This document shows positions 1 through 59,697 of a stretch of DNA of 59,697 nucleotides, piece by piece. The stretch lies in assembly GCA_022821275.1 (NCBI GenBank), contig JAJEDY010000034.1:1-59697 (forward strand), read 5' to 3'. Position 1 is the first letter of the stretch. Each line of letters opens with the position of its first letter. The translations under genes and the position numbers were made by a program. Origin of the DNA: Candidatus Latescibacterota bacterium (GTDB taxonomy: Bacteria; Latescibacterota; UBA2968). The notes beneath the pieces were generated by a model that saw nothing but the letters and a program-made list of their open reading frames with translations, ran no database searches and had not been told where the DNA came from.

Positions 1-726
1 GAAGCCTATTGGTTTGAGACCGGCACGCCGACATTCCTGATTGAAACCCTGTTCAAACGCCGCATCAGTTCCCTATCGCTTGACGAGATGTTGGGCAGTA
101 GCGACTTGCTATCGACCTTCGATGTCGATGACATAGCGACCTAGGCCCTGTTGTTTCAGACCGGCTATCTGACCATTATCAGTGAAGAGAATTTGGGCGG
201 CGAGCCCCTTTACCGACTAAGTTATCCCAACCGAGAGGTGCGCCAGAGCCTCAACCGGAGCCTGCTGCGCTACCTGGTAAAAGACCCGTCTCGCCAGATG
301 GCGAACAGCGTCCAACTCTACCGCCTGCTGGAAGCGAATGACTTTGAGGGACTCAAGACACTATTCCACGCCTTCTTCGCCAGTATTCCCTACGAGTGGT
401 ACACGAACAACGACATCGCCAACTACGAGGGCTATTACGCGAGCGTGTTTTATTCCTATTTTGCGGCACTGGGGCTTGACATCACGGTAGAAGACAACAG
501 CAGTCATGGCTGCCTGGACATGGCCGTATTATTCAACGACAACGTGTACCTGTTCGAATTCAAAGTAGTGGAAATGTCCCCCAAAGGCGCAGCAATGGCG
601 CAATTGAAGGCGCGGCGTTACGCCGACAAATACCGCGCCCGGGGCGAACCGATCCACCTGATCGCGGTAGAATTCAGCCGTGAGAACCGCAACATCGCGG
701 CATTTGAAGTGGACGAGCATGCTTGA
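1..726 (+). pseudogene. AAA-ATPase-like / PD-(D/E)XK nuclease-family protein, 5'-truncated by the window and interrupted by an in-frame TAG
   Basis: Frame 1 reads without a stop from base 1 as a fragment beginning EAYWFETGTPTFLIE, reaches TAG at 142-144, and continues in the same frame with ALLFQTGYLTIISEEN and PNREVRQSLNR. The two pieces together form the stretch linking the AAA-ATPase-like domain (PF09820) to the PD-(D/E)XK-type C-terminal domain (PF08011). The C-terminal part carries CLDMAVLF and FEFKV, which fit the nuclease D and ExK positions. A TTG at 151 opens the downstream piece, but it lies inside the conserved LLFQTGYL segment, so it is unlikely to be a true start. The family is common, often multicopy and of uncertain function. 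A nonsense-mutated, decaying copy is the simplest reading; a sequencing error at 142-144 is the alternative. Confidence 0.75.
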
Positions 727-748
727 GCATTGAGAGGATTACCGCCGC

Positions 749-1045
749 ATGATCAACTTGCTGGATGATAACTCAGATCGTGCCGCCATTGACCGCGCAT
801 TGCGTGAAGATGAGGTTGGGGACACCATTCCAGGCGAGATCGTGAATGCGATCTGGGATGGCGTAACGCCCCTGAGGGCATGGCGACAGCACCGCGAGTT
901 CACGCTGGATATGCTGGCGGATCGGATAGGTATCTCGAAGAAATATCTTTCACAGATCGAAAATGGTCAAAAATCCGGAACAGTAGATATATTTCGCCGA
1001 CTCTCGATCGTTTTAAATGTGGAATTGGACGATCTGGTTGAATGA
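749..1045 (+). CDS. XRE-family helix-turn-helix regulator, antitoxin-like
   Basis: This 98-residue protein has a Cro/C1-type helix-turn-helix at about residues 42-98. The recognition region reads LADRIGISKKYLSQIENGQ, a textbook XRE signature, followed by the usual IFRRLSIVLNVELDDLV tail. The N-terminal 40 residues are acidic and resemble the neutralising arm of HigA-type antitoxins. It starts 22 bp after the interrupted nuclease-like gene and is followed 47 bp later by a second antitoxin-like gene. No RelE/HigB-type toxin is visible on either side, so it may be an orphan antitoxin or a plain repressor. The fold is secure; the toxin-antitoxin role is inference. Confidence 0.75.
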   Translation: MINLLDDNSDRAAIDRALREDEVGDTIPGEIVNAIWDGVTPLRAWRQHREFTLDMLADRIGISKKYLSQIENGQKSGTVDIFRRLSIVLNVELDDLVE

Positions 1046-1092
1046 AAAAAGCTCAGGATGAGCGATAAAAAAAGTGGCGATAGGATAGAGAT

Positions 1093-1386
1093 ATGGCACT
1101 TACATGTGATTTCAAAGAAACGATAAAGGCCCGTGTTCAGCGTGACCCAGCCTTTCGGGAGGAATTGATAAAAGAAGCCATTCGGTGCATACACTCTGGC
1201 GATGTGGACACCGGTAAAGCCGTGATGCGCGACTATATCAACGCGACAATCGGATTTGAAGAACTCGGCAATCTCACCCATAAATCACCCAAGAGCCTCA
1301 TCCAAATGTTCGAGCCAAAAGGCAACCCACAAGCCCGTACCTTGTTCAAAGTTATCAGCCAGATCCAAAAGTACGAAGGCGTCTAA
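1093..1386 (+). CDS. HigA-family addiction-module antidote-like protein
   Basis: This 97-residue protein matches by eye the 'probable addiction module antidote protein' type: an N-terminal MALTCDFKETIKARVQRDPA segment, then GDVDTGKAVMRDYINAT, then a degenerate helix-turn-helix ending PKSLIQMFEPKGNPQARTL. Family members normally pair with a short RelE/HigB-like toxin upstream. Here the upstream gene is another helix-turn-helix protein, and none of the short ORFs nearby looks like a toxin. The start is ATG at 1093, with GATAGAG just upstream as a weak ribosome site. It could be the surviving half of a decayed toxin-antitoxin module; the family call is fairly secure, the partner is unknown. Confidence 0.7.
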   Translation: MALTCDFKETIKARVQRDPAFREELIKEAIRCIHSGDVDTGKAVMRDYINATIGFEELGNLTHKSPKSLIQMFEPKGNPQARTLFKVISQIQKYEGV

Positions 1387-1416
1387 CTCAGGAGAGGAAT
1401 GATCGGGATACTGGGG

Positions 1417-1468
1417 AAGTTACCCCCCAAGTTACCCCCCAAGTTACCCCCTAAGTTACCCCCCAAGT
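1417..1468 (+). repeat. 12-bp tandem repeat, four units plus a partial
   Basis: Four consecutive copies of AAGTTACCCCCC (1417-1428, 1429-1440, 1441-1452 with one C-to-T change, 1453-1464) are followed by AAGT. The period is a multiple of three, so the minus strand can be read as repeated Gly-Gly-Asn-Leu, but that frame has no other protein character. The rest of 1387-1600, between the antitoxin-like gene and the ABC permease, shows no recognisable gene. Confidence 0.9.
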
Positions 1469-1600
1469 CCGGACACTTCGAATGATCTCGGGAGAAATGA
1501 CCAACACAATTCAGGCAGGCACTTGATCCGAGCGCCTGGCACTTGCCGATAAAAACTCGCAACAGTGTCACGAGTTTTGCCGCGAACTCGAAACTAACCT

Positions 1601-2815
1601 ATGGACTCTAACACAAACATCAAAACCACCATCCTCAGCCCGCGGTTGCGTGCGACGGGGTTGATGTTGCCTCTATTGGCCTTCATCGCCATCACCTTTA
1701 TCGCGCCGCTGGCCCTGATGCTCGTACACAGCGTGTACGACCCCACAGTCGCCAATGCCCTGCCCGAAACCCTCAATCTGCTGAGAGAGTGGGACGGAAA
1801 AAGCGCGCCCGACGAAGCGGTGTACGCAGCGGCTGCGCGCGAGCTATTAAACGCGCGTCAAGATCGCTCGCTGGGTCGGGTCGCCACCCGCGTCAACCGC
1901 GTGCATCCGGGACTTCGCAGTGTTTTCACGCGCAGCGCAAGAGGATTGCAAAACGTCCGCGAAGGTCTCTATCGCGATGCCATGATCGGCCTTAATCCCG
2001 CCTGGGGCAATGTGCAAACCTGGTACGCAATCCGCAGTGCCGGGGACCGTTTCACCGCGCGGCACTATCTCAATGCCCTCGACCTGCAACCTCTGCCCGA
2101 CGGATCCATCGCGCGCCAGCCCCCAGAGCGCCGCATCTATCTATCCCTCTTGTGGCGCACCTTTATCGTGAGCCTGAGCATCACCGCGATCTGCCTGCTG
2201 CTCGGCTATCCCATTGCCCACTTAATCGCGCATTCGCCTCCGCGCATCGCAAACCTGCTCCTCATCCTCGTACTCGTACCCTTCTGGACATCGCTCCTGG
2301 TGAGAACGACATCCTGGATCGTACTGCTCCAGACTCAGGGCGTAATCAACGACTTACTCGTCACAATAGGACTGATCGGCGACGACGACCGCCTCGCCAT
2401 GATCTACAACATGACTGGCACAGTGGTCGCAATGACCCATGTACTCCTGCCCTTTATGATCCTGCCCCTCTACTCCATCATGCGCGCCATCCCACCGACC
2501 CAGATGAGTGCTGCCGCGTCGCTGGGTGCGAACTCCTTTCAGGCATTTTGGCGCGTGTACTGGCCGCAGACCCTGCCCGGCGTAGGTGCTGGATCGCTGC
2601 TGGTATTTATCCTCGCCATCGGCTACTACATCACCCCCGCGCTGGTAGGCGGCAGCACCGGACAACTCATCTCCAACATGATCGCCTACCACATGCAGAC
2701 CTCGCTCAACTGGAGTCTGGCCGGGGCACTTGGCGGCATCTTGCTGGTATGCGTAATTGCGCTCTATCTGCTCTACGACCGCATAGTCGGCATTGACCGC
2801 ATGAGGTTGGGCTAA
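1601..2815 (+). CDS. ABC transporter inner-membrane permease, PotB-like (spermidine/putrescine-type)
   Basis: The 404-residue membrane protein has one N-terminal membrane helix (about 17-42), a long extracytoplasmic segment (about 45-180), then the usual five-helix permease core. The EAA loop is visible near residue 305 as AASLGANSFQAFWRVYWPQT followed by LPG. The large insert after helix 1 is typical of a subgroup of polyamine/opine-type permeases of about 410 residues, so it is not a fusion. It would form the channel with the next gene, which starts two bases after its stop. No ATPase (PotA) or binding protein (PotD) gene lies in the visible upstream sequence, which instead holds the decayed accessory patch. 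Substrate specificity is not provable from sequence. Confidence 0.85.
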   Translation: MDSNTNIKTTILSPRLRATGLMLPLLAFIAITFIAPLALMLVHSVYDPTVANALPETLNLLREWDGKSAPDEAVYAAAARELLNARQDRSLGRVATRVNRVHPGLRSVFTRSARGLQNVREGLYRDAMIGLNPAWGNVQTWYAIRSAGDRFTARHYLNALDLQPLPDGSIARQPPERRIYLSLLWRTFIVSLSITAICLLLGYPIAHLIAHSPPRIANLLLILVLVPFWTSLLVRTTSWIVLLQTQGVINDLLVTIGLIGDDDRLAMIYNMTGTVVAMTHVLLPFMILPLYSIMRAIPPTQMSAAASLGANSFQAFWRVYWPQTLPGVGAGSLLVFILAIGYYITPALVGGSTGQLISNMIAYHMQTSLNWSLAGALGGILLVCVIALYLLYDRIVGIDRMRLG

Positions 2816-2816
2816 C

Positions 2817-3641
2817 ATGATATCGACACAACGCATTGGCCGGGGCGCGTACCTGGCCTCCTGCACCCTGATATTTGCGTTCCTGATCGCGCCAATTCTG
2901 GTGATCGTACCCCTGAGCTTTAATGCCGAACCCTACTTCACCTTCACCGAGGGCATGCTGCGCCTGGATGCCGAAGCGTATTCCCTGCGCTGGTACCGGC
3001 AGATCATCGAAAACGAACTGTGGACGCGCGGACTGGTCAACAGCCTGATCATCGGCATCGCTTCCACCGCACTGGCAACCGCGCTGGGCACAATCGCCGC
3101 GCTGGGTCTATCCAGCCCTGCCATGCCCGGTCGCCGCATCGCAATGGCACTATTGATCTCGCCGATGGTCACACCGGTGATCATCTCGGCAGCGGGCATG
3201 TTCTTTTTCTACTCAGCCCTGGGCCTCGCGCAGACCCACATCGGATTGATCCTATCCCACGCCGCACTGGGCACGCCATTTGTCGTAATCACCGTAACCG
3301 CTACCCTATCCGCCTTTGATACAAACCTGACGCGCGCTGCCGCAAGCCTTGGTGCCTCACCGTTCCTCACGTTCCGCAGAGTACAACTGCCAATAATCGC
3401 GCCAGGCGTTATTTCTGGCGCGCTCTTCGCATTTGCAACATCTTTTGACGAAGTCGTTGTCGTCCTTTTTATGGGCGGTATTGAACAGCGCACCATCCCC
3501 CGCCAGATGTGGGCGGGCATCCGCGAGCAAATCAGCCCAACCATCCTCGCCGTCGCAACATTCTTGATCGCCTTCGCCGTATTGCTACTGCTCACCGTCG
3601 AATGGCTGCGCCGGCGCGCTGCCGCGCCACAGACAGACTGA
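2817..3641 (+). CDS. ABC transporter inner-membrane permease, PotC-like
   Basis: This 274-residue protein has six predicted membrane helices and an EAA loop AAASLGASPFLTFRRVQLP near residue 180, as in the second permease of spermidine/putrescine-type importers. GAGG inside the end of the previous gene serves as ribosome site, and the two permeases are almost certainly cotranslated and heterodimerise. The next gene, a MoxR ATPase, starts eight bases after its stop, so transcription may continue into an unrelated functional module. As with its partner, the cognate ATPase and solute-binding protein must be outside the window or lost. The family call is firm; the substrate is inferred only. Confidence 0.87.
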   Translation: MISTQRIGRGAYLASCTLIFAFLIAPILVIVPLSFNAEPYFTFTEGMLRLDAEAYSLRWYRQIIENELWTRGLVNSLIIGIASTALATALGTIAALGLSSPAMPGRRIAMALLISPMVTPVIISAAGMFFFYSALGLAQTHIGLILSHAALGTPFVVITVTATLSAFDTNLTRAAASLGASPFLTFRRVQLPIIAPGVISGALFAFATSFDEVVVVLFMGGIEQRTIPRQMWAGIREQISPTILAVATFLIAFAVLLLLTVEWLRRRAAAPQTD

Positions 3642-3649
3642 GGTCAAAC

Positions 3650-4972
3650 ATGGCCGACTTACAAACAACAGTACGCGATATTTTGGCCTTTATCCAGGAC
3701 CGGTTGTATTTTAACCGGGCAGACCTGGAGATCGAAGGACAAAAACACAATGCCGCTTTACTACTCAGCGCGCTAACGGGATTATTAGGTGGCAAAATTC
3801 TGATCGTGGGCGAACCCGGCCTGGGCAAAACAACATCGGCAGAGTATATCGGCGCGCTACTATACCGCATGCCATTGGGGGCTGTGTGGGAAGCCGAAGT
3901 AAGTGGCCATCCCGAACAGACCGAAGAAAAAATTGTCGGACGCCCAAACCTCGGCGCACTCAACCGCGGCCAAGAAGATGTGGTCTGGTCGGCATTTTCC
4001 GTCTTGCCCGTCAAAGTCGTAGATGAAATAAACCGCCTGCCAGAAACTAAGCAGAGCCTGATTCTCAACGGCGTGGATCGCGGCAACTGGAGCTATTTGA
4101 ACCAGATGCAAATCAACGATGAATACTGTTTGTTCGCAACGGCCAACTATCAGGACCGAGGAACAAATACCATCGTCGTACCCCTTTTGGACCGCTTTGA
4201 CGTAATGGTAGAATCCAAATATCCGGGCGCGAATTTGTCCTGGATGATCGGCACCGAATCCTCTCCCGCGCATCTCCTGCGAGACCCTCAACGCGAGCAG
4301 GCACTCCAGGCTTGTCTGGTCAACCCCAATGCCGAAGCAGAGATAGAACCGATTTGCGAGGATTATGGAAAAGCGATCTCCGAGCGTTTGTCCATACCAA
4401 CCCTGGGACGTACCGAGCGCGAAACGATTCGCAATGAAATGGGCGCATTGCCTTTCCAGGCCGATGCCAGTGCCTATGTGCGAACCTTTTTGGCCGAATT
4501 GTCTTTCTGCTGCAAATACGGACAAAAACGCACAAATGAAGTCTGTGGCGAAGGCTGTCATTACACGGGCTATCTGTGTTACGAAGTGCAAACATGCCCG
4601 TCCAATCGCCTGCCCATTTCCATCCGGCGCTACGCACAGGCTCTCGCCTGGGTGCTGCGCGACAAAGAAGTGGATATCGAACATATCCGCACGATATTGC
4701 CATACACATGTGCTCACCGCATCCAATGGCGAGATGAAGAAGAAACGCAAGATCACCGGGATGATGTATTGCCCATTCACAGAGCGCGAGAAGCGGTGCG
4801 CCAGGTCTTTCGGCGCTATACCGAGCAAAGCGAACGCATCCAAACAGCTCTCATGACTGCCAATCGCATCTTAAACGGTGCCGAAGAAAAACCCATTCAG
4901 GGCGAACACCCCATTTACATGGAAATTATGCGCGATCTGGGACAAGAGCCTGTGCGTCCAGAATTTTCGTAA
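3650..4972 (+). CDS. MoxR-family AAA+ ATPase
   Basis: The start at ATG 3650 (440 residues) is chosen because the homologous N-terminus begins there and the upstream in-frame extension overlaps the permease. Walker A is GEPGLGKTTS near residue 52, Walker B is VKVVDEINRLPE, and the sensor segment is FATANYQDRGTN, as in MoxR/BchI-type ATPases. The C-terminal lid region contains an unusual cysteine cluster (FCCKYG, VCGEGCH, YLCYEVQTC at about residues 285-320) that could bind metal or an Fe-S centre. It is followed 15 bp later by a GXGXG beta-helix protein and then a VWA protein. MoxR ATPases usually act with VWA partners in maturing or inserting cofactors into target proteins. Nucleotide hydrolysis is well supported; the client is unknown. 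Confidence 0.85.
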   Translation: MADLQTTVRDILAFIQDRLYFNRADLEIEGQKHNAALLLSALTGLLGGKILIVGEPGLGKTTSAEYIGALLYRMPLGAVWEAEVSGHPEQTEEKIVGRPNLGALNRGQEDVVWSAFSVLPVKVVDEINRLPETKQSLILNGVDRGNWSYLNQMQINDEYCLFATANYQDRGTNTIVVPLLDRFDVMVESKYPGANLSWMIGTESSPAHLLRDPQREQALQACLVNPNAEAEIEPICEDYGKAISERLSIPTLGRTERETIRNEMGALPFQADASAYVRTFLAELSFCCKYGQKRTNEVCGEGCHYTGYLCYEVQTCPSNRLPISIRRYAQALAWVLRDKEVDIEHIRTILPYTCAHRIQWRDEEETQDHRDDVLPIHRAREAVRQVFRRYTEQSERIQTALMTANRILNGAEEKPIQGEHPIYMEIMRDLGQEPVRPEFS

Positions 4973-4987
4973 TTTCAGGAGCCAGAC

Positions 4988-5758
4988 ATGCAAAAAAATC
5001 CATTCCGCGAATTTGATCAAATTGCACCATCCGATTTGAACCCTGAAAGCGCAGTGCGCGTCAACGGCTTATTATCTCCAAAGCGCAATCCCTTCACCGA
5101 ATTCGTCGAAGACACACGCAAAAAGCGCACCCTGCCCATGGATGAAATTCTCGCATCTCACACCGCGACAATGGATCGGTTGACAACAGCTTACCGCGCC
5201 CTGATCGATGAATGCATCGGCGAGGGACTCTGGCAAGCCGACCGCAAAACCATTGAATCGACCTATGCTGTGGCATCGCAGGTCGTGGGACAAATCGATT
5301 GGGAAATGACCGATATCGAAGCGTTTTGCGCACACGCCCTGCAAAGCAATGATGCGGCTTTCTTTGTCATGGAACCCCTCGGCTTGTTCTTATCGGCCTT
5401 TTGCAACGCATCGTCCCAGCCGGATATTCATCTCGATCTCACGGGTCACGATTTGCGTCTATCTCTCATGGGATACCGCCTTCGCAAAGACATCACACTC
5501 ACAATTGCGGGCGATCTGGGCGACCTCACGGGCATTTCACTCCTGGGGGGCTACCTGAAGGTCGAAGGAAATGTCCGACACTATCTCGGCGCAGGTATGG
5601 TTGGCGGACGGATTGAAGTCTCGGGAGACGCCGGCAAATACATCGGCGAACAAATGCACGCCGGTGAAATCCACATCAATGGACGCCTGGGAGGTGTGGG
5701 CAATGCCGAAGGCGGCGCGATTTATCACCGCGATCAAATGATCAGAGGAAAAAAATAA
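4988..5758 (+). CDS. GXGXG-motif beta-helix protein (GltB C-terminal / FwdC-like)
   Basis: This 256-residue protein has an alpha-helical first half and a second half (about 155-256) made of repeated beta-helix rungs: LTIAGDLGDLTG, LKVEGNVRHYLGAGMVGG, IEVSGDAGKYIGEQM, IHINGRLGG. This is the GXGXG repeat fold of the glutamate synthase C-terminal domain and formylmethanofuran dehydrogenase subunit C. Neither parent enzyme is encoded here, so the fold has been recruited for something else, probably scaffolding. It has AGGAG seven bases upstream of ATG 4988 and sits between a MoxR ATPase and a VWA gene with spacers of 15 and 1 bp, so the three are surely one translational unit. Fold call good; function unknown. 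Confidence 0.75.
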   Translation: MQKNPFREFDQIAPSDLNPESAVRVNGLLSPKRNPFTEFVEDTRKKRTLPMDEILASHTATMDRLTTAYRALIDECIGEGLWQADRKTIESTYAVASQVVGQIDWEMTDIEAFCAHALQSNDAAFFVMEPLGLFLSAFCNASSQPDIHLDLTGHDLRLSLMGYRLRKDITLTIAGDLGDLTGISLLGGYLKVEGNVRHYLGAGMVGGRIEVSGDAGKYIGEQMHAGEIHINGRLGGVGNAEGGAIYHRDQMIRGKK

Positions 5759-5759
5759 A

Positions 5760-7283
5760 ATGAACTTCAACGACATCATCCAGCGCGTCTGGCCCTCTGT
5801 TCGCAAGCGTCATCTATTTCCCGAATTGCCAACGCCAGAAGTAATCGAAACAGGTGACGAAACCGCGAGCATTCAAATGACGGACAAAGTGATCCAATTG
5901 AATGCCAATCGACTAACTGCCCTCGCGCAAGTAATGGACATAGAAGACGCCACCACTGCGCTGCTGGATCACGGCGTGGGGCATCACACCGTTTGTCCCT
6001 GGGATTTTGAAACGCACTTAAAGCTGTATGCCGCGCTCAAACCCGTGTTATTGGATGGTGCATTGGTCAAGCAAGTGGTCGAATATTTCTCGGACATAGT
6101 GGTCGATACCCATGCCGTGCGCGAGCGCGAATCGAAATTGCCCGAAGTATATCGCCACGCCGAATCGAGTGAAGTGACAGACGTAATTCGAGCGTTGTAT
6201 CAGCGCCTCTGGGGTGAAAATTTGGGCGTGGAAGACCGAGGCGAAGTAGATCGGCTCGCCCGCATACCCTATCTCGACGCCTCGCAGTGGGGCGACAGCC
6301 TTCGGTCATTTGCACAGGTAATTGCCCCATTAATCGAAAAAGAAATGGGCGACGGAAATGGACAGGGAGGCATGATGGGCGATGTCCAGCAGTATTCCGC
6401 AGGCGAACTCGCGGAGGGAATGGCGCAATTTGCCGAGCAGGGATTTTACGCCTTTCGAGAAATGGTGCGCGACTTTGCCGACGAACTGCAAGACGCCAAC
6501 ATGATGCCCGATATGGGCCGGGGCAAAGGCACGCCCTCGGATGCCGACCTCTTGTTTTACATGGCGCGCGCATCCGCATTTCGCCTGCCCGTGCAAACCA
6601 TGCCATTGGAAAAAGTCGGTGGCTTACATCCGCATTCACATTCGCCCTGGGAAATTGGGAAACCCGTCCAGCACATCGATGTGTGGACGAGTTTTGGGCG
6701 CGTCATGCCGGGCATTTCCCAGATGTGGAACTGGCGAGATGGCGAAACCCACGGCGATGGCGATGGCATACCCGATTGCGTGGTCATTGTCGATTCCTCG
6801 GGCAGTATGGTCGATCCGGGTCGAGAAATATCCCACGCCGTCTTAGGCGCCGGATGCGCGGCCGATGCGTATTTGCGACGGGGCAAGCGCGTGGCCGTTT
6901 ACAATTTTAGCGATGCACAGGCTGGCGGGAAAGAAGTGCTGGATTTCTCAAGAGATCGCAAGCGCGTATTCTTCGCACTGTGTCGCTACTTTGGTGGTGG
7001 AACAGCATTGCACCTGCCCGACCTGGAACCTCTCCTCAAAAATCATGTGGATATTTTTCTCATAACAGATATGCAGATCACCAACCTCGATTCGCTGATG
7101 CAATTTCTGATCCAAAAAGAAAACCGGGTAACCGCTGTTCACGTAGCGCAAAACCGGGATGCCCAACGATTTCGCCAGCGGGCTGCTGCTGCGGATCACA
7201 TCTGCGTTTATGCAGTTGAACGCACAGAGGATATTCCAGATATTGTGCTATCAGAAGTAAAAACGCGATTTCAGGCTATTTAG
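5760..7283 (+). CDS. VWA-domain protein, MoxR partner
   Basis: The 507-residue protein has a C-terminal von Willebrand A domain (about 335-500) with an intact MIDAS: DSSGS near residue 345, GGGT near 415 and LITD near 437. The N-terminal 300 residues contain helical segments and a glycine/methionine-rich linker (GNGQGGMMG). There is no signal peptide, so it is cytoplasmic like other MoxR-associated VWA proteins, which bridge the ATPase to its client through a metal-dependent contact. It directly follows the GXGXG gene (one-base gap) and ends the triad. Domain identity is clear; the substrate of the complex is not. Confidence 0.83.
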   Translation: MNFNDIIQRVWPSVRKRHLFPELPTPEVIETGDETASIQMTDKVIQLNANRLTALAQVMDIEDATTALLDHGVGHHTVCPWDFETHLKLYAALKPVLLDGALVKQVVEYFSDIVVDTHAVRERESKLPEVYRHAESSEVTDVIRALYQRLWGENLGVEDRGEVDRLARIPYLDASQWGDSLRSFAQVIAPLIEKEMGDGNGQGGMMGDVQQYSAGELAEGMAQFAEQGFYAFREMVRDFADELQDANMMPDMGRGKGTPSDADLLFYMARASAFRLPVQTMPLEKVGGLHPHSHSPWEIGKPVQHIDVWTSFGRVMPGISQMWNWRDGETHGDGDGIPDCVVIVDSSGSMVDPGREISHAVLGAGCAADAYLRRGKRVAVYNFSDAQAGGKEVLDFSRDRKRVFFALCRYFGGGTALHLPDLEPLLKNHVDIFLITDMQITNLDSLMQFLIQKENRVTAVHVAQNRDAQRFRQRAAAADHICVYAVERTEDIPDIVLSEVKTRFQAI

Positions 7284-7290
7284 CCTGCAC

Positions 7291-7334
7291 ACGTCCCGCA
7301 AAGACCTGTAGGGACAGACCTTGCGGGTGGACGT
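7291..7334. repeat. Imperfect long hairpin with GTAGGG loop in the VWA-FKBP spacer
   Basis: ACGTCCCGCAAAGACCTGT (7291-7309) is nearly complementary to ACAGACCTTGCGGGTGGACGT (7314-7334), leaving a short AGGG loop. The GTAGGG core recalls the palindromes at 58323-58383. A second small hairpin, AGGCT-ATTT-AGCCT, overlaps the stop codon of the VWA gene at 7273-7286. There is no T-tract, so a strong terminator is doubtful; it may be a dispersed palindromic element or a processing site. Confidence 0.6.
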
Positions 7335-7357
7335 TTACCTATTATTCAGGAGACACT

Positions 7358-8056
7358 ATGAAGCGTCTTTTTGCCGTATTCATTGCCGCTGGCTTATTGG
7401 GTTGCCAGGCACAGGAAAAACCCGAATTTGTAGAAGTCAACCTCGAGGACAAGCAACACAAGCTGAGTTATGCACTCGGCTTAAATCTGTCCGATCAGCT
7501 AAAAAAGCAACAGGACATGACAATTGATATGGATGTATTTGTACAGGGATTCAAAGATGGTTATACTGGAGAATCCCCACTGCTTTCCTCTGACGAAGCA
7601 CTGCAATTTTTGATCGAAATCCAACAAGAACAACGGGCACAACAAATGGCGGAGAAAAACAAAATGGCATCAGAAAACAAAAAAGCTGGCGAGGCTTTCC
7701 TCGCGGAAAATAGCAAAAAAGAAGGCGTAGTGACATTGGACAGCGGCTTGCAATACAAAGTGATCAAAGCCGGCGACGGATCGAAACCCCAAAAAACCGA
7801 CACCGTAGTATGCCACTATCGCGGAACATTGCTCGACGGCACGGAATTTGACAGTTCATATAGCCGCGGGGAACCGGCGCAATTTCGCGTAGATCAACTC
7901 ATTCCCGGCTGGACAGAAGCCCTGCAACTCATGCCTGCGGGATCAAAATGGGAACTCTATATCCCATCCTATCTGGCCTACGGCGCGCGGCAAGCCGGGC
8001 AAATCAGCCCCAATTCAACGCTCATATTTGAATTGGAATTGCTCGAGATCAAGTAG
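7358..8056 (+). CDS. FKBP-type peptidyl-prolyl isomerase lipoprotein (FkpA/Mip-like)
   Basis: This 232-residue protein begins with a lipoprotein signal (FIAAGLLGC, lipid attachment at Cys16). Residues about 28-95 form the alpha-helical FKBP N-terminal dimerisation domain (LSYALGLNLSDQL), followed by a charged helix. The C-terminal FKBP domain (about 125-232) contains VVCHYRGTLLDGTEFDSS and VIPGW-type residues (LIPGWTEALQLMPAGSKW), which form the prolyl isomerase pocket. It should act in the periplasm as a folding catalyst, anchored to a membrane. AGGAGA lies seven bases before ATG. The gene begins a run that continues with a pseudouridine synthase but shares no obvious function with it. Confidence 0.9.
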   Translation: MKRLFAVFIAAGLLGCQAQEKPEFVEVNLEDKQHKLSYALGLNLSDQLKKQQDMTIDMDVFVQGFKDGYTGESPLLSSDEALQFLIEIQQEQRAQQMAEKNKMASENKKAGEAFLAENSKKEGVVTLDSGLQYKVIKAGDGSKPQKTDTVVCHYRGTLLDGTEFDSSYSRGEPAQFRVDQLIPGWTEALQLMPAGSKWELYIPSYLAYGARQAGQISPNSTLIFELELLEIK

Positions 8057-8068
8057 CGGGAAACGATT

Positions 8069-8773
8069 TTGAAGCTGGACATCCTGTATCGCGACGACGA
8101 CCTGGTCGCCATTCAAAAACCGTGTGGCTGGTTTGTACACCAGACCCATCTGGACCGGTCGGCCCTGTGTTGCATGCCCGTATTGCGAAATCAACTCGGG
8201 CAGTGGGTTTATCCGGTCCACCGTCTGGACCGCGGGACATCGGGCGTTGTGCTATTCGCACTGCATCCTGAAAGCGCCCGCACATTGGGCGCTGCATTTT
8301 CAGCGCGAAAAATAAAAAAAGAATATCTGGCCGTAGTGCGCGGGTACTTGCCAGACAAAGGGCGGATACACCACGCCTATTGCCCGCCCAATGCGTCGGA
8401 ACCCGTCGATGCCATCACAGATTTTCACTGTGATGGTACAGTTGAACTACCATACCCCGTAGGACGATATGAAACCGCGCGGTATTCGTTGATGCGTGCA
8501 ATGCCAGTAACAGGTCGGCAACATCAAATCCGCCGCCACTGTGCGCATCTCCGCCATCCAATCATCGGCGATACGCGCTATGGCGACCGCCATCACAATC
8601 GCTTTTTTCAATCCCATTTTGAAATTGACCGATTATTGCTGATGGCTACCCGCATCGGTTTTGCACATCCCACATCGGGGACCTGGACCGAAATCTCCGC
8701 GCCAATCCCCAACCCAATTCAGCGTTTATGCCAGCAATTTGGCTGGGAATCTGATCTGGAGGACAAATTATGA
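8069..8773 (+). CDS. RluA-family RNA pseudouridine synthase, TruC-like
   Basis: The 234-residue protein opens with LDILYRDDDLVAIQKPCGWFV and has the catalytic motif HRLDRGTSGVVLFAL (Asp near residue 53). GRQHQIRRHCAHLRHPIIGD is the typical second motif. It lacks an S4 domain, and its length and N-terminus fit TruC, which modifies U65 of tRNA. TTG at 8069 is the best start: no ATG is available before the conserved N-terminal strand. The stop overlaps the next start by four bases (ATGA). The RluA family is certain; tRNA position 65 specificity is likely but not proven. Confidence 0.85.
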   Translation: MKLDILYRDDDLVAIQKPCGWFVHQTHLDRSALCCMPVLRNQLGQWVYPVHRLDRGTSGVVLFALHPESARTLGAAFSARKIKKEYLAVVRGYLPDKGRIHHAYCPPNASEPVDAITDFHCDGTVELPYPVGRYETARYSLMRAMPVTGRQHQIRRHCAHLRHPIIGDTRYGDRHHNRFFQSHFEIDRLLLMATRIGFAHPTSGTWTEISAPIPNPIQRLCQQFGWESDLEDKL

Positions 8774-9531
8774 ATGTACTGATCACAGGAGCCGAGAGCC
8801 GTTTGGGACAGGCCATCGCCAGGGAATTGGCACCGGGTAACCGGTTGCGACTCTGGGGAACGGGCGAGTCTGAACTGGATGAAAACATCACCTATTTTAA
8901 AGGCGACATGCGCGACCCAGACATAGCGTGGCAGGCAGTTCAAAACATGCAGGCCATTATCCACACAGGTGAGCCACCTCCCAACCTGCCCGAAGATGAT
9001 CTCGCCTGCGAACAAAAACTACTCGATCTGGCAACGCGGGGCACCCATGTCTTATTCAAAGCCGGAATAGAAGCCGGTATAAAGCGATTCGTATATGGAA
9101 GCACGCTCCAAATATTCGAAGCCTATCCCGATGATGTATATATCAGCGAAATGTGGCGCCCCATGCCATCGACAGACAAATTTCAACTCACGCGCTATCT
9201 CGGCGAAATGACAGCGCGCGAATTTGCGCGCGATTTTCCCGTAGCCGTCACAGTATTGCGACTGGGCAAACTAATTGCAGAAGAAAACGCGTCCCCAAAG
9301 AACTCAGACCTCATGTGGGTCGATTATCGCGACGCAGCGCGGGCATTTCGCCTATCTCTCAATCGAGATGCACAGTCCGAACTGAAGTGGAACAAGCGGT
9401 TTGCCCTCCATCACATTTGTGCAGACATTCAAAATCCAAAATATCTGGTCGGCAAAATTAGTGGATTTCAGCTACGAGGATTTCAACCGCAGCACAATTT
9501 TGAAGCCATCTGGCGTGGAGGTGGCGCGTGA
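8770..9531 (+). CDS. NAD-dependent epimerase/dehydratase-family protein, active-site variant
   Basis: This 253-residue Rossmann-fold protein begins MNVLITGAESRLGQAIA, an extended-SDR nucleotide-binding loop. The YxxxK catalytic pair expected near residue 138 reads FQLTR, so Tyr is replaced by Phe and Lys by Arg. That makes canonical epimerase or dehydratase chemistry doubtful and points to a binding or regulatory role, or to an unusual active site. It overlaps the genes before and after by four bases each, so it is translationally coupled and heads the 8.8-19.3 kb metabolic run. Fold call strong; activity uncertain. Confidence 0.75.
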   Translation: MNVLITGAESRLGQAIARELAPGNRLRLWGTGESELDENITYFKGDMRDPDIAWQAVQNMQAIIHTGEPPPNLPEDDLACEQKLLDLATRGTHVLFKAGIEAGIKRFVYGSTLQIFEAYPDDVYISEMWRPMPSTDKFQLTRYLGEMTAREFARDFPVAVTVLRLGKLIAEENASPKNSDLMWVDYRDAARAFRLSLNRDAQSELKWNKRFALHHICADIQNPKYLVGKISGFQLRGFQPQHNFEAIWRGGGA

Positions 9532-10241
9532 AAAAAGTACTTTTACTGGGTGCTTCCGGGCAAATCGCGCCCAATATTATACCGGCTATGGAATCGCATT
9601 GCGATCTCACATTGGCCGACATAAAGCCCTATCCCGACGGCAGGTCCATCGAACATGTAGATATGCGCCATTACGACCAGGTGCGCGACGCCATGCGGGG
9701 CATGGATGCGGTGATGAATTTTACGGTAAATCGTCCCGATCCCATCTTGAGCTTTCACGTCAGTACACTGGGCGCATTGCACGTTATGAAAGCCGCAGCC
9801 GAATTGGGCATTAAAAAAGTGGTGCATACGGGACCGCAACTGGTGCGGAGTTATTACGATCAGGATTTTGAAATCACCGATGTCCCCCGCGCCCCCGGCA
9901 CCGGGTATTACGGCATAACCAAAATGCTCAGCTACGAAATTTGTCGCACGTACGCGCGGATTTACGATATTCAGACAATCTGTTTTGTCTTCAACGGCCT
10001 GGGCCTGGAACCGAATGAACCGATCAAAGGCGAGGACTTCCCCCCATTTCGCATATTCTGGAAAGACCTATCGCATGCGTGTTGCCTCGCACTGGACATC
10101 GAAGCCGTACCGGATAATTATCAGGAATTCAACATGGTGAGTATGACAGCGCACCAGAAATACACCCTGGAAAAAGCAAAACGCATTCTGGGTTACGAAC
10201 CCGCTGAACGCTGGGAAAATTATTACAAACGCGACGCGTGA
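9528..10241 (+). CDS. NAD-dependent epimerase/dehydratase
   Basis: This 237-residue extended-SDR protein starts at GTG 9528, overlapping the previous stop. Its N-terminal loop is VLLLGASGQIAPNI and the catalytic YGITK (Y-x-x-x-K) motif is intact near residue 125, unlike its upstream neighbour. Together they may form a heteromer with one active and one altered subunit. The neighbours are a PLP aminotransferase and, further on, Gfo/Idh/MocA proteins. That suggests modification of a sugar, cyclitol or amino-sugar, but the substrate cannot be read from sequence. Confidence 0.8.
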   Translation: MKKVLLLGASGQIAPNIIPAMESHCDLTLADIKPYPDGRSIEHVDMRHYDQVRDAMRGMDAVMNFTVNRPDPILSFHVSTLGALHVMKAAAELGIKKVVHTGPQLVRSYYDQDFEITDVPRAPGTGYYGITKMLSYEICRTYARIYDIQTICFVFNGLGLEPNEPIKGEDFPPFRIFWKDLSHACCLALDIEAVPDNYQEFNMVSMTAHQKYTLEKAKRILGYEPAERWENYYKRDA

Positions 10242-10248
10242 TAAAGCT

Positions 10249-11553
10249 ATGTCGTCTTCCAAAACAATCTTCCAAAAAAACCGCAAAGTCATCCCCGGCG
10301 GCGTAGTCTCGGTCAACCGCGCTGTCATGCCAGAAATTGCCTTTGTGCGTGGGCAGGGCAGCCATGTGTGGGATGCAGACGGCAATGAGTACATCGACTA
10401 CCATGCGGCATTCGCGCCATTTATTCTGGGACATAACGACCCCGATGTGAACGCAGCAGTGGCAAAAATACTTACCGATGGTGCAACACTAATGGGGTCG
10501 GGCACCAATCCCTGGGAAGGTCATTGCACCGCATTAATTGTAAAACACGTACCGTCCGTCGAAAAGGTCATGCTCACAAATACGGGATCGGAAGCCACCT
10601 ATCACGCCATCCGCATTGCGCGAGCGCACACGGGACGCAATGGCGTCATCGTAATGCAAGGCGGATATAACGGCTGGCACAACGACGTGGCATTGAATGT
10701 CATGACGCCGATAGATGCAATCGGACCGCGAGTCTCGCCGGGTGAATACAAAAAAATACCACTCTCTGCCGGCGTGCCCAATAGCGTATTAGACGATGTA
10801 CATGTGGTAAATTTCAACGACCTGGACTCGGTGCGCTGGGCAATGGACAAGTGCAATATTGCCGCGCTGATACTCGAGCCAATATTGCAAAATATCGGCA
10901 TCGTACATCCGCAAGCGGGCTATTTGCAGGGAGTGCGCGATTTGTGCAATGCGCGAGGCGTTATACTAATATTCGACGAAGTAAAAACGGGATTTCGCCA
11001 CGCAATGGGAGGCTATCAAAGCATATGTGGCATCATGCCAGACCTGTCAGTATTTGGCAAAGCAATAGCCAATGGCTATCCCATTGGCGCAATTGGCGGA
11101 CGGGCGTCGCTCATGGATTATTTTGTCCACGAAAATCCAGCAAAACGCGTATTGATCGCCGGAACATACAATGCCCATCCCATATCATGCGCGGGCGCTA
11201 TTGCCACAATGGAAAAATTGGCATCGGCAAATTTTGAACAACTCTACGCGGTGGGCGAACAAATGGAGACGGGATTAACGGCATTATTTCAAGAAGCCGG
11301 AATAGAAGCGTCCATTGCCCGACAGGGATCGGCTTTTTGCGTTTATTTTATGGACCACGCGCCCGTCGATTGGCACGACATTGCCGAACACCACGATTTC
11401 GCGCTTGACGAGAAGTATCGCCGCGCATTGATTGAAAAGGGTATCTATCACTTTCCACTGGCAACAAAACAAGGCAGTATATCGTTTGCACATTCACAAA
11501 CAGATATAGATGAAACGCTCTCAAAAACGCGAGACGTTCTTCAATCACTTTGA
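10249..11553 (+). CDS. Class-III PLP aminotransferase, glutamate-1-semialdehyde aminomutase-like
   Basis: The 434-residue protein has the fold-type I landmarks of class-III aminotransferases: NTGSEATYHAIRIARAHTGR for cofactor phosphate binding, ILIFDEVKTGFR with the Asp that contacts the pyridine nitrogen, and SVFGKAIANGYPIGAIGG with the Schiff-base lysine near residue 265. It is closest by eye to glutamate-1-semialdehyde 2,1-aminomutase relatives. The setting, among epimerases and sugar oxidoreductases with no haem genes, argues for an aminotransferase or mutase of a specialised pathway rather than hemL. It starts seven bases after the epimerase stop. Confidence 0.85.
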   Translation: MSSSKTIFQKNRKVIPGGVVSVNRAVMPEIAFVRGQGSHVWDADGNEYIDYHAAFAPFILGHNDPDVNAAVAKILTDGATLMGSGTNPWEGHCTALIVKHVPSVEKVMLTNTGSEATYHAIRIARAHTGRNGVIVMQGGYNGWHNDVALNVMTPIDAIGPRVSPGEYKKIPLSAGVPNSVLDDVHVVNFNDLDSVRWAMDKCNIAALILEPILQNIGIVHPQAGYLQGVRDLCNARGVILIFDEVKTGFRHAMGGYQSICGIMPDLSVFGKAIANGYPIGAIGGRASLMDYFVHENPAKRVLIAGTYNAHPISCAGAIATMEKLASANFEQLYAVGEQMETGLTALFQEAGIEASIARQGSAFCVYFMDHAPVDWHDIAEHHDFALDEKYRRALIEKGIYHFPLATKQGSISFAHSQTDIDETLSKTRDVLQSL

Positions 11554-11563
11554 GGAGGAGTAT

Positions 11564-13459
11564 ATGGGAAATCCAGCACAAAAGGCAATTGTCATCGGGA
11601 TGGATGGGGCGAGCATGGAAATTGTGAAAAACCTGGCCGACTGGGGGCACATGCCCAATATCGCAAAGCTCATGGAACGCGGGGCATGGCGCCCCATGAT
11701 TGGCGTGTTTCCCACCCTCACGCCCCCGGGATGGACGGCTATAGCCACGGGATCGTGGCCCGGCAATCACGAGGTCATGGACTTTAACATCCGCGCCCTG
11801 GGCAAAAGGCTGGATCAGACCGTCTGGGGCATCAACACCGATCTGTCCAAATCCGAGTATATCTGGAACACATTTGAACGTGCGGGTAAAACGCCAATTC
11901 TGGTCAAATGGGAAATGTCGTGGCCGCCCACCGTAACGACCGGGATCCAGGTAGAAGGCACGGGACCCGGTGTATCCAATCACCACCAGGTCGCGGGCTA
12001 TCACTTATTTGTAGGCGGTAAATGGGCACCTCGACGCCTGGTCGTACAACGCGATCCCGAAACACTGGACCCGAGCGCCCTGCAAACCGTATCGGAATTT
12101 GATCCCGTCACCCTCAAAGCGGCAGATGGGTGGACAGCGCTACCCGACTCCGAAAAGCCACCGCTCGAAGTCGAAATGGTGATCACGCCTCTGGCGCGGG
12201 GACGCGCACCCATGAACCGGGGAAAAAAGGGCACGCCCAAACCCTTCTACGGTTTGATCTACGCGACAACCGCAAAGGGATACGATCGCGTGTCCGTCTG
12301 TCGCACGCGCGACGGAAGTTCAAAAGTGTGTGACCTCGGCGTGGGCGAATGGAGCGATTGGTGGCTCGACACATTTGAAATTGACGGCGAAGAAGTAAAC
12401 GGCTACGTACAGATGAAGTTGATCTCCCTGACCGAAAATGCCGATATGTTCGAGCTATTCGTACCGCAAATCTGGCCTCCCGATGGCTATACCAAACCGG
12501 CGTCAATCGCGCGGGAAATCGATGAAAACGTCGGGAACTTCTTGCAAAACCCCGGCCGCGATGCCCTGGGCACAATCGACGACGACACGTATTTCGAAGT
12601 GCTGGAATTCCACCACCAGCGACTGGCCGATGTGGCGCAGTACCTGACGGGATCTCGCTCATGGGATCTGCTGATGATTGAAACGCACGCGTCGGATTAT
12701 ACGAGCCACTTCTTCCTGGGACAGGCCGATCCCACCAGCGGCGCCGAGCAATCGGTCCTCGAGCGGTCGCGCGAAGGCGTCTTCCGCACCTATCAGTCAA
12801 TCGATCGCATGATCGGGCGCATCGTTGACGATATTGCCGACGACGATACCGTCGTCACAGTCGTGGCCGATCACGGCGGCACATCCAATCAATTCCCCGC
12901 GGTCAACATCCGCAAAGTCCTCACAGAAACGGGATTTGTGAAATACCACGAAAATGGACAAATCGACTGGAGCAAAACGCGCGCATGCGACGTGGGGTTG
13001 GTGCATATCTTCATCAATCTGGAAGGACGCGAACCCGACGGGATTGTTTCCCAAGACGATTACGAAACCGTGCGCCGAGAGCTAATTGCCGCGCTGATGG
13101 AATACAAAGACGAAGCCACTGGACGCCACCCCTTCGCGCTGGCACTGTCCCGCGAAAATGCCGAAATGGTCAACTTGTGGAGCGATCTGGTCGGCGATGT
13201 GGTCTATGCACTGCATCCCGAATTTGACGGTGCGCACGGCAAGCAATTGCCCTCGGTGAGCTTTGGCATGGCCGGTCAGCATTCGACATTTGTGATTGCA
13301 GGCGCGGGAATTAAGCAGACTGGCCTGCTCACAAAACAAGTGCGCTCAATCGATGTCGCCCCCACACTCTGTTATCTCACCGGAGTGCCCATGCCGATGC
13401 AGGTCGAAGGCGGCGTGGTTTACGAAGCCCTCGAAGACCCCGATTGGCATTTAGAATAA
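11564..13459 (+). CDS. Alkaline-phosphatase-superfamily phosphodiesterase / nucleotide-pyrophosphatase-like enzyme
   Basis: ATG 11564 (631 residues) is preferred to the upstream in-frame start because GGAGGAG lies five bases before it and the upstream start is inside the aminotransferase gene. The N-terminus IGMDGASMEIVKNL supplies the first metal Asp. TLTPPGWTAIATGSWPGNH contains the nucleophile Thr region, and VVADHGG supplies the second metal site, as in type I phosphodiesterases (PF01663). A long middle segment (about 170-330) is beta-rich insert. No signal peptide is seen, so it is probably cytoplasmic. It is followed one base later by a large membrane protein, a pairing that suggests uptake and cleavage of one compound. 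Confidence 0.82.
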   Translation: MGNPAQKAIVIGMDGASMEIVKNLADWGHMPNIAKLMERGAWRPMIGVFPTLTPPGWTAIATGSWPGNHEVMDFNIRALGKRLDQTVWGINTDLSKSEYIWNTFERAGKTPILVKWEMSWPPTVTTGIQVEGTGPGVSNHHQVAGYHLFVGGKWAPRRLVVQRDPETLDPSALQTVSEFDPVTLKAADGWTALPDSEKPPLEVEMVITPLARGRAPMNRGKKGTPKPFYGLIYATTAKGYDRVSVCRTRDGSSKVCDLGVGEWSDWWLDTFEIDGEEVNGYVQMKLISLTENADMFELFVPQIWPPDGYTKPASIAREIDENVGNFLQNPGRDALGTIDDDTYFEVLEFHHQRLADVAQYLTGSRSWDLLMIETHASDYTSHFFLGQADPTSGAEQSVLERSREGVFRTYQSIDRMIGRIVDDIADDDTVVTVVADHGGTSNQFPAVNIRKVLTETGFVKYHENGQIDWSKTRACDVGLVHIFINLEGREPDGIVSQDDYETVRRELIAALMEYKDEATGRHPFALALSRENAEMVNLWSDLVGDVVYALHPEFDGAHGKQLPSVSFGMAGQHSTFVIAGAGIKQTGLLTKQVRSIDVAPTLCYLTGVPMPMQVEGGVVYEALEDPDWHLE

Positions 13460-13460
13460 G

Positions 13461-15425
13461 ATGGCAGAAGCAACCACATATCGGGCAACTGAGGTTCAAA
13501 GCGGTCGCGCCGTAACACCCCGGGCCATTTTTGTAGCCATCGTGATCATCGTCGCAACCGTCCTGTGGGACGAGTGGATGGCCTACTACATGAGCGGCTC
13601 CAATATCAGCCGCAGCCATTTTCCACTGGCGCTGCTCTTTCCATTCTTATCGCTTGCCGTATTGAACATCATCGCGCGCCGTGCCCTGCCCTCTCTCGTT
13701 CTCACACCACCGGAATTGCGCGTCGTTCTGGGGATGGGACTCGTCGCCGCAATTGTGCCTTATGACGGCGTTACCGGGCACCTCATCGGTGTCTTAGCCG
13801 GCGTGTACTATTTTGCCACGCCGGAGAATGGATGGAATTTTTATCTCCATCACAATATCCCAACGTGGCTGGCACCACAAAATGATACGGGCGCGATGAA
13901 CTGGTTTTACGAGGGCACGCCCGCAGGCCATGTCCCCGCACTCGGTGCCTGGATAACCCCGCTTTTCTGGTGGACCTGCTTCCTCGGTGCTGTCGCATTT
14001 GCCGTTTTTTGTGTGGTCGTCATGTTGCGCCGACAGTGGGTAGATCACGAACGTTTGACCTATCCCATCGTAGAAGTGGGCACCCTATTGACCCAGACCC
14101 AACAAGGGGGCAGGCTATCTCAGGTTTTTTCGTCGCCGCTGTTCTGGATCGCATTTGGACTTGTGATGCTGCTGAAAGTCTGGAACATCGGGTCGTACTT
14201 CACACCGATTTTTCCGCACATTCCGTTTGAAGGCGGACAGTTTCGGTTCTACCCCGACTTTCCTTTTTTAATTCGCAGGGTCAGTTTTTACGCAATAGGC
14301 TTCGGTTATTTTGCGCGATTGGACGTGCTGTTCAGCGTTTGGGTATGGGTGCTTTTATCTGGCTTTGAGGTCCTTTTATTCAACAAATTTGGGTACACGC
14401 CCGGCGCAGCAGACCGCCAATGGCAAAGTCCGGCACTGGGCTGGCAAAGCGGTGGCGCACTCATTTTTCTCGCAATCTGGAGCCTGTGGATGGGCCGCGC
14501 ACACCTCACAGATGTCTGGCGAAAAGCCGTGCAACCAGATTGCGAAGTCGATGACAGCGGCGAATTGCTATCGTATCGCACGGCTGTAATCGGACTGATC
14601 GTCTCCCTGTTATTTGTCGCTACCTGGTTATACGCCGCGGGCCTGGCACTATTTGTCATTCTCACATTTTTGCCAATTGCCCTGTTGACATTTTTGGGAC
14701 TCTCTCGCGTAGTTGCCGAACTCGGCCTCGTGTACGTGTATTATCAGGTACAGCCATTTGACGCAGTATTGCAAATTTGGGGCACGCCGACAATCAACGG
14801 GCAAAGTGTCACAATCCTATCGTTTATGCGGATATTTAACAGCGCGGGCAAAGGCTATGTCATGCCCGCCATGACACAATCCGTCAAAGCCGTAGATCGC
14901 GTGGTAAAACCCAGACAAATTGCCCTGATGATCGGGATATCACTCATCCTGGGTTATATGGTTTCCATCGCCAATACACTGTACCTGGGATACGCTTATG
15001 GCGCATACAACCTCGGCAACATGGGACTCAAAAACGCCGCACCGGGCGCATTTAACAAAGCGATCAACTCCATTCGCAATCCCATTCCAATGGGTGGCAA
15101 AGGCGGATTGGCAATATGGGCTTTAATCGGTGCGGCAGCTATGGCCGCGTTCACGATGGCCCGCTATTGGCTCCCCTGGTGGCCTCTGCACCCCATTGGC
15201 CTGGCCATACAGGGCAACTACGGCGTCACAAAGGTCTTCTTTTCAATTGTGATCGTCTGGGCAATCAAATCGCTGCTGATGAGAATAGGCGGCGTGGATC
15301 TCTACGAACGCGGCAAGCCCTTTTTCATCGGATTAATCATTGCCCAGGCTTTGAGCACGGCCCTGGTCTTCGCCATCGATTGGGTTTGGTTCCCCGCACG
15401 CGGGCACAATGTACACAATTACTAA
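13461..15425 (+). CDS. Large polytopic membrane protein, DUF6785/DUF6784-like
   Basis: This 654-residue protein has about 14 hydrophobic segments and motifs such as PELRVVLGMGLVAAIVPYDG and RRQWVDHERLTYPIVEVG. These resemble membrane proteins annotated as DUF6785/DUF6784, recalled mainly from Poribacteria, Planctomycetes and related genomes. Function is not established; the topology is transporter-like (compare oligopeptide-transporter-like families). It starts one base after the phosphodiesterase stop and is followed by two Gfo/Idh/MocA oxidoreductases, so it may import the substrate of that pathway. Membrane topology is clear, the family name fairly likely, the transport role inferred. Confidence 0.7.
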   Translation: MAEATTYRATEVQSGRAVTPRAIFVAIVIIVATVLWDEWMAYYMSGSNISRSHFPLALLFPFLSLAVLNIIARRALPSLVLTPPELRVVLGMGLVAAIVPYDGVTGHLIGVLAGVYYFATPENGWNFYLHHNIPTWLAPQNDTGAMNWFYEGTPAGHVPALGAWITPLFWWTCFLGAVAFAVFCVVVMLRRQWVDHERLTYPIVEVGTLLTQTQQGGRLSQVFSSPLFWIAFGLVMLLKVWNIGSYFTPIFPHIPFEGGQFRFYPDFPFLIRRVSFYAIGFGYFARLDVLFSVWVWVLLSGFEVLLFNKFGYTPGAADRQWQSPALGWQSGGALIFLAIWSLWMGRAHLTDVWRKAVQPDCEVDDSGELLSYRTAVIGLIVSLLFVATWLYAAGLALFVILTFLPIALLTFLGLSRVVAELGLVYVYYQVQPFDAVLQIWGTPTINGQSVTILSFMRIFNSAGKGYVMPAMTQSVKAVDRVVKPRQIALMIGISLILGYMVSIANTLYLGYAYGAYNLGNMGLKNAAPGAFNKAINSIRNPIPMGGKGGLAIWALIGAAAMAAFTMARYWLPWWPLHPIGLAIQGNYGVTKVFFSIVIVWAIKSLLMRIGGVDLYERGKPFFIGLIIAQALSTALVFAIDWVWFPARGHNVHNY

Positions 15426-15437
15426 AAAGGAAACCCA

Positions 15438-16448
15438 ATGATCGGAGTAGCAATTCAAGGCGCGGGAAATGTATCCACCGAACATATCAAAGCATACGAG
15501 AACAATCCCCATACCCGGGTCGTAGCCATCGGCAGCCGCACAATGGAAAGCGCACAAAAAAAGGCCACCGCCTGCGGTATAGATTGTGAATTATTCGATT
15601 CTTACGACCGCATGCTCGCCCATCCCGGCGTAGATCTGGTATCGATTTGCACACCCCCGGATTTACACGCAGCAGAAACCATTGCAGCAGCAGAAACCGG
15701 CAAACACATACTAATCGAAAAACCAGTGGCTCTAAATCCAGACGAACTACACGCCATGGATGCAGCGGTTCAAAAAGCCGGGGTAAAAACCGTCGTGAGC
15801 TTTGTCCTGCGATGGAATCCGATGGTCCTATCCATCAAACACGCCATTGAAAAAGGATGGGTCGGACAGCCCCTTCTCGTACAGGCCGATTACTGGCACG
15901 GACCAACCCATCAGCGCCCAAAAAAATTTGAAAAACCCGGGTGGAATCCGATGACTGCCGGGGCTATTGTACACGGGGGCTGTCACGCCATGGATGCAGC
16001 GCGATATGTGCTGAATAACGACCCCATCATTCAGGTATCCGGAGTATCCGCCCGCAATTCCAGCCATCCCGAAACATATCTCGCAACAACCGCGGCTACG
16101 GTTCAGTTTGAGCGCGGCACCGCGGGAAAAATTTCTGGATCGACCGAATTTTTCATGCCCTATGTATTCAATCTGGAAGTATTTGGCGACGAAGGCATAA
16201 TCCGCAACAATCGGTTTTATACAAAACAAATCCCGGGACAACGCGACTTGGCTGAAATTCCAACCGTATTACCAGACAGCGGCGCAGTATCACACCATCC
16301 CTTTCAGGAAATGATCGACCACTTCATCGACTGTATCACAACCGACGCGGAATCCCACGATAATCTATCCGTAGCTGTCAACACCCATCTCGCCTGCTTC
16401 GCCGCTGAAGCATCAGCGCGGGATCGGGGTACGCCAGTTTATCTATAG
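15438..16448 (+). CDS. Gfo/Idh/MocA-family oxidoreductase (first of two)
   Basis: The 336-residue protein has an N-terminal Rossmann domain (VAIQGAGNVSTEHIKAYENN), the family motif HILIEKPVALNPDEL with EKP near residue 95, and a C-terminal alpha/beta domain with AGAIVHGGCHAMDAARY, which carries the GG-x-x-x-x-x-x-H/D-type catalytic segment. These enzymes oxidise or epimerise sugars and cyclitols with NAD(P). AAAGGAAA precedes ATG 15438. It is paired with a second family member 11 bp downstream, which often indicates successive steps or a heteromeric enzyme. The exact sugar is unknown. Confidence 0.9.
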   Translation: MIGVAIQGAGNVSTEHIKAYENNPHTRVVAIGSRTMESAQKKATACGIDCELFDSYDRMLAHPGVDLVSICTPPDLHAAETIAAAETGKHILIEKPVALNPDELHAMDAAVQKAGVKTVVSFVLRWNPMVLSIKHAIEKGWVGQPLLVQADYWHGPTHQRPKKFEKPGWNPMTAGAIVHGGCHAMDAARYVLNNDPIIQVSGVSARNSSHPETYLATTAATVQFERGTAGKISGSTEFFMPYVFNLEVFGDEGIIRNNRFYTKQIPGQRDLAEIPTVLPDSGAVSHHPFQEMIDHFIDCITTDAESHDNLSVAVNTHLACFAAEASARDRGTPVYL

Positions 16449-16459
16449 AAGGAAGCGAC

Positions 16460-17464
16460 ATGGCATCCGACCAAACGCTCAAAATAGGACTCGTCGGCTG
16501 TGGGGGACTGGGATCGCGGCACGCCGCCAACGTAGAGAGTATAGAAGGCGCAGAACTCGTAGCAGTTTGCGATCATGAACGGGCTTCAGCAGAGGCTCTA
16601 TCCGACAAACTCGCGTCCCAACCGGCTGTTTACGACAATCATCAAACCATGTTATCGGAGCAATCCCCAGACGCCGTACTCGTAGTAACCCCCAACTTTG
16701 TACACAGCCCCATTACAGTGGATGCCGCCACATCGGGCGCGCATGTATTCTGCGAAAAACCAATGGCACTCACAATTGAAGATTGCGACGCGATGATTGA
16801 AGCGGCTGATAACGCGGGTGTTTTTTTAATGATCGGATATGTGCGGCGATTTCAAAATGCCTACCGCGAAATGAAACGATTGATCGACGAAGGACAAATC
16901 GGCGAAATTCGCATGGCGCATACCGTGCGTTTGGGCACGGGAGCACCTGGAGGCGTGGCGGGATGGCAATTGGATAGAGAGAGATACGGCGGGCTTTTTT
17001 CAATGCACAGTCACGAACTGGATCAGCTGACCTGGATGGCCAGCGATGTGCGCGCAGTTCAAGCTGTGATGCGATATGACGATGCGTCAGATAACACCGT
17101 AGAAGAAAGTATCTTTATCAACCTGGAATTCAGTTCAGGCGCAATCGGATCCTTGAGCAGCAGCCGAATTTACCCGGGCGGAAGCTATGAACTGGGCGTG
17201 GCTGGCACCGAAGGTTCAGTAAAAATTACCAGCGGAACGGGCGCGCAACTCACACTCAACCGGATAGGTGAAAAGCCCGAACACATGACCTATGAGCGGA
17301 ACAACGGCCTGCTGGAAGAAATGACCTATTTTTTACAATGCATCCGCACGGACGAACAACCGCAATCCAACGGCCTGGACGGCAGGCGCACCATTGCAAT
17401 TTCCCTCGCCGCCCACGAATCTGCTCGCACAGGTCAGAAAGTGGAAGTACAGGGATATCGTTGA
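16460..17464 (+). CDS. Gfo/Idh/MocA-family oxidoreductase (second of two)
   Basis: This 334-residue protein shows IGLVGCGGLGSRHAANVES as nucleotide-binding loop, HVFCEKPMALTIEDC with the EKP motif near residue 98, and GGLFSMHSHELDQLTWMA as the catalytic helix region. It resembles inositol 2-dehydrogenase-type members more than its upstream neighbour does. AGAAGGAAG lies before ATG 16460. The HAD hydrolase gene begins 11 bp after its stop. Both Gfo genes, the phosphodiesterase and the membrane protein probably form one catabolic or interconversion unit; substrate identity is open. Confidence 0.9.
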   Translation: MASDQTLKIGLVGCGGLGSRHAANVESIEGAELVAVCDHERASAEALSDKLASQPAVYDNHQTMLSEQSPDAVLVVTPNFVHSPITVDAATSGAHVFCEKPMALTIEDCDAMIEAADNAGVFLMIGYVRRFQNAYREMKRLIDEGQIGEIRMAHTVRLGTGAPGGVAGWQLDRERYGGLFSMHSHELDQLTWMASDVRAVQAVMRYDDASDNTVEESIFINLEFSSGAIGSLSSSRIYPGGSYELGVAGTEGSVKITSGTGAQLTLNRIGEKPEHMTYERNNGLLEEMTYFLQCIRTDEQPQSNGLDGRRTIAISLAAHESARTGQKVEVQGYR

Positions 17465-17475
17465 TGGAGGCCTCA

Positions 17476-18171
17476 ATGGCAAAATTCGAACAAGTACAGG
17501 CATTGACATTTGACCTATTTGGCACGATTTTGGATCTGGGTGGAAGTTTAACCCCATTTATCGACGAAATGCTCCGAGAAAAAGGAGCCGACACCACAGC
17601 AGAACAATTCTGGCAACAATGGCGTTATCGTCAGCGCCTGGAACAATTTCAAGACACAATCATGATGCTCGGACACGGAGGCTACCTCGAGACAGTGCGA
17701 CGGGCATTTGTATATGTGCTCGCCCTGAATAAAATTGAAATGTCAAAAGGGGAAGTTCAGACATTCCTCGCCTGCTGGCAGGAATTATCGCCCTTCCCCG
17801 AAGTCAGATCAGGACTGGAAAAATTGACCGCGCGTTACAAACTCGTCGGCCTGTCCAACGGCGATCCGGCCTTCCTCGATCATCTGGCGAAAAACCGGAT
17901 TCAATGGGATTTCGACGACGTCATCTCCGTAACGACAATGGGCGCATTCAAGCCGCACCCCGCCGTATATCGCCGCGCCGCGCAAATCCTCGGACTGGAA
18001 GTGGGCGCATGCATGATGGTATCGGCCAACTCGTTTGACGTGGTAGGTGCCCGCGCCTGCGGTTTGCGAGGTGCGTACGTGAACCGCTATGACCTGCCCT
18101 ATGAAGACTCGCCGTATCGCGCAGATGTAACAGTCGCCGATTTTACAGAATTGGCCGAAGCAATCGCATAA
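17476..18171 (+). CDS. HAD-superfamily hydrolase, haloacid-dehalogenase type II-like
   Basis: ATG 17476 (231 residues) is chosen over in-frame ATG 17464 because GGAGG at 17466-17470 is ideally spaced for the later codon. FDLFGTILD gives the nucleophile Asp; GLSNGDP is motif II; KPHPAVYRRAAQILG carries the motif III lysine; MMVSANSFDVVGARACG provides motif IV. The SANSFD pattern is typical of type II 2-haloacid dehalogenases rather than generic phosphatases. Many such proteins in sugar clusters have unknown or phosphatase substrates, so dehalogenase activity should not be assumed. Confidence 0.83.
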   Translation: MAKFEQVQALTFDLFGTILDLGGSLTPFIDEMLREKGADTTAEQFWQQWRYRQRLEQFQDTIMMLGHGGYLETVRRAFVYVLALNKIEMSKGEVQTFLACWQELSPFPEVRSGLEKLTARYKLVGLSNGDPAFLDHLAKNRIQWDFDDVISVTTMGAFKPHPAVYRRAAQILGLEVGACMMVSANSFDVVGARACGLRGAYVNRYDLPYEDSPYRADVTVADFTELAEAIA

Positions 18172-18181
18172 AAGGCTCAAT

Positions 18182-19345
18182 ATGAACAAAGACCTCACAA
18201 TCACCCTCGGCGTCGAAGAAGAATTCTTTCTCGTTGACCCCAACACCCGCGACCTCGTTTCCGACCCCGACCCGGGCATCCTCGCCGTTTGCGAAAAAAA
18301 CAGCGGTCCACACAAAGTAGTAACCGAATTTCTACGCTCCCAAATAGAGGCCAATACCCGCGTCTGCACATCAATAGCCGAAGTCCGCACAGCACTGATG
18401 GAGACCCGCCGAATAGTCATTGAAGGCGCTGCACAGTACGGTGCGGCAGTGATCGCTGCCTCTACTCATCCCTTCGCGTCGTGGTCAGCACAGACGCCCA
18501 CACCCCAAAAACGCTATGAGGATTTTGAAGTCACATACCAGGAATCCGTGCGGCGGTTGCTCATCGGAGGCATGCACATCCACGCCAGCTTCGGCAACCC
18601 AGAGGAACGCATCCGCGTCATGACCGCACTTCGCCGGTACCTGCCCCTGCTCCACGCGCTATCCACCTCGTCGCCATTCAGCGGCGGAAACCTCACCGGC
18701 TTCAAATCCTATCGCCTGAACATATTCAGTGCCCTCCCGCGCACCGGCCTTCCCGGACCCCTGTATTCTCTTGCCGAATACGATCAACTCGTAGAAGACT
18801 ACCAGCGCCTGAATTTCATCGGAGACGGCGGCGAACTGTGGTGGGACATCCGCCCCGGCAACGCTTATCCAACAGTGGAAATACGCATCTGCGACACCTG
18901 TTCGCACATCGAAGATGCAGTATGCATTGTCGCACTCTACGCATCCCTCATCCGCATGCTGCTGCGACGGGCACGGGCAGGCACTCTGCCTCCTGAGCCG
19001 CGCACCGAAATCATCGCCGAAAATCGCTGGCTTGCACAGCGCTACGGAGTATTTGCGTTCCTGGGGGATACACACGACGGCGGGCGCATGGACATCGACG
19101 ACTACGCACGCGGACTCATTGAACAATTAGACGAAGACGCCCGCGCACTCGGCTGCGAAGACGAATTACACCGCGTATCCGAAATCATCCGCGACGGCAG
19201 CAGTGCCGACCGGCAAGTTGACCATTTTCGCATCCGCTGCCTGGAGGGTGCCACCGAAATAGAGGCATTGCGCGACGTCGTCGATCTGCTTATCGCCGAA
19301 ACCCAAGAGGGAATTGAGATGGCACCACCAAAAAGTAGCGTGTAA
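18182..19345 (+). CDS. YbdK-type carboxylate-amine ligase (glutamate-cysteine ligase family 2)
   Basis: The 387-residue protein begins LTITLGVEEEFFLVDPNTRDLV, the diagnostic N-terminus of the GCS2/YbdK family, and contains GGMHIHASFGNPEERIRVM and WWDIRPGNAYPTVEIRICD, which form the ATP/metal site. Such enzymes join a carboxylate to an amine using ATP; only some make gamma-glutamylcysteine. No glutathione synthetase is adjacent, so a specialised amide-forming step at the end of the preceding cluster is as likely as thiol synthesis. It starts ten bases after the HAD gene and ends the continuous run. Confidence 0.87.
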   Translation: MNKDLTITLGVEEEFFLVDPNTRDLVSDPDPGILAVCEKNSGPHKVVTEFLRSQIEANTRVCTSIAEVRTALMETRRIVIEGAAQYGAAVIAASTHPFASWSAQTPTPQKRYEDFEVTYQESVRRLLIGGMHIHASFGNPEERIRVMTALRRYLPLLHALSTSSPFSGGNLTGFKSYRLNIFSALPRTGLPGPLYSLAEYDQLVEDYQRLNFIGDGGELWWDIRPGNAYPTVEIRICDTCSHIEDAVCIVALYASLIRMLLRRARAGTLPPEPRTEIIAENRWLAQRYGVFAFLGDTHDGGRMDIDDYARGLIEQLDEDARALGCEDELHRVSEIIRDGSSADRQVDHFRIRCLEGATEIEALRDVVDLLIAETQEGIEMAPPKSSV

Positions 19346-19354
19346 CTACTGACT

Positions 19355-19783
19355 ATGGACGCTAACATACAGCAAAGCACTTCAGGTGCCCAACAAAGTC
19401 ATATAAAGGTGGTGAACATAGGTGGTCCTCTGGACAATTTTATCACACCTCGCAGCCAGCGATCAGATTTCAGACATATTGACTTGAATCTTGGGCCGAA
19501 TACAATAGTTGCGAATGTCAATGCAGTGGAACTGAGTAGTCTTGTTGGAAACAATGTTCGATTCTTGCGGGCATCAAATGTTCCTTTCGTCGAGGTTCCT
19601 TCAGGGGCATTTGTTGTACCAAGTACTTTTGCCGGACAAGCGCAACGTCTTCAAGTGAAGCGAATAGTTATTACTACAGGGATCTTTAGCGAGCAGCCGA
19701 TAAGTGATGCGCTAAGAGATGCGGGTTTCTCGGTGAGGCGCAGAGTCATTAATCAACGAACATTCATCACTGCACGCCGTTAA
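19355..19783 (+). CDS. Hypothetical protein, 142 aa
   Basis: I do not recognise this protein. It lacks a signal peptide or membrane helices and is rich in beta-prone segments (HIKVVNIGGPLDNFI, VKRIVITTGIFSEQ). Its end is basic and resembles a small alpha/beta domain. Base use is visibly more AT-rich than the flanking metabolic genes, and it has no clear ribosome site before ATG 19355. With the next ORF it makes a two-gene patch inserted between the YbdK-type ligase and a sulfatase. Coding status is plausible from length and frame, function unknown. Confidence 0.55.
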   Translation: MDANIQQSTSGAQQSHIKVVNIGGPLDNFITPRSQRSDFRHIDLNLGPNTIVANVNAVELSSLVGNNVRFLRASNVPFVEVPSGAFVVPSTFAGQAQRLQVKRIVITTGIFSEQPISDALRDAGFSVRRRVINQRTFITARR

Positions 19784-19800
19784 TATCAAGGAGGTCCGAA

Positions 19801-20085
19801 ATGTCAGTCCCAGAAATTATTCACGAAATAGACGAAGTAATTAGAGATACACATACGCTTCGTGAAAAAAAGATTGAAAGACTCCAGAAACTCGCTATGA
19901 ACTGCTGGAATGAAGTCGTTCCAGGGTACGGCACAGCGACTTCTTCTAAAGAACTGGCATCTGATGAAATCCAAAAGCGTTGGGCTAATGTGCGCCATGA
20001 AGTTGAAAAATACGAGACAAAAGCCAAAATCCTTTATGTTCTCGACTGGCCAGCTTCCAGCGGTAATTTCTACTGGGTGAAATGA
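19801..20085 (+). CDS. Hypothetical small helical protein, 94 aa
   Basis: Unrecognised. The protein is charged and probably all-helical (IDEVIRDTHTLREKKIERLQ), with a second helix RHEVEKYETKAKILYVLDW. A strong ribosome site (AAGGAGG) lies six bases before ATG 19801, which supports real translation. It follows the 142-residue ORF by 17 bp and shares its AT-rich base use, so the two are probably one transferred unit. The remaining 130 bp before the sulfatase hold no clear gene, only a short overlapping ORF from 20099 that is probably not expressed. Confidence 0.6.
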   Translation: MSVPEIIHEIDEVIRDTHTLREKKIERLQKLAMNCWNEVVPGYGTATSSKELASDEIQKRWANVRHEVEKYETKAKILYVLDWPASSGNFYWVK

Positions 20086-20214
20086 CTGGTGCCGGAGGAT
20101 GCTTTCCAAAAACGAATTAAGTGCTACACTCGCTCTTGTTTACGAAGATTTAAAAAAACAAAAAGAACAAAGGAGAGTTGCTGTCATCTCGTCTTCAAAG
20201 AAAGGTATATTATT

Positions 20215-21606
20215 ATGCCTAACAACAAACCAAATGTCGTATTCATTCTCGCAGACGACCTGGGCTGGCGCGATACATCGTTATACGGCAGCGCGTTCTG
20301 TAAAACCCCAAACATCGACGCCCTTGCCGAGCGCGGCATGATGTTCACCAATGCGTACGCCGCCAACCCGCTGTGTTCCCCCACTCGCGCGAGCATCATA
20401 ACGGGATTGTGGCCCGCGCGCGTTGGCATCACAACACCGGGATGCCATCTGGACCGCATTGTACTCGAATCCTCTTTAAGCGAAAAAGGACCACCGCATA
20501 ACAAGGCTCTAATCGCGCAAAGCGTCACCCGATTGAGCACGGAATACCAGACCCTATCATCGGTATTTCGCGATGCGGGATACAAAACCGCGCACATTGG
20601 GAAATGGCACCTGGGGGCAGAGCCTTATAGCCCGTTTGAACACGGATTCGACATCGACATCCCGCACACGCCTGCCCCCAGCCCATTGGCCGATGGCTGG
20701 TTTGCGCCGTGGAAAGTATATCCCGACAAAGGCGAACCCGGCGAGCACCTGGAAGACCGCATGGCACATGAAGCCGTTGAATTTATCCGAAAAAACAAAG
20801 ACACACCTTTTTATCTTCATTTCTGGCAATTTTCCGTACATTCTCCCTGGCACGCCAAGCAGGACATAATAGAAAAATACGCGCAAAAAGTCGATGTTGA
20901 AGACCCCCAGCACAATCCCGTTTACGCAGCCATGGTTGAAACAATGGATGACGCAGTAGGACAACTAATTGGAACACTTGAAGAAGAGGGAATTTTAGAC
21001 AATACCATCGTGATTTTCTTTTCCGACAATGGCGGAGTACACTGGAGCGCGACAGACAATGTCCATCCCGATTATATCGATGTACCCATAACGAGCAACG
21101 CACCTCTAAGAGGCGGAAAGGCAAATATCTACGAAGGCGGCACCCGCGAACCACTGATTGTCGCATGGCCCGGCCATATTGCAGCGGGCAGCCGCAACGA
21201 TCAGGCAATCGTGCAAAGCATTGATTTCTTTCCCACACTGACCGAACTCTGTGGCCTCGACGCTCCCAAATCGGTTGACGGCATCAGTTTTGCATCCGCG
21301 CTTCGCGGCGAACCCCTCGCACGGGACACCATCTTCTGCCACTTTCCACACTATACGCCTGCAGCAGGTGGCCTGCCATCCACCTATGTTCGCAAAGGCG
21401 ATTGGAAACTCATCCGGTTCTATTGCGACAACGACGACCAGACCGACCGCGTAGAACTTTACAATTTGGCAGAAGACATTGGCGAAACAAATAATCTGGC
21501 GGACGAATATCCCGATCACGTCTGCGAACTGGACAAATTAATGGATCAATTCCTGACAGACACTGGTGCTGTGATACCCACGCCCAATCCCGCGTATCAG
21601 GAATAA
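20215..21606 (+). CDS. Type I sulfatase (formylglycine-dependent)
   Basis: ATG 20215 (463 residues) starts directly before PNVVFILADDLGWRDTSLYG, the first metal site; the upstream in-frame extension has no family similarity. ANPLCSPTRASIITG contains the CSPTR consensus whose Cys is converted to formylglycine. HIGKWHLG and FFSDNGGVH complete the active site. No signal peptide follows ATG 20215, so it is likely cytoplasmic and acts on an imported sulfated substrate. No formylglycine-generating enzyme is in the window. It precedes a membrane protein and a sugar-isomerase-like gene, consistent with sulfated sugar use. Confidence 0.92.
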   Translation: MPNNKPNVVFILADDLGWRDTSLYGSAFCKTPNIDALAERGMMFTNAYAANPLCSPTRASIITGLWPARVGITTPGCHLDRIVLESSLSEKGPPHNKALIAQSVTRLSTEYQTLSSVFRDAGYKTAHIGKWHLGAEPYSPFEHGFDIDIPHTPAPSPLADGWFAPWKVYPDKGEPGEHLEDRMAHEAVEFIRKNKDTPFYLHFWQFSVHSPWHAKQDIIEKYAQKVDVEDPQHNPVYAAMVETMDDAVGQLIGTLEEEGILDNTIVIFFSDNGGVHWSATDNVHPDYIDVPITSNAPLRGGKANIYEGGTREPLIVAWPGHIAAGSRNDQAIVQSIDFFPTLTELCGLDAPKSVDGISFASALRGEPLARDTIFCHFPHYTPAAGGLPSTYVRKGDWKLIRFYCDNDDQTDRVELYNLAEDIGETNNLADEYPDHVCELDKLMDQFLTDTGAVIPTPNPAYQE

Positions 21607-21622
21607 ATCTCTGGAGGAACAC

Positions 21623-22168
21623 ATGACTGTTCAATACAACGGAATATTACGCGCACTCGTCGCCGCGATCATTCTCGCAGCGCTCAGCACACTGGGCGAT
21701 TTTTTGTGGGCGCACCACGCGATCAAACACCGCATGTTCACCGGCATCCTTCACGGCGCACTTTTGTGCTTCTGTCTGGGCATTGTTCTCGGCTATGGCG
21801 GCAAATCGCTGCAAGCGATCTTGTTGGGCGCACTCGGCGGCCTCGCCATTGGTATTTTGTCCGCCGGTGGATATTATTTTTTGCGCCCGATCATTCGCTT
21901 TCCCGCAATGATCGTCGCATGGATGGAACTGTGGATCCTTGCAGCTCTGCTTCACCGATGGGTGGGCACTATCTCCGAAAGCCTGAAACACACATTGCTC
22001 CGGGGTATCCTGGCCGCTGCGACTTCTGGTCTCGCCTTCTACGCGATCTCGGGCATCTGGACCAAACACACGCCCGGCGGGCCCAATTATCCCTACAATT
22101 TGCTCTGCTGGACCATCGCCTTTTTGCCCGGATTTCTCGCACTATTTGTAAAGCGGAAAACCGATTAA
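21623..22168 (+). CDS. Polytopic membrane protein of unknown function, 181 aa
   Basis: The protein has about five hydrophobic helices (for example ILRALVAAIILAALSTLG, AILLGALGGLAIGILSAG, LLCWTIAFLPGFLALFV) and short loops. I do not recognise a family. CTGGAGGAACAC precedes ATG 21623, and the gene sits between the sulfatase (16 bp gap) and a TIM-barrel isomerase-like gene, so it is in their operon. It could be a small permease or a membrane anchor; sequence alone does not decide. Confidence 0.75.
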   Translation: MTVQYNGILRALVAAIILAALSTLGDFLWAHHAIKHRMFTGILHGALLCFCLGIVLGYGGKSLQAILLGALGGLAIGILSAGGYYFLRPIIRFPAMIVAWMELWILAALLHRWVGTISESLKHTLLRGILAAATSGLAFYAISGIWTKHTPGGPNYPYNLLCWTIAFLPGFLALFVKRKTD

Positions 22169-22186
22169 CACATGGGGAGGTCTCTT

Positions 22187-23041
22187 TTGGTCAAACTCGT
22201 CTGTCTAACACTACCCTATGCAAACTATCCTCTCGAGCGAGGCATTGAAGGTGTTGCTCGCGCGGGATATTCCCATGTGGGTTTGGGCTGGTCGCACGAA
22301 GGCGAAGATACGCTCGGTTTTGATCCCGACGGACCACCTGTACATCGCACAAAAACCCTGTGCGAACAGGCGGGCTTAACCCCTGTCGTAGTCGGCCTTG
22401 GATCGACCCCGGCAAGGGATAACGCGCGTTATCTCATGCGAAGAATTGATGTGTGCCGGGCACTTGGCGCCGAAACAATTCAGATGGGAGGTGCAGGCGG
22501 ATATCGGAGATTTCCCGATGAACCACTGGCGCCCGAGGTCTTTCGTGCTGCCCACGAAGCCTATGTCGCGGACCTGAAAGAAGCGGGCACCTATGCACAG
22601 AAACAAAACATTATCCTCGCACCCAAACCGCATACGGGCAATACCGCGACCGCAAAACATCTGGCCCGCCTTCTCCCCGAAATTGACCGCCCTTCGGTGC
22701 GGGCCTGTTACGACCCGGGAAATGTCCATTATTACGAAGGAATCTCTCCCGAAGACGATTTTCCCCATATTGCAGACCAAACCTGTAAAATAATCGCCAA
22801 AGATCACATGGGTCCCAAAGCAGAAAACAACTTCCCCATTCCCGGCGAAGGAGATGTGGATTTTGAGCGCATTTTTGCCACAGCATTCGAAGCGGGCTTT
22901 AACGGATCAGTGGTGGTCGAACGCGTGAATGGCACGGGTGGCGATTTTACGGCTGAAGAAATTGATATCCGCATTCAACGAGCACGCGAAAATGTGATAG
23001 ATTTACTGACTGGCGCGGGCTTTTCTTTAGATGAGGCATGA
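22187..23041 (+). CDS. Sugar phosphate isomerase/epimerase (xylose isomerase-like TIM barrel)
   Basis: The protein is about 284 residues from TTG 22187, the start best placed for GGGGAGG at 22174-22180; ATG 22172 would add five residues and has no ribosome site. KLVCLTLPYANYPLERGIEG opens a TIM barrel; LAPKPHTGNTATAKHLARL, CYDPGNVHYYEG and IIAKDHMG contribute metal-binding Glu/Asp/His positions of the AP-endonuclease-2/xylose isomerase-like family. Such proteins isomerise or epimerise keto-sugars and cyclitols. It ends three bases before argG, suggesting shared transcription though not shared function. Confidence 0.85.
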   Translation: MVKLVCLTLPYANYPLERGIEGVARAGYSHVGLGWSHEGEDTLGFDPDGPPVHRTKTLCEQAGLTPVVVGLGSTPARDNARYLMRRIDVCRALGAETIQMGGAGGYRRFPDEPLAPEVFRAAHEAYVADLKEAGTYAQKQNIILAPKPHTGNTATAKHLARLLPEIDRPSVRACYDPGNVHYYEGISPEDDFPHIADQTCKIIAKDHMGPKAENNFPIPGEGDVDFERIFATAFEAGFNGSVVVERVNGTGGDFTAEEIDIRIQRARENVIDLLTGAGFSLDEA

Positions 23042-23044
23042 ACT

Positions 23045-24286
23045 ATGACGCTTAATGAACTGCGCGGAAAAACAGTAGCACTTGCATCGTCGGGAGGATT
23101 GGACAGTTGCACCGTAACAAAATGGCTGGCCGACCGCGGCGTAAATGTCGTGAGTTTGACCGCCGACATTGGACAACCCGATGAGGAAAATATCGATGAC
23201 ATATCCAAACGCATGCTCGCCTGTGGTGCAAGTGAAGCCGTGCTGATCGACCTGAAAACCGATCTCGCAGAAGCGGGTATTGCAATGCTGATTGCACAGG
23301 CGCGTTACGAAGGCGGCTACTGGAATACAACGGGCATCGCGCGATATGTCACCACGCGGGGATTATTGGAAGAAATGGACCGTCGCGATATCGACATACT
23401 CGCACATGGCGCGACCGGGCGCGGCAACGATCAGGTGCGCTTTCAACTCGTCGCCAACATGCTCAAGCCCAGCGTAACCGTGTATGCCCCCTGGCGTGAC
23501 CCCGCATTTCTCGATATATTTGGCGGGCGCAAAGAAATGATCGATTTTTGCAATGCACACAGCTTGCCGATCACAGCGACGTATGAAAAACCCTATTCCA
23601 CCGACGCCAACTTTTTGGGCTTAACACACGAAGCGGGCAAACTCGAATACCTCGATGTCGCAGCCGATTTTATCGAACCGGGCATGGGCGTATTTCCCGC
23701 GCAGGCACCGGACAAACCCGAATCATTTAGCGTCAGAATAGACGCGGGCCACCCGGTGCAAATCAACGGCGCGGATACCGATATCGCGACCGCGATCCTG
23801 AAAGCCAATGAAATAGGCGGGCGAAACGGCGTGGGCATTGGGATTCACACCGTGGAAAATCGCTTTGTCGGCATTAAATCGCGCGGCGTGTATGAAAGCC
23901 CGGGGCTTTGTCTCCTCGGCGCGTGCTACGAGTTCCTGCTCCAACAAGTTCTGGACAGACGCGCGCGAAGATTTTACGATTCGATCTCTTCATCCCTCGC
24001 CGAACAAATCTACCAGGGATATTACTGCGATCTATCCACTCAAATGATGCAAGGCGCGCTCGCGCCCATAGCAAAGCTATTGACGGGTACAATCACAGTC
24101 GCCGCATACAAAGGCACGGTATTATTTCAGTCATCGGAAAATGTGCCGCACTCTCTCTACTCCGAAGAAACCGCCTCAATGGAAGACGTGGGCGACTACG
24201 ACCACCGCGACTCCGAAGGCTTCTTAAACGTCCTCGGCGTCGGCGCAAAAGCCCAACACGCAGCGGGACAAAGTGCTGATTTGTGA
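23045..24286 (+). CDS. argG: Argininosuccinate synthase
   Basis: The 413-residue protein joins citrulline and aspartate with ATP in arginine biosynthesis. VALASSGGLDSCTVTKWLAD is the PP-loop (SGGLDS), followed by LTADIGQ, GATGRGNDQVRF (citrulline/aspartate site) and GGRNGVGIGIHTVENRFVG, all family landmarks. The PP-loop wording SSGGLDSCTVTKWL differs from the common SGGLDTS but is seen in a subset of the family. argH lies 2.5 kb downstream on the same strand, separated by an AAA/TOPRIM-like cassette, so the arg pair seems to have been split. Confidence 0.95.
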   Translation: MTLNELRGKTVALASSGGLDSCTVTKWLADRGVNVVSLTADIGQPDEENIDDISKRMLACGASEAVLIDLKTDLAEAGIAMLIAQARYEGGYWNTTGIARYVTTRGLLEEMDRRDIDILAHGATGRGNDQVRFQLVANMLKPSVTVYAPWRDPAFLDIFGGRKEMIDFCNAHSLPITATYEKPYSTDANFLGLTHEAGKLEYLDVAADFIEPGMGVFPAQAPDKPESFSVRIDAGHPVQINGADTDIATAILKANEIGGRNGVGIGIHTVENRFVGIKSRGVYESPGLCLLGACYEFLLQQVLDRRARRFYDSISSSLAEQIYQGYYCDLSTQMMQGALAPIAKLLTGTITVAAYKGTVLFQSSENVPHSLYSEETASMEDVGDYDHRDSEGFLNVLGVGAKAQHAAGQSADL

Positions 24287-24298
24287 GTGGATATAGCG

Positions 24299-24622
24299 AT
24301 GACAACCAAAATACAGACAAATGCAGTTGCGAATATTGTCAGGGAAACATTGGCCCAACGCTTCAAGGACGAATTTGTGTTCGACCCGATCATAGTAGAG
24401 CCTAAAATAGATCAGGATGGAGATAAGTATCTGAATATCACCATCGTATTCGATGGAGATCAAAAACATCTGGACGCGGGATGGACCCTTGGTCTGACCA
24501 GACGCATCCGTCCAAAGCTGATGAAACTGGGAATAGACGACTTTCTATTCCTGAGTAAGTCATTCATCGAGAAGTCTGAATGGGAAGCAGTCCAAGAAGG
24601 CCGATACTTTGAACCCGCATGA
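24299..24622 (+). CDS. Hypothetical protein, 107 aa, first gene of the cassette between argG and argH
   Basis: I do not recognise a family. The sequence is a mixed alpha/beta small protein (NIVRETLAQRFKDEFVFDPI, YLNITIVFDGDQKHLDAGW). ATG 24299 is taken; GTG 24287 would add four residues, directly after the argG stop. Base use becomes more AT-rich here and stays so through the next two genes, which form an ATPase/TOPRIM-like pair. It may be an accessory or sensor component of that cassette, or a passenger; the evidence is position only. Confidence 0.6.
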   Translation: MTTKIQTNAVANIVRETLAQRFKDEFVFDPIIVEPKIDQDGDKYLNITIVFDGDQKHLDAGWTLGLTRRIRPKLMKLGIDDFLFLSKSFIEKSEWEAVQEGRYFEPA

Positions 24623-24686
24623 TTGTCAGATAACTGGCGCGTGGAACGAATAGAGGCCATCCCCATCTGAGAAGAGGTAAATAGCC

Positions 24687-25874
24687 ATGTCAAAAAAGAA
24701 AGTGTTTTTAGAGAAAGTTCATATCAAAAACTTTCTTAGCTTGCGCGATGTTGAGCTTCCGCTAAAGCCTTTGACAGTGCTCGTCGGACCTAATGCAAGT
24801 GGGAAATCGAATATCTTGAACGCCTTGAACCTTCTCAATGATATGATGAAAGAAGAAGAACTGCCTTTAGTTAAACTTATCCACGAATCTCTTTGGGCAG
24901 GTGAAGCGAGCCAGATCTCTTTGCAATTAAAAACCAAAGTGGAAGAAATCCCAACGCTATATGAACTGAATCTAAAAGCGGATGCCAATAATCCTTTTAT
25001 TGCCGAAAAATTATTGGTTAATGATATAAATGTTATAGCAATTCAGGACGGACAGGGCAAAGTTAAGGATGAAGATGGAGAGAACGAGACGCCATATAAG
25101 TCCAATAAACTCGCTTTGAAATCCGCAGGCGATTATGGAGATAAGCCTACAACAAGAGCCTTGACAGAGTTTATTAGGAAGTGGAAATTTTACGACTTTC
25201 GCCCAGACCTCATACGAGAGCATTTCAAGGTGCTTCCATTATCTTTACTTTTATCAGGAGAGTTGGACAAATTTCCAAAGCTCAATGATGATGGTTCGAT
25301 ATTATCGGCATTACTCTCGGACTGGTACGGGGATACGCCAGATCGTTTCCAAAGCGTTAGTGACTCTCTCGCTGCTTCTACTAATCTTAGACTGGACCAG
25401 TGCAAAATTGATGGAGATAATCAGCTCTGTCTTTTAGAAGAATACAAGCAACCGATACCTTTGAAGAGAGCATCTGACGGCACATTGCGTCTGGTTGCAT
25501 ATTACGTCTTGCTTAACGAGCCTGAATTACCGCCATTTATTGCTATTGAAGAACCAGAGCGAAATCTACATCCCGGTGCTTTAACGGATATAACAAATGT
25601 ACTTGAGCAGATTTCCGAACACTCTCAAGTGATTATTACAACCCATAGCTCTCAACTCCTTGATGCTTTTAGTCCTGAGAACTTATCGGATTCGATCGGA
25701 GTTTTACTCTTACGCAACGTTCCTGGCCGCGGCACAGAAGTCATCAACCTTGAGGATATCCGAGGAGATCGAGTAGCACTGGATGGCTGGATTACGGATT
25801 TCGGTATTGGTAGTGCTATTTTCGACAGCGGATTGCTACAAGACTTGATGGAGGCACCGGCTTGCCAACCATAA
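24687..25874 (+). CDS. AAA-family ATPase (ABC/SMC-like, AAA_21/OLD-type)
   Basis: The 395-residue protein starts with VHIKNFLSLRDVELPLKPL and Walker A LVGPNASGKSNILNALNLL (near residue 33), like RecF/OLD-type ATPases. FIAIEEPERNLHPGAL is Walker B plus D-loop and VIITTHSSQLLDAF is the switch histidine. There is no nuclease domain in the chain; instead a separate TOPRIM-like gene follows, overlapping by 13 bases. Such ATPase-effector pairs (OLD/Gabija, PARIS, Septu-like) are typical of phage defence, where the ATPase senses and the partner cleaves. Family call firm, defence role inferred from partner and position. Confidence 0.85.
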   Translation: MSKKKVFLEKVHIKNFLSLRDVELPLKPLTVLVGPNASGKSNILNALNLLNDMMKEEELPLVKLIHESLWAGEASQISLQLKTKVEEIPTLYELNLKADANNPFIAEKLLVNDINVIAIQDGQGKVKDEDGENETPYKSNKLALKSAGDYGDKPTTRALTEFIRKWKFYDFRPDLIREHFKVLPLSLLLSGELDKFPKLNDDGSILSALLSDWYGDTPDRFQSVSDSLAASTNLRLDQCKIDGDNQLCLLEEYKQPIPLKRASDGTLRLVAYYVLLNEPELPPFIAIEEPERNLHPGALTDITNVLEQISEHSQVIITTHSSQLLDAFSPENLSDSIGVLLLRNVPGRGTEVINLEDIRGDRVALDGWITDFGIGSAIFDSGLLQDLMEAPACQP

Positions 25875-26602
25875 GAATCTGGACTTTGGAATCAGAAAAT
25901 GATGCCAAAGTAGTTGAATGTTTGGCAAATAAGCTGGTGCGACATCTGAAAATTGAGAATCTATCTATCCAAACTGTAGGTCCACAGGCAGTCCCAAAGC
26001 GAAATCGAAGAGGTGCCTCTTCGAGCGACACACTGAGGATGGCTGTTCAGAATTATCTCAAACAAGATGATTGTGTTATTTTTGTTATCGACAACGATGG
26101 ACCGATGTCAAGCCATCAGCGACGACAAGAATCCAATTCGCTTATCAATCAGATCACGCAGGTCGTTAGAGACCGCCGCTTTACTGGCAAAGTATTTCTC
26201 GCACAGGCTGTTCAGGAACTTGAAGCATGGTTGTTGATTGATTGTCTTGGGATTTTCTGTTATTTCGCCAGTAAAGTCGCACAGTACAGAGAAAATTGCC
26301 GTGATCGCGTTTCCGCAAACCAATCTTTCAGGCGATTGGTCAGCAGTTACCAGAAAGGCGATACTGAAAAGATAGTCGAAGCAGAAACAGGAGGCAGAGG
26401 TGCTAAAGAATACTTGATCGAGTTATCTGAAAAAATTCTGCTTGCACTCAATCCAAACAAGACTCATAGGAACATCACCCGTGAGCATTATCGTGAAAAC
26501 ATGTCACCCGAAGTAGCTGAACATGTGCTCATTGACCAACACACATTACGACGCAACAATTCTCTCCGCGACCTGGGAACCATGCTCGCTAAATTCCAGT
26601 GA
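25862..26602 (+). CDS. TOPRIM-like / DUF4276-like partner of the AAA ATPase
   Basis: This 246-residue protein starts at TTG 25862 with an excellent TGGAGG site seven bases upstream, inside the ATPase gene. It has acidic landmarks in the right order for a TOPRIM-like nuclease fold: IWTLESENDAKVVECLAN (Glu), VIFVIDNDG (D-x-D) and AVQELEAWLLID, the ELEAW wording that recurs in DUF4276 proteins next to AAA ATPases. A helical C-terminal half follows. It is translationally coupled to the ATPase, so the two act together. Nuclease activity is predicted, not shown; the family assignment is by eye. Confidence 0.7.
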   Translation: MPTIRIWTLESENDAKVVECLANKLVRHLKIENLSIQTVGPQAVPKRNRRGASSSDTLRMAVQNYLKQDDCVIFVIDNDGPMSSHQRRQESNSLINQITQVVRDRRFTGKVFLAQAVQELEAWLLIDCLGIFCYFASKVAQYRENCRDRVSANQSFRRLVSSYQKGDTEKIVEAETGGRGAKEYLIELSEKILLALNPNKTHRNITREHYRENMSPEVAEHVLIDQHTLRRNNSLRDLGTMLAKFQ

Positions 26603-26622
26603 GTGGAGTAGTTATCGGTCTT

Positions 26623-26744
26623 AAAAAATTCGCTAATATTTGTTGTTCTTATTTGACAGACTGGATTGCGGCTAAAACCATGCCGCAATGACAGGCAAAA
26701 ACTCTGGTCGCGGTTCAAGCATGTCCCTGTATGCCTTAAGCAGG
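26623..26744 (+). repeat. Dispersed two-hairpin repeat, copy 1
   Basis: Begins AAAAAATTCGCTAATAT just after the TOPRIM-like gene, then CTGGATTGCGGC and CATGCCGCAATGACA, which pair as an 8-bp stem (26665-26672 with 26682-26689), and ends with CCTGTATGCCTTAAGCAGG (26726-26744), a second small hairpin. The same blocks in the same order occur on the minus strand at 50666-50766. Both copies lie immediately 3' of a gene and read in that gene's direction. The rest of 26603-26784 holds only the argH ribosome site. Confidence 0.85.
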
Positions 26745-26784
26745 AAACCACGCCGCGATGACGGCTCTGTTGAGAGGAAAGGCC

Positions 26785-28176
26785 ATGGCTGAAAAGCTCT
26801 GGGGAGGGCGATTTGAGGGATCGACTGAAGAGCTAATGGAAAAATTCAATGCATCCATTGGTTTTGATCAGCGCCTGTACAAAATGGACATTGAAGGCAG
26901 CCGGGCACAAGCCCGCGCATTGGCCCGAATGGGTGTCTTAACAAAACAGGAACTGGAACAGGTCCTCAAAGGTCTAAATCGCGTAGAGCGTGAACTCGAC
27001 GCCGGCACCTTGCCATTGACGGATGACCTGGAAGACATACACACCGCAGTGGAAAAGCGCTTGACGGAACTGGTCGGCGATGCTGGCGCAAAAATTCACA
27101 CGGGACGCAGCCGCAACGATCAAGTCGCTCTGGATGAGCGTCTGTTCTTGCGCGAAACAGTCGCCAACACAATTGCACAGATCGAGCGGTTAATGGGCGT
27201 GGTATTAGACGTTGCCGAAACGCATCTCGATATCCTGATGCCGGGATATACGCACGTCCAGCAGGCACAACCGATCCGATTCTCGCATTATGCCATGGCC
27301 CTGTTCTGGATGTTGGCACGCGACCGCTCGCGGTTTGAAGACTGCTGGAAACGCGCCAATGCCATGCCCCTGGGATCGGGCGCACTGGCGGGAAGTGCAT
27401 ATCCGGTTGACCGAGAATTTTTGCGCGAGGAACTGGGATTTGATCGCATCACTGAAAACAGCATCGATGCCGTGAGCGATCGCGATTATTTTCTGGAATA
27501 TCTGGCTGCGTCAGCCATATTGATGGCACACTTGAGCCGATTCTGCGAAGATCTGATCATCTGGTCGTCTTCTGAATTCGGGTTTGTCGAACTGGACGAC
27601 GCCTTCAGCACCGGATCGAGCATGATGCCGCAAAAGAAGAACCCCGATTCGCTGGAACTGGTACGCGGCAAAACAGGACGCGTGTACGGCAACCTGACGT
27701 CTCTGCTCACCGCGATGAAAGGCGTGTCGCTGGCTTATGCCAAAGACATGCAAGAAGACAAAGAGCCCGTCTTTGACACCGCAGAAACCGTGCAGATGTC
27801 TCTATCGGTCTTTGCGGGTGTATGGCAGACCATAAAAATTAAAGGCGATCGGATGGCCGATGCAATAGATGGCACCATCTTAGCCACCGACCTGGCCGAT
27901 TATCTCGTGCGAAAAGGCGTACCTTTTCGCCAATGTCACCGCATCGTTGGAGAACTGGTGAAAACCGCTCTGGCGCGCGGACAAAAATTGGAAGAACTGG
28001 ACCTGCCGACATTGCGTGCAGCATCTGAGGTGTTCGACACCGATGTACAAGCCGTATTGTCCGCAGAAGCCAGCACAGCACAGCGCAATCTGGATGGCGG
28101 AACAGGACGCGATTCTGTTTTGAAACAGATCGAAGCAGGGCGGCGTTTGCTGACCGATGGAGAGGCGTCTGGATGA
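26785..28176 (+). CDS. argH: Argininosuccinate lyase
   Basis: ATG 26785 (463 residues) is used because GAGAGGAAAGG precedes it and the family N-terminus EKLWGGRFEG follows. HTGRSRNDQVALDERLFLR, TPGYTHVQQAQPIRFSHY-like segment (MPGYTHVQQAQPIRFSHY) and the fumarase-superfamily signature GSSMMPQKKNPDSLEL with the flexible catalytic loop are all present. It splits argininosuccinate into arginine and fumarate, the step after ArgG. The cassette at 24.3-26.6 kb separates it from argG. The next gene overlaps its stop by four bases. Confidence 0.97.
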   Translation: MAEKLWGGRFEGSTEELMEKFNASIGFDQRLYKMDIEGSRAQARALARMGVLTKQELEQVLKGLNRVERELDAGTLPLTDDLEDIHTAVEKRLTELVGDAGAKIHTGRSRNDQVALDERLFLRETVANTIAQIERLMGVVLDVAETHLDILMPGYTHVQQAQPIRFSHYAMALFWMLARDRSRFEDCWKRANAMPLGSGALAGSAYPVDREFLREELGFDRITENSIDAVSDRDYFLEYLAASAILMAHLSRFCEDLIIWSSSEFGFVELDDAFSTGSSMMPQKKNPDSLELVRGKTGRVYGNLTSLLTAMKGVSLAYAKDMQEDKEPVFDTAETVQMSLSVFAGVWQTIKIKGDRMADAIDGTILATDLADYLVRKGVPFRQCHRIVGELVKTALARGQKLEELDLPTLRAASEVFDTDVQAVLSAEASTAQRNLDGGTGRDSVLKQIEAGRRLLTDGEASG

Positions 28177-28793
28177 AGCGTTTTCACGAGCGGGATGTGC
28201 GGCGTTTTTACGATTTGCTCCAGCACAAATCAGATTTGGGCCTCACGCAACTCAATGTACTGGCTGGCGAAAATCTGATCGGCGTGGGACTATTTGACAA
28301 TGAAGACGATTTTGTCTCTGAGTGTTTGCGCTACAATACACTGGGCCTTCTTCAAGCTGGCGTGAACCCCCGATCATCACATCTTTTAGACAACTACGGC
28401 GGACTGCAAAATCGCATTCGCACACTATTTAGCGACGTGGTGTCCAAAGAGGATATTGCGTGTGTAACAGGCGTTGTCATATCGGAACCCGGCCAAATAA
28501 CCGAAGCCGCACAGGCATATCAAAACGATGTATCCGTATTGGGAGATGGCGCGCTATTTTTTCCTATGGACGGGGAAATTCCCATCGAAAATGGGCGGCC
28601 AAATCGCACAGCCAGACAAATTGCGGAATGGTTCTTGGGAGAAGCGACATTGTCCAGAATCGACCTGACCAGCATGGTTTCCATCCCCGGCACAGCAGAC
28701 CCCGAGGGCACCTGGTTTCATCCACGCCTGCAATTTCATAAGTACCGCCCGTATATTTTAGATGGCATTTCCGAATCAATCTGTGGTGAGTGA
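28173..28793 (+). CDS. Hypothetical cytoplasmic protein, 206 aa
   Basis: The gene starts inside the last codons of argH (four-base overlap), so it is translationally coupled. I recognise no domain. It is soluble, without signal peptide, and mixes helices (ERDVRRFYDLLQHKSDLG) with beta segments; it contains GDGALFFPMDGEIPIENGRP. Coupling to argH suggests cotranscription with arginine synthesis, but many argH genes have unrelated followers. Coding is supported by length, frame and coupling. Confidence 0.65.
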   Translation: MKRFHERDVRRFYDLLQHKSDLGLTQLNVLAGENLIGVGLFDNEDDFVSECLRYNTLGLLQAGVNPRSSHLLDNYGGLQNRIRTLFSDVVSKEDIACVTGVVISEPGQITEAAQAYQNDVSVLGDGALFFPMDGEIPIENGRPNRTARQIAEWFLGEATLSRIDLTSMVSIPGTADPEGTWFHPRLQFHKYRPYILDGISESICGE

Positions 28794-28803
28794 GGAGAAT
28801 TTC

Positions 28804-29766
28804 ATGATTAAAAAATCGATTTCATTGATTACTGCAATGAGCTTTTTACTTTTTTCGATTTGCCCTATTCCGGCAGCCGAAAGCGAAAAGGAAACGCAAT
28901 ACGAACGCGGGATTCACGAATTGGGAAATGATGGATGGGAGATTGTCGATGTGCGGCGCGTATCGGGCACGCGCATTGTGTTAAGCTCCCGGGTAGGTCC
29001 TCAAATCGATTTAGAAGAAAGCAATCGCTATGGTTTATTTCAGGGAGCGACCATTTATACTCAAAAAATAAATCTTCCAATTTTGCATCTGGGCGTAGCG
29101 GGATTTCAATTTGCCGAGTTTATGAAACGAGACAATGGCAAACTCGCCGTTAAAATTCAATACCGGTCAGGCCCTCGCATTGAAACGCGGCTGGTGAATG
29201 TGCAAAGTGAAAATAATCTGCGCCGCTTGAGAGAATACATCGAACATTTTGATGAAATCGTAAAAGGCGAATACACACTGACAGACTCCTCCAAAATAGA
29301 CGAGACCTATCCGCAATATACCGAGGATGCCATTTCTTTTGAAGAACGCAGAGTGCGCTTTCAGGTGCAAACGCGTTTTCCCGGAATGGTCACCCTGAAG
29401 GATAAAAAACAAATCAAAGGCGAATTTTTGCCCGCCTATGAAGATGGTAACATTTTGATCGAGACGGAATTGATCGTTCAAAAGGTGCCTGTAGATAAAA
29501 TTCACCAGGTGCGATTCTTTGGAGAACGCGGCTCTGTTGCGATGGAACGGGCAATTATGCAGGGAATTGGAGGCGCCGCAATGGGCGCATTAACCGGGGC
29601 ACTTGCCGCCTGGCAGACCAATGCCGACGTCAAAGAGACGACAATCTGGGCCGCCGCAATTTTTGGCATCTTCGGTTTTGTAAGCGGGCTGGTAACAGGT
29701 GCCAGAGCCACGCAAAGCGGCAAGACCTTTACACTGGGTCCTGTTGAGGGTGATAAGCGGAGATAG
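28804..29766 (+). CDS. Secreted/envelope protein with C-terminal glycine-zipper hairpin
   Basis: ATG 28804 (320 residues) follows GAGGAGAA and opens a signal peptide (ISLITAMSFLLFSICPIPAAE, cleavage after about residue 22). The middle is beta-rich with no known domain. Near the C-terminus, GIGGAAMGALTGALAAW and IFGIFGFVSGLVTGARA form two glycine-spaced hydrophobic helices, the pattern of glycine-zipper proteins that insert in membranes. It is probably a periplasmic or outer-membrane-associated protein; function unknown. The gamma carbonic anhydrase gene starts four bases after its stop. Confidence 0.7.
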   Translation: MIKKSISLITAMSFLLFSICPIPAAESEKETQYERGIHELGNDGWEIVDVRRVSGTRIVLSSRVGPQIDLEESNRYGLFQGATIYTQKINLPILHLGVAGFQFAEFMKRDNGKLAVKIQYRSGPRIETRLVNVQSENNLRRLREYIEHFDEIVKGEYTLTDSSKIDETYPQYTEDAISFEERRVRFQVQTRFPGMVTLKDKKQIKGEFLPAYEDGNILIETELIVQKVPVDKIHQVRFFGERGSVAMERAIMQGIGGAAMGALTGALAAWQTNADVKETTIWAAAIFGIFGFVSGLVTGARATQSGKTFTLGPVEGDKRR

Positions 29767-29770
29767 CGCA

Positions 29771-30283
29771 ATGACAATTTTGCCCTATATGGACAAAACC
29801 CCTCACATCGATGCGTCGGCTTATATCGCGCCCGGTGCTGTCGTCATTGGCGATGTGGTAATCGGGGCGCACGCGAGCATCTGGTTCAATGCCGTAATTC
29901 GGGGCGATGTTGAACCCATTGTAATCGGCGAAGGCTCGAATATCCAGGACGGCACTGTCGTGCATACCGACCCGGGCTATCCCTGTAATGTCGGCAAAAA
30001 TGTAACCGTGGGACACAACGCGATCTTGCACGGATGTCGAATAGAACAGGGCGTAACCATCGGAATGGGAGCAACCGTATTGACTGGCTCGGCAGTGGGC
30101 GAATCCGCGCTGGTGGCTGCCCACGCGCTGGTATTAGAGGGCGCAGAGGTCGAGCCGCGCACACTTGTCGCTGGCGTACCCGCCAAACCGCGCCGCACAT
30201 TATCAGATGACGAAATCGCGCGCTTTTTAAACAACACCATAAGATATCAGAAACGGCGTCTGCTTTATATGGGTAAGAGGTAA
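29771..30283 (+). CDS. Gamma-class carbonic anhydrase-like hexapeptide-repeat protein
   Basis: ATG 29771 (170 residues) is the family start. The left-handed beta-helix repeats (YIAPGAVVIGDVVIGAHASI, VIGEGSNIQDGTVVH) carry the zinc histidines in GTVVHTDPG, VTVGHNAILHGCRI. The arrangement H...H-x4-H matches gamma carbonic anhydrases of the YrdA/CaiE/PaaY type. It should form a trimer with zinc between subunits. Many members have weak or no CO2 hydration activity. Neighbours are envelope proteins of unknown function, which do not clarify its role. Confidence 0.9.
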   Translation: MTILPYMDKTPHIDASAYIAPGAVVIGDVVIGAHASIWFNAVIRGDVEPIVIGEGSNIQDGTVVHTDPGYPCNVGKNVTVGHNAILHGCRIEQGVTIGMGATVLTGSAVGESALVAAHALVLEGAEVEPRTLVAGVPAKPRRTLSDDEIARFLNNTIRYQKRRLLYMGKR

Positions 30284-30325
30284 GATACCCAGCCTCCAGC
30301 TTTAACGCGCTTCAGGAGACCTTTT

Positions 30326-30892
30326 ATGAAACGATGGATTTTGTGTCTTACACTGCTGGCATTGTACACGGGATGTGGTTCGTCCAATCCCGTGACCCCC
30401 GCGTCCGAACCGCCTGCTGAACAGACGTATGACCACGTCACCGCGGATGAGGTCGATGCCTATGTCGCCGATATCCACCGGGCTTTTTTATCTATCGATG
30501 TCTTTTTTGCAGAATATGGTGGCGTAACAGTCGAAGTTACGAATGACTTAATCCCACTCTACTGGTCGCGGCAATTTATAAGTAACATAATCGCGCGGCT
30601 TCACGCCATTCAATCTACCTTGCACGCTATGCGTCCCGCAAATCCGTATCTACTCAGATTGCACACTCAGGAATTTGAAGCCGCCTTCGTGGATTATATC
30701 GATGGAATCACATTTTTACAACAAAATCTCGATTTTATCACACCAGAAGTTATAGATGGTCTGAATATGCGCATGGGAGCGGGCAATGTACACATCATCC
30801 GCCTGCAGATCTTTCTGCGCAATTTGACCAGCACACCAGTGACCTTCGGCGGCAATCCCCCTGGAGACGGACAGACTTTTGGTGGAGGATGA
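30326..30892 (+). CDS. Putative lipoprotein, 188 aa
   Basis: The N-terminus MKRWILCLTLLALYTGCGSS is a lipoprotein signal with Cys17 as likely lipidation site, though Tyr at -3 is atypical. It is followed by a proline-rich linker and a helical domain (about 40-170) without recognisable motif. CAGGAGACC lies seven bases before ATG 30326. The gene precedes a CXXCH-containing envelope protein by about 50 bp and could be in its operon. Function unknown. Confidence 0.7.
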   Translation: MKRWILCLTLLALYTGCGSSNPVTPASEPPAEQTYDHVTADEVDAYVADIHRAFLSIDVFFAEYGGVTVEVTNDLIPLYWSRQFISNIIARLHAIQSTLHAMRPANPYLLRLHTQEFEAAFVDYIDGITFLQQNLDFITPEVIDGLNMRMGAGNVHIIRLQIFLRNLTSTPVTFGGNPPGDGQTFGGG

Positions 30893-30944
30893 ACGAACTG
30901 AATGGCAAGCGTTGAGTATTGATGCAATCGCGGAGAATCTACAC

Positions 30945-32087
30945 ATGACCAAGACATCGCGTTTTAGATTATTGGGACTATTAATTCTGCTGAGCTTCGT
31001 AGGCCAGGCGGATGCGCTCTCGCAGTTTGCATTATTGACGGCCAATCGATGTGTAAACTGTCACATCACCGCGCAGGGTGGGGCACAGCGGGACGAATTG
31101 GGACAGTATTCAATGGACGGCGTGGGATTGCTCGCACCCAATTACGTCTTACCGGGCAAAACCGCTTATGCCGATGGCCTGGTACTCATGGGTGCGGATA
31201 TCCGCGGACAAATGGCGCGATCTCATACATCGCCAGAAGCCGAGCGCCAAGTCTTTCCCATGCAAGTCGCGCTATACAGCGTTATTCGCCCCTCAAATGC
31301 CCTGAAAATCGAAGGTTCTTATAATTTTGGCCCCGAAAAATACGCGGGACAGCGCGCGTGGACAGCATCGGCAATATATCAACCCAATTACAACTGGCCC
31401 GCATTGCGCATAGGACATTTTCAGCCATCCATCGGCATGCGGTATGACGACCACACCATGCTCGTGCGCCAAACGCCCGACGTTATCGGAGCCACATCGC
31501 TAATCGCGCCCAATTACGCAGAGTATGGCGCAGAAGTACACTATTACAAAAAATTGTGGTTATCGCTAACCGCAGGCATTTATTCTGCCCGCGCACTCTC
31601 TGAAAACACCGTACAAGACGCCTCCTTGATCGAAGACCGCGATAAACCCTCATTTCTGGGGCGTATCGTATTGTGGCCCAAATTGGTCGAACAGAAAATG
31701 AATTTTTATCTGGGAGGATCGTGGCTCAAAAACAGCGACTTTTTGATGACCAACCTCTTTGCGGGCGTCGGATTGCAGGACAAAATCGCCGTCATGGCCG
31801 AATATGCTTTATCCGATAAGGAAGGTGTGCGCGAGGCAAAAACCGCCTCGCTTGACATCACGCTTCAAGCAATACCCGGCCTGCTTTTGTTCGCGCGAGG
31901 AGAAACCGGCGAAGTAACGCATATCCGCACATCAGCGCGCTCTGTCGATTTGATAACTCGACAGGCCGTATTTGGCATGCAGATCTTTCTAACACCACAA
32001 ATTGAACTGCGCCCCGAATATCGCATCCTCGACACAGAGACCTTTCGCTCATCGCGCTACGCCTTACAACTGCATGTGTTCTATTAA
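30945..32087 (+). CDS. Secreted single-CXXCH (c-type haem) protein with predicted beta-barrel body
   Basis: ATG 30945 (380 residues) follows CGGAGAATC; the upstream in-frame extension overlaps the lipoprotein gene. A signal peptide (LLGLLILLSFVGQADA) is followed closely by NRCVNCHITAQGG, a CXXCH haem-attachment site at residues 36-40. The remaining 330 residues alternate polar and hydrophobic residues like amphipathic beta-strands (LKIEGSYNFGP, LWLSLTAGIYSA, IELRPEYRIL) and end in an aromatic residue (LQLHVFY), as outer-membrane barrels do. This suggests an outer-membrane protein with one haem at its N-terminus. I know no characterised relative; electron transfer or haem sensing are possibilities. 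Confidence 0.65.
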   Translation: MTKTSRFRLLGLLILLSFVGQADALSQFALLTANRCVNCHITAQGGAQRDELGQYSMDGVGLLAPNYVLPGKTAYADGLVLMGADIRGQMARSHTSPEAERQVFPMQVALYSVIRPSNALKIEGSYNFGPEKYAGQRAWTASAIYQPNYNWPALRIGHFQPSIGMRYDDHTMLVRQTPDVIGATSLIAPNYAEYGAEVHYYKKLWLSLTAGIYSARALSENTVQDASLIEDRDKPSFLGRIVLWPKLVEQKMNFYLGGSWLKNSDFLMTNLFAGVGLQDKIAVMAEYALSDKEGVREAKTASLDITLQAIPGLLLFARGETGEVTHIRTSARSVDLITRQAVFGMQIFLTPQIELRPEYRILDTETFRSSRYALQLHVFY

Positions 32088-32106
32088 CACCTACCCGGAG
32101 TAAACC

Positions 32107-32349
32107 ATGTGGAAAATCATCAGCGTGATCGCATTTGTGCTCGTGATAGGTGTGGGTGCAAAGTGGGTAATTGATGGAACACAGATCTTTACCAAGAACA
32201 AGCAGCAAGTGGTGGTCGTAGATGAAATGTTTGGAACAGAGAGCGTCGAATGGAAAGAAGGATTCTGGTTGGGTCTGGACATAGCGGGACCAACAGCGAG
32301 CGTGTTGATCGCGGTGGGTATCTTTGGTTTGTACAAAAGCAGAACCTGA
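32107..32349 (+). CDS. Small two-helix membrane protein, 80 aa
   Basis: One membrane helix is at the N-terminus (IISVIAFVLVIGVGAKWVI) and one near the end (GPTASVLIAVGIFGLY), separated by a hydrophilic loop. CGGAGTAAACC precedes ATG 32107. It follows the CXXCH protein by 19 bp and may be a partner of it. No family recognised. Confidence 0.6.
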   Translation: MWKIISVIAFVLVIGVGAKWVIDGTQIFTKNKQQVVVVDEMFGTESVEWKEGFWLGLDIAGPTASVLIAVGIFGLYKSRT

Positions 32350-32425
32350 AACCATAACAACTGAACTGCCCAAAGGATCATCTGAGCCGGACGAGCCCCA
32401 GTGCATCATCAAAAGGAGATTTTCC

Positions 32426-33730
32426 ATGAACCGCCCCCGATCAGTTACCCAATGCACCAGCGTGGATCAGTCTGATCGGCGCGTGCCCATTAATCTCCGC
32501 CAGTCCGGCGCAACCCCGGTGGAAATGCTCATTTCCACCCGCGTCCGCAAATCGCCGTACTGGCACCTATCAATGGAAGTCGGGTGCTGGCGTGCCACCG
32601 TGTACAACCGCATATACCACCCACGCGGCTATGTGCGTCCACAAGATGGTGGAGCCATGGCCGAATACGACGCGCTGGTCAATCATGTCTCGCTGTGGAA
32701 CGTGGCTGTCGAACGCCAGATCCAAGTGAAGGGACCAGACGCTGCCGCCTTTGTCAACTACGTCATCACCCGCGATGCCACCCTCATCAAACCAATGCAC
32801 GGCAAGTACGTCATCCTCTGCAACGAAGATGGCGGCATACTCAACGACCCGGTGCTGTTGCGTCTCGCCGAGGACGAATACTGGTTTTCGCTGGCGGACA
32901 GCGATCTGGAACTGTGGTTGCGCGGTGTCAACGTGGGGCTGGGCTACGATGTGTCCATCGGCGAAATTGATGTGGCCCCGGTGCAGATTCAAGGTCCGAA
33001 GTCCGAGGCATTGATGGTCGATTTATTTGGCGAGTGCGTACGCGACATTCCGTTTTACGGCTTAATGGAAGGGGAAGTGGCCGGACGCCCGGTCATAATT
33101 TCGCAAACCGGCTTTAGCGGCGAGAAGGGCTACGAAATCTACCTCAGAGACGCCACCCTGTACGCCGAAGACCTGTGGGACGCGTTGCTCAAAGCCGGCG
33201 AGCGTCACCAACTAATGGTCATTGCCCCGGCGCATCATCGGCGTATCGCGGCCGGCATCCTCTCCTGGGGTCAGGACATGGACCAGGAAACCCTGCCGTT
33301 CCAGTGCAACCTCGGCTACCAGGTGCCGCGAAAAAAGGCGGCCGCCTACATCGGCAAGCAAAAGCTCAACGAGGTGCGGACGGCCATCGAAGCCGGGAGA
33401 CCACCATTTCGCAATGTACTGGTCGGGATCACCTTCGGGGGAATGCCGGTGACGGACTATGCCCACGACTTCTGGCTGATTAGTGCCGACGATGATCCGC
33501 TCGGCTACGTCACCTCACCGTGGTTTTCGCCCGAGTTGGAAACCAACATCGCGCTGGCTTATGTGCCCTGGGAAATGCGGGCCATCGGGACAGCCTTGAG
33601 CGTCCAACTCCCCCCCGAATACGGCGACTGCGCGGTGCCCGTCGAGATCGTGGAAGTGCCCTTCCGCCCATCGGTAAACCCCAACATCCGCGAAGTGGCG
33701 CGACGCAAAGGCCGCGATTACGTCAACTAA
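32426..33730 (+). CDS. GcvT-family protein, DMSP demethylase (DmdA)-like
   Basis: ATG 32426 (434 residues) has AAGGAG nine bases upstream. The GcvT fold is clear. The wording SLWNVAVERQIQVKGPDA, FSLADSDLELWLRGVN and VQIQGPKSEALMVDLFG is much closer to DmdA, which transfers a methyl group from dimethylsulfoniopropionate to tetrahydrofolate, than to glycine-cleavage T protein. DmdA-like paralogues with other methyl donors are common, so the substrate is open. It faces a dimethylglycine/sarcosine dehydrogenase-like gene across a shared terminator, hinting at a methylated-osmolyte theme. Confidence 0.7.
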   Translation: MNRPRSVTQCTSVDQSDRRVPINLRQSGATPVEMLISTRVRKSPYWHLSMEVGCWRATVYNRIYHPRGYVRPQDGGAMAEYDALVNHVSLWNVAVERQIQVKGPDAAAFVNYVITRDATLIKPMHGKYVILCNEDGGILNDPVLLRLAEDEYWFSLADSDLELWLRGVNVGLGYDVSIGEIDVAPVQIQGPKSEALMVDLFGECVRDIPFYGLMEGEVAGRPVIISQTGFSGEKGYEIYLRDATLYAEDLWDALLKAGERHQLMVIAPAHHRRIAAGILSWGQDMDQETLPFQCNLGYQVPRKKAAAYIGKQKLNEVRTAIEAGRPPFRNVLVGITFGGMPVTDYAHDFWLISADDDPLGYVTSPWFSPELETNIALAYVPWEMRAIGTALSVQLPPEYGDCAVPVEIVEVPFRPSVNPNIREVARRKGRDYVN

Positions 33731-33749
33731 CAGGATGCGCCAGCCGCCT

Positions 33750-33792
33750 AATACAATAATACGCCCTCCTTTCGGGGGCGTATTATTGTATT
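33750..33792. terminator. Bidirectional hairpin terminator between convergent genes
   Basis: A perfect 17-bp inverted repeat: AATACAATAATACGCCC (33750-33766) pairs with GGGCGTATTATTGTATT (33776-33792), with a nine-base TCCTTTCGG-type loop. The AT-rich outer arms give U-rich tails in both directions. It lies 19 bp after the DmdA-like stop and 11 bp from the stop of the minus-strand dehydrogenase. Confidence 0.9.
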
Positions 33793-33803
33793 CTGCCAGG
33801 TTC

Positions 33804-36245
33804 TCAGCACTTGAGGCGTGCCATCTTCGGATCCCACAGGGGTTCGGAGGCAACCGTGGCTGGAAGAGACTCGCCAAAGTATTCGATCTCCACCTGGGTT
33901 CCCACGCGGGCGTGTTGCACCGGCAGATAACCGTAGGCGATACCACGGTCAATGGAGTAGCCGTAGTTGGCACTGGTGACATAACCACCTATGCGGCCTT
34001 TGATCCAAATCGGCTCGTTTCCCAAGACCACCGTGTTTGGTGCATCAAGAGTCAGGCAGCAGAGTTTTCGCACCGGGCCCTGCTCACGGACCCTGGCGAG
34101 AGCCTCCCGCCCAATGAAGTCTCCCTTCCCCATCCGCACCGCAAAAGAGAGCTTGGCCTCCAGCGGATTGTACTCGGTGTGGAGTTCGTTGCCCCAAAGC
34201 CGATAGCCCTTTTCGAGCCTCAGAGAGTCAAAGGCCCCCAGCCCAGCGGCAATTGCGCCGTGGGGCTGGCCGGCTTGCCAAAGGTCATCCCACAGAGCTT
34301 GCCCAAACTCGAACGGCGCGTAAAGTTCCCAGCCGAGTTCGCCAACATAGGAAATCCGCAAAGCGAGGACCGGAATCGCGCCAATGACGAGATGCTGCGC
34401 GGTCAGGTAGGGAAATGCGCGGTCAGACACGTCGGCATCGGTGGCGTGGCGCAATAGTTCGCGTGCCCTGGGACCCCAAACGCCTATACAACACCAGCGG
34501 CTGCTCTCATCGGACAGAACAACCGAGCCATCTGTGGGCATGTAGCGGCGGATCCACGCCTTGTCGCGCTCGGCGGTACTACCCCCTGTGATGATGAGGA
34601 ATTGATCGTCGCCAAGGCGTGTTACGGTCAAATCACACTGGATGCCCCCCTGCGGCGTGAGCATCGAAGTATAGGTAATACGGCCCTGGGGTTGGTCCAT
34701 GCGGTTGGCAGTTACATAGTCCAAAAACGCTAAAGCCCCCGGTCCAGATACGCGAAATTTGGCAAACGGGGTCAGGTCAAAAAGCCCCACGCGATCGCGC
34801 ACAGCGCGGTGCTCTGTGCCGATGATGGGTGACCAAAAACGCGCCGCCCAACCGCTGCGGGTGTGGCTGTGATCGATTGGGACCGCGTTGGCTTCAAACC
34901 ACTGGGATCGTTCCCACCCCGCGCTTTCGACAAAGGAGGCCCCCAGTTCCAGATAGCGTTGATGGTAAGGGAGGAGGCGCAGGCCGCGCGGGGCGTCTAT
35001 CGGCTGGGCCGGATGAATGATGTCGTAAACCTCGCGGTATTGCTGCGTACTGCGCTGGACGAAGTAGGAAGCGGTGCGCTGGTAAGGAAGGAAGCGGGCG
35101 AGATCAGCGTGGCGCAAATCCATGGTCGGCTGACCATTTGCCATCCACTCGGCGACCGCCTTGCCGACGCCGCCGGCATGCGTGATCCACACCGCTTCGG
35201 CCGACCAAAATCCCTTGACATGAGGGGCTTCGCCGAGCACGGGCATGCCATCTGGCGTAAACAACAACAGGCCGTTGACCTTGCGGATCAGCGGAGCTCG
35301 CCTGAGTGCTGGCAACAGTTCGCCGGCCGAGATCATCCCCTCGCGAAAGGCAGCGGCCGACCAGGGCCGCATGGAAGGCATCTCGGGTGCTTGCTCATGC
35401 GACTCGATATTCTCTGGCGCAACGCGCACAGGCTCGTGGTCGTAGGAACCGACCAGGTACGCCTCGCCCTCCTGCCGACAGTAGATCGCCCGGTCTTGAT
35501 GGCGGAGGATGGGATGTCGGTACTGCGTGGTTTCGCCAGCGAGCTCGGGCAAAGGGGCTGTTTCGGCGTACAGGTGGCAAAACGGCACCAGCGGTAGGGA
35601 AACACCTGCCATCTGTCCGATAAGCCGCCCCCATATTCCGGCAGCGCAGACAATGGCCTCGGTGCGGATATGCCCGCGGTCGGTTTGCACCGCAGCCACG
35701 CGACCTTCGACCACATCAATACCGGTTACTGTGGTATTTCCATAAAACCGTGCGGCCCCGCTGGCTTGCTCGGCCATGGCCTCGGCCAGTTGCCAGGCCC
35801 GTGCAATGCCATCGCTGGGCGTGTACAGGGCACCGTAGATCGAGTCGGTCAAAAGCGGGATTTTTTCGCGGGCCTCGTCTGGGCCGAGCAAGCCGGTATC
35901 AATGCCCCAGCCCCGACCAGCCCCGACCTTGCGCTTGAGTTCGTCGAACCGCTCAGGCGTCGTCGCGACTTCCAAACCGCCGACCCCAAACCACAGTGGC
36001 TCGCCATCGGAGGGACTGAGGCGTTGGTAGAGCTGGGTCGTTTCGCGGGCAAAGACAGACATTATACGCGAGACATTGACCTGGAACACGAGGCCCGGGG
36101 CGTGGGAGGTCGAACCGCCTGTTTTGAACAGCGGCCCCTTTTCCAGAACCACAATGTCCTTCCAACCCAGTTGCCCAAGGTGGTAGGCGACGCTGGTCCC
36201 GGCGATACCCGCGCCGATGATAACGACCCGTGCGTGATTTTGCAT
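33804..36245 (-). CDS. FAD-dependent dimethylglycine/sarcosine dehydrogenase-like protein with C-terminal GcvT domain
   Basis: The 813-residue protein has an N-terminal FAD domain (VVIIGAGIAGTSVAYHLGQL), the segment GGSTSHAPGLVF whose His corresponds to the covalent flavin site, a central oxidoreductase linker (FAO_M), and a C-terminal GcvT-type folate domain from about residue 440 (RVGLFDLTPFAKFRVSGPGA). This is the architecture of dimethylglycine and sarcosine dehydrogenases, which demethylate N-methyl amines and pass formaldehyde to tetrahydrofolate. AAAGGG precedes ATG 36245. Substrate choice within the family is not provable. It probably ends its own transcript at the hairpin at 33750. 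Confidence 0.88.
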   Translation of the reverse strand: MQNHARVVIIGAGIAGTSVAYHLGQLGWKDIVVLEKGPLFKTGGSTSHAPGLVFQVNVSRIMSVFARETTQLYQRLSPSDGEPLWFGVGGLEVATTPERFDELKRKVGAGRGWGIDTGLLGPDEAREKIPLLTDSIYGALYTPSDGIARAWQLAEAMAEQASGAARFYGNTTVTGIDVVEGRVAAVQTDRGHIRTEAIVCAAGIWGRLIGQMAGVSLPLVPFCHLYAETAPLPELAGETTQYRHPILRHQDRAIYCRQEGEAYLVGSYDHEPVRVAPENIESHEQAPEMPSMRPWSAAAFREGMISAGELLPALRRAPLIRKVNGLLLFTPDGMPVLGEAPHVKGFWSAEAVWITHAGGVGKAVAEWMANGQPTMDLRHADLARFLPYQRTASYFVQRSTQQYREVYDIIHPAQPIDAPRGLRLLPYHQRYLELGASFVESAGWERSQWFEANAVPIDHSHTRSGWAARFWSPIIGTEHRAVRDRVGLFDLTPFAKFRVSGPGALAFLDYVTANRMDQPQGRITYTSMLTPQGGIQCDLTVTRLGDDQFLIITGGSTAERDKAWIRRYMPTDGSVVLSDESSRWCCIGVWGPRARELLRHATDADVSDRAFPYLTAQHLVIGAIPVLALRISYVGELGWELYAPFEFGQALWDDLWQAGQPHGAIAAGLGAFDSLRLEKGYRLWGNELHTEYNPLEAKLSFAVRMGKGDFIGREALARVREQGPVRKLCCLTLDAPNTVVLGNEPIWIKGRIGGYVTSANYGYSIDRGIAYGYLPVQHARVGTQVEIEYFGESLPATVASEPLWDPKMARLKC

Positions 36246-36291
36246 CGTAGCCCTTTCGGTGAAGAAGTGTCAACGCGACTCACCGACCCGT

Positions 36292-36325
36292 TGCCTGCCT
36301 ATGCGTGTACGCAGGCAGACAGGCA
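36292..36325. repeat. Imperfect palindrome in the dehydrogenase-ileS spacer
   Basis: TGCCTGCCTATGCG and CGCAGGCAGACAGGCA form an imperfect hairpin with a TGTA loop. It lies between ileS (stop at 36345) and the dehydrogenase start. There is no T-tract, so it is probably a dispersed palindromic element rather than a strong terminator. Confidence 0.5.
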
Positions 36326-36344
36326 CACCGTTCTGTTGATGAAT

Positions 36345-39300
36345 TTATACCGCACTTGTTTTCTCGACGAGAAACCGCACAGTATGGCCTTCAAGGTCAA
36401 CCGCATCGCCATCCACCTCATCTGCGCGAACCAATATCGTACAGAGCGTCTCACCCATGATATAATCTCGAAACTGATCGAAAGCAGGTGTCAGAGAATT
36501 GCCATTATCCATATATGTCACAGCGATCCGGTCTGAAACATCCAGCCCCTTCTCCTTGCGGATATTTTGAATAACATGGACGATCTCACGCGCCAGACCT
36601 TCGCGTACCAAATTTTCATCCCTGTGCAAATCCAGCGCCACCGTAATATCGCCTTCATTTGCCACAGCCATATCTTCCTTCTCTTCGCGCTGGATCAAAA
36701 TATCATCCACCGTGAGATCTAAAGGCTCTGCACCATCCAATTCCAATAACAGTGCGTGACCTTCGCGTAGAGATTGGATTTCCTCAAAGCTGAGATCCGC
36801 AATCTTCCCCGCAGCCACATTCATATTTTTTCCCAAACGCGGGCCTAGCACTCTGAAGTTGGCTTTTGCAGAAAGTGTCACCACAGCCTCTTCATCGTCG
36901 CGAATATCCACCTCTTTCACATTTAATTCATCCGCGACAATATCCTGTAATACCCTGAGATCTTCGCGCACATCCTCCTGCATAGACACCAGAATCGCCG
37001 TACGCAACGGATGTCGGGTCCTCGCATTGGCCTGACTCCGCAAGAACCTGCCCAACCCAACCGCTGTTCGCGTACGCGCCATCTGCTGTTCGAGCTTCTC
37101 ATCGAGATCTTCTTCAATCACATCGGGATAATCGCACAAATGAACGGACTCCGGCATATCGCTCGCGCGCAAATTCCGGTAGATAGTCTCCGTGATAAAC
37201 GGCGCGAAAGGCGCCAGCGCTTTGACCAGCGTCAAAAGCACATGATAAAGCGTCGCATAAGCAGACAATTTATCGCTATCATTATCGCTCTTCCAGAAAC
37301 GCCGTCGGCTACGCCGGATATACCAGTTGGTCATATCGTCGATAAAGGTTGCAAATCGCGTAGCCGCTGTTTGCAAATGACAGCGATCCAAACCCTGGCG
37401 AATATCGCGCACCAGATGATTCAAACGCGCGCGAATCCAGCGGTCAAGCGGATGATCTGACCGGTCCGATGCAGGCTGCCAGTTATCAACACGCGCATAA
37501 GTGACGAGAAAACTATACGCATTCCACAAAGGCAGCAAGACGCTGCGCATCGTCTTTTGAACCCCCTGTTCCGAAAAAGCGAGATCTTCGCCGCGCACCA
37601 CAGGTGAAGACAGCATATTGAGACGCAGAGCGTCGGCACCATAAGTATCCATAATATGCATCGGATCGGGATAATTCTTCAACCGCTTGGACATTTTGCG
37701 CCCATCTTCGGCCAGAATCATACCGTTGACCACGACATTATTAAACGGCGGACGGTCAAAAAGAGCAGCGCCGAGCACGACAAGCGTATAAAACCAGCCG
37801 CGCGTCTGATCCAATCCCTCAGCGATAAAATCCGCTGGAAAATGCGCATCCAGCCAATCCTTGTTCTCAAATGGATAATGGCGTTGTGCATAGGGCATCG
37901 AACCGCTCTCAAACCAGCAATCGAGCACCTCGGGCACGCGGGTAAGAGGTCCCGTCTCTCCCTCAATAATAACCGGATCCATAAAATGCTTGTGGATATC
38001 GTCAAACTTTCCACCCGTGCGTTCCTCCAGTTCGCCGATAGAGCCAACACACACGGTCTCACCCGTCTCTTCATTTCGCCACAGGGGAAGCGGACACCCC
38101 CAATAGCGATTGCGGGAAATCGCCCAATCCCGCGCATTTTCCAGCCAATTGCCAAAACGCCCCGCCTTGATGTGTTCGGGCACCCAGTGGATCTGCGCGT
38201 TTGCACGAAGCATCTTCTCTTTAATCTTCTCGATATTGACAAACCACGTCGAGATCGCCCTGTAAATAAGAGGCGACTCACACCGCCAGCAGTGGGGATA
38301 ACTGTGGTGATGTGTGGAACGATGTACGAGTTTGCCCTCCTCTTTTAAGCGATTCACAATGTCGTTGTCACAATCCTTGACAAAGCGACCTTCGTAGTCA
38401 TGCACTTCAGATGTAAAACGACATTCGGCATCAATCGGACATACAGACGGAACGCCGTGAACGCGACCGGCTTCGGCATCGTCTTCGCCAAATCCAGGTG
38501 CCGTATGGACAATACCCGTACCCTCTTCAGTCGTAACAAATTCGGCTGTAATAATGCGGAACGCCCCCTGGACGCGCAAATCTTCAAAATAGGGAAAAAG
38601 CGGTTCGTATTGCAGACCCAGGAGTTCTTTCCCCTTTGCGGTCCTGACAATCTCGGGTCTGCCCGAGGGATAATAAGTATCCACGCGCGCCTCAGCGAGA
38701 ACGTACGTCACATCTCCATCTTTGATATACGCGTAATCCACATCTTCATGCACGGTCATAGCCAGATTTGACGGCAGTGTCCAGGGCGTTGTCGTCCACG
38801 CCAGCAGATATGTATCCGGTTCATCTTTGAGTTTGAACGCAACGGTAATAGCCGGGTCCTGCACGGACTCATACCCCTGATTGGCTTCAAAATTGGACAA
38901 GGGTGTCGCATCCCGGGGGCAGTAAGGCAAAATTTTGTGTCCCTCGTAAATCAATCCCTTATCCCAAAGCTGTCTGAACACCCACCAGATAGACTCCATG
39001 TAATCGCGGTCCATCGTGCGGTACCCATTTTCAAAATCGACCCAGCGCCCAATGCGCTTGACAAATTGTCGCCATTCGGCAGTATAGCGCAAAACAATAT
39101 CCCGGCAGGCTTCATTGTATTCCGCAACCCCGTACTCTTCAATCTCACTTTTGCTATTCAAGCCCAGTTCCTGGCTAAGCTCGTATTCCACGGGCAAGCC
39201 GTGACAGTCCCATCCAAAGACGCGATCTACGTATTTGCCATTCATAGTTTGATAGCGCGGGATCACATCTTTGATCGTCCCTGCCAGTAAGTGTCCGTAG

Positions 39301-39464
39301 TGAGGCAAACCCGTTGCAAAAGGCGGCCCATCGTAAAAAACGTATTCATCGTTATTCTTTCTGATCTCGAGCGACTTTTCAAAAGCTCTGATCTCATCCC
39401 AAAAAGCGAGCACCTTCTCTTCCTCTTTGGGAAAATTCACATGTGTATCTACTTTTTCAAACAT
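36345..39464 (-). CDS. ileS: Isoleucyl-tRNA synthetase, type 2
   Basis: The 1039-residue class-I synthetase charges tRNA-Ile. DGPPFATGLPHYGHLLAGTI carries the HIGH-type motif (HYGH), and KMSKRLKNYPDP the KMSKS-type loop near residue 600. A CP1 editing domain lies between (WTTTPWTLPSNLAMTV). Length, the GLPHYGH wording and the C-terminal extension place it in the type-2, eukaryote-like group, often insensitive to mupirocin. AGGAG lies before ATG 39464. Its leader contains a short ORF and a rho-independent terminator (39575-39768), which may control it. The dehydrogenase start lies about 100 bp beyond its end. Confidence 0.96.
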   Translation of the reverse strand: MFEKVDTHVNFPKEEEKVLAFWDEIRAFEKSLEIRKNNDEYVFYDGPPFATGLPHYGHLLAGTIKDVIPRYQTMNGKYVDRVFGWDCHGLPVEYELSQELGLNSKSEIEEYGVAEYNEACRDIVLRYTAEWRQFVKRIGRWVDFENGYRTMDRDYMESIWWVFRQLWDKGLIYEGHKILPYCPRDATPLSNFEANQGYESVQDPAITVAFKLKDEPDTYLLAWTTTPWTLPSNLAMTVHEDVDYAYIKDGDVTYVLAEARVDTYYPSGRPEIVRTAKGKELLGLQYEPLFPYFEDLRVQGAFRIITAEFVTTEEGTGIVHTAPGFGEDDAEAGRVHGVPSVCPIDAECRFTSEVHDYEGRFVKDCDNDIVNRLKEEGKLVHRSTHHHSYPHCWRCESPLIYRAISTWFVNIEKIKEKMLRANAQIHWVPEHIKAGRFGNWLENARDWAISRNRYWGCPLPLWRNEETGETVCVGSIGELEERTGGKFDDIHKHFMDPVIIEGETGPLTRVPEVLDCWFESGSMPYAQRHYPFENKDWLDAHFPADFIAEGLDQTRGWFYTLVVLGAALFDRPPFNNVVVNGMILAEDGRKMSKRLKNYPDPMHIMDTYGADALRLNMLSSPVVRGEDLAFSEQGVQKTMRSVLLPLWNAYSFLVTYARVDNWQPASDRSDHPLDRWIRARLNHLVRDIRQGLDRCHLQTAATRFATFIDDMTNWYIRRSRRRFWKSDNDSDKLSAYATLYHVLLTLVKALAPFAPFITETIYRNLRASDMPESVHLCDYPDVIEEDLDEKLEQQMARTRTAVGLGRFLRSQANARTRHPLRTAILVSMQEDVREDLRVLQDIVADELNVKEVDIRDDEEAVVTLSAKANFRVLGPRLGKNMNVAAGKIADLSFEEIQSLREGHALLLELDGAEPLDLTVDDILIQREEKEDMAVANEGDITVALDLHRDENLVREGLAREIVHVIQNIRKEKGLDVSDRIAVTYMDNGNSLTPAFDQFRDYIMGETLCTILVRADEVDGDAVDLEGHTVRFLVEKTSAV

Positions 39465-39477
39465 TAAAAACTCCTAT

Positions 39478-39509
39478 CAGGATGGGCAGGATGGAAGGAT
39501 GAGCAGGAT
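39478..39509. repeat. Short near-tandem GCAGGATGG-like repeat just upstream of ileS
   Basis: On the plus strand the stretch reads as successive variants of GCAGGATGG (starting 39478, 39486, 39495 degenerate, 39502). It lies 14-45 bases before the ileS start, so it would be in the transcribed leader. Confidence 0.55.
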
Positions 39510-39574
39510 ACCCCTAAAGCCACCCATCGGGTTAGATGCCGAAGCTTTATCAAAAAAACTGTCCAGAGTATTAC

Positions 39575-39608
39575 AAAAAAAACCGCCACGGCAAACGCCT
39601 CTGGCGGT
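39575..39608 (-). terminator. Rho-independent terminator in the ileS leader, minus strand
   Basis: On the minus strand ACCGCCA (39608-39602) pairs with TGGCGGT (39588-39582), with an inner GGC/GCC pair around a GTTT loop, followed by eight Ts (39582-39575). It lies between the 45-codon ORF and ileS, so it either ends a separate small transcript or acts as an attenuator for ileS. Confidence 0.85.
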
Positions 39609-39630
39609 GTGTCATACAAAAGTATATAGC

Positions 39631-39768
39631 TTAAGAAAAACAACACCCCACAAGCGTCTCCGCGGCATATATACGTATAACCTCAATGGCACTGCCCGGT
39701 GTCAGATAACCTGTCACCTGGGCAGGACCCTTTTTCAGTTGTGGGGATGTTTGATGGGGTGTAGTCAT
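39631..39768 (-). CDS. Small ORF, 45 aa, possible leader peptide or precursor peptide
   Basis: On the minus strand ATG 39768 is preceded by AAGGA with seven-base spacing and opens 45 codons ending at TAA 39631. The product begins MTTPHQTSPQLKKGPAQVTG and ends AETLVGCCFS. Three Ile codons (ATT, ATA, ATA) cluster in AIEVIRIY, and a terminator follows 22 bases after the stop, upstream of ileS. That is the layout of an attenuation leader. A Cys-Cys C-terminus on a short soluble leader also recalls ribosomally made modified-peptide precursors, but no maturase is nearby. The Npt-like transporter stops 66 bp upstream. Expression is plausible, role unknown. Confidence 0.45.
   Translation of the reverse strand: MTTPHQTSPQLKKGPAQVTGYLTPGSAIEVIRIYAAETLVGCCFS
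39692..39725. other. Strong hairpin inside the 45-codon ORF
   Basis: CTGCCC-GGTG-T-CAG (39692-39705) pairs with CTG-T-CACC-T-GGGCAG (39711-39725): 13 base pairs with one bulge and one mismatch, around a five-base loop. Such stability inside a short ORF next to a terminator suggests a structured leader RNA. Confidence 0.6.
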
Positions 39769-39834
39769 ATTCCAATCCTTTTTTATCAGCGCGGTTAAAA
39801 ATAGAGATTTTGGTATATTGTGTCAAGCACTCAT

Positions 39835-41106
39835 CTAAAAATCGGCAATTTCCTCTGAAACCAGTGGTCTCTCCTCCGATCTGGTAATTGCCCACGCGAT
39901 CCAGCTCCACACCCCCAACGCGCCCAAAGCGACAAGCGGATATACTGATCCCGGCAGCCGTCCAATATTGAAAACCCTGTAAGAAATGATCCCCGCCAGC
40001 GCGAGCAAACCCGAAGTCATCCCCTTTGACGCGCGATAACCAAAAGCATCAATCACTTCTTTTGCCCGATACCTCGCATCAAACGAAAGCGGAATATAGA
40101 GCAACTCTTTTGCCGCTCGAAACACCGAGTAATCCAGCGTCTTAAACACCAGATAAGCCAGTGCGCCAGTAGTGAGAGTGGGATAAGCCAACAACACCCC
40201 ACACGTTATTAGATGAACCACCGGAATACCGAGATGTGCGGTTCGCAACGACACAAAATGCAGCAACAGGGGCGCAACGCCAAACTGAAACACAAATGCA
40301 CATGCATTCAACAACGCATAAAAATGCCCAAAATACGCAGTGCGTTCATCCTGTATTGGAAGCGCCGTTTCTACCAGCCCGCTGAACCGCAGATCCAGCA
40401 CCGCCGACACCATCTGCGTGACAAAAATCAATCCCGCGAGATAGCGCAAAGTCGGAATATCCCGAAACAAACCCAACGCCAGCTTTCCTCGCTTTTCCGA
40501 CTCTTGAACTGGCACACCCCCCAGACCATAAGCCCACCACGCCAGAATCGCTGCTGGCAGCAGGGATAATGCGGCAAAAATCAACAGGTGTTCACTGCCT
40601 ATCACCTTCGCCGTTTGCCCCACAATCAAACCCCCACAAATCGCACCCACCGACGCAATACCACAGATCGGTCCATTGTACTTTCGTCCCTGATCATCGC
40701 GCAAGACGCTATTGATAAACGACCAGTATTGCTCAATAATCAACACAATATACGCTTCGCGCAGCACGTATAACACCCCGACCGCCGGATGAAAACCAGA
40801 TAAAATCCCCCCATAACACGCCAGAATACCCCCACCCGAAAGCACCGACGTCAAAAACAAAGTCTGCCGCGACCCAAACCGCGACAACAACACTCCGTAT
40901 CCCCAAACCATACCAAACGTACCTATAGGTGCCAGCGTCATGACAAAAGGCAAATTGTGCGCCCCATACGCCCCAATAAACAACGACGTAGATACACTCC
41001 GCACAAACTCATATCCACACAACAAAAAGCTCGCCGCAAAACCAACCATCAACGCACCGGCAACAGGTCGCCTATTCTCTTCTATTACTGACATTATTCT
41101 TCTCAT
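39835..41106 (-). CDS. Npt1/Npt2-type (ATP/ADP translocase-like) membrane transporter
   Basis: This 423-residue protein has about 12 membrane helices. FRAAKELLYIPLSFDARYRA followed by KEVIDAFGYRASKG is the segment most typical of the nucleotide transporter (NTT/Tlc) family, distinct from ordinary MFS sugar transporters. In intracellular bacteria these exchange ATP for ADP; many free-living bacteria carry relatives of unknown substrate. ATG 41106 is used; ATG 41094 is an alternative. It follows the nucleotidase-like barrel protein by 13 bases in the same operon, which supports a nucleotide-related role. Confidence 0.7.
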   Translation of the reverse strand: MRRIMSVIEENRRPVAGALMVGFAASFLLCGYEFVRSVSTSLFIGAYGAHNLPFVMTLAPIGTFGMVWGYGVLLSRFGSRQTLFLTSVLSGGGILACYGGILSGFHPAVGVLYVLREAYIVLIIEQYWSFINSVLRDDQGRKYNGPICGIASVGAICGGLIVGQTAKVIGSEHLLIFAALSLLPAAILAWWAYGLGGVPVQESEKRGKLALGLFRDIPTLRYLAGLIFVTQMVSAVLDLRFSGLVETALPIQDERTAYFGHFYALLNACAFVFQFGVAPLLLHFVSLRTAHLGIPVVHLITCGVLLAYPTLTTGALAYLVFKTLDYSVFRAAKELLYIPLSFDARYRAKEVIDAFGYRASKGMTSGLLALAGIISYRVFNIGRLPGSVYPLVALGALGVWSWIAWAITRSEERPLVSEEIADF

Positions 41107-41119
41107 CTATTCTGTGAAC

Positions 41120-43300
41120 TCAATACCACTTCCACCCCAAATCATAAACCAGACCGAGTGTCAGATCCCACCGATTGGCAATGCCATCAACAGGCGTATT
41201 GCGAATTTTATTGACCCGATACAGAAAATTGCTCTGCTGCACAGACAAACTCAACGCGCCAACCAATGGAAAAGCGAGTGAATTATAATTCTCTAAAGAC
41301 ACCACATGCCGACCTGTAAACCCCGTAAAACTGCGCACCCGCGAGCGAAACTTCCCACTACCCAATGATCGCCGATAGTCCAAATACACTTCCGCCCCTA
41401 TGTCATTTGCGTCAACCGCCAAATCGCGCTGTCCCCGAGCACCTAACCGAATGGTCAATATCCGCCCAAAACGCCGCCGCACCCCCAGGCTACCGCGCAA
41501 AAGTTTGGGACGTTGTCCATCTATCTGGCTCAACGCGGTGCTATATCCTGCCAAAACAAAAGGATCAACGACAGATTCTGTGCGATAGCGATATATCAAA
41601 TCTGTCTCAAGTTGGTCTTTTGATCGCGTCAAATCGCCAAACCTCGTCCCAACTTGCCCAATCGCCAGACTCTGTTCAAGCGTAAGCACTTGTTCTCCCA
41701 TATCCCTGACAACCATCAAATTCATCGTCGTATGCCATGCCAGACTGGTCTTACCACTGAGAAATGAAACGCGCTCTTTCTGTGCGCGATATGCAAGTGT
41801 TGTACCATCAATGTGGTTGCGATTAAACGCGCCCTTGACAGTCCAATTCATGTGCCAAACCCCATCTGACCTCAGAGTGCCAAACTCGCGAGGAACCAGC
41901 ACAGTCTGCGTATCTCGCAATGCATAAACGACCATTTGGCGGAGCGGCATACCCGTAAAAACGACCTCTGTTCCCCTGCGAAATTCGCCATATCCATCGC
42001 CGCCATTTGCCAAAAACTCGACGACTGCAACGCGATACAATTCGTTCTTTTGAATGGGACGCCCATTAATTGTATTTTTTTCCAAACCAGAAAAAATCAA
42101 CTGTGCATCTTCCCCCAGCGCATCCTGACTGCGTTTGACAATGCTCAAAAGTTGTGCACCCGTCAGTTTCATCTTCACCAGACGGTCATCAAAAGGAATC
42201 AAATGATCGATATGGCCCACTTTGAGCACGCGATTTGAAGGCACAAGCCCCAATCCCCCCCGATTGACAATGCCCACCTCGCTATCCAAATATCGCCGCA
42301 TCAGCCCAGCGACAATGCGCCCTTGATCCCGATATGTCTTTCCCTCAATCTGGCCTATCTTCTGGCTCGCGACCTGTTCGTACCGCCGTCTGAGATCATT
42401 GACCAACCGCTCTGTCTCCAGATCAGGCTCCACAGAGCGATCCACTATAATCTGCTCTGCCGAAACATCCACCACCTTCATATTGCCCTCTGAATCTGGC
42501 GAAAGATGGAGCACAACGCGACCAATAGATACCCCATTACTCGGTGTGACGACCAGTGCCAGACCATTCACCAGACGAATCAGGCCCGGCACCTGTAACC
42601 CGCGGTCCAGATCGCTAAATCCACCAGCAACAATTAGATCCACCCCCTCCACCTCGCGGGCAAAATTCAGAGCACTCGTTTCATCCATATGCGCCAATAC
42701 AATAACGCACTGCGCCTTTTTCCCGCGCAACACAGCGGCCAATGAATCCACAATTTTTACGGGATCGCCAACCCTCAGCCCCGACAGATGACCCGGGTCA
42801 ATTTTATCTGCGACCTGCGGACCCAGCACACCGATAATCCCCACCTGAACATCACCGACCTTTACCAGGGTATAACCCCGCAAAGGAGGCGTTCCACCAT
42901 CTTTTCGCACGAGATTTGCCGCCAGCATCGGAAAATCGATTTCTTTTTCTCGCGCCTCCAAAACATCCCATCCCAAAGACAAATCGTGATTCCCCACCGT
43001 CATAGCCGCATAATTCGCGCGGTTCATCGCCGCGCATATCGTTGCACCCCCGTCAAACCGCGACATTGCATTGGGTCCCAGAGCATCCCCCGCATCCAGA
43101 ACAATTGCCGGCTCAGAAGTCTGCAATTTGCGAATCAATCCCACGCGCGCAGCCATCCCCCCGCGATCTCCTCGCCGCGTCAATTGCCCGGATACATCGT
43201 TGCTGTGAATCACCGTAAGCCGTATATCTTCTGCACACAATGAAGAAGCGATAAAAAAACAAACGAGGACGCAATAAACTCCCCGTAGCACTGTTCTCAT
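41120..43300 (-). CDS. UshA/5'-nucleotidase-family protein with altered metal site and C-terminal beta-barrel-like extension
   Basis: The 726-residue protein has a signal peptide (VLVCFFIASSLCA), a metallophosphatase domain (about 25-250) and a 5'-nucleotidase C-terminal domain (about 310-470; VNRGGLG, HLIPFDDRLVKMKLTG, FLANGGDGYGEF). About 250 further residues of alternating strands end in LGWKWY, like an outer-membrane barrel. Key ligands differ from UshA: the first motif reads HSNDVSG where NDxHG is expected, and GGFSD replaces GGHxH, while GNHD and LDAGD remain. Catalysis may be lost or changed. GGGAGGAC precedes ATG 43300. It heads a two-gene operon with the Npt-like transporter. Confidence 0.75.
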   Translation of the reverse strand: MRTVLRGVYCVLVCFFIASSLCAEDIRLTVIHSNDVSGQLTRRGDRGGMAARVGLIRKLQTSEPAIVLDAGDALGPNAMSRFDGGATICAAMNRANYAAMTVGNHDLSLGWDVLEAREKEIDFPMLAANLVRKDGGTPPLRGYTLVKVGDVQVGIIGVLGPQVADKIDPGHLSGLRVGDPVKIVDSLAAVLRGKKAQCVIVLAHMDETSALNFAREVEGVDLIVAGGFSDLDRGLQVPGLIRLVNGLALVVTPSNGVSIGRVVLHLSPDSEGNMKVVDVSAEQIIVDRSVEPDLETERLVNDLRRRYEQVASQKIGQIEGKTYRDQGRIVAGLMRRYLDSEVGIVNRGGLGLVPSNRVLKVGHIDHLIPFDDRLVKMKLTGAQLLSIVKRSQDALGEDAQLIFSGLEKNTINGRPIQKNELYRVAVVEFLANGGDGYGEFRRGTEVVFTGMPLRQMVVYALRDTQTVLVPREFGTLRSDGVWHMNWTVKGAFNRNHIDGTTLAYRAQKERVSFLSGKTSLAWHTTMNLMVVRDMGEQVLTLEQSLAIGQVGTRFGDLTRSKDQLETDLIYRYRTESVVDPFVLAGYSTALSQIDGQRPKLLRGSLGVRRRFGRILTIRLGARGQRDLAVDANDIGAEVYLDYRRSLGSGKFRSRVRSFTGFTGRHVVSLENYNSLAFPLVGALSLSVQQSNFLYRVNKIRNTPVDGIANRWDLTLGLVYDLGWKWY

Positions 43301-43353
43301 GCGTCCTCCCTTGACAGAAACTTCATTAATCCTCCAATATCAAAAACTGAATT

Positions 43354-44325
43354 TTATGTATTGAGATCTACTTCCTTAAACATCGGTGGTAGGGAAGCAC
43401 TCTCAACCGACTTATATTCCACTGCGGAATGTGGATACGCAAAACCGAGGCGGTCGCTTTTAGCAAATGCCTCCACGACATTCGCAACAATAGCAGTCGA
43501 TATCTTTTGTCGCTCTACGGCAATTGATTGATAACGCAAACGCATCATAACTCCCGAATCAAAAAACTCCGCTCGCACCTCGGGTTCTTTTCCCGTTTCC
43601 TCTACAATTGTCCCCGTCACTTCCCGCGCACAGGTAATCAGCGTCTCTTCCGCCAATTTGTAATCCGAATCGTAGGACACCCTTATGGGCACCTCATCCA
43701 GAATATACTTCGTCTCTTCAGACACAGCATAATTGATCACCATCTGGTCGAACAACACCGCATTGGGAATCAAAATACCGCGATTGGAAGACTCCTCACC
43801 GCCTATTGTACCGCCGACCTCACCCAGCAAAATATGCGTTGGCGAAATCTCCAACACATCGCCTCGCACACCCTGAATAATAATGCGATCTCCAATTTTA
43901 AAAGGCCGCTTAATCATCACCATCAACCATGCGGCCACGCCCGTTACCGGACGCTGCAGAGACCAGCCCAAAATCATACTGACAAAAGCAACCGTCAGCC
44001 CCATTGCCGCCAGAGACCCCGACAGACTTACAATGACAAAAACAATACCAACCAGCATAAACGAATATCGCCACATCGTCAAAAACTGACTAATTTGTGC
44101 ATCTGTACGATGGTGTTCCTCCATTGCGAGGATGATCAATCTCTTCGATATCTTATAGGCAAACAGCAACACAATCAATATCACAACCGCATATAAAATA
44201 CCGACTATGGACTCTCCCAGAGTCTCCGTCATGGACAGCTTGATATTTCGCACATAATCAAATGGCCTGGTCCGCGTCGCAACTGCCTTCAATGTATCCT
44301 GTGCGACCGTCAATGTGTCCGCCAT
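43354..44325 (-). CDS. MscS-family mechanosensitive channel (operon gene 5)
   Basis: This 323-residue protein has about four membrane helices in the first 145 residues; the pore-lining helix region includes LGWSLQRPVTGVAAWLMVMI. The MscS beta domain follows (FKIGDRIIIQGVRGDVLEIS, then GILIPNAVLFDQMVINY). An insertion rich in Gly/Glu (GEVGGTIGGEESSNRG) within the beta domain is unusual. AGGAGGAG precedes ATG 44325. It is the last gene of the five-gene channel operon, 24 bp after another MscS gene. Channel family certain; gating stimulus unknown. Confidence 0.9.
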   Translation of the reverse strand: MADTLTVAQDTLKAVATRTRPFDYVRNIKLSMTETLGESIVGILYAVVILIVLLFAYKISKRLIILAMEEHHRTDAQISQFLTMWRYSFMLVGIVFVIVSLSGSLAAMGLTVAFVSMILGWSLQRPVTGVAAWLMVMIKRPFKIGDRIIIQGVRGDVLEISPTHILLGEVGGTIGGEESSNRGILIPNAVLFDQMVINYAVSEETKYILDEVPIRVSYDSDYKLAEETLITCAREVTGTIVEETGKEPEVRAEFFDSGVMMRLRYQSIAVERQKISTAIVANVVEAFAKSDRLGFAYPHSAVEYKSVESASLPPMFKEVDLNT

Positions 44326-44349
44326 GTTTCTTCTCCTCCTTTTTGTTTT

Positions 44350-45240
44350 TTATTCTTTTCTTTTATTACCATCCGATTGTGTAGCCACACTCATTGGCAC
44401 GGCACTTCGCACATGCAAATCCCGCTGCGGGAATGGAATCGTAATATCCCGCTCGCGAAATGCCCGGACAATTGCAAAATTCAAATCACTGATCACAAAT
44501 AACTGACGGGGTGGATCCTCAATCCACACCAGCAAATCAAAATTCAGAGAACTATCGCCAAAGCCCAGAAACTGCATCTGCGGTTCGGGATCGGACAAAA
44601 CCTCTGGATGCGCTCGCCCAACCTCCAACAACGTCTCCGCGACCAATTCCACATCGGCACCATAAGACACACCCACAGATGCGTGAATACGCACTTTTGA
44701 CTCTTCAAAACTCCAGTTTGTGACATTTTCAGATAGAAATTTTGAATTGGGCACAATAATCGTCACATTATCCAGGGTATAGACCTTTGTGCTATAGGCA
44801 TTGACCGCCTGCACGCGGCCCTGCACGCCATCTACCTCCACAAAATCCCCCTCCTGCACGGGGCGCTCAAACAACATAATGAGCCCGCTGATAAAATTGT
44901 GGGTAATCGTTTGCAACCCCAAACCAATCCCCACCAGCAATACCGCACTAACCGCAGCCAATGTCGTCAGATTAATCCCGGTATATTCTATGGCGATAAA
45001 TACGCCGATGCACATGATAACAATGTGCAATAGGCGACATATAGCTGACTGCGAACCTTTATTTATATGTATCTGTTCAAACACGCTACGCCGCAACAGG
45101 CGTTGCAAAAATCGCGATATCCCATACGCAATGAGGATAATCAGCGTAGCCGTCAGCAAAATAGCTGGCGTTATTTCTATTTCGCCAAAAGAAACGATTG
45201 GCTCCTCAATTACCTTGCGTAAATTATCCCAGGGATTCAT
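44350..45240 (-). CDS. MscS-family mechanosensitive channel (operon gene 4)
   Basis: The 296-residue protein has three main membrane helices, the pore helix region LLVGIGLGLQTITHNFISGL, and the MscS beta domain EGDFVEVDGVQGRVQAVNAY with IVPNSKFLSENVTNWS. It resembles small MscS/MscK-core proteins. GGGAGGA precedes ATG 45240, only three bases after the stop of the CASTOR/POLLUX-like gene, so translation is coupled. Three distinct MscS proteins in one operon could form hetero-heptamers or give graded tension responses; that is inference. Confidence 0.92.
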   Translation of the reverse strand: MNPWDNLRKVIEEPIVSFGEIEITPAILLTATLIILIAYGISRFLQRLLRRSVFEQIHINKGSQSAICRLLHIVIMCIGVFIAIEYTGINLTTLAAVSAVLLVGIGLGLQTITHNFISGLIMLFERPVQEGDFVEVDGVQGRVQAVNAYSTKVYTLDNVTIIVPNSKFLSENVTNWSFEESKVRIHASVGVSYGADVELVAETLLEVGRAHPEVLSDPEPQMQFLGFGDSSLNFDLLVWIEDPPRQLFVISDLNFAIVRAFRERDITIPFPQRDLHVRSAVPMSVATQSDGNKRKE

Positions 45241-45243
45241 AGC

Positions 45244-47211
45244 TCAATCCTCCCGAATCAATACAATAAGATCATCCGACTCACTTAGCCTATATGGCTC
45301 ATCATGCGCTGGATTGAGCGCGACCTCACCGTTTTGCAAGCGAACGCCCAGCGCGATTTCGCCCCGACCTGATGACATCTCCATAAGCTGTCTAAAACTC
45401 ACATTTTGACCTGCTATGCCGTAATCTGAAACCCTGCGAAAACAAATCTCTGCACCACCGGCGGCAAATAACTCTTCATAAACGGCATTGAGTTCCCGAC
45501 GCAACGCGACCTGCGCCAGCACATGGCTCGCGATCATAGGCGTAATCAGCACCTCTGTATCGTAATCCTCAAACAACGCCACATTGTCGGAATCCAGCAA
45601 ATCGACCAGAATTTCTGGTTTATGCACGCTCTCCTCCAGCACATTCCTCAGCACCAGATGTACCACAATCGTCCGCGCATCCGACTCTTCCTGTGTCTCT
45701 ACCCAGTCACTGCCCAAAATAACCACATTATCATACTCGCTTGGCTCCATTTTTCTTAAATTTGATAGCGAAGTCGTCTCACCTTCGCGATGGGCGACAA
45801 CCACGCGGCGCAGATCAATGCCTTTTTGTTCTATCTCTGCTTCTCTTTGCGCCGCAGGTACAAGAGACAAAACCGTGACCTCAAACAGTTCGTTGATCTG
45901 CCTGCCAAACTCTTTGAGCAAATCCGCTGCTTTGTGGTTCCATCCCAAAATTAAGACGCGTCGTTTGCCCTTTTCCCTTGCATAAGACACTTCCTGAAAT
46001 TTACGCGATACGCGTTCTATCTGATAATTTCTCAGGGGTTCACAATCCCCGTAATCTTCTGCCAAAAAGACCAGACGGTCTTCTGATTCCAAAATTAGAT
46101 CCCCGGGTGGATTGAGCAGAGGGCAAAAATCCTCACCTTTAGGACGCACAACGCCCAGCAAAATCGCTTTGGGATACGCACCTGAAAGATCCCCAAAACG
46201 AAAACCCGTAAACTGTTCGGAGGTGCGAATATAGACCTCATTGCCAAGCCCGTGCGACAAAATATCGTGGAACACATGCGACAATCCCGGATGACGCACA
46301 TTTTGCGCCATACATCGCGTAATAAAAACATCGCTCGCCAAAATTTCTAAAATGCCCCGATAGGCTCTTTTTGCCATAACCACTTTGTCGGAATCGAAAA
46401 TTTCCGTCACCAGCAAGGGCAGACCTTCTTTAGCACCCTGATTCGATATCGACATCAGTGTTTTTATGATACGCATATCCGATTCATCCGCACTGCCATA
46501 AGCAAAATCAGCACCGGGCAAAATAATGACACTCGCATTTTTGAAATCTACGCGTTCCAGATGTTCTATTCGCAGGGGTATTCCCGACCGAAAAGTGATC
46601 TTCTTGGCATTCCACAAAGGACCCAGTGCTCTCCGCAATTCCACTGTGCGCTCCAAACTCACATTTTCGGACAGGATTACCACATGTAACCCACGACGCG
46701 CACCGCGCAATTGTAAAAACCGGCGCACGCGCCCCTCAGCGCGCATCAACTCGCTGACAATTTCGGACGTGCGATTGGTCCATCCCAGAATCAAAATATG
46801 GTTGCGACGCACAATCGGCGTAAGCCCGCGCTCAAAATTGCGAATCGTCTGATTGAGCCACTGCGTCATAATCGCGATCAATGACCCCATAAAAAGCACA
46901 TAGCCCAGCACTGTCACCATCGTTGAAATCACGCGACGGGCAAGCCCTTCGTCATCCCCTAAATAACCCGGATCGGTCAAACGCAAAAATGCCCACCAGA
47001 TAGCTGTTTCGCGATCATCAAAAGGCGCGTCCGTAGCCTGCACCAGCAAACCACCACCAACGGCAACCAACCCGATTACCGAAGCAATGACCAGCAGATG
47101 AAAGCGGACGCCCAGCAACAACAATCGCTCAACGCGAAATTTCAGATAATTTTTTATTCGCGCAAACGGGTCAGTCGTTCGCGATCGCAGTTGTAAAAAA
47201 AAATTTTCCAA
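45244..47211 (-). CDS. CASTOR/POLLUX (DMI1)-like ion channel (operon gene 3)
   Basis: TTG 47211 is preferred (655 residues) since AAAGGTGG lies six bases before it; TTG 47229, directly after the preceding stop, would add six residues. Counting from the longer form, there are membrane segments at about 42-63 and 99-122 with a pore-helix segment AIWWAFLRLTDPGYLGDDEG between, then two RCK-like Rossmann domains (HILILGWTNRTSEIVSELM and RVLILGWNHKAADLLKEFG). This is the layout of CASTOR/POLLUX channels, which in plants conduct nuclear-envelope K+/Ca2+ currents; bacterial members are poorly studied. It is flanked by MscS genes. Confidence 0.87.
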   Translation of the reverse strand: MENFFLQLRSRTTDPFARIKNYLKFRVERLLLLGVRFHLLVIASVIGLVAVGGGLLVQATDAPFDDRETAIWWAFLRLTDPGYLGDDEGLARRVISTMVTVLGYVLFMGSLIAIMTQWLNQTIRNFERGLTPIVRRNHILILGWTNRTSEIVSELMRAEGRVRRFLQLRGARRGLHVVILSENVSLERTVELRRALGPLWNAKKITFRSGIPLRIEHLERVDFKNASVIILPGADFAYGSADESDMRIIKTLMSISNQGAKEGLPLLVTEIFDSDKVVMAKRAYRGILEILASDVFITRCMAQNVRHPGLSHVFHDILSHGLGNEVYIRTSEQFTGFRFGDLSGAYPKAILLGVVRPKGEDFCPLLNPPGDLILESEDRLVFLAEDYGDCEPLRNYQIERVSRKFQEVSYAREKGKRRVLILGWNHKAADLLKEFGRQINELFEVTVLSLVPAAQREAEIEQKGIDLRRVVVAHREGETTSLSNLRKMEPSEYDNVVILGSDWVETQEESDARTIVVHLVLRNVLEESVHKPEILVDLLDSDNVALFEDYDTEVLITPMIASHVLAQVALRRELNAVYEELFAAGGAEICFRRVSDYGIAGQNVSFRQLMEMSSGRGEIALGVRLQNGEVALNPAHDEPYRLSESDDLIVLIRED

Positions 47212-47229
47212 TACAAACCACCTTTTCAA

Positions 47230-48054
47230 TCAATTATCAACAACATCGGTAAAACGCACATCAGACGGAATGAGCTTGCGTCTGGACAACTCCTTCTTAA
47301 TCCGACGGGTAAGATCGGCGGCAAAATCGTTCTCGTAGCGCGTGTCAAATACGTACGCCTTCACCACGAGATGCGTCAGATGCGTCTCTTCAAATTTGTC
47401 CTTGACATTGACCACCACTGGTTTTTTAAGATATGCGAGCCTGGACGTCAACACAGCCTCGCGAGCCACATCCTCAATCTCCTTCAAATCAGTCCGTGCT
47501 GGCAGGTATATATCTACAACAACCTGGCAATCGAGATTTCCCGCATTGGTATTCGACACCTCAGAAGTCAGCAACGTAGAGTTCGGCACGGTAACGAGTG
47601 AGTCATCGGTCGTCTGTAGCTTTGTGCTGCGCAGACCAATCGACACAACCTCGCCGTAATAAGAGCCTACTGTCACGCGATCGCCAATTTGGAAGGAACG
47701 ATCAAACAACACGACAATACCGCCAATAAGATCGTTGAGCAAGTCTTTCGCGGCAAGCCCAAGTGCCAAAGCAATTGACCCCAGCAGGGCGAACAGAGTA
47801 TTCTGTTCGGGTGCGATAATAACGATACAGTAATAAATCGCAACCCCGTAAACACCGATACGCAGCAGGGGCTGAACGCGCTTAAATAGCAAGCGATGCG
47901 AAGGGAATCTGCTGGCCCCAAAATCCAACGCAAGACGGATGACGGCTGTCACCGCATAAGCGACCGCAATCACCAGCAGGACAGCCACTATTTTGGCAGC
48001 GTTAATATGTAAGCCACCGTTTCCTGTGAGTTGTTCGAGAGGGGAAGTATCCAT
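47230..48054 (-). CDS. MscS-family mechanosensitive channel (operon gene 2)
   Basis: The 274-residue protein has three membrane helices, a pore region LLGSIALALGLAAKDLLNDLIGG-like (ALALGLAAKDLLNDLIGGIV) with the MscS Ala/Gly pattern, and the beta domain FQIGDRVTVGSYYGEVVSIG with VTVPNSTLLTSEVSN. It is the closest of the three to E. coli MscS in size. It lies 23 bp after the voltage-sensor ATPase gene; its stop abuts the next gene. Family certain; membership of the operon strongly supported by spacing. Confidence 0.92.
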   Translation of the reverse strand: MDTSPLEQLTGNGGLHINAAKIVAVLLVIAVAYAVTAVIRLALDFGASRFPSHRLLFKRVQPLLRIGVYGVAIYYCIVIIAPEQNTLFALLGSIALALGLAAKDLLNDLIGGIVVLFDRSFQIGDRVTVGSYYGEVVSIGLRSTKLQTTDDSLVTVPNSTLLTSEVSNTNAGNLDCQVVVDIYLPARTDLKEIEDVAREAVLTSRLAYLKKPVVVNVKDKFEETHLTHLVVKAYVFDTRYENDFAADLTRRIKKELSRRKLIPSDVRFTDVVDN

Positions 48055-48077
48055 TATGTTCAGATTCCTGTTTCAGA

Positions 48078-50648
48078 TTACAAGAGACCGCGTCCTTCCA
48101 GCATTTCCTCTACGGCTTTCAAACCAATGGGATTGATGCGAAAACGCGTCGATTCCTGATCAAACTCGAGAATATTATCGTTCCACAGAATCTCGAGTTC
48201 CAGTCTGGTCTGGATGAGGTCTTTGTCGAGTATTGTCGATAATTCGGCGGCAGTAAGATTGTCGTGCTGCAAAACCGCGATTAAAATAAAAGCCTGATCA
48301 AGCGAGAAACCCCGCACAATACCAAGGTCAATTTCGCTGACAGGATTAACCATAAGGAGTTCGTTTTCCGAAGACTCAAGCGACCGCAACCAGTACAGAA
48401 GAGCGACAGAAATATTCTCCTTGCAGATCTCCGCCAGACGTCTGAAATAGATCTGGGCCAGCGCGTCCTGAACGGCTGGCTCTTCTGGCCGTCGCCAGCG
48501 ATGCACACGCCGCCGCAAAACTTTTTCCAACTCCTTATTTATCGCATAGCGCAAACGGTAGCCACTCTGGTTGTGACGCTGCATAATCAGCATCTGTAAC
48601 GCCACTGGTTGCCACGCGCGAATTCCGACCTCAAAGTGAAATAGGCGATTCAGAGGCAGCCACATACCGAGATAGTTGCGCGCATGCTGGTCAAGAGAAA
48701 TACCCCAGAGTATGTGGTGATTCGTACGCGCGATGAGCCATAGAAGGTGCTGGACCGCATCCAGGCCACCAATACGTTTAAAAAACAGATTGTGACACCC
48801 TTCGAGTATCACAGCGCGTCGCGGACCCTGCAACAAGCTCCGTGCCAGATCATCAAAGCTCGCCACATTTTCGATCTCAAGAATATTTGCCAGATAAGAC
48901 ACCAGTTCAGGTCCGGTCGTCATCTTGCGCTCAATTGCGGATCGAGTTACAACCGAAGCGTCGTCGAACAATCGCAAGACAGCAATATTCAGCAACGTCG
49001 TTTTGCCCGCGCTTCGCTGTCCGAATAAGATAAAGGAAGAAGTAAGACCATCTTCCCAGCGCTGAATCGCCTGTTCAATAGTAGCCAACTCGTCGTCAAA
49101 TCCGACAAATAATGCCTCGTCATTCAAGGAATCGAAAGCGAAATGGGCGATATAGTCTTCGGGCAGTCCGAGATGTCTGATCGACTCCAAATTGGCTTCG
49201 TCGAGTGCCAGACGAACTTCGCGCTCGGCCGGTGCCATCAAACCCAGGCGGCGCAACGCGGGTTTGATGATACTGGAGACAGCATTAAATAGTGCAATCC
49301 CCTGCACTCGGAAGAATGACAACAGGCGCAGCAATACCTGTCTGCACGCTCTCAGGGCTGTCAGAGTTCTCTGGCGGACAAATCGTCCGAGCTTTGCGAG
49401 CCAGAACACAATTCGGCCATAACGGGCAGCGTCCTGACCGACCAGTTCCAACCGCTCTTGATGCTCGCATTCAAGCTCCCACAGCAGCGACTCCCACGCC
49501 ATTCGGGTATAGTCGTTGAGGTCTCGCAATCGATTGATCGCGCGATTGAAGCCCATCTGAACATCGGGTAATAGTGTACCATCGCCTTGCGACAGGCCAT
49601 TATCAACCGTGTTGAGGACATATCTCAGCGTGCTAAACACACTGTCTAAACCTTCGAGTGATCCTTCAATGCGGATTTTTTCAAATTGCTGGTAAGAGGT
49701 ATCGGCCCTATTCTCCAGACCGCTAAAATGAGAAGAGCCAATCTGGCACAGTGGGACAAGCCGGTAGCTCGTTCGACCTTTCCAATTCAGATCGTGCTCA
49801 TAACTGACCTTTTCCGGCACATTGTCGAAAACCGTGGCGGAGTTTCGGAATGCGTCCCGATTTAAAGCCTCCACCTCAGCCAACATATTGGGATTACACA
49901 AATCTGCACGAAACGAGTCGAAAATCTGTTGCACGGTTTCTCGCGTCTGCGGAAGTGAATCTTTCAGAGCCTGAGGACGGCGGCGCAGTTGGATCGATAC
50001 ATCTTGTTGTATCCTTCTCAAATCCTCGATTACAGACTCTGCGCGCTGGCGGACAGAGTGCAGGTCTTTCTCTTGCTCCGCACGCACGATTTGGCGCACC
50101 TCAGATAGCTGGCGTCGGATGTTCCCGATGGCTACCCTGTAGCCTGTAATTTCCTCTGGAGGCTCGGTATAGTTATGAGTAAGACGAATGAGATCGATCA
50201 ATCTCGGGCAGCGCAACAGACGAAGAAACCGCAGATCGAACAACACAAGGGGAAAGAAAAAATTCAGAATGACGACGAGATCGGCGATCTGTAGCGGACG
50301 AAGTCCAAAACGCAGTCGGGCGGCAAGGTGTGTTCCACCAGCCGCCTGGACAGACCACATACGCGCCAGATATTCAACAATGAGCAAACCAATAAAAAGC
50401 CATTCGAACCAGTAAGAATAATAGAGAAAATAATAATGCAGGATATCGTTACTTGGCCACCACTCAAACCGCTGCAGATACTCCACGAGGGTTTTCGGCC
50501 ACCAGATATCGAGGCATTGAACACCCGTACTAAAAAGCACAAGAGCGAGTATTGCCCAGTTGATTCGCCGGCTGAACAAGTCGCCAGGACCGGCGACTTC
50601 GAGAATTTCGTATGTTCGATTTTTTATTTTTTTAAAAATGGCGATCAT
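48078..50648 (-). CDS. Voltage-sensor-domain / coiled-coil / P-loop ATPase fusion protein (operon gene 1)
   Basis: The 856-residue protein opens with four helices that match a voltage sensor. S1 is about 31-50. S2, about 71-98, ends LLIVEYLARMWS with the conserved E-x-x-x-R. S3, about 118-137, contains IADLVVILNF with its Asp. S4, about 138-156, is DLRFLRLLRCPRLIDLIRL, with Arg at 140, 143, 146, 149 and 155. No pore helices follow. Residues about 165-500 are helical and partly coiled coil. Walker A is FGQRSAGKTTLL (543-550) and a Walker-B-like strand is RAVILEGCHNLF (about 611-622). A winged-helix-like end follows (TAAELSTILDKDLIQTRLEL). I know no described protein with this architecture. It heads the channel operon. 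Confidence 0.8.
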   Translation of the reverse strand: MIAIFKKIKNRTYEILEVAGPGDLFSRRINWAILALVLFSTGVQCLDIWWPKTLVEYLQRFEWWPSNDILHYYFLYYSYWFEWLFIGLLIVEYLARMWSVQAAGGTHLAARLRFGLRPLQIADLVVILNFFFPLVLFDLRFLRLLRCPRLIDLIRLTHNYTEPPEEITGYRVAIGNIRRQLSEVRQIVRAEQEKDLHSVRQRAESVIEDLRRIQQDVSIQLRRRPQALKDSLPQTRETVQQIFDSFRADLCNPNMLAEVEALNRDAFRNSATVFDNVPEKVSYEHDLNWKGRTSYRLVPLCQIGSSHFSGLENRADTSYQQFEKIRIEGSLEGLDSVFSTLRYVLNTVDNGLSQGDGTLLPDVQMGFNRAINRLRDLNDYTRMAWESLLWELECEHQERLELVGQDAARYGRIVFWLAKLGRFVRQRTLTALRACRQVLLRLLSFFRVQGIALFNAVSSIIKPALRRLGLMAPAEREVRLALDEANLESIRHLGLPEDYIAHFAFDSLNDEALFVGFDDELATIEQAIQRWEDGLTSSFILFGQRSAGKTTLLNIAVLRLFDDASVVTRSAIERKMTTGPELVSYLANILEIENVASFDDLARSLLQGPRRAVILEGCHNLFFKRIGGLDAVQHLLWLIARTNHHILWGISLDQHARNYLGMWLPLNRLFHFEVGIRAWQPVALQMLIMQRHNQSGYRLRYAINKELEKVLRRRVHRWRRPEEPAVQDALAQIYFRRLAEICKENISVALLYWLRSLESSENELLMVNPVSEIDLGIVRGFSLDQAFILIAVLQHDNLTAAELSTILDKDLIQTRLELEILWNDNILEFDQESTRFRINPIGLKAVEEMLEGRGLL

Positions 50649-50665
50649 AAACTAATCCACTGGAC

Positions 50666-50766
50666 GCCTGCTTAAAACATACAGGCGTGACGAGCGACGG
50701 TTGTCATTGCGGCATGGTGTAAGCCGCAATCCAGCCCATCAAAAAAATATATCAGCGAATTTTTTT
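50666..50766 (-). repeat. Dispersed two-hairpin repeat, copy 2
   Basis: Read on the minus strand it gives AAAAATTCGCTGATAT, then GGCTGGATTGCGGCT, CACCATGCCGCAATGACA (8-bp stem, 50706-50713 with 50723-50730), and finally GCCTGTATGTTTTAAGCAGGC (50686-50666), a second hairpin. This matches copy 1 (26623-26744) block for block. It starts ten bases after the stop of the AstE-like gene and ends 18 bases before the voltage-sensor ATPase gene. Confidence 0.85.
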
Positions 50767-50776
50767 GACAGACCAT

Positions 50777-51736
50777 TTAGGGTGTCGCGATCTCCGTCGC
50801 CAGATGCAAAACCGCATCGCCGCGATGCACCAGAGGCGATATAGTCCGTCCAATCACCAGGCCATCTCGCGGCGCTGTCAAATTTAGAGTACTGCTGCCA
50901 AAAGGATCGGAAATATCACCCAATTTCTGCCGCCTTTTGACTTGCTCTCCCATTGACACATCCAACTGCAAAATACCACTTTGCCGCGCTCGAATCCAGG
51001 TCGTGCGCGTAACCTCGACCGAGGGCGCAACATCTGGGGCGATGGGTTCTGCGAGCATGTCCAGTGCCCACAGAACTCTCAAAACGCCATTCACACCCAT
51101 TTCTATCGCACTCTCGTTGAACCGCATTGGCTCGCCCCCTTCATACAACAGAAACGGAATGCCACGCCCTGTCGCTACCCGACGCAGCGACCCCGCTGGA
51201 CTGGTGCTATCGATCAGCACGGGCGCGGCAAATGCCTCGGCAATGCGCCGCGTTTCCCCATCTTTCAAATTTGCGCGTATCTGGGGCAAATTTGTACGCG
51301 GCGGTGCTGCCGTGTGCAAGTCGATCCCGTGAGTACACCGATAGACTACTTCGCTCGAGAACAAATGCGCCAACCTCGACGCCAGAGAACCGCGCTGTGA
51401 TCCGGGAAAGGACCGATTCAAATCCCGCCGATCGGGCAAATAGCGCGACTCATACACAAAGCCAAAAACATTGACAATGGGCACAGCCACTAATGTACCC
51501 CTCATATTCTCGACCTGCACGCTATCCAAAACCCGCCGAATAATTTCAATCCCATTGATCTCGTCGCCGTGTAGTGCGGCACAAACAAATAGCCGAGGTC
51601 CCGCTTCTCGACCGTGTAGCACTTCTACGGGAATCGTCATCTGGGTATGCGTGTAAAGCATAGCCAGCGGAATTTCGATATTCCCGCGCGTTCCCGGCTC
51701 AATTTTTGTTCCGCTAATTTCAAATGCCTCGCGCAT
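50777..51736 (-). CDS. Succinylglutamate desuccinylase/aspartoacylase-family zinc hydrolase
   Basis: The 319-residue M14-like protein has zinc ligands in ALHGDEINGIEIIRR (H-x-x-E) and GIDLHTAAPPR, plus the catalytic Glu region FLLYEGGEPMRF. The last 80 residues (SGILQLDVSMGEQVKRRQKL, LGDISDPFG) form a barrel-like C-terminal domain of this family. It starts directly at the end of rimK. In many bacteria a gene of this kind follows rimK and is thought to trim or process glutamate-linked products. GAGAGG lies before ATG 51736. Confidence 0.88.
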   Translation of the reverse strand: MREAFEISGTKIEPGTRGNIEIPLAMLYTHTQMTIPVEVLHGREAGPRLFVCAALHGDEINGIEIIRRVLDSVQVENMRGTLVAVPIVNVFGFVYESRYLPDRRDLNRSFPGSQRGSLASRLAHLFSSEVVYRCTHGIDLHTAAPPRTNLPQIRANLKDGETRRIAEAFAAPVLIDSTSPAGSLRRVATGRGIPFLLYEGGEPMRFNESAIEMGVNGVLRVLWALDMLAEPIAPDVAPSVEVTRTTWIRARQSGILQLDVSMGEQVKRRQKLGDISDPFGSSTLNLTAPRDGLVIGRTISPLVHRGDAVLHLATEIATP

Positions 51737-52639
51737 CTAACCTCTCCCACGCGTGCGGGTTCTTCCCCGCTTAGTGTTCTTTTCCAAAAACTCAATAATC
51801 AAGCCCGCAACATCGATATTCGTCGCTTTCTCAATACCTTCAAGACCAGGCGTCGTATTGACTTCCATCACCAGAGGTCCGTGGTTTGACCGCAAAATAT
51901 CCACGCCGGCAATATTCAAACCCATGATCCTTGCCGCACGCACCGCAGTTGACCGCTCCTCGGGCGTAATGCGAATCACCTCGGCAGAGCCACCGCGATG
52001 CAGATTCGAACGAAATTCTCCGGGTTCTGCACGGCGCAGCATCGATGCCACAACGCGCCCGCCAACCACCAGACAGCGAATATCCGTACCCCCGGCCTCC
52101 TTGATAAATTCCTGTACCAGGATATTCGCGTCTAAACCGCGAAATGCCTCGATCACACTTTCGGCTGCCGGATTCGTTTCGGCAAGCACCACGCCAATCC
52201 CCTGCGTGCCTTCCAACAGCTTGATCACGAGCGGCGCACCACCCACAATATTGAGTAAGCCCTCAATATCTTTTGTCGAATGGGCAAAGCCAGTCACGGG
52301 CAATCCAACGCCTTCTCGCGCCAGCAATTGCAGGGACCGCAATTTGTCGCGTGCCCTGGTAATAGCCTGTGATTCATTGGCGGGAAACACCCCCATTATT
52401 TCAAACTGCCTGACAACCGCTGTCCCGTAAAAGGTGTACGACGTGCCAATGCGCGGAATCACGGCATCAAAATCCAATTTTTCACCTCGAAAAATCACCG
52501 CTGGTCGATGGGATGTAATATTCATATAAAGCCGCGCATAATCCACAACGCGCGCCTCATGGCCTCTTTCTGTGGCCGCTTCTTTGAGACGCCGCGTTGA
52601 ATACAATTTCGGGCCACGGGACAAAATTCCAATCTTCAT
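51737..52639 (-). CDS. rimK: RimK ATP-grasp alpha-L-glutamate ligase
   Basis: The 300-residue protein is very close to E. coli RimK over its whole length: [60 protein letters not shown] and [20 protein letters not shown]. RimK adds glutamate residues to the C-terminus of ribosomal protein S6 (bS6) and can make free poly-glutamate. AGGAGG precedes ATG 52639. It sits between a RimB-like protease and an AstE-like hydrolase, the same module that tunes S6 modification in Pseudomonas. Confidence 0.95.
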
Positions 52640-52648
52640 CTCTACCTC

Positions 52649-53104
52649 CTAAGTCTTGCTGTTTACAGGATATCCCGCCCGCAGTGAACGTCCGGGATCT
52701 ACTAAAAACTGACCTCTCAGGGCATGGCGACCCAACAACATCCGAAAACCCATTTCATCGCGATTGGTCAGTGTCAATTCAATTTCCCAATCGCGATTGT
52801 GCATTCGCACGCTGGTGCGAATCACTGGGCGACTTTCTACTTTTCCATCGGAACTTCTCACCCGGCGATATTCAATCACTTCTGCTTCGACTTCCAACGC
52901 CCCACGAGCGGTGCGCTGTATGGGGTGAATCGCAAAACGCACCATCCGCTTGCCCCGCCGCCGAAACCGCTTCAGATTAAATGCGTGCAATGCGGATGAA
53001 CGCGCACCCGTATCGATTTTTGCTTTTATTGCATCGACATTGAAATCGGGCAATGCCACCCACTCGCGCCATCCTATAATCCACATCGGTTCACGCTGTG
53101 TCAC
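52649..53104 (-). CDS. RimB-like ATP-dependent zinc protease (retropepsin-like, PF05618)
   Basis: GTG 53104 (151 residues) is chosen because TAGGAGGG lies just before it; ATG 53140 would add 12 residues that include the ribosome site itself. IGWREWVALPDFNVDAIKAK followed by IDTGARSSALHAF is the diagnostic aspartyl-protease-like DTGARSS motif of this family. NRDEMGFRMLLGRHALRGQF is the other hallmark. In Pseudomonas the equivalent RimB trims glutamate tails added by RimK. It is the first gene of the rimB-rimK-astE-like operon, with nine bases before rimK. Confidence 0.87.
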   Translation of the reverse strand: MTQREPMWIIGWREWVALPDFNVDAIKAKIDTGARSSALHAFNLKRFRRRGKRMVRFAIHPIQRTARGALEVEAEVIEYRRVRSSDGKVESRPVIRTSVRMHNRDWEIELTLTNRDEMGFRMLLGRHALRGQFLVDPGRSLRAGYPVNSKT

Positions 53105-53188
53105 ATTCCCTCCTATAATTTCACGGACGCTTTCTACCAATGGACTCTGGTTTTGGATCAGTTTCTAAATAATTTACAATAAGTCTCT

Positions 53189-53250
53189 CTGTCAAGTATA
53201 TATACACAAAAGCCCCAGACTCATACAACGCCCGGGGCTTTAATTATTAG
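53189..53250 (+). terminator. Terminator-bearing dispersed repeat, copy A
   Basis: CTGTCAAGTATATATACACAAAAGCCCC-type sequence holds a hairpin AAAGCCCC (53209-53216) with GGGGCTTT (53234-53241), followed by TAATTATTA. The same unit recurs at 58251-58312. It separates the RimB-like gene's promoter region from the barrel gene downstream. Confidence 0.75.
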
Positions 53251-53519
53251 CCGTTTATTCGTGCCAGCAGTCTGCATCGACAACCAAAGCGTCAAGACGA
53301 TAACTCAAGGAAAAATCTAAAAAATTAAAATGTCAAAAAAAGAAGGGGTGGCTAAGAGAAAGAAAGCGCACTTAAAGACGGTCTATCGCGCTCAAAACAG
53401 GTCGGCATACACAGCATGGATGGAGCCACCCATTCCCCGCTTATGCCCCCACAGTGTGGGTATATAGGCGACTCCAACCTTGTCGCAGCATGCTCGCTCA
53501 ATATTCGGGCGACCATTTT
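53251..53519. other. Intergenic stretch without a convincing gene
   Basis: This spacer lies between the repeat terminator and the stop of the minus-strand barrel gene. GGGGTGGCT near 53346 and AGCCACCC near 53424 could pair at long range. A 45-codon ORF (53330-53467) has a poorly spaced ribosome site and is not called. I see no RNA gene. Confidence 0.5.
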
Positions 53520-54686
53520 TTAACGCAGGCGGTACTCGATAGCCATAGTCAGACTCTGAGTGGGATCCTCGCCGCGCGTTTTAGCGATATTACCGGTGAC
53601 ATTGAGATTGATCTGATTCTCAATAAAGAAGATGAATCCCGACCGCACCTGCCCAACCACTATTGCATCGACGTTCGGCTCGCTTCGCGAAGCAATTATG
53701 ATGTTGCTGAGCGTAAAGTCAACGCGGTTGGTTACCTCATAGAGATAATTCAGCGAAAGTGACAGCGTAAAGACGTCGCCAAAATCGCCTGTAAATGGCG
53801 AGGTGTACTGGGCACTGATGTCGAACTGGGACTTCCAGCCCACAGGCCGCGAGTACCTTATTCGCATGGACAACCCGGGATCCTGGCGGGGAGTGTCTGA
53901 ATCCTTTGTCACAGCCTCAAAGCGGATGCCAGTGCGTACATCCCAGCCGATAAAACGCTCGTTCACATGTTCCTGGAAAAGCACTTCATCGACGCGCAAT
54001 GAGCCGACAGCACCGAATCCCCCATCGACAAACATTCCAGACTCGGCAATAACTTCTTCCATCGCCTTGAACCATCTGATTTTGTAACGGTCACCAAATT
54101 GGGTCTCGAACTCTCCCTGACGCTCGATCACCTGAGCAAGCGCGATCAGCGTCTCTTTGGACAGAGGCCCCTTGAGGACGCCTTCGTCCAGCAGGAACTG
54201 CTCAATACGCACGGCCAGGGCGAGTGGTGTAACGCGGATGAAGCGTCCGTACCCCACCCCCGGCGTAGCATCAATAGTCGGGCGATCAAAGTCGCTATTG
54301 CCAGTAACGCGAAGCTCGCCGGAGTAAAAAAAATCACCTTCTGGATTGAAGTACTTCCTGATTCCCGGACCTGCCACGAAATTGTAGGAACCCTCCTGCG
54401 TACCGTCGGCTGTCCGACGTGTCAACCCGACACCGTTGAGGTTGAGGTCCCAGGCGTAAGGCAGGGAATTGTAATATCGCTGGTACACCAGTGAAGCAGA
54501 GCCGTCACTTGTTCCAGTGTTGCTTCCGCTGCCGGAGTAGGAATACGTGCCTCCAAGACGTAGCTGCTGAGCAGTACTCACGGGAACATCATAGTCGTCT
54601 GGAGATACCATCGTCTCTGCCCGCAGTTGAGACGGTGCGATGAAGGCAATGGTGAGCAAAGCCAATACTGTGCGCGTGTTCATCAT
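53520..54686 (-). CDS. Outer-membrane beta-barrel-type protein, 388 aa
   Basis: A signal peptide (VLALLTIAFIAPSQLRAE) is followed by alternating-residue strands throughout (LRLGGTYSYSGSGSNTGTSD, FFYSGELRVTGNSDF, MRIRYSRPVGWKSQFDISAQ) and the C-terminus SLTMAIEYRLR, all typical of a porin-like barrel. Family not recognised. ATG 54683 is an equally good start. It follows the CmpX-like gene by 83 bp on the same strand, so it may be read from the sigma-54 promoter at 56446-56461, but an own promoter is possible. Function unknown; location in the outer membrane is well supported. Confidence 0.75.
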   Translation of the reverse strand: MMNTRTVLALLTIAFIAPSQLRAETMVSPDDYDVPVSTAQQLRLGGTYSYSGSGSNTGTSDGSASLVYQRYYNSLPYAWDLNLNGVGLTRRTADGTQEGSYNFVAGPGIRKYFNPEGDFFYSGELRVTGNSDFDRPTIDATPGVGYGRFIRVTPLALAVRIEQFLLDEGVLKGPLSKETLIALAQVIERQGEFETQFGDRYKIRWFKAMEEVIAESGMFVDGGFGAVGSLRVDEVLFQEHVNERFIGWDVRTGIRFEAVTKDSDTPRQDPGLSMRIRYSRPVGWKSQFDISAQYTSPFTGDFGDVFTLSLSLNYLYEVTNRVDFTLSNIIIASRSEPNVDAIVVGQVRSGFIFFIENQINLNVTGNIAKTRGEDPTQSLTMAIEYRLR

Positions 54687-54769
54687 TGTATCACTCCTCA
54701 GGTTTAAGGTTTGTATTGCGTTGACTGTTGGATTGAGACCATTCTACAGCCCACACCTCAACAATAGTG

Positions 54770-56389
54770 CTACCTTTCCTCTGATTCCGAAGATTCATCC
54801 TTGTTTATCTCTTCCAGACTCTGTGTCCATTGCTCCATCTGCTTTTTCGCCAGGTCGCGCCCTCCCATGCCGAACGCAATCGCGGCGGCGATAGCTGCCG
54901 AACCAAGAATGAGTCCGAAGGCGAGGGTAATGATCTCATTTGCGATGCCCATCTGCCCGAGTGCCATAAAGAGAGACAGTGCTACGATCGCAACCCGGAC
55001 GATTGTACTGAGTATGCTGCCATAGGCACCCCCTTTTCTGGACGCGATGCGACCGAATATAGATGCGAGGTAAAGCCCGAAACCGAAGATCACCACGCCC
55101 AGGACAACCTTGCCAAATAGCAGCGTCAGCGTCACGAACATGCCTGCCAACTCCTGGAATCCGAGTTGCGCGGTTGCCTCAATAGCCGAGAAGAGGAGGA
55201 CAGCCACCATGGCGACGTATCCCGCTATTTGCGAAGGTGGACGATCCAACGCAAAGGTTGTCGCCACTGTTGAAGACGGGCGGTCCCCCTCAGAGGTCGC
55301 CTCCGCAATGGAAGGCGATTGTTCCTCAGCAACGGTCACCTCCGCTATTCCGAGGCGCTGTAGCAGCGTGTTGAAGCCTATTTGTCTGAGCACATCGTCA
55401 ACTATGCGGGATACCAATCGAGCCACCAGATACCCGATGAGGAGGATACCTCCAGCGACCAGGATAGACGGCACTGCGGCCAATACCCCCTCCAGCATAG
55501 AACTGGCGGGATCGGAAATAGCCTCGAAGTTTAGCGATTCGAGTGCGGCGATTGCTGCGAATATCAAGATGACTGCATAAGACAACGTACCGGCAAGCCC
55601 CGAAAGGCTTTCGATACCCAGTCCAGTTGCCAGCCCCACGCGACGACCAAAATTGTTTATCCCGGTGGCGTCGAGGACGTTGGTGATTATCTGCTGGACG
55701 ATGCGCGCACCGAGCCAGCCGATTAGCATGATGAGGGCGGCGGCGAACAGGTTGGGCAGGAAACCGATGATTTTGGCCATCATTTGCTGTACTGGTTGTA
55801 GCAATCCCTGCAAGCCCAGAACATCCAGGATAGCCGGTAGTAGCACGAGAAACGTGAGCCAGTACACCACGTTGCCGATTGTCTGCGGCAGCCCGCTCTC
55901 TGTTGCGGTCTCAAGCCCGGCTGGTTCAGCCAAACGTTGCTCGATATTTGCTCGTGATAGCACGGCCGTTACGATTCTCCGCAACAGACTACCCACGAGC
56001 CAGGCAATCAAAAGCAGCGCGGCGGCGCTCAACAGCTTGGGTAAGTAGATCAAAATTTGGCTCAGCATCGCGTTGAGGGGGACGGTCACTGTCGTCAGGC
56101 CGAGTATCTGAAAGAAGGCAACGAGCACGAAGATCATCACCAGATAGAACACTGCCCTGCTGATCCAGCGTTCAACGTGGATGTTCGCAGCGGCGTCGCG
56201 GCCCATGACCAGTTCGAGCAATCTGTCATCTACTTGCGTTTTGAGCAGCACTCGACGGACGACCCAGGCCACCAGATGAGCCACTATCCATCCGAACACG
56301 AGGATAGTAAAAGGTAAGATGATATGTGCAAAGGGTGAGAAGTATTGCTCCCACCATTCCCAACCTTCAAACATATTTGCTATTTCCAT
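54770..56389 (-). CDS. CmpX-like membrane protein with conserved TM-helix (PF05552) repeats
   Basis: ATG 56389 (539 residues) has AGAAAGGA six bases before it; ATG 56407 would add six residues. Four copies of the mechanosensitive-channel 'conserved TM helix' unit are visible: LLSAAALLLIAWLVGSLLRR, LFAAALIMLIGWLGARIVQQ, ILVAGGILLIGYLVARLVSR and a fourth near VVLGVVIFGFGLYLASIFGR. No MscS beta domain follows. Pseudomonas CmpX, linked to envelope stress, is the best-known relative. Upstream lies a consensus sigma-54 promoter and the divergent NtrC-type activator, so expression probably depends on that activator. Channel activity is not established. Confidence 0.85.
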   Translation of the reverse strand: MEIANMFEGWEWWEQYFSPFAHIILPFTILVFGWIVAHLVAWVVRRVLLKTQVDDRLLELVMGRDAAANIHVERWISRAVFYLVMIFVLVAFFQILGLTTVTVPLNAMLSQILIYLPKLLSAAALLLIAWLVGSLLRRIVTAVLSRANIEQRLAEPAGLETATESGLPQTIGNVVYWLTFLVLLPAILDVLGLQGLLQPVQQMMAKIIGFLPNLFAAALIMLIGWLGARIVQQIITNVLDATGINNFGRRVGLATGLGIESLSGLAGTLSYAVILIFAAIAALESLNFEAISDPASSMLEGVLAAVPSILVAGGILLIGYLVARLVSRIVDDVLRQIGFNTLLQRLGIAEVTVAEEQSPSIAEATSEGDRPSSTVATTFALDRPPSQIAGYVAMVAVLLFSAIEATAQLGFQELAGMFVTLTLLFGKVVLGVVIFGFGLYLASIFGRIASRKGGAYGSILSTIVRVAIVALSLFMALGQMGIANEIITLAFGLILGSAAIAAAIAFGMGGRDLAKKQMEQWTQSLEEINKDESSESEER

Positions 56390-56445
56390 GGCAATTCCTT
56401 TCTCCATATTGAATGATGTCTATTTTGCTGTCAGGCAAAAATAAC

Positions 56446-56461
56446 AGCAAATCCCGTGCCA
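56446..56461 (-). promoter_or_regulatory. Sigma-54 (-24/-12) promoter for the CmpX-like gene
   Basis: The minus strand reads TGGCACGGGATTTGCT, an exact match to the TGGCACR-N4-TTGCW consensus with correct GG-GC spacing. Initiation about a dozen bases downstream would leave a leader of roughly 45 nt before ATG 56389. The neighbouring divergent gene encodes a sigma-54 activator. Confidence 0.9.
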
Positions 56462-56494
56462 CTCTTAGAGTCGCCCAATTTGGTGATTATTACA

Positions 56495-56571
56495 TCGTGT
56501 TGTACGATATCGGGACCGGAGCTTGACAATCGGAGTCGCGACTACGACATTGTGACTGCGACATTTTGTCG
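56495..56571. promoter_or_regulatory. Candidate enhancer (UAS) sites for the NtrC-type activator
   Basis: Between activator and promoter lie TCGT-GTTGT-ACGA (56495-56507), AGTCGCGACT (56534-56543), CGACATTGTG (56545-56554) and CGACATTTTGTCG (56559-56571). The last two start with a shared CGACATT, 14 bases apart. They sit roughly 60-135 bases upstream of the predicted start site, the usual range for sigma-54 enhancers, and could also autoregulate the activator gene. Confidence 0.6.
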
Positions 56572-56689
56572 TTACCAGTCACTTTGACGTAGTGCACAAC
56601 ATGAAGAGGTTGTATTCCACATAGTAATGATGTAACTTTATTTCATCTCGCTTAAACAATTTCAATTTTGATAGAGGTTCATACCACCG

Positions 56690-58102
56690 ATGCAGGCATC
56701 TTCCAGTCCAATCGCTTATGCGCCTTTGTCAGGCAGAGTGTTCATTGCCGATAGCAACCCGAAACACCTGGCAACCGTGACCAAAATCCTGCGGGAAAAC
56801 GGTTGTGATGAAGTTGTCGGAGCGACTGATGGCACCGTTGCCGAACGGCTACTCAAAACGCAGTCTCTGGACATGGCGGTCATAGATATCAAAATGCCGG
56901 GTGGTATGCAGTTGCTAAATATTGCCCTCAGACTGACGCCACCCCTACCGGTAGTCATCTTCACCTCTTATACGACTGTAAAACAAACGGTACGGGCCAT
57001 GCGGCTTGGTGCCGTCGATTACGTGGTCAAACCAGTCGATGCTAACGACTTGCTGACTGCCGTATATCGTGCGGTTGAACGCAAGCGGGTATTTGACCAC
57101 GTTTCAGCGAGACAGGTAGAGGCGGGAACGGGATTCGGCGAATTATTGGGGACCTCCAGTGCAATGCAGGCGGTATTTGATCAGATCCGCCGTGCGGCAC
57201 CTTTCAAATCGACGGTTCTGATCACGGGCGAAAGTGGTACCGGGAAAGAGTTGGTAGCAAGTGCTATTCACTCACTCAGTACCGTGAGCAATGGGCCGTT
57301 CGTTGCGATCAACTGCTCGGCGCTACCAGTGGGACTGGCTGAAAGTGAGTTATTCGGACACGAGGAAGGTGCTTTTACCGGAGCCACACAGTCTCGACAG
57401 GGATTTTTTGAAGTAGCCCAGGGTGGGACCCTCTTTCTCGACGAAATTGGGGACTTAGAGATGCAGGTGCAGACAAAATTATTGCGCGTGCTTGAGGAAC
57501 AGAAAATCCGACACTTGGGAGCGAACCAATTGATCGATGTCAACGTGCGCGTCATCGCGGCCACGAATATGAATCTGACGACGGCGGTCAAAATGGGACG
57601 ATTCAGGGAAGACCTGTACTACCGCCTCAACGTGATTCACATTCCCGTCCCACCCCTCAAGGCTCGGAAATCGGATATCCCTCTGCTGGTGCGGTCTTTT
57701 TCGGAGCGTTTCGCAGATCAAAACGGGATCTCCCCCATCGAAATACCGTATCGCTGTCTCGACCGTATGGCCGAATACGACTGGCCGGGAAATGTCAGAG
57801 AGCTAAAGAACATGGTCGAGCGTCTGGTGATCTATGCCGCAGATGGCAACAGAACAATCGGAGAGAAAGATATCGAGTCCATTTTGCCAATTGATGATAG
57901 AATCGCTCCTCTGGATGATACGGAATCTCAGAAATCGGATTTTTTGCCAAGGAGGTTGGACGAGGTAGAAAGGGAGATCATTTTGGATACGCTCCTGCAT
58001 ACTGACGGCAACCGCACTCAGAGCGCAGAAATTCTGGGTATCAGTGTGCGAACGCTACAGCGGAAAATCATAGAGTACGGCGTTACTCCTCAGAAAATCT
58101 AA
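56690..58102 (+). CDS. NtrC-family sigma-54-dependent response regulator
   Basis: The 470-residue protein has a receiver domain (about 15-135) with phospho-acceptor Asp in MAVIDIKMPGG, Thr in VVIFTSYTT and Lys in YVVKPVD. The usual first acidic pair is ADSN, so one acid is missing. The sigma-54 AAA+ domain has Walker A ITGESGTGKELVAS, the sigma-54 contact loop EGAFTGATQ and Walker B GTLFLDEIGD. A Fis-type helix-turn-helix ends the protein (NRTQSAEILGISVRTLQRKI). No sensor kinase is adjacent. Consensus sigma-54 promoters lie in front of the divergent CmpX-like gene and of pspA, making both likely targets. Confidence 0.95.
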   Translation: MQASSSPIAYAPLSGRVFIADSNPKHLATVTKILRENGCDEVVGATDGTVAERLLKTQSLDMAVIDIKMPGGMQLLNIALRLTPPLPVVIFTSYTTVKQTVRAMRLGAVDYVVKPVDANDLLTAVYRAVERKRVFDHVSARQVEAGTGFGELLGTSSAMQAVFDQIRRAAPFKSTVLITGESGTGKELVASAIHSLSTVSNGPFVAINCSALPVGLAESELFGHEEGAFTGATQSRQGFFEVAQGGTLFLDEIGDLEMQVQTKLLRVLEEQKIRHLGANQLIDVNVRVIAATNMNLTTAVKMGRFREDLYYRLNVIHIPVPPLKARKSDIPLLVRSFSERFADQNGISPIEIPYRCLDRMAEYDWPGNVRELKNMVERLVIYAADGNRTIGEKDIESILPIDDRIAPLDDTESQKSDFLPRRLDEVEREIILDTLLHTDGNRTQSAEILGISVRTLQRKIIEYGVTPQKI

Positions 58103-58244
58103 GAAGTTGTTTTAAAACCAAAAGCAACCACCGATGAACACCGATAAACACCGATAAAAGGCCCCTTCACACCCCAAATAAGCAACGTGGCAGGGCACGT
58201 AACAACAGGAAACTATAAATCCCACGAATTTTAAAACAGCTTCT
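58102..58244. mobile_element. MITE-like element with 16-bp terminal inverted repeats
   Basis: AGAAGTTGTTTTAAAA (58102-58117) is matched in inverse orientation, 15 of 16 bases, by TTTTAAAACAGCTTCT (58229-58244). The 143-bp span contains three near-copies of CACCGATAAA (about 58129-58158) and no ORF. It begins at the stop codon of the activator gene. No transposase is present; a non-autonomous element is the best guess, a long stem-loop the alternative. Confidence 0.55.
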
Positions 58245-58250
58245 AAGAAC

Positions 58251-58312
58251 CTGTCAAGTATTTGTACACAAAAGCCCCGGACGTCATATAACGTCCAGGG
58301 CTTTTGTTCATT
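58251..58312. terminator. Terminator-bearing dispersed repeat, copy B
   Basis: CTGTCAAGTATTTGTACAC leads into the hairpin AAAAGCCC-C-GGACGT (58270-58284) paired with ACGTCC-A-GGGCTTTT (58291-58305). It matches copy A at 53189-53250. Located between convergent genes, it can serve both the activator transcript and the pspA operon. Confidence 0.8.
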
Positions 58313-58322
58313 ATCGTACAGC

Positions 58323-58383
58323 GGGCGACCACAGGGGGTCGCCCCTACACAATTATCGTAGGGGACGGCACAGGGGCCGTTCC
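58323..58383. repeat. Pair of GTAGGGG-type palindromes
   Basis: GGGCGACC (58323-58330) pairs with GGTCGCCC (58337-58344), ending CCTAC; after a short AT-rich spacer GTAGGGGACGGC pairs imperfectly with GGGCCGTTCC. The two units face each other. They resemble the GTAGGGGCGACC-type intergenic palindromes that recur in many bacterial genomes. Confidence 0.7.
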
Positions 58384-58397
58384 AGCGGTCAAATCAC

Positions 58398-58586
58398 TCA
58401 ATACGTAACCTGGTGTCTGTCTCTCGTAACCAACCGATATCCCAGATACACCAGCACCACGGGAATTGCGACCTTCAACGCAAAAATCAAAACACTAAAA
58501 ACCGCACCAATAAGAGCCATCAGCAAGCAAAAAGCAACAAACCCACCGACGATCAGCAAGGCAATGCCGAATAATTTTGCCAACAT
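58398..58586 (-). CDS. Small membrane protein, 62 aa, PspA partner
   Basis: Two hydrophobic helices (FGIALLIVGGFVAFCLLMAL and VLIFALKVAIPVVLVYLGYR) and a short basic tail. It starts two bases after the pspA stop, so it is in the same operon and translationally coupled. Its size and topology recall the small Psp membrane proteins (PspB/PspD/PspG, LiaI-like), but sequence identity to any of them is not evident. A role in anchoring or sensing for PspA is inference from position. Confidence 0.75.
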   Translation of the reverse strand: MLAKLFGIALLIVGGFVAFCLLMALIGAVFSVLIFALKVAIPVVLVYLGYRLVTRDRHQVTY

Positions 58587-58588
58587 GC

Positions 58589-59257
58589 TTACTTCTCCTC
58601 TTCAGATTTATCATCCCGGTCTGCGCTTTGTTTTATCTTCTCCTTCAACGCCTGCATCTCGGCTTTGACCCGCTGCTTTCGCTCCAGTTGATCAAACGCC
58701 TCTTGCAACTGTGCATCGTCCGCCATCTCGGCATAAATTTCAGCGGTCGCTTCCTCGCGCGCCACATCCCGCACAAACCGATCATAAGCCTCTACACGCG
58801 CATCTTGCTGCATCTCCTGCGCCACCTGTCTGCGAATCGCCAGCGTGCTCTGCCGTGCGCGGGCAGACGCCAATTTCGCCTTCAGCTCTGCGAGCCGCTG
58901 CTTCAGCGTCGCCGTCATCTCTTCTGCTTCTGCGCGTACTTCCTGCAAGGTATTAACCGCTTCATCAATCGCCACCTTCTGAAACAGCGCTTTCCGTGCC
59001 AGTTCCTCCTCACCGGCATCCATAGCATCCTCTGCCTTGCGCGCCCACAAATCCGACTCTTCCCGCTTCTGCGCAATCCGACGCGCCAGCAACTTCTCGT
59101 TTGCCATCGCCTGTGCCACGGCGACCACCGCATCATCCAGCGCGTCCTCCATATCCAGCACCATCTGTCGCACCATCTTTTTGGGATCCTCTATCTTATT
59201 CAGAACATCGTCAACCTCAGCGCGGACCACATTGCTTATTCTCGAAAAGGCACCCAT
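58589..59257 (-). CDS. pspA: PspA/IM30-family phage-shock protein
   Basis: The 222-residue protein is almost entirely helical coiled coil. The N-terminus MGAFSRISNVVRAEVDDVLN with KIEDPKKMVRQMVLDMEDAL is the PspA/Vipp1 signature. PspA binds stressed inner membrane and, in enterobacteria, inhibits its sigma-54 activator PspF. AAGGAGAGATACC precedes ATG 59257, and a consensus sigma-54 promoter lies about 53 bases upstream of the start. Unlike enterobacteria, the nearby activator has a receiver domain, so control may be by phosphorylation as well as by PspA. Confidence 0.93.
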   Translation of the reverse strand: MGAFSRISNVVRAEVDDVLNKIEDPKKMVRQMVLDMEDALDDAVVAVAQAMANEKLLARRIAQKREESDLWARKAEDAMDAGEEELARKALFQKVAIDEAVNTLQEVRAEAEEMTATLKQRLAELKAKLASARARQSTLAIRRQVAQEMQQDARVEAYDRFVRDVAREEATAEIYAEMADDAQLQEAFDQLERKQRVKAEMQALKEKIKQSADRDDKSEEEK

Positions 59258-59309
59258 GGTATCTCTCCTTCTGGTTATTGGTTATCGATCAAACGCACAC
59301 CTATCTCTA

Positions 59310-59325
59310 TGCAATATCTGTGCCA
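59310..59325 (-). promoter_or_regulatory. Sigma-54 (-24/-12) promoter for pspA
   Basis: The minus strand reads TGGCACAGATATTGCA, an exact match to TGGCACR-N4-TTGCW. A start a dozen bases downstream would give a leader of about 40 nt before pspA. It is the second consensus sigma-54 site within 3 kb of the NtrC-type gene. Confidence 0.9.
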
Positions 59326-59382
59326 AAACACCTCTCAAATTCTATCTTATTGTTTTTTATATAAATAAAGATTTTAAGGTAT

Positions 59383-59428
59383 AAAAAAAACCGCCTGACA
59401 TTGGTGATAAAGACCAATGTAGGCGGTT
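59383..59428 (-). terminator. Rho-independent terminator upstream of the pspA promoter
   Basis: On the minus strand AACCGCCT-A-CATTGGT pairs with ACCAATG-TC-AGGCGGTT (15 pairs around a short loop) and is followed by eight Ts. It would stop read-through from the barrel gene at the window edge into pspA. Confidence 0.85.
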
Positions 59429-59500
59429 AAATACACCGCTGACCGCTTGTTTTCTCGCCTTTCATCAGCGAAATCCAAAAATCCGCAAAAATCCGCGATT

Positions 59501-59535
59501 AAAAAAAGGCTGCGATCTTATGACCGCAGCCTTTT
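59501..59535 (-). terminator. Rho-independent terminator of the barrel gene at the window edge
   Basis: AAAAGGCTGCG and CGCAGCCTTTT (59504-59514 and 59525-59535) form an 11-bp stem; the minus strand continues with a run of Ts. It lies 23 bases after the stop of the last gene. With the terminator at 59383-59428 it makes a tandem pair; the 72 bp between hold no clear gene. Confidence 0.88.
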
Positions 59536-59558
59536 GTGTATCTGGTGGGAAAGCTTAC

Positions 59559-59697
59559 TTAGAAGCCAATGGCAACAGAGACGCGAACCGGATATTCATC
59601 AAGTGCCTCAGCCCTTGAATACGATACATCCACACCCACACTCTGATCGCCTAACTTCTGACGCAAGCCTGCACCCACTGTCCACGACTCGGAATCA
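59559..59697 (-). CDS. Outer-membrane beta-barrel protein, C-terminal fragment (runs off the window)
   Basis: The last 45 codons, read on the minus strand, encode WTVGAGLRQKLGDQSVGVDV followed by a strand ending YPVRVSVAIGF before TAA 59559. Alternating residues and a terminal Phe are the barrel-insertion signature recognised by BamA. The repeated strand-turn pattern resembles PorV/UPF0164-type barrels, but too little is visible to assign a family. The 5' part lies beyond the window. Confidence 0.7.
   Translation of the reverse strand, partial: DSESWTVGAGLRQKLGDQSVGVDVSYSRAEALDEYPVRVSVAIGF

Follow-up and report, generated by a model that had tools for sequence, protein, structure and literature searches.

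A poreless voltage-sensor domain fused to a STAND/ORC-like ATPase and co-inherited with an MscS-type channel gene in a Latescibacterota bacterium

A 2023 review concluded after database searches that all known prokaryotic voltage-sensor domains (VSDs) are accompanied by an S5–S6 pore (PMC10377628). The works-like analogues in which a VSD controls something besides its own pore, Ci-VSP and SLC9C1, are both eukaryotic (PMC12332018). Ci-VSP of Ciona and TPTE consist of a poreless VSD and a cytoplasmic catalytic domain, namely a PTEN-like lipid phosphatase, and have no channel partner gene. In SLC9C1 (sNHE), a voltage-gated Na+/H+ exchanger, the VSD and the exchanger lie in one chain.

The window, the whole stretch of DNA analysed here, comprises 59,697 nucleotides of a metagenome-assembled genome of Candidatus Latescibacterota bacterium. 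On its minus strand, the open reading frame at 48078–50648 reads from ATG to a stop codon and encodes a protein of 856 residues. The first-pass annotation, made from the sequence alone, had interpreted this protein as a poreless VSD joined through a coiled coil to a P-loop ATPase, and had regarded such a bacterial protein as undescribed. Consistently, the literature search, outside which lay preprints and most subscription journals, found no description of a bacterial VSD–ATPase or of an ATPase–MscS module. The protein resembles Ci-VSP and TPTE in its poreless VSD but carries a STAND/ORC-like ATPase as its effector half. In some of its relatives, the input position is taken by a CPA-type exchanger; in contrast to SLC9C1, however, VSD and exchanger replace one another ahead of the ATPase. 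Each part comes from a known superfamily, but no system of a known kind was found that has this combination.

A voltage-sensor domain without a pore

The features of the protein, with the evidence for each, are as follows.

48078..50648, minus strand: VSD–stalk–ATPase–winged helix protein, 856 residues (intact open reading frame; orthologues at 97, 91, 85 and 41% identity; dN/dS)
50169..50648, minus strand: voltage-sensor domain, residues 1–160 (PF00520, Kv-channel homology, KCNQ1 profile match, model and Foldseek)
50358..50417, minus strand: S2, residues 78–97, with E82, E92 and R96 invariant among the fusion proteins
50250..50294, minus strand: S3, residues 119–133, with D123 invariant
50178..50237, minus strand: S4, residues 138–157, with R140, R143, R146 and P148 invariant and R149 and R155 variable
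49182..50156, minus strand: long helical stalk, residues 165–489 (helical in a low-confidence model)
48378..49181, minus strand: STAND/ORC-like P-loop ATPase domain, residues 490–757 (AAA_16 at E 6e-4, below cut-off; alignment A3; hhalign)
48999..49022, minus strand: Walker A, GQRSAGKT, residues 543–550 (family conservation)
48801..48815, minus strand: Walker B, AVILE, residues 612–616 (Asp or Glu at 616 in 65 of 77 family members)
48093..48311, minus strand: winged helix, residues 780–852 (pLDDT about 70; MarR_2 match in a relative)

The same architecture is uninterrupted in three relatives of the window genus at 97% (G002), 91% (G005) and 85% (G010) identity, so that four species of the genus, including that of the window, carry an intact gene. 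Outside the genus it is uninterrupted in G024, whose genome belongs to another family, at 41% identity, and the copy in G032 is split across two contig ends. Because intact homologues occur in several genomes, an origin of the fusion by misassembly or frameshift is ruled out. The gene is patchily distributed, being present in five of the 11 species of the genus. The dN/dS values of 0.11–0.38 across all three parts of the protein indicate purifying selection; in two of the three comparisons, the VSD (0.30 and 0.38) lies above the ATPase.

Residues 1–160 are a genuine voltage-sensor domain, by sequence and predicted model. The Pfam family PF00520 (Ion_trans) matches residues 29–157 with an E-value of 1.6e-4 at 21.4 bits, below the curated cut-off of 25. 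Against bacterial six-helix K+ channels carrying the TVGYGD filter sequence, blastp E-values reach 6.7e-19 in a small database, and the VSD is about 30–36% identical to Kv channels of related genomes. A profile built from the fusion proteins only retrieves KCNQ1 (E 2.8e-5) and KCNQ2 (0.008) from the PDB. In a model of residues 1–170 (pLDDT 65, pTM 0.55), helices span residues 24–58, 67–103, 118–131 and 139–161, forming a four-helix S1–S4 bundle homologous to those of channels. By Foldseek, the best 25 PDB matches of this model are all KCNQ channels (probability 1.00, TM about 0.6). NavAb and Kv2.1 come next, and all the matches listed are VSD proteins. The sequence evidence outweighs the model, since the E-values of Foldseek are at best 6.5e-3, which is modest, and Kv-type rows were included in the alignment behind the model. 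The HMM search and the structure prediction that the first-pass annotation had suggested both point in this way to a voltage sensor.

Eight charged residues, R140, R143, R146, E82, E92, R96, D123 and D138, are invariant among the fusion proteins, whose VSDs are only 35% identical, and E92, Y93 and R96 are invariant across the compared Kv channels as well. The E92-xxx-R96 motif in S2, D123 in S3, the arginines at 140, 143, 146, 149 and 155 in S4 and Walker A from G543 to T550 all lie where the first-pass annotation had placed them. Its count of five S4 arginines holds in distant homologues for 140, 143 and 146 but not for the other two: R149 is replaced by Asp in G024 and G032, and R155 is missing from three of four compared fusion sequences. 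The conserved putative gating charge is hence made up of three arginines, not five, together with the conserved countercharges E82 and E92 in S2 and D123 in S3. The domain may move charge with the membrane potential. P148, between R146 and position 149, is found in S4 of all fusion VSDs and not in the Kv relatives. At the aromatic cap position, three residues before E92, the window genus has Leu, and G024 and most Kv relatives have Phe.

The absence of a pore is borne out as well. Neither S5–pore–S6 nor a TVGYGD-type motif occurs in the 856-residue protein or its homologues, and hydrophobicity beyond S4 peaks only at isolated points, near residues 452, 559, 630 and 784. A search with the whole protein covered 100 genomes and returned, besides orthologues, many loci that match its first 160 residues only; each of these whose protein was compared is a K+ channel with TVGYGD, and every compared non-fusion VSD protein has a filter of this type. 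Hence, the VSD is clearly homologous to that of bacterial six-helix Kv channels (PF00520), with KCNQ as the nearest PDB family, whereas a stalk and an ATPase take the place of the pore. The protein is therefore not a voltage-gated K+ channel. Nor is it a voltage-sensing phosphatase, as Pfam and NCBIfam scans detect no phosphatase family and no PTEN-like domain. The residues diagnostic of the Hv1 proton channel are absent too: S4 contains no Trp, a residue that eukaryotic Hv1 proteins conserve without exception (PMC10377628), and G024 and G032 do not keep D47, the Asp at the end of S1.

The ATPase family and its exchangeable N-terminal modules

The VSD is followed by a long stalk. Comparison by hhalign detects no homology of the stalk to the stalks of other family members. 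The stalk is predicted to be long and helical, but the coiled coil that the first-pass annotation had proposed is unconfirmed: the heptad test gives a periodicity of 99 degrees per residue, which is that of a helix with no clear coiled coil.

The ATPase half has the Walker A and Walker B motifs and a C-terminal winged helix of a STAND/ORC-like ATPase, the class named in the first-pass annotation. It is assigned to this group because the closest Pfam families in the relatives and the window protein are AAA_16, AAA_22 and nSTAND (nSTAND1), the matches of the window protein itself lying below cut-off; an NCBIfam scan of the window protein returns no model. The full-length model has a pLDDT of 36, was built from a shallow alignment of sequences 85–97% identical and is usable for the winged helix only. 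Residues 783–852, its best-modelled stretch, fold as HHH-EE-H with a pLDDT of about 70, and the relative L192 matches MarR_2 (E 3.7e-6), which corroborates the winged-helix-like tail noticed earlier. The ATPase half shares Walker A and B, a conserved Arg at 691 and the C-terminal winged helix with STAND/ORC-Cdc6/ExeA-like ATPases (AAA_16, AAA_22, nSTAND), to which the family of the window protein adds membrane input modules and a dedicated MscS.

Profiles of the ATPase half (alignments A2 and A3) find relatives in distant phyla, and the family is present in 129 of 379 genomes of one further phylum. It spans many phyla and is apparently undescribed. Comparison with the L037 group by hhalign gives an E-value of 2.4e-48 over 360 columns spanning both the ATPase and the winged helix. 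Among 77 members, G548 is kept in 76 and R691 and W753 in 75 each. The Walker A Lys (K549) is kept in 65, and nine of the remaining members have Arg, so that the conservation anticipated for this residue holds across most of the family but not in some relatives. The ATPase half may act as an ATP-dependent switch. The Lys is replaced, mostly by Arg, in 11 members (L094, L154, L159, L173, L174, L189, L200, L204 and others), and in a twelfth, L093, the motif is missing altogether; some of the Lys-replaced members may bind nucleotide without hydrolysing it. In L039 (G032:C255), Walker A reads GPRGGDKT, as against GPRGGGKT, which is either a real variant or an assembly error.

The N-terminal module varies within this family. 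The ATPase is preceded by the VSD, by an SLC12/APC cotransporter (PF00324 and PF03522), by a CPA-type Na+/H+ exchanger (PF00999), by helices of its own or by no membrane module. In a tree of 77 ATPase domains, the VSD proteins form one clade (SH-aLRT 100) among members with own helices or none, and the N-terminal type changes at least 11 times. None of the other members that were inspected contains a VSD. Within a wider ATPase and MscS family, the VSD is one among several inputs that can replace one another, a breadth that the sequence-only first-pass annotation could not reveal. Since many members carry neither sensor nor transporter, the ATPase and MscS core can work without voltage.

Giant SLC12-type cotransporters of about 1700 residues are fused to the same kind of ATPase in L041 (1584–6689), L073 (5444–10591), L075 (2898–8015) and L076 (3633–8807), each beside a shortened MscS gene, and such fusions are common in the phylum of G439. 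The CPA-type Na+/H+ exchanger is fused to the ATPase in L092 (4640–9160), L154, L202 and L204, with 400–550 additional residues ahead of the exchanger in L202 and L204. L192 (3053–7105) has 11 predicted N-terminal transmembrane helices that match no Pfam family and are possibly a further type of transporter.

The dedicated MscS gene and its neighbours

Four channel genes follow the ATPase gene on the same strand.

47230..48054, minus strand: MscS1, dedicated partner channel, 274 residues (PF00924 at E 5.5e-23; partner branch 100/99; co-occurrence)
45244..47229, minus strand: CASTOR/POLLUX-like channel with RCK-type domains (PF06241 at E 4.2e-19, PF22614; neighbour within the genus only)
44350..45240, minus strand: second MscS, outside the partner branch (PF00924 at E 1.6e-21; tree)
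43354..44325, minus strand: third MscS, outside the partner branch (PF00924 at E 1.1e-9; tree)

The start codon of MscS1 lies 23 bp past the stop codon of the ATPase gene. The module is defined here by two features that the window locus shows, an ATPase belonging to alignment A3 and an MscS gene immediately after it. An MscS gene immediately follows that of the ATPase, in the same orientation, in 58 of 60 loci of a survey that was separate from the set examined first, although it used a profile made from that set. Among the loci examined first, MscS adjoins the ATPase gene in all except L072 and is divergent in L076; the two genes overlap by 4 bp in L036, L041, L073 and L093. Because the genomes hold only 2–11 MscS genes each (12 genomes checked), chance adjacency is negligible.

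The partner is an MscS-type channel of the family PF00924, and the partners tied to the ATPase form a separate branch of it. In a tree of 39 MscS proteins, several of which have long branches, the 17 tested partners are split with 100/99 support from 22 other MscS proteins of the same genomes, among them the second and third MscS of the window. Distances among the ATPases correlate with those among the partner MscS proteins (Mantel r 0.70, with 0 of 2000 permutations as high), in part through shared ancestry. The home phylum was covered by 64 genomes. Of the ten with the ATPase, nine have the partner MscS and the tenth a truncated one, whereas none of the 54 without the ATPase has it. Consistently, the ATPase and MscS1 are both present or both absent within the window genus. 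Gene adjacency and co-inheritance are no proof of physical contact between the ATPase and MscS.

The first-pass annotation had linked the protein to the channels encoded behind it. This link stands for MscS1 but not for the other three, as synteny shows that the CASTOR/POLLUX-like channel (PF06241) and the two further MscS genes follow within the window genus only. Control of all four downstream channels by the ATPase is accordingly rejected, only MscS1 travelling with it. The CASTOR/POLLUX-like gene, a member of that ion-channel family in the same gene run, does not accompany the module beyond the genus.

Some partners have little beyond the beta domain. Those of L036 (3134–3667) and L075 (8161–8766) are about 177–201 residues long, comprise hardly anything besides the beta domain and a single helix, and may not form a channel alone. 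Two antiporter-type members, L072 (4729–9363, G168:C169) and L176, have no adjoining MscS gene, and their partner may be elsewhere or lost. Upstream of the window ATPase, a same-strand run conserved in the genus (50777–56407) encodes an AstE/AspA-like enzyme, a RimK ligase, a zinc protease, an unknown outer-membrane-like protein and a tandem-repeat mechanosensitive channel protein (NF033912), and it may be a linked osmotic or glutamate-ligase cluster.

A proposed voltage-responsive switch and its alternatives

A true VSD without a pore, the ATPase motifs, a dedicated, co-inherited MscS and the swapping of VSD, SLC12 and CPA modules, taken with established knowledge of VSDs, STAND ATPases and MscS, suggest that the 856-residue protein is a voltage-responsive controller of MscS1, a reading to which we give about an even chance. 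We infer that the VSD moves with voltage and controls the ATPase, which acts directly on MscS1. The N-terminal VSD would lie within the inner membrane and have its two ends on the cytoplasmic side. When the membrane potential changes, S4 would shift, R140, R143 and R146 passing E92 and D123, and this movement would be transmitted through the helical stalk to the ATPase with its winged helix. Acting as a nucleotide-dependent switch, the ATPase would open, close or assemble MscS1, thereby venting ions or osmolytes once voltage and turgor are out of range.

The VSD fold could instead be a mere membrane anchor, or a bundle responsive to lipid or tension, in a module controlled by nucleotide, osmolarity or the stalk. 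The loss of R149 and R155, the Pro in S4, the Leu at the cap position, the family members with generic helices or no membrane domain and the lower constraint on the VSD than on the ATPase in two of three pairs are consistent with this. However, R140, R143, R146, E82, E92, R96, D123 and D138 are invariant at 35% VSD identity, and a plain anchor does not need paired buried charges, which makes this explanation rather unlikely, although it deserves serious weight. In a further, quite improbable reading, the ATPase helps to fold or assemble the partner MscS, as a chaperone or assembly factor, or regulates by binding DNA through its winged helix, and the VSD serves localisation only. In the PDB, the ATPase profile matches ClpB/Hsp104 best, with ORC subunits also among the matches, and the protein ends in a winged helix; but these matches mainly cover the generic P-loop region, a winged helix is a normal part of ORC and STAND ATPases, and the transporter fusions suggest regulation within the membrane.

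A conflict or defence switch, in which depolarisation, for example on phage entry, would lead the STAND-type ATPase to open MscS as a killing pore, fits the AAA_16, nSTAND1 and AAA_22 matches in relatives, the patchy presence in the genus and the membrane channel as effector. For the ATPase, MscS1 and most of the relatives tried, however, PADLOC contains no relevant model; such matches as there are fall on coiled-coil, P-loop or HTH regions of a generic kind. The window protein has one marginal and irrelevant match, to a coiled-coil protein (E 0.0046), and MscS1 has none, so that by PADLOC the locus is not a known anti-phage system. The neighbours are housekeeping or osmotic genes in stable synteny. 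Because the alternative inputs, SLC12 and CPA, are ion transporters, ion and turgor homeostasis is favoured over defence, which we consider improbable. Finally, the VSD itself might conduct protons or cations and feed the ATPase–MscS module locally. Isolated VSDs can conduct, as is reported for the Shaker VSD (PMC5092046), and Hv1 likewise has three S4 arginines (PMC10651576). The missing S4 Trp and the unconserved D47 speak against this possibility, which appears highly improbable.

The controller of MscS1 proposed here would contain the first poreless prokaryotic VSD, governing an ATPase switch that gates a dedicated MscS, and would be one branch of a widespread, undescribed module with interchangeable inputs (VSD, cation–chloride cotransporter or cation–proton antiporter); for this whole picture the balance of evidence is about level. 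The poreless VSD–ATPase, supported in two genera, is a counterexample to the statement that prokaryotic VSDs always come with a pore (PMC10377628). A VSD–ATPase beside its own MscS suggests a route by which membrane voltage, or ion transporters in the relatives, may control a channel of the pressure-valve type. Provided that the voltage step is real, VSDs serve bacteria as the input of a switch driven by ATP. This would bear on the bacterial membrane potential as a signal and on the origin of VSD effectors such as VSP, and MscS channels might be actively controlled, not gated by tension only. The wider ATPase family offers many testable proteins, with alternative inputs and one output.
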